Positions 1 to 38,340 of a stretch of DNA of 38,340 nucleotides are shown here, piece by piece. The position numbers and the translations under genes are program-made. Where the stretch lies: contig JAMOAB010000083.1 in assembly GCA_023621995.1 (NCBI GenBank), positions 1 through 38,340 on the forward strand, given 5' to 3'. The stretch's first letter is position 1. Each line of letters starts with the position of its first letter. A model generated the notes under the pieces. The model worked only from the letters and a program-made list of their open reading frames with translations, was not told where the DNA came from and did no database searches. The stretch is from Bacillota bacterium (GTDB lineage: Bacteria; Bacillota; Clostridia; Caldicoprobacterales; Xylanivirgaceae).

Positions 1-1107
1 GCATATAAATTTAGAATCTATCCAACTAAAGAACAAGAAATCCTAATCACTAAAACTTTTGGTTGTAGTCGATTTGTGTTTAACCACTTTTTAGCAAAAT
101 GGAATGAAACCTATGAAGAAACAGGTAAAGGATTAACTTATAATTCTTGCTCTTATCAATTAACACAACTAAAGAAAGAACTTGTTTGGTTAAAAGAGGT
201 AGACAGCATTGCTTTGCAGACATCTCTTAAAAATCTTGCTGATGCTTATTCTCGTTTCTTTAAGAAGCAAAACGATAGACCACGTTTTAAGTCTAAAAAG
301 AATCCTGTACAATCCTACACAACGAAATATACAAATGGAAATATCAAAATTGAAAACAATCGAATCAAACTTCCTAAACTTGGATGGGTTCGTTTTGCGA
401 AAAGTAGAGAAGTCGAAGGTCGTATTCTCAATGCAACAATTAGACGTAATCCAAGTGGAAAATATTTTGTATCCATTCTTGTTGAAACAGAAGTACAAGA
501 ATTACCTAAAACTGACTCTGCTGTTGGCATAGATGTCGGCTTGAAAGAATTTGCTATTCTTTCAGATGGAACTGTCTACTCTAATCCTAAGTTTTTTCGA
601 AGATTAGAAGAAAAATTAGCAAAAGCACAACGTATTCTTTCTAGACGTACAAAAGGTAGTTCTAATTGGAATAAACAACGAATTAAAGTTGCTCGTATTC
701 ATGAAAAAATCGTTAATGCTCGTAACGATTACTTGCATAAAATCTCTACCGAGATTGTCAAAAACCACGATATTATCGGTATAGAAGATTTGCAAGTAAG
801 TAATATGTTGAGAAATCATAATCTTGCAAAAGCGATTAGTGAAGTATCATGGTCACAATTTAGAGCGATGTTGGAATACAAAGCAAAATGGTATGGAAAG
901 CAAGTTGTCACAGTAGCAAAAAATTTTCCATCCAGCCAACTTTGTTCATGCTGTGGCTATCAAAATAAAGACGTTAAAAATCTCAATCTTCGTGAGTGGG
1001 AGTGTCCAAACTGTCATACCCATCATGACCGAGATATTAACGCAAGTTTAAATCTGCGTAATGAAGCATTACGCTTAACCGTAGGAACTACGGGGATAGC
1101 CTACTAA
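1..1107 (+). CDS. tnpB: TnpB, RNA-guided nuclease of an IS200/IS605-type element (5' end outside window)
   Basis: The reading frame is open from base 1 and begins [13 protein letters not shown], the normal TnpB N-terminus a few residues in. The true start is therefore just upstream, and the GTG at 76 is internal. Seen motifs: Ruv[11 protein letters not shown] with Asp at 532-534; RuvC-II GIEDLQ with Glu at 784-786; a zinc finger from CSCC (943-954) and CPNC; and Ruv[12 protein letters not shown]. All catalytic elements are present, so it is probably active. Known role of the family: an omegaRNA-guided DNA nuclease, ancestor of Cas12, which cuts the excised donor joint or matching sites next to a short TAM and so helps the element persist. 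The frame ends ...GTTGIAY and its 3' end overlaps the omegaRNA scaffold. It is an accessory insertion unrelated to the phage structural genes downstream. Confidence 0.92.
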
Positions 1108-1180
1108 GATATTCGCTGGATAGAGCGAAGTTCGTAGGAATCTCCCACTTCTAAGCGAAGCGAAAGTGGGAGTAGTTCAA
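1..1180 (+). mobile_element. 3' part of an IS200/IS605-family (IS1341-like) element: tnpB plus right end
   Basis: The window opens inside a TnpB gene and the element continues to a hairpin-rich right end. The last hairpin pairs TCCCACTT (1143-1150) with AAGTGGGA (1164-1171) and is followed by GTAGTTCAA ending at 1180. A subterminal hairpin followed by a short cleavage tetranucleotide is characteristic of IS200/IS605 right ends, and TCAA is the right cleavage sequence known for ISHp608. The left end lies upstream of the window, so I cannot tell whether a TnpA Y1 transposase is present. These elements make no target duplication, so the right boundary at 1180 is inferred from the hairpin and TTCAA only. 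Confidence 0.8.
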
Positions 1181-1196
1181 ATGGATAAAATAAGTA
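1079..1196 (+). ncRNA. omegaRNA (reRNA) scaffold and guide of the TnpB element
   Basis: Three nested or serial hairpins span the end of tnpB and the element's right end: CCGTAG/CTACGG (1079-1084/1088-1093), TTCGCT/AGCGAA (1112-1117/1124-1129, enclosed by CCTAC 1100-1104 and GTAGG 1134-1138), and TCCCACTT/AAGTGGGA (1143-1150/1164-1171). In characterised TnpB systems the omegaRNA comes from exactly this place, and its ~16-nt guide is the flanking DNA just outside the right end, here about 1181-1196. The hairpins are seen directly. The RNA ends and guide length are inferred from the family. Confidence 0.65.
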
Positions 1197-1282
1197 CAAA
1201 AACTTTAACTGGGCAAGGCAGACAAGGTACAAAAGAAGTTGTTGAAATAATGTTATCTAATATAAAACCTAAAATAATTTAA
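1181..1282 (+). pseudogene. C-terminal remnant of a gene interrupted by the IS element
   Basis: Immediately after the right end an open frame starts MDKISTKTLTGQG and runs 33 codons to TAA at 1280-1282. It has no Shine-Dalgarno sequence (the IS hairpin lies directly upstream). The best reading is the 3' end of a gene into which the element inserted, its 5' part lying left of the window. I do not recognise the family. A chance ORF is the alternative. Confidence 0.4.
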
Positions 1283-1346
1283 TCCATATAATCTAAATTA
1301 ATATTACATTATTTACAATATAATATCATAGAAAGGAGGCATTTAT

Positions 1347-1499
1347 TTGGAAATTAAATATGGTAATGATAGAACCAAAGAATTAAAAGAAAAAGGTATG
1401 TTTAAAAAACACATAAAAGAAACAAAGCAAAAAATGATAGAAAAAACTCCCTACACACTGGATGAAACAGCTTATTTTCATTCTTTTGTTCGTGGGTGA
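1347..1499 (+). CDS. Small hypothetical protein (50 aa)
   Basis: A TTG start at 1347 is preceded by a near-perfect Shine-Dalgarno sequence (AAAGGAGGC, ending about 7 nt upstream). The product is 50 residues, starts MEIKYGNDRTKELKEKG, is lysine-rich and ends SFVRG. The first ~35 residues are charged and probably helical. No known domain is recognised. It is followed by the terminator at 1537-1560, so it may be the last gene of a rightward early or accessory operon that ran through the position now holding the IS. The strong ribosome-binding site is the main support for it being real. ATG at 1398 is a weaker alternative start. Confidence 0.55.
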   Translation: MEIKYGNDRTKELKEKGMFKKHIKETKQKMIEKTPYTLDETAYFHSFVRG

Positions 1500-1536
1500 G
1501 GTCAATGTTAAGTTCAATGTAATTGAACAAAAAAAT

Positions 1537-1560
1537 AAACCCCCTTACTATAGGGGGTTT
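1537..1560. terminator. Bidirectional intrinsic terminator between convergent units
   Basis: AAACCCCC (1537-1544) pairs with GGGGGTTT (1553-1560) across an 8-nt loop. A run of seven A lies on the left (1529-1535), which becomes a U tract for leftward transcripts, and TTT then TTTTT lies within 12 nt on the right. It sits between the rightward 50-aa ORF and the leftward tRNA, where convergent transcripts should stop. Confidence 0.75.
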
Positions 1561-1605
1561 ACTAATATGTTTTTGAGAACATAGAGGGATTATTTTACAA
1601 TGTGA

Positions 1606-1679
1606 CGGAGAGTGTAGGATTTGAACCTACAACATCAGGATGAATAATCCATAGCTCTGCCTGGTTGAGCTAACTCTCC
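1606..1679 (-). tRNA. tRNA-like gene, nominal anticodon AUU (Asn-like), weak anticodon stem
   Basis: Read on the minus strand, the acceptor stem GGAGAGT/ACTCTCC is perfect, as are the D stem GCTC/GAGC (GG in the loop) and the T arm GTAGG-TTCAAAT-CCTAC; the discriminator is G. The total length is 74 nt and no CCA is encoded (GTCA follows). With standard spacing the anticodon is ATT (1643-1645 on the plus strand). Only three of five anticodon-stem pairs form, and position 37 is C rather than a purine. Overall layout and discriminator G resemble bacterial tRNA-Asn, which normally has anticodon GUU. Identity is uncertain: it may be a divergent phage tRNA, a decaying copy, or a decoy. Confidence 0.75.
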
Positions 1680-1686
1680 ATATATA

Positions 1687-2030
1687 CACCCCACCCACAA
1701 AGGGGGATAAAAAAATAGGTGGGGTGCTGTGGTTATCCAGCCTTGGGGTGAACTAATAGTCAATTTAACCAACACTAAACCCTAATCAAGGATTTTATCT
1801 AACTTTACACTTTAAATTTTAATCTTTGATAACTTGAACTTTAAATTTTAATCCTTAAAGTTTAAAATTTAAGATTTAACCTTTAAATATATTATTCTAA
1901 ATCAAAGTAGATTTCAGGTCTACTCACCTTGGCATGATAGTTATAACCCAAACTATCAAGGGGGTTAAAGTTTTTAGTTTTCGGATAACCACTATGTAAA
2001 GGGCTAAAAGCCCTTAGTTCACATAATATA
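1687..2030 (-). ncRNA. Candidate structured non-coding RNA between tRNA and minus-strand phage gene
   Basis: This ~340-nt stretch has no credible gene but many perfect inverted repeats: CACCCCACC/GGTGGGGTG (1687-1695/1718-1726); a long-range GTGGTTATCC/GGATAACCAC (1729-1738/1983-1992) that would close a multibranch domain; AGTAGA/TCTACT with a 7-nt loop near 1906-1924; TGATAGTT/AACTATCA near 1935-1958; and AAGGGCT/AGCCCTT near 1998-2014. The loop of the TGATAGTT hairpin contains TAACCC, complementary to GGGTTA just beyond the hairpin, giving a possible pseudoknot. The middle (1800-1890) holds two copies of ACTTTAAATTTTAATC and an A/T-rich hairpin. Strand is inferred: the flanking gene and tRNA both read leftward, toward the terminator at 1537-1560. 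It does not match a class I can name; GOLLD and ROOL are known phage RNAs found near tRNAs but are much longer. Confidence 0.45.
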
Positions 2031-2035
2031 ACAAA

Positions 2036-2653
2036 TTAATCTACTTCTATAGTGACTCTTGAATTACTTTCTGATAATACAAAGTCTACTTCAGTAAGAA
2101 ATTTATCTATTTCTTTCTCTAAATCATTAATTTTCTTTTCAATATCTATTGGATCATACAATGTAAGTTCATTTTTATCATAAAACATTTTTGAAATCGC
2201 TTCTATTTCCTTAGTTGAAGGGTTATCCCCTAAAGTAGCCTTTAAAAAAGATTCTAATCGGTCAGGCAACTCTGAATTTGCAGTCTCTATCTGGTTATTT
2301 GCCAGATAAAAATCTCTTTTTAATCTTTCTAATAGTTTTTGTTTATATTTTATATTATTTTTCTTTTCAATTGCTTCTGCTACTGTCATTTCCTCCCCAG
2401 CAATTACTACTTTAGTAACAGCATTAGAGTACATAATCTTAGCTTTGATTTGTTCTTTTCTATTTATTAACGCCATTATTGAGTCAAAATTGCTTTGAAC
2501 TTTTCTTTTATACTCATCTAATGTATCTGAGCCTATGTTCTTTTCATCTTTTCTTTTAGGTGTGCAATATAGTAAAGACTCTGCAATATACTTATTAACT
2601 CTTTTATCAAGTAGTTTTAATTCTGCCAATGCTCTATGAATACTCATTTTCAT
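2036..2653 (-). CDS. Conserved phage protein of unknown function (205 aa, coiled coil)
   Basis: This is the only clear protein gene on the minus strand. It starts at ATG 2653, with GGAAGGGGAG 5 nt upstream on that strand. The product begins MKMSIHRALAELKLLDKRV and is rich in Lys, Glu and Leu, with long heptad-like stretches (roughly residues 90-130 and 165-190), predicting helical coiled coils. There is no signal peptide or membrane segment. The pattern SIHRALAELK...SNAVTKV...TVAEAIE...VDFVLSE is one I have seen in hypothetical proteins of Bacillota phages near the terminase genes, but no function is established to my knowledge. It is transcribed divergently from terS and toward the structured region and the tRNA, so these three may form one leftward unit. 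Confidence 0.85.
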   Translation of the reverse strand: MKMSIHRALAELKLLDKRVNKYIAESLLYCTPKRKDEKNIGSDTLDEYKRKVQSNFDSIMALINRKEQIKAKIMYSNAVTKVVIAGEEMTVAEAIEKKNNIKYKQKLLERLKRDFYLANNQIETANSELPDRLESFLKATLGDNPSTKEIEAISKMFYDKNELTLYDPIDIEKKINDLEKEIDKFLTEVDFVLSESNSRVTIEVD

Positions 2654-2710
2654 AGTATCTCCCCTTCCACAAAATAACTAATATCAAACATGTGTAATTA
2701 TAAAACATTC

Positions 2711-2829
2711 ATATTTAATGCTTCACTTTTAATATACGAACAATTACAAAATATGAATAATTTTTTTAGGAAATTTATATTTAATGCTTCACTTTTAATA
2801 TACGAACAATTACAAAATATGAATAATTT
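2711..2829. repeat. Tandem perfect 53-bp direct repeat upstream of terS
   Basis: Bases 2711-2763 and 2777-2829 are identical (both begin ATATTTAATGCTTCAC and end ATGAATAATTT), with a 66-bp period and a 13-bp spacer. Copy 1 is also bounded by a perfect 10-bp inverted repeat, ATTCATATTT (2707-2716) and AAATATGAAT (2749-2758); copy 2 lacks the full left arm. The repeat lies in the 230-bp divergent intergenic region between the minus-strand gene and terS. Repeats at this place are often packaging-recognition (cos/pac) or regulatory sites, and either role is an inference here. The frame through the repeat is a by-product, not a gene. Confidence 0.9.
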
Positions 2830-2883
2830 GTTATGCAACTTTTGCAAAATCCCTAAACTACAGGATGGAAGGGGTGTGATAAA

Positions 2884-3450
2884 ATGGAATATAATAAAAA
2901 TGTCTCAAAAATAGTTAAATACAATCTAGAACAAGATGTTGTTAATTTAAGACATGCTGGGTTATCATACCAAGCTATTGCAGACGAATTAAATGCTTCA
3001 GGAAAAGTTCCAGCAAAAGATGCTATTAGTGCTACTAATGTACAAAGATTCTTAGACCAAATACCTGAAATAAATCGAGAATTGGTAAAAAGAGATAAAA
3101 AAAAGATGTTGGCAGTTGTCAATAATAGCATGGATATTATAGCTGAAATGACTACACTTTATGGGAAAACTGCAACTCTACTAGAAGCACTAGAGAGTGA
3201 AGCTTATGAAGAAGGTAGAACGTTAGATCCCCATAAATTTAAAGCACTCTCATCTGAAATGAGAGAAATGCTAAAAATGATGATTGAAATTCAAAAAGAA
3301 CTAAATGATTATGAAAATACAAGAAAATTTATGGAAATTGTATTAGAAACAGTAGCTGAAGAGTGTCCTCAATCCATACCTATTATTATTGAAAAATTAA
3401 AAATGTCCCAAGAAACTAAATGGATTGGGCAAGTGTTTAGCAGAAAGTAG
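2884..3450 (+). CDS. terS: Terminase small subunit
   Basis: A 188-aa protein directly upstream of the large terminase (11-nt gap), starting at ATG 2884 behind GGAAGGGGTG. Residues ~14-57 (DVVNLRHAGLSYQAIADELN ... ATNVQRFLDQ) form a helix-turn-helix typical of TerS DNA-binding domains. The rest is helical and acidic, suited to oligomerisation, and the C-terminus (WIGQVFSRK) is basic and aromatic, a common TerL-contact feature. Known role: TerS rings recognise the packaging site and deliver viral DNA to TerL. Sequence conservation is low in this family, so the call rests on the HTH, size and position. Confidence 0.8.
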   Translation: MEYNKNVSKIVKYNLEQDVVNLRHAGLSYQAIADELNASGKVPAKDAISATNVQRFLDQIPEINRELVKRDKKKMLAVVNNSMDIIAEMTTLYGKTATLLEALESEAYEEGRTLDPHKFKALSSEMREMLKMMIEIQKELNDYENTRKFMEIVLETVAEECPQSIPIIIEKLKMSQETKWIGQVFSRK

Positions 3451-3461
3451 GAGTTGATAAT

Positions 3462-5171
3462 ATGGATTTATTAGAAGAATTTATAAGTATTGCGGAAAGT
3501 AAAATAGATGCAGGAGGGGTATGGAAAGAAGAACCAGTAGATTTTATGACCTTCTTTACCTCTCCCAATTTTTTAGGAGAAAAACCCTACCCAGGTAAAC
3601 AAACAGAGTTAATAAAAATAGTTGATAGCATAGTACAATATAAAATAATTGGAAATGAAAATGCATGCCCTAAAAATTTAAGAAGAGTAACTGAACTATG
3701 CACATTATTTGGAAAAGGAAGTGGAAAAGACTTCCTAGCATCTTCTATTCTGGCTTATATGTGCTATGTAGTACTATGCCTGAATGATCCTCATGGTTAT
3801 TTTGGATTTGGGAAAGATACACCAATTGATTTAATAAATATGGCTATCAATGCTTATCAAGCGAATAATGTGTTCTTTTCCGAATTTAAAGCAAAACTAA
3901 GTAACTGTAAGTGGTTTAAAAGAGTGAATTATAACCCATCCCAAACTCGTAATGCCACCCACAGAGATTTTCAATTAACAAAAAACCAAGTAAGATTTTA
4001 TAAAAATATTACAGCTCACTCTGCACACTCAGAAGCTGATTCATACGAAGGATTTAATCCACTAGTGGTTATATTTGATGAGATTGATGGTTTTGACCCT
4101 ATAGCTGCTGAAAGTGCATATACTACACTAAGATCTTCAGCAGTTACAAGATTTGGTGAGAAAGTATTATTAATATTTATTAGTTTCCCTAGAAGTTCTG
4201 ATGGATTTATGATGAATAAATTTAAAGAAGCCGAGACTAATCCACAAGTATATGCAATAAAAGGAAAATCATGGGAGGTTAACCCTACAATAACCAGAGA
4301 AAGTTTACAAATGGAGTATGACAGAGATCCTGAAAGGGCAAAAATGTTATACGAATGTGAACCACCACTATATTCACAAGGGTTATTTCAATTTCCTGAA
4401 AAAATTGATGAAGTGATTATGTTAGGTAAAAAAGCACAAAATAATAGTTTAATTGTCCAAGAAACTATTTCAACAAGGACATTATCTAATGGGGAAGAAC
4501 GACATTTTATTGGATTAGAACTTCACAACCTAGTATTAGACCCATCATACACTTATTATATAGGTGGAGACGGTGGTGTGAAGTCTGATAGTTATGTAAT
4601 TTGTTTAATGCATGCTGAGCCCACCCTTATAGAAATAGTTGAAAATGGTGAAAAAATACAAAAGTGGGTAAACAAACCTGTTGAAGATTTACTTTTAGAG
4701 TGGCAACCATCAAAAAAGGATAGGTTACCAGTTGATTTATTGAATGTAGCAGATGTTTTGGAACAAATATGCCAGCAAGTACATGTTAAAAAAGCTATGT
4801 TTGATAAATTTAATTCAGCCGAAGTAGTTCAAAGATTAATGTCATATGGGGTTGAGGCTGAAGATAAGAACTTCTCTAATCCATTTCAAGTACAAATATA
4901 CCAAAACTTAAAAGGATTGATTTATACAGGGAATATAGCCCTCTTAGACCATGAAATAGATAATGGAATGGATGAAAACCGACTAAACGCAAATGAAGAG
5001 CTAAAAGCAATAAAACTATTAAATGGCAATAAAATTGACCACGATAGGAATAAATCAAAGGACTTTAGTGACGCTAGAGCAGCAGCAGCTTGGATTTGTT
5101 CTATGGATGACCCCGAACAAACAGAGCACTTTGCTATCCCATTAATATTTGGAGCGGGGGGAAGAAGATGA
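3462..5171 (+). CDS. terL: Terminase large subunit (DNA-packaging ATPase and nuclease)
   Basis: A 569-aa packaging motor protein. ATPase motifs: Walker A-type FGKGSGKDF around residues 83-91 and Walker B VVIFDEID with DE at 206-207. A conserved SFPRSSDGF stretch near residue 243 fits the coupling region. The C-terminal nuclease has the expected acidic residues in YYIGGDGGVKSDS (Asp near 370), AMFDKFNS (near 450) and KDFSDARAA (near 532), the RNase H-like fold that cuts concatemeric DNA. Length and architecture are normal for the family. Its stop overlaps the start of the next gene (ATGA at 5168-5171), so the two are translationally coupled. Confidence 0.93.
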   Translation: MDLLEEFISIAESKIDAGGVWKEEPVDFMTFFTSPNFLGEKPYPGKQTELIKIVDSIVQYKIIGNENACPKNLRRVTELCTLFGKGSGKDFLASSILAYMCYVVLCLNDPHGYFGFGKDTPIDLINMAINAYQANNVFFSEFKAKLSNCKWFKRVNYNPSQTRNATHRDFQLTKNQVRFYKNITAHSAHSEADSYEGFNPLVVIFDEIDGFDPIAAESAYTTLRSSAVTRFGEKVLLIFISFPRSSDGFMMNKFKEAETNPQVYAIKGKSWEVNPTITRESLQMEYDRDPERAKMLYECEPPLYSQGLFQFPEKIDEVIMLGKKAQNNSLIVQETISTRTLSNGEERHFIGLELHNLVLDPSYTYYIGGDGGVKSDSYVICLMHAEPTLIEIVENGEKIQKWVNKPVEDLLLEWQPSKKDRLPVDLLNVADVLEQICQQVHVKKAMFDKFNSAEVVQRLMSYGVEAEDKNFSNPFQVQIYQNLKGLIYTGNIALLDHEIDNGMDENRLNANEELKAIKLLNGNKIDHDRNKSKDFSDARAAAAWICSMDDPEQTEHFAIPLIFGAGGRR

Positions 5172-6160
5172 TATACGAAAGAAGAGAAAATGAAAGTTTA
5201 ATGGACTATGAAGAACGACTCTATCGAAACCAATCTAGTTATGGTTTATCATGGGAAAAGATAAATAAACTTTTAAATATTAAACAACACCCAGATTCAA
5301 CACGAAAAGCAAGCTATGGTTACTTGCGGAGAGTGGATCAAGAAAAAGAACATAAATTTGACAAGTCTATAATGATTATAAATGACTTACATCTACCTTT
5401 TGAAAGAAAGGATATTCTTGAAATAATCAATAAACATAAAAATGAAATTACCACTCTTGTAATAGGTGGGGATTTAATGGACTGTAAATCCATCTCGAAA
5501 TTCCCTAAAATAGAAACCTTAACTGTAGAAGAAGAATTAATTTACACATATAATTTCCTTACAAAAGTCAGAAAAATTCTTAATAACAACCAAGATATAA
5601 TTATCATAAATGGAAATCATGAAGAAAGATGGTATAAAGATATTTGTAATCTTCGTGAAAAGAATATACAAAAATTTATTAATCCAAACTTGCTAGATAT
5701 GATTGTTGAAGGATTCACCCTATACGAATGTAACACTAAAAGAAAGTTCAAAGGTATAGACAATATAATTTATATACCTCACTGGTTTGTAAATATAGAT
5801 GAAAAAATAATAGTTTCCCACCCTAAAAACTTTTCTATGGTAAAAGGTAAAATGCTAGAAAATGGTGCCCAACACTTTGTAAATAGAGGTGAAATTTTTG
5901 ATTTACTAATACTTGGACACACCCACAAATTTAGTAGTGGTATAGTAGATAGACACCAGGGGAAATTTGTGGTTGAAAATGGATGTCTATGTCAACCACA
6001 ATCATATGCAGATAATGGAAAACTAAACTATACCCCACAAGCATACTGCTATACCATAGTGAAATACAACGATCATGAGCCTATTGATTACAATAATATA
6101 GAAACTTACTTTTTAGGAGAATTACCAAATGAAAACACAAAATATAAAATTTCGATATAA
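5168..6160 (+). CDS. Calcineurin-like metallophosphoesterase with N-terminal HTH-like segment
   Basis: A 330-aa protein overlapping the terL stop. The two-metal phosphoesterase signature is complete: IINDLHLPF (D-x-H, around residues 71-79), GGDLMD (~99-104), GNHEER (~148-153), a His in VSHPKNF (~217-223) and GHTHKF (~251-256). Residues 20-60 (LSWEKINKLLNIKQHPDSTRK) resemble a helix-turn-helix or DNA-binding lead-in. Family knowledge: such enzymes hydrolyse phosphodiesters or phosphomonoesters, and phage versions next to terminase are often presumed nucleases. The substrate cannot be read from the sequence. It is a close operon partner of terL. Confidence 0.85.
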   Translation: MIYERRENESLMDYEERLYRNQSSYGLSWEKINKLLNIKQHPDSTRKASYGYLRRVDQEKEHKFDKSIMIINDLHLPFERKDILEIINKHKNEITTLVIGGDLMDCKSISKFPKIETLTVEEELIYTYNFLTKVRKILNNNQDIIIINGNHEERWYKDICNLREKNIQKFINPNLLDMIVEGFTLYECNTKRKFKGIDNIIYIPHWFVNIDEKIIVSHPKNFSMVKGKMLENGAQHFVNRGEIFDLLILGHTHKFSSGIVDRHQGKFVVENGCLCQPQSYADNGKLNYTPQAYCYTIVKYNDHEPIDYNNIETYFLGELPNENTKYKISI

Positions 6161-6400
6161 AATAATAAATTAACTTATCATTTTTCTAATTTAATTCGTA
6201 TGTTATATATGGTAGATAGTATCTAAGACTAATATACCAATACTATATTGGAAAGGCAATACATTCCTATAGTTTTAAACTATATAGATATAGTTTAATA
6301 TAAAATTTTGGTGGGGACAGGGGATAGCTACCCTTTCCTGAAAAAATCCCGCATGAGTAAGGATTACCCACCAACTAAATATGCGGGAGGAGAGTAAAGA
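6161..6400 (+). promoter_or_regulatory. Long leader with candidate pseudoknot at the RBS
   Basis: This 240-nt gene-free leader contains CCAATA-CTA-TATTGG (6237-6251), a dyad TATAGTTT-T-AAACTATA (6268-6284), and two interleaved perfect 8-bp pairings: TTGGTGGG (6308-6315) with CCCACCAA (6367-6374), and TCCCGCAT (6347-6354) with ATGCGGGA (6381-6388). The order A-B-A'-B' makes an H-type pseudoknot. Strand B' runs into the Shine-Dalgarno sequence GGGAGGAG (6385-6392) of the gene at 6401. AATCC (6345-6349) can instead pair with GGATT (6361-6365), which would release the RBS. A small hairpin CAGG/CCTG (6318-6321/6337-6340) sits in loop 1. This suggests translational control by a ligand, by the encoded protein, or by temperature. 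Confidence 0.65.
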
Positions 6401-7369
6401 ATGAGTGAAAAAACCATATATAGAATTATAAAGGATAAAGAAAATCCTTATGTAATGATCAATAAACAATTTCTAAATGATGAAAGATTAAGTTGGAAAG
6501 CTAAAGGGATATTAACATACCTTCTTAGTATGCCAGATGATTGGCAAATATATGAAAATGAATTAGTAAAACACAGCAAAGATGGAATAACAAGTCTAAA
6601 AAGTGGGATAAAAGAATTGATAGAATTCGGATATATCATTAGAGAACAAGTTAGAAATGAAAAAGGACAATTCAAGGGCTATGAATATTATGTTTACGAG
6701 GTTTCAACCGAGATCAGAAAATCCAATATCGGTGATCCCAACAATGGCAAACCTAACACTACTAATAATAATATAACTAATAATGATCTAACTAAAGAAT
6801 CTATATATATAGGCGAAGATAGAACAAATGTTCTAAATGAAGATAAAACTAAAGAAGAAATTAAATCTGAAAAAGAAGAAATTACTTTAGATTATAAATC
6901 CCCACCTTTAGATACAAATGATAATTCTTTAGATATAAATAATATACCTTCAGATATTTTATTAGAAGCTCAACAACTTTTAGGAAAAATGAAAGAAGTA
7001 TGTATTGAACAAAAAAGTTATTTTTTAGAATACTACAAAGTTAGACAGAAATATTCTAAAGATGAAATATTTAGATCTGTAGATAGATACAATCAGTTTA
7101 AAGATTTAAAAGGAGAAAATAAATATCATTATCCAGAAAATTATTTTTCAAAAGGAGTATATTTTAGTTTTTTAGATAACACATGGAAAAATACTTTTAG
7201 AGACATAGAAAAGAAGAAAAAACATAATAGACTTAATAAGTCTTCCAATGAACCTGAAACTTTAGATGAATGGGATAAACAATTGATAGATTTAGGATGG
7301 GGTTATTGTGAGAATGATGGTGGGGGTAATGATAATGATTATCATAATCAATATGATAATATATTTTGA
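6401..7369 (+). CDS. Winged-helix (helix_36/DnaD-like) protein, possible replication initiator or regulator
   Basis: A 322-aa protein starting at ATG 6401 behind GGGAGGAG. Residues 18-85 (PYVMINKQFLNDERLSWKAK, then GILTYLLSMPDDWQIY) match the winged-helix domain at the N-terminus of plasmid and phage replication initiators of Bacillota. A low-complexity Asn/Thr/Asp/Lys linker follows (~105-190). A helical segment (~190-275, FLEYYKVRQKYSKDEIFRSV) may be a divergent DnaD-like part, and the tail is rich in Asp, Asn and Gly. Known family role: binding origin DNA or recruiting the replicative helicase. Its place between terL and portal is odd for a replication gene; a DNA-binding regulator of late genes is the alternative. 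Confidence 0.7.
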   Translation: MSEKTIYRIIKDKENPYVMINKQFLNDERLSWKAKGILTYLLSMPDDWQIYENELVKHSKDGITSLKSGIKELIEFGYIIREQVRNEKGQFKGYEYYVYEVSTEIRKSNIGDPNNGKPNTTNNNITNNDLTKESIYIGEDRTNVLNEDKTKEEIKSEKEEITLDYKSPPLDTNDNSLDINNIPSDILLEAQQLLGKMKEVCIEQKSYFLEYYKVRQKYSKDEIFRSVDRYNQFKDLKGENKYHYPENYFSKGVYFSFLDNTWKNTFRDIEKKKKHNRLNKSSNEPETLDEWDKQLIDLGWGYCENDGGGNDNDYHNQYDNIF

Positions 7370-7381
7370 GGGGGTGACTAA

Positions 7382-8848
7382 ATGAGTTTTTTAGATAACT
7401 TGAAAAAAACATTTAATGTTTTTAGATATAAAAGGGGTACCATTGACACAACAAACACACCTGACTATGATTCTGTTAGTGATTTTGGTGGTACTAGAAC
7501 TACATTACCTAAATTTGTTCAAGGTGGTGGAGGAGTATTTGGTGCATTACCTAAAAAAACCCAACGAGATTTAGAATTAGATGATTTTACATTATCCACT
7601 ATGGGTGTTGATGATTTAATAGATACATTAATAGATGCTCATCCTGATGTATCTTTCGCAATATGGAATTTTATGCGTATTGGTGATAGTGGTTATACCA
7701 TAAGAGTTGAGAATTTAGATGATACCGAGACTTATGAGGAGGGGCTAGAAGAGATAAATCAATTAATAAAAAGACTATCTCAACCTAACACAGAGCATTT
7801 TGAAGTGTCAAGGGATTTTGATAAAGTCATACAACAATTATTTTTATCTACTATAACAAGGGGTGCATGTGCATTAGAGCTAGTTTTGACACCAGGTTAT
7901 GATGATGTAGCTTTTTTAGCTCCAGTAGACCCCGCCACAATAGATTTCAAATTTGAGAATGATAGATATGTACCATATCAGGATGAAGAAACTATATCCT
8001 TAGATATACCCACATTTTTATATGATGGGTTGGATGAGTTAATTGATAGTCCATATGGTAGATCACCTATACTAGGAGCAATAAATACTGTTATTTTTCA
8101 GTTACAGGTTTTAAATGACCTGAAACAGGTAGTACACAATCAAGGTTACCCAAGATTTGATATAACTATTCTTGAGGAAGTTTTATTAAAAAGAATGCCT
8201 ATAACTATCAGAAATAACGAAGAGAAGAAGCAGAAGTGGTTAAACGCTAAATTACAAGAAATAATTGACATGTATAATAACTTAGACCCAGATGATAGCT
8301 TTGTTCATTATGATTCTGTTTCAATTAACACTGCTGGTGGTGGACAGAACGGTGGGGTGTTAATAGACCCCGAAAAATTAATGAATGTAATAGATCATCA
8401 AATAATGTCTGGTTTAAAAACATTGTCAACTATTCTTGGTAGGAGATCTACTGGAAATACTGAATCTTTTGCAAAAATGGAGATTAAGCTATATATAAAA
8501 GGCGTTGAAGCAATACAAAGAACAGTAGAGAGATTAATGAGCAGAGCTTTAACACTTGCTTTAAATGTAAAAGGTATGCAGGGTGTTGTTTATTTTAGAT
8601 TTAACCCTATTGAAATTAGAACTAGTATGGAAACAGCACAATTTGAACAAATACATCTTATGAATTGTCAATTCAAACGTGATCAGGGTTGGATTAGTCA
8701 GGAAGAAGCTTCAATGATAGCTGTAGGACATAGTCCAGTATCTGAAACACCAATTAATAATGAAACACCAACAAATGCTGATGGTGTGGAGATAAGGGGT
8801 ACACCTGATGAGAAAACCACAGATGCTACAGATGTTGAAGGTGACTAA
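7382..8848 (+). CDS. Portal protein
   Basis: A 488-aa protein starting at ATG 7382 behind a G-rich RBS (GAGGGGGTGA). Size, position after the packaging genes and before the protease, and sequence features support portal. The N-terminus is basic (FLDNLKKTFNVFRYKRG), residues ~60-110 include HPDVSFAIWNFMRIG, and the centre has DSPYGRSPILGAINTVIFQL (~221-240), a typical portal stem or clip-adjacent motif. A late segment, KTLSTILGRRSTGNTESFAKME (~345-366), is also portal-like. The acidic, Thr-rich C-terminus (~455-488) is probably disordered. Known role: a dodecameric ring at one capsid vertex through which DNA enters and leaves and to which connector proteins bind. Confidence 0.88.
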   Translation: MSFLDNLKKTFNVFRYKRGTIDTTNTPDYDSVSDFGGTRTTLPKFVQGGGGVFGALPKKTQRDLELDDFTLSTMGVDDLIDTLIDAHPDVSFAIWNFMRIGDSGYTIRVENLDDTETYEEGLEEINQLIKRLSQPNTEHFEVSRDFDKVIQQLFLSTITRGACALELVLTPGYDDVAFLAPVDPATIDFKFENDRYVPYQDEETISLDIPTFLYDGLDELIDSPYGRSPILGAINTVIFQLQVLNDLKQVVHNQGYPRFDITILEEVLLKRMPITIRNNEEKKQKWLNAKLQEIIDMYNNLDPDDSFVHYDSVSINTAGGGQNGGVLIDPEKLMNVIDHQIMSGLKTLSTILGRRSTGNTESFAKMEIKLYIKGVEAIQRTVERLMSRALTLALNVKGMQGVVYFRFNPIEIRTSMETAQFEQIHLMNCQFKRDQGWISQEEASMIAVGHSPVSETPINNETPTNADGVEIRGTPDEKTTDATDVEGD

Positions 8849-8897
8849 ATAATTATACCTATATAATATTTAGGTTGTAAAAAGGAGATGAGTAAAA

Positions 8898-10313
8898 ATG
8901 GGAAAACCAACAAAAAGTCAGTTAGAAAAAATTAATAAATTTACACACACAGAATTAACTGAAGATGATGTGTATGTATTTCCCTGTATGATGATTGATA
9001 ATGCAGTAACTTCTTACTACACTATTGTTCATGAAAATTTATTAAGGAAGTTTAGTTCTGATGTAAAAAAAGGCATTGGATTATTATTGGCTCACGATTC
9101 TAGTAAGTTACCTGTTGGTAGATCTTTCGATTCAACTTTAGTAGAAGAATGGGATGAAGCAACAGGTAATATATTGAAATCATTATATGGTGATTTTTAT
9201 ATAGCATTAGGTAGAAATACAGGAAGTGGGATGACAACAGACGATATAGCAAAAGGAATTGATTCAGGAACTATTTTTGATACTTCTATAGGTTTTAAAG
9301 CAAAAACAATGAAGTGTAGTATATGTGGTCATGATATACGTAGTTGGGATTGTTGGCATTATCCGGGTAATGAGTACATTATTGAGAATGAGGATGGTGT
9401 TGGTGAAACAGTAACATGTTATGTGATTATAGGTGAAGATGGTGAGGGAGAACTTATCGAGAACTCTTTAGTTTATGCAGGAGCATGTGATAGAGCAACT
9501 ATAGTCAATGAATATTCTGAGGTAAATGATAATGTTAGGACAAATATGCCTAAACTACAGGTAGTCGAGGAGTTAAAAGACATATCTATTGATGCATCTG
9601 TATATCAATTTTATACTGCTGGGGGGTTGGTATTAATGACAGATAGCAATAAAAAAAGGAGTGATAATAGGATGGATAAGTATAAAGTTATCCTGGATGA
9701 GTTTAAAATTCAATCTGAAGATGAACTAAGATTGAAATTAGAGGAAAATAACATTAAATCAGAAGAAATAGAAAAGAAAGATGTTGAGTTATCTGAAAAA
9801 TTAACAGAAATAAATAAGTTAAATGAACAAATTACAAAATTAAAAGAGGATTTAACTCTAAGAGATAAGGAAGTAGAAGAATTAAAAGAAAATGTAAAAA
9901 ATTTAACTCAGTTAAATGAAGAACTAAAAGTTAACAAAGAATTAGTTGAAACATACATGGAGGATTTAAAGAAGGAAATTATAGAACTTGGTATTAGATC
10001 CCATGGCAATGCTTTTAATAAAACTTTATTTGAGAAATTTTTAAACACATTAAGTATTGAGGAGTTAAAAGAAGTAAGAGAAGGGTTTAATGAAGAGGTA
10101 CTAAACAAATTTTCTAATGTGAGGACTACTCAAACTAAGGTTAAAGAAAAGAAGGATACTGGGGAACTCTATAAAGATGATTTTGAAACAGAGGAAGAAT
10201 TCAGAGAATATATTGCTGAGTTAGCTCAAAAATATTCAGAAGAAAAAGGAGTGTCTTTAGTAGACGCCACAAGAATTATGTATGATAAGTATAATGAGAG
10301 AGGTGAAGAATAA
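8898..10313 (+). CDS. Prohead protease fused to scaffolding domain
   Basis: A 471-aa two-part protein (ATG 8898, RBS AAAGGAG). Residues ~1-230 look like an HK97/U35-type prohead protease: LLLAHDSSKLPVGRS (~62-76, candidate catalytic His) and IFDTSIGFKA (~126-135, candidate catalytic Ser in the TSIGF motif). A Cys/His cluster, CSICGHDIRSWDCWH (~138-152), looks like a small zinc-binding insertion. From about residue 259 the protein is a long charged coiled coil (KLEENNIKSEEIEKK ... LKEDLTLRDKEVEEL), then a helical C-terminus, typical of scaffold. Role: scaffold templates procapsid assembly and the protease removes it before packaging. It overlaps the next gene by one base (TAATG). Confidence 0.85.
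   Translation: MGKPTKSQLEKINKFTHTELTEDDVYVFPCMMIDNAVTSYYTIVHENLLRKFSSDVKKGIGLLLAHDSSKLPVGRSFDSTLVEEWDEATGNILKSLYGDFYIALGRNTGSGMTTDDIAKGIDSGTIFDTSIGFKAKTMKCSICGHDIRSWDCWHYPGNEYIIENEDGVGETVTCYVIIGEDGEGELIENSLVYAGACDRATIVNEYSEVNDNVRTNMPKLQVVEELKDISIDASVYQFYTAGGLVLMTDSNKKRSDNRMDKYKVILDEFKIQSEDELRLKLEENNIKSEEIEKKDVELSEKLTEINKLNEQITKLKEDLTLRDKEVEELKENVKNLTQLNEELKVNKELVETYMEDLKKEIIELGIRSHGNAFNKTLFEKFLNTLSIEELKEVREGFNEEVLNKFSNVRTTQTKVKEKKDTGELYKDDFETEEEFREYIAELAQKYSEEKGVSLVDATRIMYDKYNERGEE
9672..10313 (+). CDS. Nested internal start: separate scaffolding protein (213 aa)
   Basis: In frame within the protease-scaffold gene there is ATG at 9672 (MDKYKVILDEFKIQSEDELR). It is preceded by AAAAAAAGGAG (9651-9661), a strong Shine-Dalgarno sequence about 10 nt upstream, plus a closer AGG. 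It sits exactly at the junction between the protease and the coiled-coil scaffold. Phage lambda uses the same arrangement (gpC protease with Nu3 scaffold from an internal start) to make excess scaffold. The start codon and RBS are seen directly; expression of the short form is inferred. Confidence 0.65.
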   Translation: MDKYKVILDEFKIQSEDELRLKLEENNIKSEEIEKKDVELSEKLTEINKLNEQITKLKEDLTLRDKEVEELKENVKNLTQLNEELKVNKELVETYMEDLKKEIIELGIRSHGNAFNKTLFEKFLNTLSIEELKEVREGFNEEVLNKFSNVRTTQTKVKEKKDTGELYKDDFETEEEFREYIAELAQKYSEEKGVSLVDATRIMYDKYNERGEE

Positions 10314-10723
10314 TGGCAGGTAAATTTACTAGGTTGCAGAAAACTTATAAAATAATGGATGCTGATGGGGTACCATTATATACTGGTGTGGTTATGGCTG
10401 GTGAAAATCAGTGTAAAAAACCTGAAGCTGATAATGAAATACCCCTAGGTGTGGTGGATAGTGACGAGAGGATAGATGATCCTTTAAGAGCTGGTGGGGA
10501 TCAAACAGGAAGACAAGTTGCTGTGAAGCTCGAAGGTATTGCTGAAATAAAATTAACTGGTTCTATTCAAGCAGGTGACAGGGTAATTTTAGCAGCTGGG
10601 GGGCTAGCAAAGAAAATGCCAGAAGATGAAGGAACTTATAATGTTCTTGGTTTTGCTGAAAAAAATGGTGAAGATGGGGATGTTATACCTGTTAGAATGG
10701 CATATCATGTAATTACTATATAA
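10313..10723 (+). CDS. Capsid cement/decoration protein (DUF2190-like)
   Basis: A 136-aa, mostly beta protein directly between scaffold and major capsid genes, where head-decoration proteins usually lie. It starts MAGKFTRLQKTYKIMDADG. The pattern YTGVVMAGENQCKKPEADNE, IPLGVVDSDE, then GIAEIKLTGSIQAGDRVILA and VLGFAEKNGEDGDVIPVRM fits the DUF2190 family (a beta-tulip-like cement fold: a value that is time or batch dependent, then GD.V). Known role: binding at capsid symmetry axes after expansion, stabilising the head against DNA pressure. Its start overlaps the previous stop by one base, so translation is coupled. I am confident of class, less of exact family. Confidence 0.75.
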   Translation: MAGKFTRLQKTYKIMDADGVPLYTGVVMAGENQCKKPEADNEIPLGVVDSDERIDDPLRAGGDQTGRQVAVKLEGIAEIKLTGSIQAGDRVILAAGGLAKKMPEDEGTYNVLGFAEKNGEDGDVIPVRMAYHVITI

Positions 10724-10752
10724 TTGGAATTTATAAAGGAGAGTGAGATTAT

Positions 10753-11736
10753 ATGCCTACAGTACAAAAAGTTCACATAGATAAGGCATTAACCAATATA
10801 TCTATTGGTTATAAGAATGAGCAATATATAGCTGACGAAATTTTTAGACCAGTGTCAGTTGTAAAACAAAGCGATAGATATTATGTATATGGAATGGAGA
10901 GATTTAGACAACACGATGACTATAGAGCACCTGGTACAGAAGCTAATGAGATTAGCTGGACATTATCAGATGATTCCTATTTTGCAGAAGGTCACGCTCT
11001 AAGACATCCAATATCTGATGAAGAAGTTCAAAACGCTGATGATGTATTTGACCTTGAGGCAGATGGGACTGAATTAGTGACAGAAGGTATTCTATTAAAC
11101 AAAGAAGTTGATGCTGCAAATAAGGTATTAGATACAAATAGTTATCATCCAGATTTAAGAATTACTTTAGGTGCTACTGGTGCTCCTGCAAAATGGAGTG
11201 ATTATGAGAATTCAGACCCTATATTGGATATAAAGAAAGCTAAAGAAGCTATTCATAGAAAATCTGGGTTAAGACCTAATGTTTTAATAATTTCAGAACC
11301 AGTGAAGAATGTTTTAGAACTACACCCAAGGCTACTTGAGGTTATTAAGTATGTACAAAGAGGTATAGTTACTACTGATTTAATGGCTGCTGCATTTGGA
11401 GTAGATAAAATATTAGTAGGTTCTGCGTTAAAATCAAGTGTAACTAACGCAGGTCAGGTAGAACCGGGTCAAATAGAACCATTAAATTACATCTGGGGAA
11501 ATTCTGCTGTTCTTGCTTATGTACCTTCAAGACCAGGGAAGAAAACTCCTGCTCTAGGCTACAGTTTTATGTGGAATAAAGATGGTAACGGACCAGTTCA
11601 AGTAAGGAAATGGTATGAAGTGGGAAGAAGAGCTACAATAGTTGAAGCAGAAAGATGGTATGACCAAAAAATTATATCTAATGTTGCAGGGTTTTTATTT
11701 GCAGATGTAGTAGATCCGCTAGGAACATTTGATTAA
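10753..11736 (+). CDS. Major capsid protein (HK97 fold)
   Basis: A 327-aa protein (ATG 10753 behind AAAGGAGAG), ending at the strong terminator at 11753. Features: N-terminal helix region (KVHIDKALTNISIGYKNEQY), an extended region with RAPGTEANEISWTLSDDSYF (~58-77), a long helix with AADVFD-like acidic residues, then KPNV-type domain residues RPNVLIISEPVKNVLELHPR (~176-195) and the C-terminal strand GPVQVRKWYEVGRR (~276-289). The RxNxxxIS pattern and total layout match HK97-fold capsid proteins of Bacillota siphophages. No separate delta domain is visible, in keeping with a separate scaffold from the upstream gene. It is expected to be the most abundant virion protein. Confidence 0.88.
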   Translation: MPTVQKVHIDKALTNISIGYKNEQYIADEIFRPVSVVKQSDRYYVYGMERFRQHDDYRAPGTEANEISWTLSDDSYFAEGHALRHPISDEEVQNADDVFDLEADGTELVTEGILLNKEVDAANKVLDTNSYHPDLRITLGATGAPAKWSDYENSDPILDIKKAKEAIHRKSGLRPNVLIISEPVKNVLELHPRLLEVIKYVQRGIVTTDLMAAAFGVDKILVGSALKSSVTNAGQVEPGQIEPLNYIWGNSAVLAYVPSRPGKKTPALGYSFMWNKDGNGPVQVRKWYEVGRRATIVEAERWYDQKIISNVAGFLFADVVDPLGTFD

Positions 11737-11752
11737 TACTATTAAAAACAAT

Positions 11753-11793
11753 AACCGTTACTGTAGGCTACTGCCCCGCAGTAGCGGTTTTTT
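11753..11793 (+). terminator. Strong intrinsic terminator after the capsid gene
   Basis: AACCGTTACTG (11753-11763) pairs with CAGTAGCGGTT (11779-11789) over 11 bp with a single G-U pair, followed by six T (11788-11793). An alternative inner hairpin, CTACTGC-CCC-GCAGTAG (11768-11784), competes with it. It divides capsid expression from the connector and tail genes. Partial readthrough would set their lower level, since no clear promoter is visible before 11807. Confidence 0.88.
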
Positions 11794-11806
11794 AAGGAGT
11801 GATTAA

Positions 11807-12280
11807 ATGACTAAGAAAGAAATTATAGAAATTTTAACTGATAAATATGGCGTAGAAGACAAAGGGCTAATGAAAAAAACTGTAAAAGAGTTGGAAGAGA
11901 TGTTAAAAGATGAGGAGAAAAAAGTTAATGAGGATAAAACAAGTAAACTAGAAGTTAATGATATTGAGTTTGAGTCTTCAACAGAAGAAGTAGCTGAAAA
12001 AAGTGGCAAGGTTTCAGAAGAAACATTAGATGATAAGAAAAAAGGTGTGGTATCTGAAGTTCAATTAAATATATATGAGACAGTTATTCGTAGATTTGAG
12101 CCACCCAAAGATTTGAGAATCGAAAACTTAGGGGTGGGGGATGTGTTTGTAGGTGAAACTAAAGAAAACCTTATTCAAGAGCAGAATAAAATAATTCCTG
12201 GACAGAGTGTGGAAATACCCAACGCAAGTGTTTTATATATAACTTCAGCCTCAAGACCTATAATTCGTATAACTTATTAA
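11807..12280 (+). CDS. Head-associated protein with SAP/HeH-like N-terminus (157 aa)
   Basis: Starts at ATG 11807 with AAGGAG directly after the terminator U tract. Residues 1-33 (TKKEIIEILTDKYGVEDKGL) look like a helix-extended-helix/SAP-type mini-domain often found at the start of phage head proteins. Residues ~35-85 are a charged, probably disordered linker. Residues ~88-157 form a beta-rich domain (NIYETVIRRFEPPKDLRIEN ... GQSVEIPNASVLYITSASRP). The order capsid protein then SAP-linker-beta protein suggests a head fibre or decoration protein, or a neck protein. Function is inferred from position only. Confidence 0.6.
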   Translation: MTKKEIIEILTDKYGVEDKGLMKKTVKELEEMLKDEEKKVNEDKTSKLEVNDIEFESSTEEVAEKSGKVSEETLDDKKKGVVSEVQLNIYETVIRRFEPPKDLRIENLGVGDVFVGETKENLIQEQNKIIPGQSVEIPNASVLYITSASRPIIRITY

Positions 12281-12293
12281 GGGGGCGGGGTGA

Positions 12294-12716
12294 GTGTATA
12301 AAATACTAAAAGATGGTTTTGAAAAAAGTGTAAGAACACGGATGGGGGTAAAAGAATCAGAATTACCTGATGAAGATATAAATGATAAGTTTATAGCAGG
12401 TTTAGCTGAAACTGTAACTATTAAACGTGTACCAGATTATGAAAAAATAACAGATGAGAAGGATTTGATGTTTTTAGAGAGTGCTGTTATTTATTATACT
12501 TGTTACTTACTCGCCCCCACAATGCCAAATAAGATAAAGTATAAAGTTTCAACAATTGAAGTTAAATGGGAAAAGCTAAAAACTGATTGGGAGAAAAGGG
12601 CAGAAGAGTTCTTAATTTCATATGAAGAGGCATTGAGTCAGATAGAAACTGTTAGCGTAGTTACTACTCAGTCAGAGATATTTAGGATTGCTAAAATGAC
12701 TCGGGGTGGTGAGTAG
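12294..12716 (+). CDS. Head-tail connector (adaptor-like) protein (140 aa)
   Basis: GTG start at 12294 behind GGGGGCGGGG. The product is helical: SELPDEDINDKFIAGLAETV (~22-41), FLESAVIYYTCYLLAPTM (~63-80) and a long C-terminal helix (VKWEKLKTDWEKRAEEFL). Small helical proteins in the first connector slot after the capsid are usually gp6/gp15-type adaptors that bind the portal ring. The conserved aromatic helix with YYTCYLL is typical of that class. It is not identifiable beyond that. Its end lies just ahead of the next start (stop 12714-12716, start 12718). Confidence 0.6.
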   Translation: MYKILKDGFEKSVRTRMGVKESELPDEDINDKFIAGLAETVTIKRVPDYEKITDEKDLMFLESAVIYYTCYLLAPTMPNKIKYKVSTIEVKWEKLKTDWEKRAEEFLISYEEALSQIETVSVVTTQSEIFRIAKMTRGGE

Positions 12717-12717
12717 T

Positions 12718-13329
12718 GTGATAGAGGTAAAAAGAGAAATTATACTAGAAGAAGGAGTTCCTGTGGAAATATATGATGCAGAAATGAATTTATTGGATGA
12801 AACTACTGCATTAATCGGGAAGGCTACAAGACAGTTTTTCAGTGAAATATCTCTTGAGTCTCATCGGCAAGGACAGTTTTTACCTGAGTTATCTGTAGTT
12901 AATGGATTAATTGTAAAAAACAAAGTAACAGAAGAGGAATATATTGTTGTTGCTAATTACCCTGAAGTTATAGAGCAACAAAAGAGTGCAACAATAACAA
13001 GGATGATTGTGTGTAATTCAAAATTAAACGTTAGTAGATTAGTTGAGGACGCTGATAGGTTTGGAAATATAAAAAGAGAGTTTAAGGAAATTTATTCTAA
13101 TTTGAGTGTGTATATAGAGAGAATAGATAGTATTGTAAAACAAACTGACCCGGGAAAAGTTCTTAATGTAACTTATAAAATATATGCCCCTAATATTATT
13201 TTAGATATTGAAGACCAAATACAGATTGATGTGGGGATTGGGATGCAACCTCTAAAGTTAATGGGATATGATTATACTACTTTTAAAGGTTTAACCATTA
13301 TTGATGCAGTGACAGAAACGAGGAGATAG
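12718..13329 (+). CDS. Putative head closure/neck protein (203 aa)
   Basis: Three in-frame GTG codons (12706, 12709, 12718) are possible starts. I choose 12718 because the best Shine-Dalgarno sequence, GGGGTGG (12703-12709), then lies 8 nt upstream and the start falls just after the previous stop. The protein starts MIEVKREIILEEGVPVEIYD and is mostly beta, with VVANYPEVIEQQKSATITRM (~78-97) and a C-terminal RETRR-like basic end. No family recognised with certainty. The second connector slot usually holds a head-closure (stopper) protein, which fits a small beta protein, so the assignment is positional. Confidence 0.6.
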   Translation: MIEVKREIILEEGVPVEIYDAEMNLLDETTALIGKATRQFFSEISLESHRQGQFLPELSVVNGLIVKNKVTEEEYIVVANYPEVIEQQKSATITRMIVCNSKLNVSRLVEDADRFGNIKREFKEIYSNLSVYIERIDSIVKQTDPGKVLNVTYKIYAPNIILDIEDQIQIDVGIGMQPLKLMGYDYTTFKGLTIIDAVTETRR

Positions 13330-13330
13330 A

Positions 13331-14125
13331 ATGGCAAGATTGAAGAATACCGACTATGTAATGTATTTTGATTTAGATAGATATGAGGCGGAAATGAAAA
13401 AAGCTTTAATGGATGCTACAAGGGAAATAAGACAATTACTATATGATACTATTATTCGTAACATAGAAGTATTGCCATTTAAGGACAATCCAGTGCATAT
13501 GGCAGATGGTACTGTTACTAGTGATGCTGATAGAAAAGCAGCATTGTTGAATTCTGTCGATAAAGAAGGACATGTACGTATGCATGTGGATAATTTTGCT
13601 AGTTATTATGGCAAGGTTGTAATTACAGCATCTGTTTCAGCTATGGCTTCCAATTTTGAAGATTCTCACGTTGGTTGGTACTATGAAATTGGTACTGGTG
13701 AGGAGTCAGACCCTGAAGGTTATTCTAAATATAATATGCCCCCAAGTATGGGAGATGTGAATCCTTATCGGTTACCTCATGTTGGAGCTCCAATAGTAAG
13801 TAGAAATAAATATGATGGTTATTGGCGAGACTTAGGCGGAAATTTAAGAGAAACTACATCTAGATTGGGCGGTATAGGTAATGTTGAACCCCCTGTGCCA
13901 ATGGATGCTAATAAATATGCTGAGTTGGTGAAGAAATTTAGGGATTATATAGGTGAGGATATAAAAGCATACTATTGGTTTGAAGAAGCTGTGGAAGAAG
14001 TTAGTAATGAAATGTTGGATATTTATAAAGAAGCTGTTATGAAGGTTGATATATTTGACCCAAAGTTAAAGATTTTTCACATAAATAAGAAAATAACTAT
14101 AGGTGAAAGATATAAGGTTGGTTAG
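13331..14125 (+). CDS. HK97 gp10-like neck/tail-completion protein (264 aa)
   Basis: ATG 13331, 1 nt after the previous stop, with GAGGAG upstream. The N-terminal half begins with a helix (RYEAEMKKALMDATREIRQL), followed by a beta region with the GWYYEIGTGEESDPEG stretch (~117-132). An E-x-GTG motif after a tyrosine-rich strand is the hallmark of the HK97 gp10-like family. The protein is longer than the usual 110-150 aa, with an extra C-terminal helical part (~200-264, FRDYIGEDIKAYYWFEEAVE). Known role: neck component joining head to tail. The family call is fairly good and the extra domain is unexplained. Confidence 0.65.
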   Translation: MARLKNTDYVMYFDLDRYEAEMKKALMDATREIRQLLYDTIIRNIEVLPFKDNPVHMADGTVTSDADRKAALLNSVDKEGHVRMHVDNFASYYGKVVITASVSAMASNFEDSHVGWYYEIGTGEESDPEGYSKYNMPPSMGDVNPYRLPHVGAPIVSRNKYDGYWRDLGGNLRETTSRLGGIGNVEPPVPMDANKYAELVKKFRDYIGEDIKAYYWFEEAVEEVSNEMLDIYKEAVMKVDIFDPKLKIFHINKKITIGERYKVG

Positions 14126-14137
14126 GGGGGTGGATAG

Positions 14138-14569
14138 GTGCAGGTAGTTAATTTATACAATAATATTTATACTTTGATAGTTAGAAATAACAATATCCTA
14201 TACTATTTAGGAATGGGTAGTGATTCTAACAATCTTGAAAAGGCTAAAAAAATACAAAAAAGAGCAAAACCACAGAATTTAGTGGATAATGTTCCTTTAA
14301 TAGCATTTTATGCTCCCCCTGGCAGTTTAGATAGGAATAACGACACAGTGTATGTAGCTCCTTTTGTATTTAATATATTTACATTTGATGATGTAGATTG
14401 TGCTCATAGGATTGCGGAAGAATTAGCATCAATGTTTGATAAAAAACTCCCTCCATTCTGTGGAATGGAGAATTTAGAATCAAGATTTATTACTGCTCAT
14501 GAGAGTAGTGTAGATGAGGAAAATATATATTGTTTTACTGTTGTATTTGAATTTTCTATATTAATATAA
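14138..14569 (+). CDS. Putative tail terminator protein (143 aa)
   Basis: GTG start at 14138 behind GGGGGGTGGA. An in-frame TAG immediately before the GTG (14135-14137) excludes an upstream extension. A compact alpha/beta protein with DNVPLIAFYAPPGSLDRNND (~48-67), FNIFTFDDVDCAHRIAEELA (~78-97) and a final strand ENIYCFTVVFEFSIL. A small protein directly before the tail-tube gene, ending in a beta strand, is the usual tail terminator that caps the tube and joins it to the neck. Function inferred from order and fold pattern. Confidence 0.6.
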   Translation: MQVVNLYNNIYTLIVRNNNILYYLGMGSDSNNLEKAKKIQKRAKPQNLVDNVPLIAFYAPPGSLDRNNDTVYVAPFVFNIFTFDDVDCAHRIAEELASMFDKKLPPFCGMENLESRFITAHESSVDEENIYCFTVVFEFSILI

Positions 14570-14581
14570 GGAGGTTTTATT

Positions 14582-15406
14582 ATGAATCGTAAGATGGTTA
14601 TAAAAGGGGTGGGAACTCTTCTAGCAAAGAGAATATGCCCTGATGGTGAGAAAGAATTAATTACTCTAGGTACATTGCAGGATTTAAGGATAGATTTAGC
14701 AACTGAGATAGATGATGTATTTGGTGGTGATGGTTTATTTGCTATAGATAATATAGTAACATCAAAATCAATTACTATAACTGGTACAGATGCTAAATTC
14801 GATTTAAATGCTATATCTTTAATGATGGGTTCTAATGTTACTAGCGGTGAAGGTAATGCTTGGTCTTTAAATGAAAAACATACTGTTCAATCAAATAAGA
14901 CAATAGTATTAAAACACCCAATATCAGATTTACAATTACCTTATGAATTACACCCTGAAGAGAGTATCACACTAAGACTAGAGAGAAACAATAAAGTAAT
15001 TCCTCGTGATTATTTTACTGTAGAAACTAGTGGGGATATTACTACTGTCACTATAGATCATAGTGATGTAAAGATTGGGGATGTGGTAATAGCTGCATAT
15101 CAATACAAAGTTGATAATATGAGTGTAGCAGATATATTAGCAGATGAAGTACCTTTCCCGGTTCATGTAATTCATCATGGTTCTTTCCAACAGAAAGATG
15201 GTACAAAGCAAGATATTGAAACAGAACTTTATGCATGTCAGGCAAGAGGTACTTTCTCTATAGATGCTCAAAGAGCTACTGCTTCAACATCTGCAATAGA
15301 GCTACAGATTTTAGACCCAGAAAGACCAGATGGGAAAATAGGATCTATAAAGAGATACCAATCAGGGGAATCCAAAACAGATTGTAAGGTTGATGAGTTA
15401 GGTTGA
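14582..15406 (+). CDS. Major tail tube protein
   Basis: A 274-aa protein (ATG 14582, RBS AAGGAGG) just before the tail-assembly chaperones. Beta-rich with repeated strand patterns (DNIVTSKSITITGTDAKFDL ~50-69, LQLPYELHPEESITLRLERN ~117-136, FSIDAQRATASTSAIELQIL ~226-245), as expected for tube proteins that stack as hexameric rings. It is terminated by TGA at 15404-15406 followed by A, and the same frame stays open for another 80 codons (see next entry). No sheath gene follows, so the tail is non-contractile. Confidence 0.8.
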   Translation: MNRKMVIKGVGTLLAKRICPDGEKELITLGTLQDLRIDLATEIDDVFGGDGLFAIDNIVTSKSITITGTDAKFDLNAISLMMGSNVTSGEGNAWSLNEKHTVQSNKTIVLKHPISDLQLPYELHPEESITLRLERNNKVIPRDYFTVETSGDITTVTIDHSDVKIGDVVIAAYQYKVDNMSVADILADEVPFPVHVIHHGSFQQKDGTKQDIETELYACQARGTFSIDAQRATASTSAIELQILDPERPDGKIGSIKRYQSGESKTDCKVDELG

Positions 15407-15649
15407 ACAGCACCACCTGATGACCTAAAGAGTACTGTGGTATTTGATGTAATCCCAGAAGATGCTGATATAGTAGTTAAAGATGTAAATGATAATTTAG
15501 TTCAACCAGAAGAACAAGGTGTATATGTATTAAATAGTGGGCTTTACACTTATGTAGTAAGTAAAGAAGGATTTATCACTAAGGAAGATACGTTTATTGT
15601 AGGAGAGGAGCCTATAACAATAACTGTAGTTTTAGAAGAAGAAATTTAG
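15407..15649 (+). CDS. In-frame Ig/PEGA-like extension of the tail tube protein beyond UGA
   Basis: After the tail-tube UGA the same frame continues for 80 sense codons to TAG at 15647-15649, beginning TAPPDDLKSTVVFDVIPEDA. The sequence looks like a PEGA/carboxypeptidase-type Ig fold: VVFDVIPEDADIVVKD, GVYVLNSGLYTYVVSKEGF, then PITITVVLEE. An ATG start is absent. GTG at 15437 has only a weak AAAGAG upstream and would cut off the first strand. Readthrough of UGA (with A as the next base, a leaky context in bacteria) would give a 355-aa minor tube protein. Precedents in function are SPP1 gp17.1*, made by frameshift, and the Qbeta A1 readthrough protein. A mutated stop or sequence error is the alternative. 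Confidence 0.6.
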   Translation, partial: TAPPDDLKSTVVFDVIPEDADIVVKDVNDNLVQPEEQGVYVLNSGLYTYVVSKEGFITKEDTFIVGEEPITITVVLEEEI

Positions 15650-15684
15650 GTAATCGGGTGTGGGTAAAACCAGTGAGTATATTA

Positions 15685-15709
15685 GGGGGGATTATTCTCC
15701 CCTTATTTT
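15685..15709 (+). terminator. Weak hairpin before the tail chaperone gene
   Basis: GGGGGGA (15685-15691) can pair with TCCCCTT (15698-15704), five Watson-Crick and two G-U pairs, loop TTATTC, followed by ATTTTAG. It lies in the 81-nt gap between the tube extension and the chaperone gene. It could attenuate transcription after the abundant tube gene, but the U tract is short. Confidence 0.35.
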
Positions 15710-15730
15710 AGAATAATAGGAGGGTTTATA

Positions 15731-16144
15731 GTGGCTGAAGATAACAAGAAAAAAGAAGAAGTAAAATCTGAAAATGAAGTAGTAAAGGTAACAAAAGAAG
15801 AAATAGATCAAGTAGAAAGTGTTTTCTTTGAAGATGATGAGGAAATAATGCTAAGAGATGGGAAAACTTATAAATTACATCCATGCACATTAAAAGATGC
15901 AAGAAAACTCATGAAGTTATTGAAAACTGTGCAAATTGAAGCAATAATATTAAACTTTTTACCACCTGATGATGGTGGGACTGGAGCTGAAGAAGATTTA
16001 TTTGATATTTTATTACTAGCATTTAAAGGGTATCCTCATGTGGATAAAGAGTATATAGATAATTATGTAGATTTAGAGTTGGCAAGACAGATTATTGAAA
16101 TTATGATAGGACTTAATGGGATAAAAAAGTCACTAACGACGTAG
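15731..16144 (+). CDS. Tail assembly chaperone, short form (gpG-like, 137 aa)
   Basis: GTG start at 15731 behind AGGAGGG. The N-terminus is highly charged (KKKEEVKSENEVVKVTKEEI), then DGKTYKLHPCTLKDARKLMK (~44-63) and LEAIILNFLPPDD-type helices. It sits between tube and tape measure, the position of lambda gpG. It ends with KKSLTT at TAG 16142-16144, just past a slippery A AAA AAG. Role: binds the tape measure protein and recruits tube subunits during tail assembly; it is not in the mature virion. Confidence 0.85.
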   Translation: MAEDNKKKEEVKSENEVVKVTKEEIDQVESVFFEDDEEIMLRDGKTYKLHPCTLKDARKLMKLLKTVQIEAIILNFLPPDDGGTGAEEDLFDILLLAFKGYPHVDKEYIDNYVDLELARQIIEIMIGLNGIKKSLTT

Positions 16145-16476
16145 AGGGTGAGGAACAAAATGTTGAGATAAGAGATGGTGATACAGGTGCAGAAGTTCAT
16201 TGGGGGGAGATATTTTTTCTTCTCCACAAACACTGTAATTTAAATAAATGGGAGATATGGGAATACACTCTACCTCAGATAACAGAACTCATAAAACAGA
16301 CAAATAAATATATAGAGTATGAGGTAAAAATAAACTCTCTACCTCTCGAAGTATTTGGGGCATTTGTAGATGGCGAAGATGGTAGTGAGACTGGTAACAC
16401 TACAGAAGATGGTTACAAGGTCGCCACAGAAGAAGATATTAATTTATTTGCACAATTTTTAGGGGGAGGATTGTAA
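15731..16476 (+). CDS. Tail assembly chaperone, frameshifted long form (gpGT-like, ~248 aa)
   Basis: Slipping by -1 at 16123-16129 joins the first 133 codons to a 115-codon extension read from 16129 (VTNDVEGEEQNVEIRDGD, then VHWGEIFFLLHKHCNLNKWE) to TAA at 16474-16476. The extension lacks its own start and RBS, so frameshifting is its only sensible expression route. WGEIFFLLHKH and KWEIWEYTLPQITEL resemble T-domain sequences (helical, Trp-rich) of lambda-like gpGT. Known role: the T part contacts tube subunits while the G part holds the tape measure, and the G:GT ratio is critical. The long acidic stretch before the end (VDGEDGSETGNTTEDG) is unusual. Confidence 0.85.
16123..16129 (+). promoter_or_regulatory. 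Programmed -1 ribosomal frameshift site A AAA AAG
   Basis: The heptamer AAAAAAG is in the correct phase (zero-frame codons AT-A AAA AAG at 16121-16129), 12 nt before the zero-frame stop. The -1 frame is open from here to 16476 and encodes a plausible protein. A AAA AAG is one of the most efficient bacterial -1 slippery sequences and is used in tail chaperone genes of many phages. Confidence 0.85.
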
Positions 16477-16513
16477 AGTCCGTTCTATCTGTAGGTAAGG
16501 TGGGGCGGACTTT
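16475..16513 (+). promoter_or_regulatory. Hairpin between gpGT stop and the tape measure RBS
   Basis: AAAGTCCG (16475-16482) pairs perfectly with CGGACTTT (16506-16513) across a 23-nt loop and begins within the gpGT stop codon. AATTG follows, not a U run, so it is not a classic terminator. It leaves the tape measure RBS GAGGTG (16520-16525) free. Possible roles are mRNA stability, processing, or insulation of TMP translation. Confidence 0.5.
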
Positions 16514-16530
16514 AATTGTGAGGTGATTTT

Positions 16531-19500
16531 ATGGCAGATAAAAAAGAAGCTACACATTCATTGCGTACTGAAATTGAAATGTTGTTTAAATCTGAGGGTG
16601 CTTCAGATTTAGTAGGAGACATAAATGATATATCAGATCAGGTTCGTAAGTTAACAAATCCAGTGAGGCAACTAACAGATGCATTTAAAGAACTAAATGC
16701 AAGTCCTGTTAAAGACTTAGTTAGGACTTTGGAGAATTTCTCATTAGATTCGGTGGCGGTGGATGCTAGTGACTTGAGAAAAGTATTAGAAAATAAAATA
16801 GCAAGAGCTATAACTAAATCAAAAATTGAGTTTATAGGTGACGAGGGTAGTGAAAGATACCCATTTAAAGTTAAGTTAGGTGCAGATTTTTGGAAGAAGA
16901 ACCAAAAGAATATTACAGAAGCTTTAGCAGAATCTTTTACTAATTTGGAGGTTGATGTTAGTGATATTCCTCCATTGGATAGTAGAGAAATTCTGGCTGA
17001 GTTTCAGAAAAAATTCAATGAGCAAATTGTTGAATTAATTAAAGATGAGGAAGTATTTAGTTTGTACACTAAGGATCCAGGTGTTGATAAAAAGAAGTTT
17101 AAGTATAAAAGAAAGTTTAAATTAGATGAGAAAGCTGTAGATCAAATAATTAGTGCTATAGAGGAAGAGTTTATTAAAGTATTATCTGACCCTGATAATA
17201 TTGTTTTAGAGAATATTCCAAAATTAAATATAAAATCTTCCGAATTAAATAAGGCTGTACAGAAAATACAAGAAAGTATCGGGGATATTGATAGCTTATT
17301 AGGTGTCGAAGTAGAGGCTTTAGATGATTTACCAAATATAGAAGATAAATTGATTGGTTTTAGGAATAACTTGTCTGAGATAATAAAGGAGATAAACATT
17401 CTAGCAGAGCAATTAGAGTCATTGTCAATGGGTAAAATTACAGAAGATGATTTTCAACAAGCAATAGAGTCTATTAATAACTTGAAAGGTAACGTATTGG
17501 TTAAATTAGATGAGTGGGTAAAAGATATTGTTTTAATTGTTGATCATAATTTGGATTTAAGACCTAGTTTGGATTCTTTTAAGGAAAGTATTAATAATTT
17601 AAATAATTATTTTGATAGTGTATTTCAACAACAGATACAATTACTTCAAAATGATATAGAGAAAGTATTGGGAAATATTAAGTCTGAGGAAGATAAGAAG
17701 GATACATTAAAAGGAAAGAAGATTGATATTACCCAATTAATTATAGATGTTATCTCAGAAAATTTAATGGATTCAGATTTTATAGTAGATATTGACATGG
17801 GATTAATTGATGATGTTTTGGGTCAGTGGATATTAGATTTTAATATAGCATTAAGTGAGGATTTAAAAACGTTAACAGATTCTATATCAAAAGATATAGC
17901 AGATGTTTTTGAACAGATATTTGTTGAATTAGATAACACAAGAAATAATATAGAACAAAGTATAAGTGAAATTTTTGGTACTGCTCAGCCTTTGATTGAT
18001 GCTGGAGATTTAGAAGATGTACTAAGGGTTTTAGAACGTGAAATTTATAACTATATTATAGGTACTTTGACGAATGTAACATTGCAGAATATAGGTACTT
18101 TGGATATAGAATTTAAACTACCTAAGTCATTCCAGAGGGATATAAAACAGATCGTGGACAAAAGTATTCGTGAATATTCAAGAAAAATAGTCGATAGTTA
18201 TAAATCTGAGGAATTTGGTGGGGAAGGTATTGAAGAAACAGTAGAGAAGTTAAATAAGCATGCTACAATGTTAGTAAATGCAGTTATGAGAGAAGTCAAT
18301 CAGACTCTTACAGATATACGAAAAGAATTTTTACACTCAGATGATAGGTGGGTGGAGAGTACAAAAAATTTAAAAAAGGTTTTTGATAGAAATGTAGAAT
18401 CTTTAACAAAATCTTATATAAAAGTATTGGAGGATTCTATTAATACTATTATATTAACTGAAGAAAGTTTATCACAGGTACATGATCAGATAGCTGACCA
18501 AATAGCTGAGAGCATAAAGGTGTCGAAGATTGAAGTAGATGAAACTGAAACTACAGTAAAATTAGATAAGATTTATAGACTTATATTAAGCCAAATTACT
18601 AGTGAAATAGCAGAATCTATAAATTATTGGAATCCTAATATAGAAATAAATGAATCAATAGATGGTAGTAAAATATCTCAGAGGCTCACAGAAATGATAA
18701 ATGAAATGTTAGAGTATAAGATTGAAAACTGGGTTAATAATATAAAATATGACGATTCTGGGCTAGATGCTGTTGGTGGAAGAGAAAAATTAAATATTGC
18801 TAAATTATTAGATGATATAATGACAGGTATAGAGGGTGCTTTGCAAAGACAAATAAATAGTTTAATTCAGGAGACAAATAGTTTAGACAATGGTGTATTA
18901 TCAGTAAATGTTACAGATATAATGAACCGAATTGATTCTTTGATTAAAGAAGCTGTATTAAATAGAGTAGAAAAAATATCTTTGGAACAAATTGATTCAG
19001 AAGGATTTAAATTAGATTTAAATAAACCTGTTAAAAAAGCATTAAATAAAATAAAGAAGGTTATAAATGAAGTCACTAATTATGCAATAGCTTCTGTAGA
19101 AGATATGGAAATAGAGGAAGTTGAGTTAAATATTAGAACTAAAAGACTTCAAAATAATATAAATAATTTAATCCAAAAAATTGTTAATGAGAAAGCTAAG
19201 CAAATAACAGCTTATGGTAATCAATTAGTGAGTGAAATTGATGTAGATAGTGAACATTTAGTTGAGTTGAAAAATAGTATAGGTGATATAGTAGATAATA
19301 TGATTGGTGGTTATATTATTGCTGCTGAATCAGTATCAAGTAGTATGTATTCTGAAGAAGAATTATCTAAAATATACACTAAGTTATCCAATGGGTTTGC
19401 AGATTCTTTCTCTATAATGGTAGATGATTTTTTAAATGCAGTAAAGTTAGTTGGAGCCGGGGATTTTAGTATTTCAACATCTAAATTGCACCCAAAAATA

Positions 19501-22500
19501 AGAAGAGCTTTAGCAGAATCCCATGATATGAGTGTTAGGGAGTTTGTTAAAGAGTTTCCTGAGATTAAGGGTGATGATGCTCAGAGAGTGTTAATGCAAA
19601 AAAATGTAGAAATGATAACAAAAGCAATAGATGATGTGATACAATTAAGTGTCAAACAAATGCTCTCTTCATATGAGGATTCTATAAAGCAGGTTGTTAT
19701 TGAACCTGATGAGTCTTTAGTGGAATATATTTATGATAGATTAATTGCTTTGCAGGATACTGTAATAACTAGAGCTAAAAAAATGGTAAAAGATCAATTT
19801 AAGTATTTAACAGAGGAAATAAAGCAGATGAATATTGAAGCCAAAAGCATGGGATATAAACCTACTAAAGCCTTTATAAATGAAGTATCAAAAGCAACAG
19901 GAGGAGCTCGGGCAAGTACTAAACAATCTGATTTGATGACTAAAGATATTTTAAAAGGTATGGATATAAAAATAGAGCATGCTTCTATGAGTGGGGCGGA
20001 TGTAGTTGCAGATGGGTTAAAGATAGATAGTAGTTCTGTAGAAATACCAGAAATAAATGATTTAGTTACAAAGGCTAGTTCAGTTGTGGTGGATGGGAAG
20101 GTAGTAGATCTAAATATTGATAGATTTCCAGTAGAAAAAATTGTGACACCAATTGAGAATTTATTAACATCAGAATTACCTTTTGATGCAGATACCCCAC
20201 ATTTAGTTAATTATTTAGATGATATAACAAAATCTTATTTTAGTCCTTCTAATGTTTTTAAGAGGGGTTATGAACGGTTTGATGTAGAAGATATTTTTTT
20301 GAGGAATGTTGTTGAGCCATATGAGGGGTTGTTTGAGGGAGTTACTAAAAATATGGCTAAATATTTCGCAGTAGGTTATATGATGAGACTCCCAATTAAA
20401 GCTATAACTGAAGCAAATAAAATTGCTTCTGAGCTTGATTATCATTTAGCAAAAGCAAGACAGAATATTATAATAAAAGATCCTCAGATGACAACTACAG
20501 CACAAAGAATTGTGTATGATAGATACAAAGCTGAGGGACTGGATGTTAGTTCAAAAGAATTTAGAGAAGATGTTAATAAAGAAGCTGCTAATTTAAGAAA
20601 TATTATGAATAACCAAATGTCTGAGTATCTTTTAAACATTTCAAAAGCATACTATCAAGAGATAGCAGATGTTGGAAGGTACTATAGTATAGCTTCAAGG
20701 AGATCAAGAGATCCATATGAGGCATTAACAAAGACAAGAGAAATTGCAAAAATTGCTGCGGTTGAGGAAGATTTGGATACAGATTTTGCAGCTACAGGTT
20801 TGGAAGCATTGGCTGCTCAATGGGGTGTGGACATAGCTGAATTGGATAAATACACCAATATGTTATTAAAAACAGCTATGCTCTCAAATACTACAGTTAC
20901 TGATTTGTTAATGGCACAGAGAGATACTGCTGCAATGTTTAAGAGTAGGTTGAAGGGGCTAGAGGACGAGGAAGCTTTTGCTACTGCTATGGCATTATCT
21001 TCAATGTTTGTTCAAGCTACAGGAAAATCAGGCAGAGAAGCAGGTACATTCTGGAGAAATATATTACAAAAACCATATGTAAAAGACAGTAGAAAATTTT
21101 TAGAGCAAGCTTCTCAGTTAGAGGGATTTGAAAATTTGAGCCCTTATTATGTAGACGAGACAGGTCAGAAAGTACAGAAAGATTTTCTAACCATGTTTTC
21201 CAATATACTAGAAACAGTTGTTAAAGTTGATGACCCATCTGCTATGTCTGTACTATCTGAAATATTTCCAATTCGTACCATTGGTGGGGCGGAGTCAGTG
21301 TCTGCACTAGTAGAAGATTTAAAATTAGATTTAGAAAGATCAATAGAGATACTAAAAGATATGGGTGAACTTGATGAGGATGTAACTGTAGATACAGCTA
21401 ATATAAGAGAAGTAATCGAAAAATATATAGAAAACATTATGGAAGTTACCGAAGAGGATATAGGAATGTATTTAGCTGGGCTTCAAGATACAACTCAGTT
21501 TGCTGCAAAAGGTTTACAAGCTCAGTGGCAATCTACTGTTTATAGTATATTTAGAGAATTAAAGGAAGAAACTAGTTCTGTAATGACTTATTTCACAGCG
21601 ATACTCCGTAAATTTGAAGAAAATAGTGATAAACTATCAGAAGTAATAGGTGTCTTCATGAAGTTAGGTATTTCTTATTTAGGAAAAGATGTAATCAACA
21701 GAGTAATTCAAAAAGGCATGGAAGCACCTATAAAATTAACTGATATGCAAAAAGAAATGGCAAATAAATATATGGAGTTACAGGCAAGGGACAAAGCTTT
21801 AGGTATACGAGAAGAAACATTAAGGTATCCTTTGGTGGAATATTCATTAAGAATGGCAGAAGTGGATAAAGATATTACAAGATTGCAGGATGAGAGACAT
21901 CAACTTCATACATTTATACAAGATATGGAAGCTAAAGAAGTGTTAACTGATGAAGATAGAATTGAATTAAGAAAAGCTGAAATGCAACGTGATATGTATG
22001 ATGATCAATTAATAAAACTTAGGAATACCTATAATCAGTTAGAAAAAAATGTTGATAGATTAACTACTGAATATAAGGATGTAATTAATGCTCATAGAGA
22101 AGTCGTCCAATTAGGTAAGTTTTTACAGGGCAGTATGGGGGCAAGGAATGTAGAAGAGTTAAAAGACAGTTTTGCAAATTATTTAAGGAATACAGAGATT
22201 TACAGTAAGGTTGCCCCGTTAGCTTTAAGAAGTACTTTGGAGCATGATGATCAATGGTATGAACAGTTGCATAATAGAAAAGCCGAAATAGAGAATATGT
22301 TAATATCCCAGCAGAGAGAGATGTTTAAATACTTTACAGATACCCAAGGTGAAAAGTCTTATGAAATATTGAAGAATATTTTGGGGGATGAGTTTGAAAA
22401 TAAATTTTATACTTTAGGTGAGGTACTTTCTGAAGAAACAATGGATGTATTGAGCAAGATAAACAAGCACATGGAATTTGATGAAGAGTATGCAAAAATG

Positions 22501-24579
22501 CGAAAAAATTTTGATAGAACTTATAAGGAATTAAATGCGATCAATTCAGAGTTAATAGATTTAAATAATGAGAGATTAGAAGTAGAAAGAGCTATATTTG
22601 AAGCTACACGACCTAAGCTGGTTGGTCATCAATTCACAGGTGGTGACCATGAAATTCAAACAGTGGCAAGACCAATAGATGAAGTTGTGGCTTCATATAG
22701 AGATTTACTACCTGCTTTTGGTATTGATTTAGACAAGTTTGAGGGAGGTTTGGATCAGTTAGCTTCTCTGTTTAAGGAAGGGAAATTTGATGTTGATGAA
22801 TATGAAGATTCACTAAGAGAAGTATCTCAGCAATTAGGAATAGCTGATAGGGATTTTGGTCGGTTTAAGGAAATAATACGAGATTTAAACAATGAAATAA
22901 ATTTAGGTAAGAAGAGCTTGTATGAATATATAGCAGCATTAGAGGCAGCAGGTACAAAAGGTGAAAAACTAAGAATAGGTTCATTGTTGAAGAAAACAGA
23001 TGGTGGAGAGGGCGAAGTTGAAGGTACTGAGCCAAAATCAGATGTTACAGGTAAAGGATTATTGGGCTTAGGGGCATTATCTGTTCTCGGTAAGGGGGCT
23101 GGAAAAGCAGGAGGATCAGGTGGTAAGATAAAAGCATTTGGTAAAGGGTTAGCTTTGAGTGTTAAGGGAATGATCTCAAGAATTCCCCATATGATGTTAA
23201 TGTATGCTGGAGTATCCACATTAGGTGCTATATTAGGTGGGTTAACAGAAAGAAGTATGACAGAAGCAGAAAGACTATCAATGGAAGCAGATAAGTTAGA
23301 AAAGCATATAAATAAAGCGGTTGGCTGGAAAGTAGAGGTAGATGATAGTGGCATCAAACAATTAGGTAAGAAGATAGTTAATGTTACTGGTGCTGTATGG
23401 GGCGGAGCATTAAATCAATTAAATAGATGGATGGGTGGAACTGCACCTTCGTTTAAAGAAACTTGGGCTATACGAAAAGAAGCTTGGAAGCATCCGGAAC
23501 TAACAAAAGATGATTTAAGATTACAATTAGAAGAGCAATTTGATGTTCAATTAAAACGTGCTAAAGCTAACTATAAAAGGCAGCAAGAATATTTAAGTAA
23601 GAATCCATTTGTAGATCCTACTACTGGGGGGCTAAGAGAAGTAGGAGATCCTTATTTTCAGACAATGCCATTGGAAGATTTAATGGAGTTTCTAGATAAA
23701 AGAATGAAGGAACTGAATAAGGCTTTAACTGAGAGTGACGCATTGTTTACTAAAGAAAAAGTTAAAATATTAATGAGTGGGCTTTCTAACAATTCAAAAG
23801 AATTAAGAGAAGCAATAAAAAATCATTTGGATAGAAATATATCAGAAATGACTAGATTAGTTAATGAACTTAAAGAATATCTTCCTAGGTTGGTTCCTGG
23901 TACAGAGGCTCATACAGGGATGCAGTTACAAATATTAGATTTAGAGAATAGGATAGCGGAAGCAGAATTACAGAAGTTTGAAACAGATTTTTCAGAATTT
24001 GATGAAATTATGGAAAGATATAATCGACAATCTACACTTATTCAGACTAAGTATGATATTAAAAAATATGATGCTATATTATCAGGAATACAGAAAGAGT
24101 CTTCAGCTATTAAACAAATAGAGAAAAAAATGGCTGAAGAGCAGGTTAGAATGATAACAAGTATACAAAATAAATTGGATAATTTAAAGCAACAATATGC
24201 AGATAAACCTGATCAAAGAGAGAAAATATTGATTCAAATTCAACAATTAGAAGCTGATAAAAAACGAATTTTGACCGATATAAAAGATAGGATGAGTGAA
24301 GGTTTATCTACATTTAATCTTCCATCTGATATAAAACCTATAACATATTATGAGGCTATGACAAGGAATAACACTCATAGAAATATGACTGTAAGGGCAG
24401 GGGATGCAATAGTAAATGTTAATATAGATAAAATGTCAGGATCAGATGCAGATTTAGATAGGTTGAGTCGAGCGGTCAGTAGTGCTGTGGCTCAGGCACA
24501 GAAAAATTTTGTTAGACAATTTGCTAATGATGTTAAATCTGGTATGGGTAACAACTATTATAGTTGGAATAATTATTAA
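16531..24579 (+). CDS. Tape measure protein (2682 aa)
   Basis: The largest gene, starting at ATG 16531 behind GAGGTG. It is almost entirely helical, with charged coiled-coil segments through residues 1-1400 (many ISDIND/LENK-type heptads) and again ~1700-1900 and ~2350-2620. A Gly/Ala-rich, hydrophobic stretch near 2175-2245 (GLLGLGALSVLGKGAGKAGG, then MLMYAGVSTLGAILGG) is the likely membrane-active region that helps DNA cross the host membrane. No lysozyme, peptidase or SLT motif is visible inside it, unlike many Gram-positive phage TMPs. Role: sets tail length and is ejected first. At ~0.15 nm per residue it implies a tail near 400 nm (family rule, inference). It ends at the terminator 24578-24600. 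Confidence 0.93.
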   Translation: MADKKEATHSLRTEIEMLFKSEGASDLVGDINDISDQVRKLTNPVRQLTDAFKELNASPVKDLVRTLENFSLDSVAVDASDLRKVLENKIARAITKSKIEFIGDEGSERYPFKVKLGADFWKKNQKNITEALAESFTNLEVDVSDIPPLDSREILAEFQKKFNEQIVELIKDEEVFSLYTKDPGVDKKKFKYKRKFKLDEKAVDQIISAIEEEFIKVLSDPDNIVLENIPKLNIKSSELNKAVQKIQESIGDIDSLLGVEVEALDDLPNIEDKLIGFRNNLSEIIKEINILAEQLESLSMGKITEDDFQQAIESINNLKGNVLVKLDEWVKDIVLIVDHNLDLRPSLDSFKESINNLNNYFDSVFQQQIQLLQNDIEKVLGNIKSEEDKKDTLKGKKIDITQLIIDVISENLMDSDFIVDIDMGLIDDVLGQWILDFNIALSEDLKTLTDSISKDIADVFEQIFVELDNTRNNIEQSISEIFGTAQPLIDAGDLEDVLRVLEREIYNYIIGTLTNVTLQNIGTLDIEFKLPKSFQRDIKQIVDKSIREYSRKIVDSYKSEEFGGEGIEETVEKLNKHATMLVNAVMREVNQTLTDIRKEFLHSDDRWVESTKNLKKVFDRNVESLTKSYIKVLEDSINTIILTEESLSQVHDQIADQIAESIKVSKIEVDETETTVKLDKIYRLILSQITSEIAESINYWNPNIEINESIDGSKISQRLTEMINEMLEYKIENWVNNIKYDDSGLDAVGGREKLNIAKLLDDIMTGIEGALQRQINSLIQETNSLDNGVLSVNVTDIMNRIDSLIKEAVLNRVEKISLEQIDSEGFKLDLNKPVKKALNKIKKVINEVTNYAIASVEDMEIEEVELNIRTKRLQNNINNLIQKIVNEKAKQITAYGNQLVSEIDVDSEHLVELKNSIGDIVDNMIGGYIIAAESVSSSMYSEEELSKIYTKLSNGFADSFSIMVDDFLNAVKLVGAGDFSISTSKLHPKIRRALAESHDMSVREFVKEFPEIKGDDAQRVLMQKNVEMITKAIDDVIQLSVKQMLSSYEDSIKQVVIEPDESLVEYIYDRLIALQDTVITRAKKMVKDQFKYLTEEIKQMNIEAKSMGYKPTKAFINEVSKATGGARASTKQSDLMTKDILKGMDIKIEHASMSGADVVADGLKIDSSSVEIPEINDLVTKASSVVVDGKVVDLNIDRFPVEKIVTPIENLLTSELPFDADTPHLVNYLDDITKSYFSPSNVFKRGYERFDVEDIFLRNVVEPYEGLFEGVTKNMAKYFAVGYMMRLPIKAITEANKIASELDYHLAKARQNIIIKDPQMTTTAQRIVYDRYKAEGLDVSSKEFREDVNKEAANLRNIMNNQMSEYLLNISKAYYQEIADVGRYYSIASRRSRDPYEALTKTREIAKIAAVEEDLDTDFAATGLEALAAQWGVDIAELDKYTNMLLKTAMLSNTTVTDLLMAQRDTAAMFKSRLKGLEDEEAFATAMALSSMFVQATGKSGREAGTFWRNILQKPYVKDSRKFLEQASQLEGFENLSPYYVDETGQKVQKDFLTMFSNILETVVKVDDPSAMSVLSEIFPIRTIGGAESVSALVEDLKLDLERSIEILKDMGELDEDVTVDTANIREVIEKYIENIMEVTEEDIGMYLAGLQDTTQFAAKGLQAQWQSTVYSIFRELKEETSSVMTYFTAILRKFEENSDKLSEVIGVFMKLGISYLGKDVINRVIQKGMEAPIKLTDMQKEMANKYMELQARDKALGIREETLRYPLVEYSLRMAEVDKDITRLQDERHQLHTFIQDMEAKEVLTDEDRIELRKAEMQRDMYDDQLIKLRNTYNQLEKNVDRLTTEYKDVINAHREVVQLGKFLQGSMGARNVEELKDSFANYLRNTEIYSKVAPLALRSTLEHDDQWYEQLHNRKAEIENMLISQQREMFKYFTDTQGEKSYEILKNILGDEFENKFYTLGEVLSEETMDVLSKINKHMEFDEEYAKMRKNFDRTYKELNAINSELIDLNNERLEVERAIFEATRPKLVGHQFTGGDHEIQTVARPIDEVVASYRDLLPAFGIDLDKFEGGLDQLASLFKEGKFDVDEYEDSLREVSQQLGIADRDFGRFKEIIRDLNNEINLGKKSLYEYIAALEAAGTKGEKLRIGSLLKKTDGGEGEVEGTEPKSDVTGKGLLGLGALSVLGKGAGKAGGSGGKIKAFGKGLALSVKGMISRIPHMMLMYAGVSTLGAILGGLTERSMTEAERLSMEADKLEKHINKAVGWKVEVDDSGIKQLGKKIVNVTGAVWGGALNQLNRWMGGTAPSFKETWAIRKEAWKHPELTKDDLRLQLEEQFDVQLKRAKANYKRQQEYLSKNPFVDPTTGGLREVGDPYFQTMPLEDLMEFLDKRMKELNKALTESDALFTKEKVKILMSGLSNNSKELREAIKNHLDRNISEMTRLVNELKEYLPRLVPGTEAHTGMQLQILDLENRIAEAELQKFETDFSEFDEIMERYNRQSTLIQTKYDIKKYDAILSGIQKESSAIKQIEKKMAEEQVRMITSIQNKLDNLKQQYADKPDQREKILIQIQQLEADKKRILTDIKDRMSEGLSTFNLPSDIKPITYYEAMTRNNTHRNMTVRAGDAIVNVNIDKMSGSDADLDRLSRAVSSAVAQAQKNFVRQFANDVKSGMGNNYYSWNNY

Positions 24580-24607
24580 GCCTGCAATTATTGCAGGCTT
24601 AATTTTA
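24578..24607 (+). terminator. Intrinsic terminator after the tape measure gene
   Basis: AAGCCTGCAA (24578-24587) pairs perfectly with TTGCAGGCTT (24591-24600), 10 bp, with loop TTA; AATTTTA follows. The TMP stop TAA (24577-24579) overlaps its left arm. It ends the connector/tail transcript just before the moron promoter. Confidence 0.85.
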
Positions 24608-24616
24608 TGGTATAAT
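24588..24616 (+). promoter_or_regulatory. Extended -10 promoter of the membrane-protein moron
   Basis: A consensus -10, TATAAT (24611-24616), preceded by TGG gives the extended TGnTATAAT form. TTATTG (24588-24593) lies 17 nt upstream as a weak -35 and overlaps the terminator hairpin. Transcription would start near 24623, a few nt before the coding start at 24638. Confidence 0.65.
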
Positions 24617-24637
24617 TATATTATGGGGGTGGGCTAT

Positions 24638-25051
24638 GTGAGTAAAGGTGCTAGAATTTTTTATATGTTTTTTGTTTTATTAGTAATAATGATAGCTGTT
24701 GATACTTGGTATTATAATAAGACAGGGATTACGTATTTAGATGAATTAGAAATATTTCTAGTAGGTCTAGTTTTTGATTTGATTTTATCAGTTTTTATTA
24801 TTTGCTTGTGGGACTATGTTTCAATAAGATTGGATGTTTCCAATAGTCCATTGTGGAGGATATTTAAAGGAGCAGTAGTATCAACTAGTTGGTTTTTGGC
24901 TGCTATTGTAGCAATAATGATTATATTTGGTATATTATCAGACATGAACTCTCAAGGGTTTTTGACTAAGGATTTTATAAAGATTATTTTTATTTTATGG
25001 GGAATTATTACAATTATAAATGCAATATACTCTCTTAAAAAAGACTCATAG
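24638..25051 (+). CDS. Small integral membrane protein, moron (137 aa)
   Basis: I choose GTG 24638 (MSKGARIFYMFF) behind GGGGGTGGG; ATG 24623 in frame would add five residues but has no RBS and lies too close to the promoter. Four hydrophobic segments are visible at residues ~8-25, ~40-62, ~82-104 and ~115-132. There is no signal peptidase site and no holin hallmark. It differs from its neighbours in hydrophobicity and in having its own promoter and terminators on both sides, the definition of a phage moron expressed independently of the lytic programme. Such membrane morons often block superinfection. A holin is the main alternative, but its place between TMP and baseplate genes, without an endolysin beside it, argues against that. 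Confidence 0.75.
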   Translation: MSKGARIFYMFFVLLVIMIAVDTWYYNKTGITYLDELEIFLVGLVFDLILSVFIICLWDYVSIRLDVSNSPLWRIFKGAVVSTSWFLAAIVAIMIIFGILSDMNSQGFLTKDFIKIIFILWGIITIINAIYSLKKDS

Positions 25052-25063
25052 TGAGTCTTTTTT
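25037..25063 (+). terminator. Perfect terminator of the moron unit
   Basis: AAAAAAGACTCA (25037-25048) pairs with TGAGTCTTTTTT (25052-25063), 12 bp perfect, loop TAG, which is the stop codon of the moron (25049-25051). The A and T tracts make it bidirectional. Confidence 0.92.
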
Positions 25064-25079
25064 ATTTACTAAAGATACT

Positions 25080-25108
25080 TTGATAACACATTATACCTAT
25101 ACTATTAA
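25080..25108 (+). promoter_or_regulatory. Candidate promoter of the baseplate operon
   Basis: TTGATA (25080-25085, five of six matches to the -35 consensus) and TATTAA (25103-25108, four of six to the -10) are separated by 17 nt. It lies between a perfect terminator and the first baseplate gene, where a new start is required unless terminators are antagonised by a late regulator. Confidence 0.5.
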
Positions 25109-25128
25109 GTAGAATTGGGGGTGTGTAA

Positions 25129-25752
25129 ATGTCAAGACAAAAACCTTATGTAAATCCATTAGATGATGATAAACATAAGTATAAAAAAAGATTGTTTGTG
25201 GATGTAGGAATGAAGTTTGAGGAAGTTAATGCACGTATTGTTGAACCATATACCCCACCATCACCAGTGCCTAAGGTTGCTAAAATTGATATATTAGAGG
25301 GACCTTCCCATCTACATCATTCAGGGATTTCAGCATATAAATCAACATTTGGATTGTTATTTTTAGATAGGCGTTCTTATGTTGAATATATGAGTTATAT
25401 AGGTGGTGCTCATAAATTTTATGATGAAAGAGGACAAATTTATATTGGAACAGTTGATGATGTCAAACCTAGGGCAGTAGAAGCAAATACACGATATTTG
25501 TTAGATGTAACTTTGATACTTATAAAAAAAGATCAGTACGATAAAAAGGATTTTTTTCAATTTCAAGATATACAAGGGCATTGGGCGGAGGATCAGATAA
25601 GTGAGATGGCAAATTTAGGAATATTATCTGTTACTACTGTGGATGGAGAGCCCGTATTGTATTTTAGACCTAATGACTATACTACTCGAGCTGAGTTTGT
25701 TGCAATGTTAAATAGAACAAGAAGATTATTAGAGAAAGTATTAAGGGAGTAG
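25129..25752 (+). CDS. Distal-tail-like protein with C-terminal SLH domain (207 aa)
   Basis: ATG 25129 behind GGGGGTG. Residues ~50-140 are a beta domain (KIDILEGPSHLHHSGISAYK ... ANTRYLLDVTLILIKKDQYD), which in this slot directly after the tape measure could be a Dit-like tail-tip protein. Residues ~143-203 match an S-layer-homology module: FQDIQGHWAEDQISEMANLG then YFRPNDYTTRAEFVAMLNR, with the GHWA start and the F-x-P...TRAEF ending of the family. SLH modules bind pyruvylated secondary cell-wall polysaccharide. This protein has a single module, whereas stable S-layer anchoring normally uses three. Next gene is in the same frame after TAG-ATA-AAT but has its own ATG and RBS. Confidence 0.8.
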   Translation: MSRQKPYVNPLDDDKHKYKKRLFVDVGMKFEEVNARIVEPYTPPSPVPKVAKIDILEGPSHLHHSGISAYKSTFGLLFLDRRSYVEYMSYIGGAHKFYDERGQIYIGTVDDVKPRAVEANTRYLLDVTLILIKKDQYDKKDFFQFQDIQGHWAEDQISEMANLGILSVTTVDGEPVLYFRPNDYTTRAEFVAMLNRTRRLLEKVLRE

Positions 25753-25758
25753 ATAAAT

Positions 25759-27183
25759 ATGGGCAGATTTTTAGATGTCACTTCTAATAAATGGTATTAT
25801 AATGAAATAGTTGAAGCTTCAAACATTATTTTAGAGGATGGTGATCCTCTAATATTAGGGATACCATATAATGTTTTTGAAGAAGGTAAACCATACATTT
25901 ACCAGGAATTTAAAGCTACAGCAGGGCAAAAAGATTTTACATTAGATAAAGCCATTAAGCCAACTAATGATAATCCTTTATTTGTTTATATAAATGGAGT
26001 CCAGACTGTATATAAGGAGATTAGTACAGAGGGTGGGAAAACAAAAGTCACATTGTATAGTGGGGCACCTGCAAATGCTATTGTAGCATTTGCAAGTTAT
26101 GGCGTTCCAAAATTAGATGAATTTGGAAGACCCACACAAACTAGCAGTGAAAGTATAAGGTATCCGAATAAGAGATTAAAAGGATATGAAAATTATTACT
26201 ATAATCCTTTTTATCGTGATAAAAGGGAGTACGTTTCAGTATTTGGTAAATATCTAAAACGTGCTAATATAACCCAAGAAGAGTGGGATGCAGACCCAAA
26301 TAGAAGGCAAGAGGTACTGAGGAAACATATTAGTTATCATGATGATGTGTATTTTATAGCTCCTGATGGTATTTTGCATGTTCCATATAACCTAAATGGT
26401 GTTACTTGTAAAGTTACTTATCTTACTAATGAGGGTTATATAAAAGTGAATACAGAGGAGGTTACCCCTGTAACTGATACTGTATTATTTTATAATCGAG
26501 TATTCCCTGATGCTTATATTACAAGGGCAGAAGCTTTTGTGCTTGTGGACAGATTAAGAAGAACTTTTTACAGTAGATTTTCTGATACAAAGGCTTCAAC
26601 ACATATACTTGATGTTGAAATAGAAGCATATGATTGGCAAAGAGCAGTTAGTATACCTGGTAGATATGATGTAGGTAAAAATGATATGGAAGTTTATTTA
26701 AATGGTAAAAAACAAAAAGTTGGTGTAGATTATGAAGAATATGATGGTTATACTATCATATTTAAAAATTATTTAAAAGAAGGCGATATTGTAAGGATAA
26801 AAAGAGAGAAGACAAAAAGTAATCATTTAGCAGATGTTGGAATTTACACTAAATATTATAGAGTTGATAAAGGTACCTACATATTGGTTAATGGTACTGT
26901 AGGTAATGAAGATCCTAGAAAAGATTCATGGTGGGCACCTCATATACTTGCACTGGAGCAAGAAATGTTAAGTGATGGAGAATTAATGGTAAATGGAATG
27001 CCAGTAAAAGGAATTACATTACATGAAGGTATAAAAGCTGTTCCTGTTAATTCGATGAAACATCCTGTTCAGGAGGGAGAGGGTGGGGAGGTGTGGTTTA
27101 TGCCTAATACATTTATGACTAGAGCACATGCTGTTACCATATTAAATAGATTCAGGAAACTAATGATGGAAAGGTTCTTGTAG
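25759..27183 (+). CDS. Baseplate protein with split SLH modules and beta insert domains (474 aa)
   Basis: ATG 25759 with AAGGGAG 10 nt upstream. It begins with an SLH-like first half (RFLDVTSNKWYYNEIVEASN) and contains SLH-like second halves at ~247-268 (FPDAYITRAEAFVLVDRLRR) and ~446-467 (FMPNTFMTRAHAVTILNRFR), with a matching first half near 391 (WWAPHILALEQEM). Between the halves lie beta domains with a shared pattern, FVYINGVQTVYKEI (~70-83) and EVYLNGKKQKVGVDYEEYDG (~313-332), an 'NG' beta repeat seen in phage tail proteins. With the preceding gene's module it could complete a three-module SLH-type pocket. Function proposed: binding to cell-wall polysaccharide at the tail tip. SLH halves are clear; the split arrangement is my interpretation. 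Confidence 0.75.
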   Translation: MGRFLDVTSNKWYYNEIVEASNIILEDGDPLILGIPYNVFEEGKPYIYQEFKATAGQKDFTLDKAIKPTNDNPLFVYINGVQTVYKEISTEGGKTKVTLYSGAPANAIVAFASYGVPKLDEFGRPTQTSSESIRYPNKRLKGYENYYYNPFYRDKREYVSVFGKYLKRANITQEEWDADPNRRQEVLRKHISYHDDVYFIAPDGILHVPYNLNGVTCKVTYLTNEGYIKVNTEEVTPVTDTVLFYNRVFPDAYITRAEAFVLVDRLRRTFYSRFSDTKASTHILDVEIEAYDWQRAVSIPGRYDVGKNDMEVYLNGKKQKVGVDYEEYDGYTIIFKNYLKEGDIVRIKREKTKSNHLADVGIYTKYYRVDKGTYILVNGTVGNEDPRKDSWWAPHILALEQEMLSDGELMVNGMPVKGITLHEGIKAVPVNSMKHPVQEGEGGEVWFMPNTFMTRAHAVTILNRFRKLMMERFL

Positions 27184-27191
27184 GTGATATT

Positions 27192-30100
27192 ATGCAGTAT
27201 TTATCAAAAGACTTTAAAAATAAATTAAAAGATAATTTAAAAGCAGGGCAATATTCTCGACCAAGATGCATTGTAGAAGTGGATAGGATGGCATTTATTC
27301 CTGGAAAAATTGAACAGTTAACTATAGATGATTTTGATCTAGATACAGAGGTAGAGGTTCAGCGAGAGTGGATAGAGGCAAATGAAAGTGGTTTGTTTAA
27401 TGGAAGCACAACTATTAATACAGATAATATTGTTTTTCCAGTCCAGGGAATGTCTTTAAGTAATGTTACAAGTGAGTTTGGTGCAGCAAGGAGTGGAGGG
27501 AGAAAGCATCAAGGTATTGATATAGCATTGAATGAGAAAGCTTTTCCTGAGCGTAGGGGTGTAGGTACTCCTATATTAGCAGCATGGGGTGGAAAAGTTA
27601 GCACTGTAAGAAAATCTAATTTATACAATGGATATGGTATTTATGTAGATATTATCCACCCCAATGGATTAAGAACGAGGTATGCACATTTAGATAATGC
27701 TTTAGTTTCAGTTGGAGATGTGGTGTCACCTGGACAAGTAATTGGTGAAGGTGGTAATACTGGTAGTGTTAGAAGTAGTGGGAAAGCAGTGTTAGGGTCA
27801 TATAGTGATACAAGTTCTATGAGATATAAGGGGTATGGTGCTCATTTACATTTTGAAGTACATGAAAGTGTTGATGATAAGGGTAATTATAGAGCAGTTA
27901 ATCCTCGTCCTTATTTAGAAGGCAAGAAAAAACCTGCTACTTCTATATCTCAGCAGGGGGACGGAGTAATAAAACAGAGGTCTGTTGTTGGGTACAAAAA
28001 TGCAACTAGATTAAATGAGACATTTTTTAAGAAAGATTGGTATAAAAATCCTAAGTATACATTTAAGGATAAATTTTTAAAACTATCATCTCTTGAAAAG
28101 AATACAATAGGTGGTGTGCATAATTGGAATACACTAACATTTAAAAAGAAACTTTTTTCCAGAGGTATAACAACTGGAATGAATATAAAAATGAAGATGC
28201 CAAAAGCAGGATATATGGATATTGTTATAAGATCTAATTTTTCTAGTGCAGATGGTGATGAATTTTACATTACTATAAATGATCCTAAGAAACGCTCAGT
28301 GAATTTAAAACAGTTTAGTGGTTTAGGGAGAGTACAAGAATTAAAAAAGATTTATGTACCTTCAGGAGATGTAAATATAGATATAACTATAAAGTGGGGC
28401 GGAAAAGATGCAGTTAAGAATGGTAAAAAGACAGATAAAAAATTTTCTATAGGTCGGATAAAAATAGTAGATATAGTACCCACAAAAGAAGTTGCTAGTC
28501 ATTTTTATTTAGACAAAGGCTACAGCACAAAACAAGAAGATTTTATAAAAACACAGGGTGGTTATTGGGAAGAACGGGAGATAGTTGATTTTGTATTTTC
28601 TAATGAGCCCCAAGTATTTGATTTATCTGTGGGCGAATTTGTGTACACTGATACATTAACATTGGATAAGGTTAGTTCTTGTGATATAGTCACTTCGTTG
28701 GAGCAGGATTCAGCAGAAGCTATTATTACTATACCAAATCCTAATGGGTTTTATAGCCCTGAGTATAATCCATACTATTTCCCCGAGCTTTTTAATCCAA
28801 GTCCATTTTCATATTTTCTAGGTGGGTTTCAAACAGGGACTTTGTCTAATAATACACCTATAAGAATTTATATGGGATATGGTGAAGAGGTTATTAGGGT
28901 ATTTACAGGATTAATAGACAAGATAGATGTAAGAAATGATCCACCAACGATAACTATTACTGCAAGAGATATGTATAAAAAGATTTCTGATAAAGTGTTA
29001 ACTGAAACTAAACAGTATCCTGCAATAGATTTAATAGATGATTTTCCTGGTGGAACCCCTCAATCAGAGAATGCTTTCATTAATGAAATAGCCCCAGGGG
29101 CTATGGAAACTTATAAACAATATGGTATTTTACCTTCTATTACAATTGCTCAGGCAATTCTGGAATCTGGGTGGGGAAAACATAGGATAGGAAACAATAT
29201 ATTTGGGATAAAAGCAGGGGATGGATGGAAGGGAAAGACTGTAACTAGAACAACTACAGAGTATGTAAATGGACAATGGGTATCAGTAAAATCTACTTTT
29301 AGAGATTATGATTCTGTTGCAGATTCTATTAAGGATCATGCTAAATTGGTTGGGACAGCATCTAGGTATGAACCAGTTAGGAATGCTAAGGATTATAAGG
29401 AAGCTGCTAGAGCTCTGCAATCTGCTGGTTACGCAACAGACCCTAAATATGCACAAAAATTAATAAATATAATTGAGCAAAATAATTTAACCATGTTTGA
29501 CGAAGCAACTGAAGGTGGGGTCACAATGTCTGGTGGAGAAGTTGGGGGAGAAAAAGTAGCTTGGCTTAAATCAGCAGTAGTGCAGGATTTAATAGCACAT
29601 GCAGGTATGTTTGGATGGCGGAGGCATCCAGAAGATTTAAAATATCCTGATGCTGTCATTGAAGAGTCTTATTTAATTTCTATAGATCAGGAAAGTGGGA
29701 CTTATGTAAGAGCTGTACCTGGGAAAGAGGGGGAATTTGAGGTAGTTAATTTAGAAGCTTCACCCACCCCAAAAGGATGGATGAACCCATATACAGATGA
29801 GTATGGAAGAACATTTGTGCAATATCAACATCGGGTGGGGGAATGTATAAGTGAAGTATTGAAAGATACTCACTATAGATCTTATTGTGATAGGTATGGA
29901 ACATATAGATTAGAAACTATGGATTATAACAAACCGATAGTAGATACTTACACGTACAGAGAGAATTTAGTTATGGTGGATAAAACAATAGATTTTTCGA
30001 GGGCTCGAAGTCATATAATTGTGGTGGATGAAGAGGGCAACAAGTCAAGTTTTTTAGACAAAGAAATTTTAATGGAGCTAAAGGGTGAAGTAAGAACTGC

Positions 30101-30374
30101 CTCTGTGTTAGTCCCATGGGCTAAATCATACGAAATTCGTAAATTAGTTGCTTCTAGATTATTTGAAGATATGAAAAGGGTGTGTCGTTCGGTTCAGGTA
30201 GTTACTCCCTGTAACCCAACTATAGACTTGTTAGATAAGGTAAGAGTTATTGACAAAGATTCTTCTACAAACGCTGTTTATACAGTAAAGGGTATTAGAA
30301 GAAGCTATAGTCCGGAATCTGGTCTAACACAACATCTAGAACTGTTTTGGTCTGGGAAAGGGACGGTGATATAG
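27192..30374 (+). CDS. Tail hub protein with M23 endopeptidase and GH73-type glucosaminidase (1060 aa)
   Basis: ATG 27192 behind AGGTGAT. Domains in order: short N-terminal hub part (1-75); M23/LytM peptidase ~80-235, with HQGID (His106, Asp110) and HLHFEVH (His218-x-His220) as zinc ligands and catalytic His; a beta-sandwich ~285-430; baseplate hub segment ~480-620 (SCDIVTSLEQDSAEAIITIP ... FTGLIDKIDVRNDPPTITIT); FlgJ/GH73-like glucosaminidase ~630-775, with QAILESGWGKH (Glu658 candidate acid) and NNIFGIKAGDGW; then the rest of the hub ~795-1060 (VDKTIDFSRARSHIIVVDEE, RVIDKDSSTNAVYTVKGIRR). Expected action: local digestion of both glycan and peptide links at DNA entry. Two different hydrolases inserted in one hub is uncommon. 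Confidence 0.88.
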   Translation: MQYLSKDFKNKLKDNLKAGQYSRPRCIVEVDRMAFIPGKIEQLTIDDFDLDTEVEVQREWIEANESGLFNGSTTINTDNIVFPVQGMSLSNVTSEFGAARSGGRKHQGIDIALNEKAFPERRGVGTPILAAWGGKVSTVRKSNLYNGYGIYVDIIHPNGLRTRYAHLDNALVSVGDVVSPGQVIGEGGNTGSVRSSGKAVLGSYSDTSSMRYKGYGAHLHFEVHESVDDKGNYRAVNPRPYLEGKKKPATSISQQGDGVIKQRSVVGYKNATRLNETFFKKDWYKNPKYTFKDKFLKLSSLEKNTIGGVHNWNTLTFKKKLFSRGITTGMNIKMKMPKAGYMDIVIRSNFSSADGDEFYITINDPKKRSVNLKQFSGLGRVQELKKIYVPSGDVNIDITIKWGGKDAVKNGKKTDKKFSIGRIKIVDIVPTKEVASHFYLDKGYSTKQEDFIKTQGGYWEEREIVDFVFSNEPQVFDLSVGEFVYTDTLTLDKVSSCDIVTSLEQDSAEAIITIPNPNGFYSPEYNPYYFPELFNPSPFSYFLGGFQTGTLSNNTPIRIYMGYGEEVIRVFTGLIDKIDVRNDPPTITITARDMYKKISDKVLTETKQYPAIDLIDDFPGGTPQSENAFINEIAPGAMETYKQYGILPSITIAQAILESGWGKHRIGNNIFGIKAGDGWKGKTVTRTTTEYVNGQWVSVKSTFRDYDSVADSIKDHAKLVGTASRYEPVRNAKDYKEAARALQSAGYATDPKYAQKLINIIEQNNLTMFDEATEGGVTMSGGEVGGEKVAWLKSAVVQDLIAHAGMFGWRRHPEDLKYPDAVIEESYLISIDQESGTYVRAVPGKEGEFEVVNLEASPTPKGWMNPYTDEYGRTFVQYQHRVGECISEVLKDTHYRSYCDRYGTYRLETMDYNKPIVDTYTYRENLVMVDKTIDFSRARSHIIVVDEEGNKSSFLDKEILMELKGEVRTASVLVPWAKSYEIRKLVASRLFEDMKRVCRSVQVVTPCNPTIDLLDKVRVIDKDSSTNAVYTVKGIRRSYSPESGLTQHLELFWSGKGTVI

Positions 30375-30375
30375 A

Positions 30376-30774
30376 GTGATACATGGTGGAATTGTTAATG
30401 ATAATATTGTATTTCCTGTCTTGGATTTAATTCGTAAGGAAATGAAGGAACAAGGTGTTGATTTTGGTATACCCTCAGTAATTTTATACAGGGACCATCC
30501 GTTAGATGATGAAATTGTGACAGCAGCTGAATTAACATATGAATCTGGATTGGTGGAGGAAATAATACTAACAAGAGGTAGTGATGATGAGTCAACTTAC
30601 CCTGAGGGTTTAAAACCAGGTCATCCAGACTATGAATATTGTAAGTATTGGAGATTAACTGCTGTGTCCATATCATATTATAATAAGGGTGAAAATGCAC
30701 AGAGAAGATATGAAATAGATTTAAATTATGATAAAAATGGTTTATTAGAAAGTACAACAGTAACAAAGATTTAG
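30376..30774 (+). CDS. Small baseplate-associated protein (132 aa)
   Basis: GTG 30376 lies 1 nt after the hub stop, with AAAGGGACGG upstream. The N-terminus (MIHGGIVNDNIVFPVLDLIR) is helical, and the rest is mixed, with YWRLTAVSISYYNKGENAQR (~95-114) and a final beta pair (YEIDLNYDKNGLLESTTVTK). No known family recognised. Its tight coupling to the hub gene suggests a tail-tip or baseplate structural part. Confidence 0.75.
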   Translation: MIHGGIVNDNIVFPVLDLIRKEMKEQGVDFGIPSVILYRDHPLDDEIVTAAELTYESGLVEEIILTRGSDDESTYPEGLKPGHPDYEYCKYWRLTAVSISYYNKGENAQRRYEIDLNYDKNGLLESTTVTKI

Positions 30775-30787
30775 GGGAGGGATTGTA

Positions 30788-31228
30788 GTGTCTTTTACTA
30801 TAAGTTATGTTGCTGGAGGAGTAATAGATAAAGTAAGACAGCTACCATATCCTCATTTTTCTATATACACTGTACCATATATAAAAGGTAGAAGAATAGA
30901 AGCAGGTGGTAGTGGGGTGTATACAGATACTTTTAGCCTTCCCTTTCCTACTGAGTTTCTATCAGTTGCTTTTGCTGCTAGTGAGTATTGTGATGGAGAT
31001 TATTGGGAGTTGACATTGGGTGATGTGAAAGTTTGTGAAACAATTTATACTAAAGAGCTACCCGAATCTGTTTCAATGGGTAACAGTTTCGGTATAGTTT
31101 ATCCTTTAGAAGAAAATACACCTATAAAGTTTGATTTTCATAATGTTAGTGGAAAATCCAAATCGGTATGGTATAATATTAAATTTTTAAGAGGGGAGGA
31201 AGAGGAGGAAGATGGATTGTCGGAATAG
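30788..31228 (+). CDS. Hypothetical beta-rich tail protein (146 aa)
   Basis: GTG 30788 behind AGGGGAGGGA. Beta-rich from the start (FTISYVAGGVIDKVRQLPYP), with GWYxx-free strands, DGDYWELTLGDVKVCETIYT (~63-82) and FDFHNVSGKSKSVWYNIKFL (~117-136). The pattern 'EFLSVAFAASEYCDGDYWEL...KVCETIYTKELPESV' resembles jelly-roll parts of phage adsorption proteins. The C-terminus is acidic and overlaps the next gene by 17 nt. Not identifiable further. Confidence 0.7.
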   Translation: MSFTISYVAGGVIDKVRQLPYPHFSIYTVPYIKGRRIEAGGSGVYTDTFSLPFPTEFLSVAFAASEYCDGDYWELTLGDVKVCETIYTKELPESVSMGNSFGIVYPLEENTPIKFDFHNVSGKSKSVWYNIKFLRGEEEEEDGLSE

Positions 31229-32006
31229 ATTGCGAAGTGCCCCCTGTGCTTGGATAGAAGGAGAGAGTACTGTTAAAAATTTATTGACAGATTTATCCAA
31301 TGAAATAGTGAATGCTTATATCCCTAATCCTGATGGTGGTGGGGAGTATAGTAGATGGGAGATTTTATATAAAGAAAGAGAACATGACTTTGTAACTTAT
31401 ACATTAGGCTCAAAAAGAGTTACAGGTAGATATATACACGAAGATGGTATGGATAGTATTGTGTATCAAATTCCAGAGGAACCTAAAAATTATAAAGCTA
31501 GTGATGGGTATTTTTATGAAGCCAAAAATAATACTCCTGTAGGAGAGTATACTGATACACATCCTGAACATAGGACTGGGAAGAGAATTAGTTTTGCACC
31601 TTTTACACACAATGGTGAAGTAGTTGAGGTAGAAAATGCTTTAGTAACTTTAGTTGATATGTACCCAGATACTCCAGCGATGATGTTTAAAAATAGATGG
31701 GAGAAGTATCAAGCTTATATAGTCAAACATACGAGAATTGATTATTTAGGTAATGAAGTAGAGGATAAAAATTGGAACTATTATAAATTAATAGCACCAT
31801 TACCAGATGATTGGACTTATTTTTTATATAAAGGTGGTTCAATAACTGTAGGGAGGTATCAATATACAGAGAATGGTACAGTGCATACAGCTCCACGTAT
31901 ACTTACAGTTAGGCGTTCATATTCAGTAGATCATTATACATTTACCCCTGAATATCATATAGTATCAGAAAAATTAGTGCTAAAGTGTAATACTAGTGTA
32001 TTTTGA
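31212..32006 (+). CDS. Tail appendage protein (264 aa)
   Basis: ATG 31212 behind a GGAGGAAGAGGAGGAAG run that doubles as the acidic end of the previous gene. The N-terminal helix (NRLRSAPCAWIEGESTVKNL then LLTDLSNEIVNAYI) precedes strand-rich sequence (DSIVYQIPEEPKNYKASDGY, GSITVGRYQYTENGTVHTAP). Residues 20-60 resemble the start of the protein at 33004 (helix ending in an 'E-I-N' pattern, then a WE/WEI strand), suggesting a shared N-terminal module. No catalytic motif seen. It overlaps the next gene by 11 nt in a different frame. Confidence 0.7.
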   Translation: MDCRNRLRSAPCAWIEGESTVKNLLTDLSNEIVNAYIPNPDGGGEYSRWEILYKEREHDFVTYTLGSKRVTGRYIHEDGMDSIVYQIPEEPKNYKASDGYFYEAKNNTPVGEYTDTHPEHRTGKRISFAPFTHNGEVVEVENALVTLVDMYPDTPAMMFKNRWEKYQAYIVKHTRIDYLGNEVEDKNWNYYKLIAPLPDDWTYFLYKGGSITVGRYQYTENGTVHTAPRILTVRRSYSVDHYTFTPEYHIVSEKLVLKCNTSVF

Positions 32007-32997
32007 AAAACCATACGATAATAATAACTATGTTATGGTGCAATATGGTGTAAAGATAAAGTATCAAAGAAATTTAAGGGGCGATCCGGAAGAATCTTAT
32101 CGCTTAGCATGTGATTTAGATACTATAGGTATTGGTAAAACTCCGGAGATCATTGATGAACATGAAGCATACAGAGCATTTGAGAGACAGATTAGTAATT
32201 ATTATGAACCAGGGGACTTAGTTTTAGGTGGGGTAAGAAGCCCTATATCTTATTGGTTTTTTTCTGAGAATTCTACAAAAAAATGGTTAATTCCAAATAT
32301 GCGTGGGAAAGATTCAGTGGTGAGATATTGGATTAGTTTTAATAATGATAGAGTTATTATTTTATTAGAGGGGGATCCTAATTTTGAATTTGAATCTTTC
32401 TACAGAAGTCTTGCTTATATTGGTAAATTTATTCCGTTAAACCCAGATGATAATGAAACTAATTTTGCTGTCACAGTAGGGATGGGGGCATTGGATAAAA
32501 ATAAATCTGGTTTTACATTAAAGGATATAAATAAAGAGAATAATCCTGAATATGCAAAATATGGAGCGTTTACATCTAATGGTATGGATACTGTATCTGT
32601 GTATCGTGGGATAAGTAGATTACCATATCAAGAGTATGTACCTGCTTTTCTTGTACAGTTACCAAATTATCCTAATGTAGGCACCCTACCAAAGGGGGTG
32701 GGAAGGTTAGTATTAGCTGATTATTTATTTCAACCTTCTCAATGGACAGATCATGTACATTCAAGTCCAATTTATCTAGTTAATGGATATGAAGGATATA
32801 GAGGTTATTTAGATGGGATAGTTGCTATATATGATCAATATTTAAGGAATGGGGATGAGTTAGATTGGGATGTAGGTGATTATGTAGAGACATATAAGTT
32901 TTTTAATATAAATGTTCCTATTAGTTTTTTAGACAAATCCCCCGCACCTGGTGGGGTAATGTCGGTAGCAATTTTAAAAGAAATAAAAAGGAGATGA
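31996..32997 (+). CDS. Tail appendage protein, paralogue A (333 aa)
   Basis: GTG 31996 overlaps the previous stop; its RBS is weak (AAAGTG), so it probably relies on translational coupling. The C-terminal two thirds match the protein at 33004: SLAYIGKFIPLNPDD against SFMYIGKTEPFEFNKDD, SSPIYLVNGYEGYRGYLDGI against LSPVYVVHPYEGYRSQLKDC, and YKFFNINVPISFLDKSPAPG against YRFFDINTEQNFFNMSPNIG. No known enzyme motif. Probably a multimeric structural part of the tail tip or side fibres. Confidence 0.75.
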   Translation: MYFEKPYDNNNYVMVQYGVKIKYQRNLRGDPEESYRLACDLDTIGIGKTPEIIDEHEAYRAFERQISNYYEPGDLVLGGVRSPISYWFFSENSTKKWLIPNMRGKDSVVRYWISFNNDRVIILLEGDPNFEFESFYRSLAYIGKFIPLNPDDNETNFAVTVGMGALDKNKSGFTLKDINKENNPEYAKYGAFTSNGMDTVSVYRGISRLPYQEYVPAFLVQLPNYPNVGTLPKGVGRLVLADYLFQPSQWTDHVHSSPIYLVNGYEGYRGYLDGIVAIYDQYLRNGDELDWDVGDYVETYKFFNINVPISFLDKSPAPGGVMSVAILKEIKRR

Positions 32998-33003
32998 TTT
33001 ATA

Positions 33004-34086
33004 ATGGCACATTTTAAGTATATTAGTAGGTTAGATATTCCTGCAAATGAGTTTTTAAATTTTTTAAGGGATGAAATAAATTCATTAGATATTTATCCTT
33101 ATGACGAAGAACACGATGAACAGCCAATAAATTGTATATGGGAGGTTCATAGTGAAGTAACTGAAGGTGAGTATGTAAAAGAACTAATTTTAAGAAGGGG
33201 TATCCCTGAAGGTGAGACAGCCAAAGAATTTTTTGTGAGGTTGACTAATGAAGCGGTAGTTAATCCTTCCACAAGGTACGCAACTTTTACAGTACAGATA
33301 CTAGATGAGTATGATGAGGAAAATGAAACATTTAAATTAGAGGGTCCTGTTGTAAAATATCAATGTGCAGACGAAAAAATGGCAAATACTGAGAGAACTG
33401 CAAATCATTCTCTTCATATTTTCATGAATATCGATAATGATAGAATCGCAGCGGTTATACAAGCGGATCCAGTAGTTAATTTTGATGACTATAGAAAATC
33501 TTTTATGTATATTGGTAAGACAGAACCTTTTGAATTTAACAAGGATGATATAGAAGGTAATGTGTTGTTAACTGCGGGGGCGGTGGATCCAGAACCAACA
33601 ATGAGTGAATTAAAGTCAAATGGGCAGTATTTTGGTATTTATACTTCACCTGGTAATAATACTTTTCAGATGTTAGGAACTAAGTCAAGAGTAAAGTTCC
33701 AAAAACATTATCCAGCTTTTATTACACCTGCTCCTAAACCAGGTAATGCTTATATACATCCTGAGTTAGGTGATACAGGGTTAGAATTAGAGAAACAAGG
33801 TTTTCAAGCTTCAAGACACACCGATAAATATCATTTGTCCCCAGTATATGTAGTTCACCCATATGAGGGGTATAGGAGTCAATTAAAGGATTGTATTGCA
33901 GTGATAAAGCATAATATACTTCATTATGATAAATTAATTGTAGATGTGGATAAGTGTAAATACCCAGATAAACCATGGAAACAGGAAGTATATAGATTTT
34001 TTGATATAAATACAGAGCAAAATTTCTTTAATATGTCCCCAAATATAGGAACTGCAATAGCAATATTAAGTGAAATACGATATTAA
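33004..34086 (+). CDS. Tail appendage protein, paralogue B (360 aa)
   Basis: ATG 33004 behind AAAAGGAGATG. Its C-terminal ~240 residues are paralogous to the upstream protein (see that entry). The N-terminal ~110 residues (SRLDIPANEFLNFLRDEINS ... EYVKELILRRGIPEGETAKE) are extra relative to it and are reminiscent of the protein at 31212, so paralogue B looks like a fused version of a module pair that is split in the two preceding genes. The stop at 34084-34086 is followed at once by a hairpin. Structural, function unknown. Confidence 0.75.
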   Translation: MAHFKYISRLDIPANEFLNFLRDEINSLDIYPYDEEHDEQPINCIWEVHSEVTEGEYVKELILRRGIPEGETAKEFFVRLTNEAVVNPSTRYATFTVQILDEYDEENETFKLEGPVVKYQCADEKMANTERTANHSLHIFMNIDNDRIAAVIQADPVVNFDDYRKSFMYIGKTEPFEFNKDDIEGNVLLTAGAVDPEPTMSELKSNGQYFGIYTSPGNNTFQMLGTKSRVKFQKHYPAFITPAPKPGNAYIHPELGDTGLELEKQGFQASRHTDKYHLSPVYVVHPYEGYRSQLKDCIAVIKHNILHYDKLIVDVDKCKYPDKPWKQEVYRFFDINTEQNFFNMSPNIGTAIAILSEIRY

Positions 34087-34087
34087 T

Positions 34088-34110
34088 AGAACTACCTTCA
34101 GGGTAGTTCT
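34088..34110 (+). promoter_or_regulatory. Perfect hairpin between appendage gene and long fibre gene
   Basis: AGAACTACC (34088-34096) pairs with GGTAGTTCT (34102-34110), 9 bp, loop TTCAG. TATACA follows instead of a U run, so a terminator role is weak; an mRNA-stability or processing role is possible. It also shows that the frame across it is unlikely to be coding, which moves the next start downstream. Confidence 0.6.
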
Positions 34111-34132
34111 TATACATAAGGACGGTGGTTGT

Positions 34133-37100
34133 GTGTACAATTTTAAGATTGTTGATTATAAACTATCAAAACAAGAATATATATTCAAATTTTTAAGCAC
34201 ACAAGATGAAGGCAAATATAACTTTGTTTATGTGCCTTATTCAGAATTTCCTGCATTACTAATGTTGGATTATATATTGGCAACCAACCCTCATGAATTC
34301 AATGTAGATATATTTAATTATTTTAGTGAAACGGGTCAGTCAGAAAAGTATAGTGATGGCGATATATTAGTGCTTTCTGAAGGTTTAAATAGTAAAGAAG
34401 GGTACATTAATAAGTTAGGTATATATAAAAAAGATTATTACCCAAGTCAAACAAAAGGTTTAATTGGTGCAGTAAAAGAACAAGCTCATGATAAAGGAAG
34501 TGTTCTAGAACTAAGTTTAACCGAGGGGAAATTTAAAATTGTGGATTTATTCAAGTATATTGGTTCTCAAAAAATAGGTGGGGGTACCGTTAAGGTAGGG
34601 ATAGATAATTTTTTAAGGGAGAATATAATTTTATCAACACTCATATCAGAAAAATATTTAGGTGACAGAAAAGACTGGGTATCAGCGGATTTTTTAAGTA
34701 TTAAACACACCACTCGAGATTCATCCTATGTAGAGTTCGTTTCTGGTATTCAAGTATATAAGGAAGATGAGAAAATAGAGGTTCATTCTTCAATTAATAG
34801 TTATCTTGGTGATAATAGAGTTGGGAATTTTATCAATATTTTTGGAGTAAATAGAGTTAATACGTATGAAACGGTGTTACACGAAGGTATTTATGCAAAA
34901 GTTTTAAACCAATTTAATGGCGTAATTATTGATGGGGATTTGTACACTAGGGATTATTTATTTTCTAATATGAGTTCGATTTCAACTGGGTTAAGAGATA
35001 TTGTTTTAAAGAGTAGTGTTTTTGATTTTACATTTGCACAAAGATATTCGTATATTTATAGTGAGATTATATTTGATGATTTATTTACTGAAAGAAAAAA
35101 TGAATTTAAGGGACATAGAGTTCACACATATGATTATATTAAATACTCTAGTTTTGTATTGGATTATACTGAAGAGTACTCGCTTAGTGGAATATATACT
35201 GAAATTATAGAAGGACTACACAGTAAAAAAGATTTAGTATGTTATGGATTTTTATTTTCTATAGCACCATACCAAAAAGAAGTTTACACCAATATATCTG
35301 AATTGGGTAGTTTTAACAAAATAAGTGGTGATAAGGGCATCATAGAATTTGTGTCATTTTTGAATAAAGAAACTGGGGTGGAAGTAAGCATAGAAACCCC
35401 TATATTTAGCACATATGATGCTGAAAGATTAGCAGGTATAGAATATTTATTAAATGGGATAGTTGAGACTGATCGTAGAGGTGAACTATTTTATTCTAAA
35501 TATTCAATTATTCCAAAAAATAGATTCGGTTATACAGTAGTAGGAGGCTGGGCTGATAGATATAAGGAAAATAGGGCTGTTAGAGAGTATATTTTTACAA
35601 GTGAAGATGAAGGTATGGGTCCATCAATAATATTTGATGTTGGTGATTTAAATAGGGAAGATGGCAGTCTATCTATTATAACCTCTCATTTAATGGTTGA
35701 TTATGAGAATGAATCCATGAAAGATTCCGATTTTATTATATCTATTGGGGATGAGCGATCAGGTTATGAAGATATTTATTATATATCTGGTATAAACACA
35801 AAAGACAGAAATACCCAATTAATGGGTTTGGATGTAGGGGTTAGAAGTGATAAGAGGTATTCACATATATTACTTGTAGGGTTAACAAGTGATAAGGAGA
35901 AGGATGCGGATCAAGCATATAATTGGTTTTCTGATAAAGATATTGATTCTTTTACAAATTATTTTTATCACTCTGGTGACAGGATATTTTCTCCTATAGG
36001 TTTTTTAAAATATGGCATATATTCTTTTGAAGAAAGACAACATGAGGCTATAGTTGATTTTACTAGCAGATTGGGAAGTATTGATTTAGGGAAGCACGCA
36101 TTTATTGATAATTATATCAGTACTAGTAGTAGGGATATGAGTGGTAAAGGAGTAATAGAAGGTTTATTTTTTACAGATTTGGATGCTCCTAGAGAAGGCA
36201 GGTTAGAATTTGTTCTAGATGTCACTAAGCCTAGAAAAAAACTTTTGAAATCATGGTTAGAAGAAGTTGACAGAGATTTAAAAAAGGATATGTTTTTGGA
36301 AGGGTATGTGGAAGGGGTAAAACGTACTACAAGAGGTTTGGTAAAATACACCCCTGATTTATATAAAAGAGCAATACAAAAGAATATAACAATGCAGAAT
36401 GATTTAACTTCAGCAGGCATAAAGAGAATTAATAAATTAGATATTGGTGCACGCAAAATGGATGGTAGTGTCCCCATACAAAAAGATATGGATAGAACAA
36501 ATTTACTGGATGGGTTACGTTACAAAAAAGAACCCCTATTAAAATATTTTGTAGAAGATCATGATTATGAAAAAGATGGTGTTGTTGATTACACACAAAT
36601 ATATTCTGATAAATTTAAGGATGCTTTTATAGAAAATCAAATTAGCAGCCAAAGTTTAATGTATGATTATTCCCGTATTTTAAAGGAAGGTATGCAGGTA
36701 GAACATTGGGAAGTAGGATATGCTATACCAGAGAATTATGACCCAAAAGATCCTTTTAATGCATATTATCCATGGGCGGAAGAAAGAAATACTTATAGTA
36801 TAGTGCAAGAAAGTCAGTGGGAACGTGTAAAAGGGGATTGGACTATAAATAAAGGCAAGGCTGAAATAATTTCCAAGGACGGTGAAGGGTTATTAGTTGT
36901 AAGTAATCCATATGAGGATTTTAAATTTAAATTCTGTGTAACATTAGGTTATGAACCACAAAGTAGGGTGGGATTTGTTTTTAGATATAAAGATATTTTA
37001 AATTATTATAAGGTTAGTATAAGTCCTGGTTCAAACCCAATTGAATTAGTGCAACTAATTGATGGAAGGGAACGAAAAGTAGCATCTCCTATAGCTCCAT

Positions 37101-37210
37101 TTTTTATGGAGGGGGGAAGTATGCATTATATAGATTTATCTTGTGTAGAAAATAAATTGGTTATCTATTTAGATGGTAGATTACAGTATGATATTTTATT
37201 AGAGAGTTGA
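34133..37210 (+). CDS. Long tail fibre-like protein with lectin-like C-terminus (1025 aa)
   Basis: The open frame reaches back to GTG 34070, but that start has no RBS and its first codons lie in the 34088-34110 hairpin. I prefer GTG 34133 (starting MYNFKIVDYKLSKQEYIFKF) with AAGGACGGTGG just upstream. Residues 1-680 are rich in Tyr, Ser and Asp in repeated short strands, probably a fibrous beta array. A helical linker follows (~700-860, KKLLKSWLEEVDRDLKKDMF). The last ~110 residues (QWERVKGDWTINKGKAEIIS ... LVIYLDGRLQYDILLES) fit a concanavalin/LamG-type sugar-binding jelly roll, as in many adsorption proteins. No chaperone or peptidase domain seen. Host-range determinant is plausible. Confidence 0.7.
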   Translation: MYNFKIVDYKLSKQEYIFKFLSTQDEGKYNFVYVPYSEFPALLMLDYILATNPHEFNVDIFNYFSETGQSEKYSDGDILVLSEGLNSKEGYINKLGIYKKDYYPSQTKGLIGAVKEQAHDKGSVLELSLTEGKFKIVDLFKYIGSQKIGGGTVKVGIDNFLRENIILSTLISEKYLGDRKDWVSADFLSIKHTTRDSSYVEFVSGIQVYKEDEKIEVHSSINSYLGDNRVGNFINIFGVNRVNTYETVLHEGIYAKVLNQFNGVIIDGDLYTRDYLFSNMSSISTGLRDIVLKSSVFDFTFAQRYSYIYSEIIFDDLFTERKNEFKGHRVHTYDYIKYSSFVLDYTEEYSLSGIYTEIIEGLHSKKDLVCYGFLFSIAPYQKEVYTNISELGSFNKISGDKGIIEFVSFLNKETGVEVSIETPIFSTYDAERLAGIEYLLNGIVETDRRGELFYSKYSIIPKNRFGYTVVGGWADRYKENRAVREYIFTSEDEGMGPSIIFDVGDLNREDGSLSIITSHLMVDYENESMKDSDFIISIGDERSGYEDIYYISGINTKDRNTQLMGLDVGVRSDKRYSHILLVGLTSDKEKDADQAYNWFSDKDIDSFTNYFYHSGDRIFSPIGFLKYGIYSFEERQHEAIVDFTSRLGSIDLGKHAFIDNYISTSSRDMSGKGVIEGLFFTDLDAPREGRLEFVLDVTKPRKKLLKSWLEEVDRDLKKDMFLEGYVEGVKRTTRGLVKYTPDLYKRAIQKNITMQNDLTSAGIKRINKLDIGARKMDGSVPIQKDMDRTNLLDGLRYKKEPLLKYFVEDHDYEKDGVVDYTQIYSDKFKDAFIENQISSQSLMYDYSRILKEGMQVEHWEVGYAIPENYDPKDPFNAYYPWAEERNTYSIVQESQWERVKGDWTINKGKAEIISKDGEGLLVVSNPYEDFKFKFCVTLGYEPQSRVGFVFRYKDILNYYKVSISPGSNPIELVQLIDGRERKVASPIAPFFMEGGSMHYIDLSCVENKLVIYLDGRLQYDILLES

Positions 37211-37220
37211 GGTGTATTTT

Positions 37221-38340
37221 ATGGATAAGAAAATAGGACTTTTAACAGAAAATAATTCACCTTCAAAATTTAAGTATTTTAAAGGATACTTTGTTAACCC
37301 AGATAGCCCTAATTATCCCAGTGACCCTGAAAGCCCTAACTACCCTAGGGCTGAAGGCAGAGTTCACGGTTTTCAGAACCCGCTACTAGGGGATCCAGGT
37401 TGGGGAGAAATAGCAAGATGGCAAAAATTAAAAACAAACGCATTGGAGTCTTTATTAGACCAAATGATAGAACAATACATAAGAGATAGAAGATGGTATT
37501 CTACAGTTAGATGTAGAGAAGCACTGTGGAATATGTATAGAAGGTTAGCTTGGTGGGTTAATCAAAATATAGAGCCAGGTAATGTAGACTATCAGAACGC
37601 TCTTTCCTTTATAAGGGATTGTATTACCCAGATTTTAGATACTGGTGAGGTTTCTAGGGTAATGTATCGTCATAATTTTAAAGATGGTCTTGATAGTTCT
37701 TTCGAATATAATGGTGGATGGCGTATTGATGAGTATGGATATCTAAGTGGAGAATATATATTCGGAGAGACGGTAGTGTTGGGAGAGGAAGACGATGTAG
37801 AGGAATGGACTATTACAAAGGTAGTAGAATACCCTAATCCTGGCTTGATTACATTTAATTATGCAGTATCAGGATTTGTTGAAACATTTGCTTTAGAGAT
37901 GGACGGAGAAGTTATATGGAGACACGATTCAACAGAGGTAGTCGATAACACTGGCTTCACTTTCAGGGATATAACTTTAAATGTACCTGAGGGACTACAT
38001 GAGTTTAAATGGGTACTTGTAGGTGAATTTGGCGGAAGTATAGTTAAATTCGATGAAATTATATTTACCGAGTTATATCCAGAGATTAAGAAACCTGAAG
38101 AAATACCGAAATGCCCTTTACCTTATACTCATCATTATGCTTCTGATTACATGAATCAGTTTACTGGTGTACCTCACGAACGACCTACTTTTAGTACTGT
38201 GGGTGGGAGTAAGGTATCGGATTATCTAGACATGATAAGATATGTATCTTCTAAAGAGAATATAGAATGGGAGCTTGTAGATTCAGTAGATGGTAGTGGA
38301 GGTAATGAGTATATTTTTAAATTACCTTTAGAGAGATTAC
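37221..38340 (+). CDS. Tail/appendage structural protein, 3' end outside window
   Basis: ATG 37221 behind GAGGTG, open for 373 codons to the window edge. The N-terminus holds a short repeat, NPDSPNYPSDPESPNYP (~25-41), then a helical, Trp-rich region (ESLLDQMIEQYIRDRRWYST, MYRRLAWWVNQNIEPG), then a beta sandwich ~155-290 (FKDGLDSSFEYNGGWRIDEY ... VPEGLHEFKWVLVGEF) with the look of a carbohydrate-binding jelly roll. Same strand and spacing as the fibre gene, so part of the adsorption operon. Family not recognised. Confidence 0.7.
   Translation, partial: MDKKIGLLTENNSPSKFKYFKGYFVNPDSPNYPSDPESPNYPRAEGRVHGFQNPLLGDPGWGEIARWQKLKTNALESLLDQMIEQYIRDRRWYSTVRCREALWNMYRRLAWWVNQNIEPGNVDYQNALSFIRDCITQILDTGEVSRVMYRHNFKDGLDSSFEYNGGWRIDEYGYLSGEYIFGETVVLGEEDDVEEWTITKVVEYPNPGLITFNYAVSGFVETFALEMDGEVIWRHDSTEVVDNTGFTFRDITLNVPEGLHEFKWVLVGEFGGSIVKFDEIIFTELYPEIKKPEEIPKCPLPYTHHYASDYMNQFTGVPHERPTFSTVGGSKVSDYLDMIRYVSSKENIEWELVDSVDGSGGNEYIFKLPLERL

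Follow-up and report, generated by a model that had tools for sequence, protein, structure and literature searches.

Layout of the tail-tip locus

We analysed a stretch of DNA of 38,340 nt, contig JAMOAB010000083.1 of a Bacillota bacterium assembly (GCA_023621995.1), referred to below as the window. Two genes, P1 and P2, are sited there between a tape measure gene and a hub gene, and an open reading frame check confirmed the coordinates (25129-27183) and reading frames that a first-pass annotation had given for these two tail genes. The features of the locus, including its S-layer-homology (SLH) modules, are as follows.

16531..24579, +, tape measure protein, 2682 aa, upstream of P1 (size and position; the gene at the same place in phage Jenst is annotated as tape measure protein)
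25129..25752, +, P1, 207 aa, Dit/tail-tube-like N-domain followed by C-terminal SLH module 1 (ORF; PF00395, E 4.6e-6; phrog_32188, E 2.3e-45; fold matches)
25141..25542, +, P1 N-domain, residues 5-138, tail-tube/distal-tail-protein fold (VIA-align fold search; a second model was similar)
25561..25743, +, SLH module 1, P1 residues 145-205, with Trp13 = W152, Arg43 = R187 and V168 at the Gly29 position, the glycine being lost (Pfam match, alignments)
25759..27183, +, P2, 474 aa, SLH modules 2 and 3, both broken by beta inserts (ORF; phrog_29574, E 1.2e-29; alignments; predicted model)
25765..25872, +, SLH module 2, first half, P2 residues 3-38, with D6, Trp13 = W12 and Gly29 = G34 (alignments)
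25894..26463, +, insert in module 2, P2 residues ~46-235, a beta domain resembling the connector domains of tail fibres and tailspikes, and a further small domain (model strands; fold matches)
26500..26583, +, SLH module 2, second half, P2 residues 248-275, FPDAYITRAEAFVLVDR, with Arg43 = R256 (alignments)
26596..26820, +, insert in module 3, P2 residues 280-354, a beta domain like the N-terminal domain of the T7 gp17 fibre, lacking in the Jenst branch (fold matches; gap in Jenst-type P2)
26911..26997, +, SLH module 3, first half, P2 residues 385-413, SWWAPHILALEQEMLSDGELMVNG, with Trp13 = W391 and Gly29 = G413 (alignments)
27094..27174, +, SLH module 3, second half, P2 residues 446-472, FMPNTFMTRAHAVTILNR, with Arg43 = R455 (alignments)
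27192..30374, +, hub gene next after P2, 1060 aa, with M23 peptidase and glucosaminidase domains, a wall-degrading tip (PF01832, E 2.2e-38; PF01551, E 2.8e-18)

The gene order tape measure, P1, P2, hub is common to the window, locus L002 and Jenst. In the window, P2 starts 6 nt after the stop codon of P1 and in the same frame. A TRAE helix closes P1 and the next FxDV motif opens P2, so that the sequence reads as if one tandem SLH trimer had been split by a stop codon. Biological read-through of this stop was considered and judged unlikely, because the two genes are out of frame in most relatives. A small ORF with several hydrophobic stretches (24482-25051, membrane protein) overlaps the end of the tape measure gene. 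It looks like an insertion in the window phage, since the tape measure gene of L002 adjoins P1 almost directly.

P1 joins a distal-tail-like fold to SLH module 1

In a Pfam profile search, P1 residues 145-190 scored 27.0 bits against PF00395 (E 4.6e-6), for which the curated cut-off is 20.8 bits. The family behaved alike: PF00395 was matched by 34 of 35 P1 relatives, at E values down to 3.6e-13, and a P1-family profile matched the SLH chain of the S-layer protein Sap (6bt4) at E 4.6e-7, covering parts of all three Sap modules. Module 1 also has a conserved DG..V..FRP loop that is missing from ordinary SLH modules.

The N-domain of P1 matched the Pa193 baseplate protein (VIA-align Z 9.8), E217 (9.5), the Dit of lactococcal phage p2 (8.4), the AFP baseplate chain 6rao_G (8.0) and SPP1 Dit (7.4), where a Z under 8 taken alone is weak. 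Because this domain has the tail-tube/Dit fold and the gene comes after the tape measure gene, P1 is most readily interpreted as a distal tail protein (Dit) of the 'evolved' kind, with an added SLH domain. P1 lies where a Dit gene is expected, after the tape measure and before the tail hub, with the small extra ORF behind the tape measure gene in the window. Evolved Dit proteins, for example those of skunaviruses, carry carbohydrate-binding modules (PMC10688798). P1 is like them in placing a Dit-fold domain with an added domain of glycan-binding type between tape measure and hub; it differs in that the added domain is SLH, is helical and is completed by a second protein. Baseplate proteins of the Afp7/Pvc7 and XkdP types have a LysM wall-binding fold beside a tube-fold domain. 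P1 shares with these tube initiators the tube-fold N-domain (6rao_G), the wall-binding-family domain that follows it and a similar gene position, but it has SLH instead of LysM and would belong to a long non-contractile tail, as Jenst is a siphovirus by electron microscopy (PMC4909266).

P2 carries two interrupted SLH modules

The presence of SLH sequence in both tail genes, which the first-pass annotation had proposed from the letters alone, held up on different evidence for each protein. The PF00395 profile settles the matter for P1 and leaves P2 short: the P2 of the window alone scored 10.8 bits, and its two modules with the inserts removed scored 15.6 and 16.0 bits (E 0.017 and 0.012), still under the cut-off. 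The case for P2 comes from its family. An SLH match at E<=1 was found for 24 of 35 P2 relatives (best 7.4e-5), and the P2 profile matched Sap SLH at E 0.013. Across the 35 diverse relatives the SLH hallmarks, namely the Asp of FxDV, Trp13 and the Arg of TRAE, are invariant or nearly so (D6, W12, R256, D276, D359 and R455). In the family, module 2 is made up of FLDVTSNKWYY...PLILG and FPDAYITRAEAFVLVDR, and module 3 of SWWAPHILALEQE...MVNG and FMPNTFMTRAHAVTILNR. The split halves described earlier were therefore correct in part: SWWAPHILALEQE is the first half of the FMTRAHA module, but the first half of the YITRAEA module, at P2 residues 1-38 (RFLDVTSNKWYYNEIVEASN...), had been missed. The earlier count of about three modules was right, with one in P1 and two in P2.

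We modelled P1 and P2 with AlphaFold2 as a read-through fusion across the stop codon, which served as a modelling device only. The model had a mean pLDDT of 80.8, about 90 over most of P2, and a pTM of 0.68, and it placed one helix pair per SLH module at the expected places. A fold search with either model listed no SLH structure. Beta domains filled these lists and the inserts break the modules, so the lists say nothing about SLH. In the insert of module 2, model residues 255-323 lie within matches to tailspike and capsid beta domains, and the insert of module 3 matched the LME-1 tail protein 9efk_AE (Z 10.8) and the T7 gp17 N-terminal domain 7boz (Z 9.7). The second alignment used as model input has a small flaw, in that seven P1-only rows have their SLH part set on module 3.

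A Dit-like protein with one SLH module and a partner with two is thus a well-supported architecture. That the P2 halves resemble SLH by chance, with the only true module in P1, would fit their scores under the Pfam cut-off even when stitched, but is very improbable given the near-invariant Asp, Trp and Arg at SLH positions, the family and Sap matches, and the predicted helix pairs in the right places of P2.

The gene pair recurs in phages and prophages

Scanning for sequence patterns recovered full-length relatives from about 40 viral and 35 genome contigs. We aligned 62 distinct P1/P2 pairs, in which the layout of one plus two modules recurs in phages and prophages, with P1 and P2 as close neighbours in nearly all. 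The records give the hosts as Paenibacillus, Brevibacillus, Aneurinibacillus, Bacillus (pumilus, tequilensis, chungangensis), Anaerovirgula and Desulfocucumis. Among the relatives, gp155 and gp154 of Brevibacillus phage Jenst are orthologous to P1 and P2 (39% and 30% identical); gp155 is named SLH domain-containing in RefSeq, whereas gp154 is 'hypothetical', and a literature search found no published analysis of SLH modules in gp154.

A few loci depart from the common layout. The Anaerovirgula prophage (L006/L059) has about 0.9 kb between P1 and P2, seemingly holding remnants of a small antirepressor-like gene (judged from the reading frame only), and in the prophage of Paenibacillus sp. OVF10 (L074, 10680-12086) P2 is split into three ORFs by frameshifts. 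The P1 profile also recovered other proteins through their SLH part (L110, L098, L104 and L117), probably host surface proteins.

Two of three putative ligand grooves keep their residues by alignment

In SLH trimers each groove combines Arg43 from one module, Gly29 and adjoining residues from the following one, and Trp13 from the remaining module, and the grooves of Paenibacillus alvei SpaA hold 4,6-pyruvylated ManNAc (Blackler et al., 2018; PMC6081394). Gly29 allows a backbone flip needed for binding, and a Gly29 double mutant of SpaA had no detectable binding; Arg43 has a structural role as well (PMC6081394). Paenibacillus SlhA has Gly29 in SLH2 and SLH3 only, with Arg43 and Trp13 (or Tyr) in all three modules, and probably binds in grooves 2 and 3 (PMC6081394).

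We read these positions from the alignments. All three modules of the window have Arg43 and Trp13 (R187/W152, R256/W12 and R455/W391). Gly29 aligns with V168 in module 1, where it is lost, with G34 in module 2 and with G413 in module 3, with at least two extra loop residues around the GIIxG glycine. As aligned, the residue pattern is exactly that of SlhA, and by Arg43, Gly29 and Trp13 as known from SpaA and SlhA two of three grooves are kept: G2, built from the Arg of module 1, the Gly of module 2 and the Trp of module 3, and G3, built from the Arg of module 2, the Gly of module 3 and the Trp of module 1. The window proteins share FxDV, Trp13 and TRAE in three modules with the SLH trimers of SpaA, SlhA and Bacillus anthracis Sap; unlike those, their modules are shared by two tail-operon proteins, modules 2 and 3 are broken by beta domains and the loop of module 1 is altered.

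Since two grooves keep the SpaA ligand residues, the tail tip most likely docks on pyruvylated polymer. P1 would bring one SLH module and the tail-tip protein P2 two, interrupted by beta domains; where they meet, the three modules would form a single heteromeric SLH trimer, whose grooves G2 and G3 would hold 4,6-pyruvylated ManNAc as in SpaA. The tail tip would then dock on the pyruvylated secondary cell wall polymer of the host, the anchor of the S-layer and of other SLH proteins, and docking would set the hub with its M23 and glucosaminidase domains onto the wall. We assign this explanation as a whole a probability of roughly 0.5. As for function, binding of pyruvylated polymer is the likeliest, at about even odds.

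Groove residues follow CsaB in isolate hosts

The main rival to polymer docking is that the phage took its SLH fold from a host surface protein and uses it today solely as a structural brace tying P1 to P2 and the hub, the grooves being weakly constrained relics. We regard this as possible but doubtful. It draws on several losses. Gly29 is gone from module 1 in nearly all family members and from module 3 across the Jenst branch, so named for Jenst, whose P2, in contrast to that of the window, has no beta insert in module 3 and whose pair keeps groove 2 only; no groove remains in loci L022-L026 either. The LysM domain beside the tube fold in Afp7- and XkdP-type proteins, together with the match of 6rao_G to the P1 N-domain, fits a brace as well.

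The hosts provide a test of the two readings. CsaB was found over its curated cut-off in 26 of 28 genomes carrying the prophage, and those 26 have 25 to 136 SLH matches. The two without it, B. pumilus GM3FR and B. tequilensis, have no SLH proteins apart from at most the phage's own module. Regardless of the prophage, CsaB occurs in 144 of 293 genomes belonging to the window's class. At least one groove is kept in 25/25 intact gene pairs of CsaB-positive isolates (the frameshifted L074 being left out) and in 0/2 of CsaB-negative isolates. Both pairs from CsaB-negative hosts have Gly29 of module 2 replaced by Pro and the Arg of module 3 by Lys, and that of B. pumilus also has the Arg of module 2 replaced by Lys. 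A sister phage in CsaB-positive B. chungangensis keeps the glycine and one groove. The difference between 25/25 and 0/2 would arise by chance with a probability of ~0.003 if the cases were independent; the 25 positive cases come largely from Paenibacillus and Brevibacillus, which makes them non-independent, and the two negatives form one clade, so that the groove loss with CsaB absence counts as a single evolutionary event. Among 397 genomes drawn from the order of B. pumilus, the P1 family occurred only in B. pumilus itself, and CsaB-negative hosts therefore stayed at these two.

Two patterns in the same alignments argue against the brace. In nearly all CsaB-positive hosts the phage retains the module 2 Gly29. 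Phages without it have P or S there, and because such phages exist, this glycine is not required for assembly. Where module 2 does lose it, in the Anaerovirgula copy (L006), module 3 retains Gly29. The three-module set nevertheless persists in the phages of CsaB-negative B. pumilus and B. tequilensis. This in turn favours the brace, as it implies a need for the SLH fold without a ligand. Polymer binding and a structural brace can be compatible, the fold being kept even where the groove is lost. The retention of groove residues with CsaB-positive hosts and their loss with CsaB-negative ones suggests, as far as alignments can tell, that the phage holds on by the S-layer anchor polymer. We tentatively propose, at somewhat under even odds, that a virion-borne heteromeric SLH trimer is a receptor-binding device for pyruvylated polymer, with the groove kept while the host pyruvylates and decaying after a move to non-pyruvylating hosts. 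Across the family, Arg43 is replaced by Lys mainly in Bacillus-group phages. Two Trp are missing from L088 (P. terrae PIC167), which is perhaps a prophage in decay.

The bin of the window lacks CsaB

One result runs against docking on pyruvylated polymer. Profile searches of the window's own bin (G000) found no other SLH protein, no member of the pyruvyl transferase family PF04230 and no CsaB. Three family relatives of the bin gave no CsaB match, and among the matches listed for genomes of the same order none was over the CsaB cut-off. The first-pass annotation had named a host without SLH proteins and pyruvylated wall polymer as refuting its idea, and by these searches the bin fits that description, although it is only a putative host for a contig of this kind. 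The contig holds phage-type sequence only, plus an IS605-type transposase and one tRNA. Since the bin lacks CsaB and the window nevertheless keeps two grooves, either the phage contigs were mis-binned or the groove is kept in a CsaB-less host.

We looked for links between phage and bin. The ~143 CRISPR spacers of the bin matched the window over at most 18 nt, against 16 nt for reversed-spacer controls, and no spacer hits the window. No 16S rRNA was found in the bin, some of whose short contigs read only N in the copy used. Its RpoB is nearest to those of Anaerovirgula (~77%) and Natronincola (~76%).

Alternatively, the ligand of the SLH trimer may not be pyruvylated ManNAc but a different wall component, such as another polymer made by hosts like the window's bin. 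Two grooves kept despite the lack of CsaB in the bin and the surrounding order would fit such a ligand, as would the DG..V..FRP loop of module 1. We consider this improbable, as the bin is only a putative host of the contig and the groove residues follow CsaB in isolates. The earlier suggestion that the S-layer anchor polymer is the receptor is partly supported: the three modules, the residues in two grooves, CsaB in 26/28 hosts and the groove loss in the CsaB-negative clade speak for it, and the bin without SLH proteins or CsaB speaks against it.

Relation to known phages

Our literature search turned up no report of a tail protein with SLH; the phage SLH cases it returned were the endolysin LysBT1 (PMC12285257) and an early-expressed protein of cyanophage S-PM2 (PMC2984593). 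LysBT1 is alike in having a phage-encoded C-terminal SLH together with a wall-degrading function, but it is a lysis enzyme and not a virion tail protein. Phages Thrax1/2 need csaB (PMC9703825), and AP50c is cited there as needing it too. For these csaB-dependent phages, that paper and the AP50c work it cites proposed that the receptor is the S-layer proteins rather than the polymer. If a tail tip itself bears an SLH trimer, it would be a direct and testable candidate for the virion component that recognises the pyruvylated polymer. If docking on that polymer is true, the phage grips the wall by the handle that also holds the host's S-layer, and the locus would show how an S-layer anchor came to be taken up, divided between two genes and interspersed with fibre domains. 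Such a tip could also serve as a natural module for targeting the walls of S-layer bacteria.

Other features of the contig and bin

Near the left end of the contig lie an IS605/TnpB-type transposase gene (76-1104; PF01385, PF07282), of which no second copy was found in the bin, and a tRNA-Asn with the unusual anticodon ATT (1604-1680, minus strand). The bin has long CRISPR arrays near cas1 genes, with ~59, 54, 12 and 23 repeats (L146 and L152 on G000:C173; L153 and L154 on G000:C119). Another contig of the bin (L141, G000:C60; 20.5 kb) is probably a further piece of the same large temperate phage. Its translations read as a serine recombinase, a SNF2-type helicase, dUTPase, thymidylate kinase, pieces of ribonucleotide reductase, and amidase and sigma-factor-like proteins, and its tetranucleotide profile is close to that of the window (0.86).
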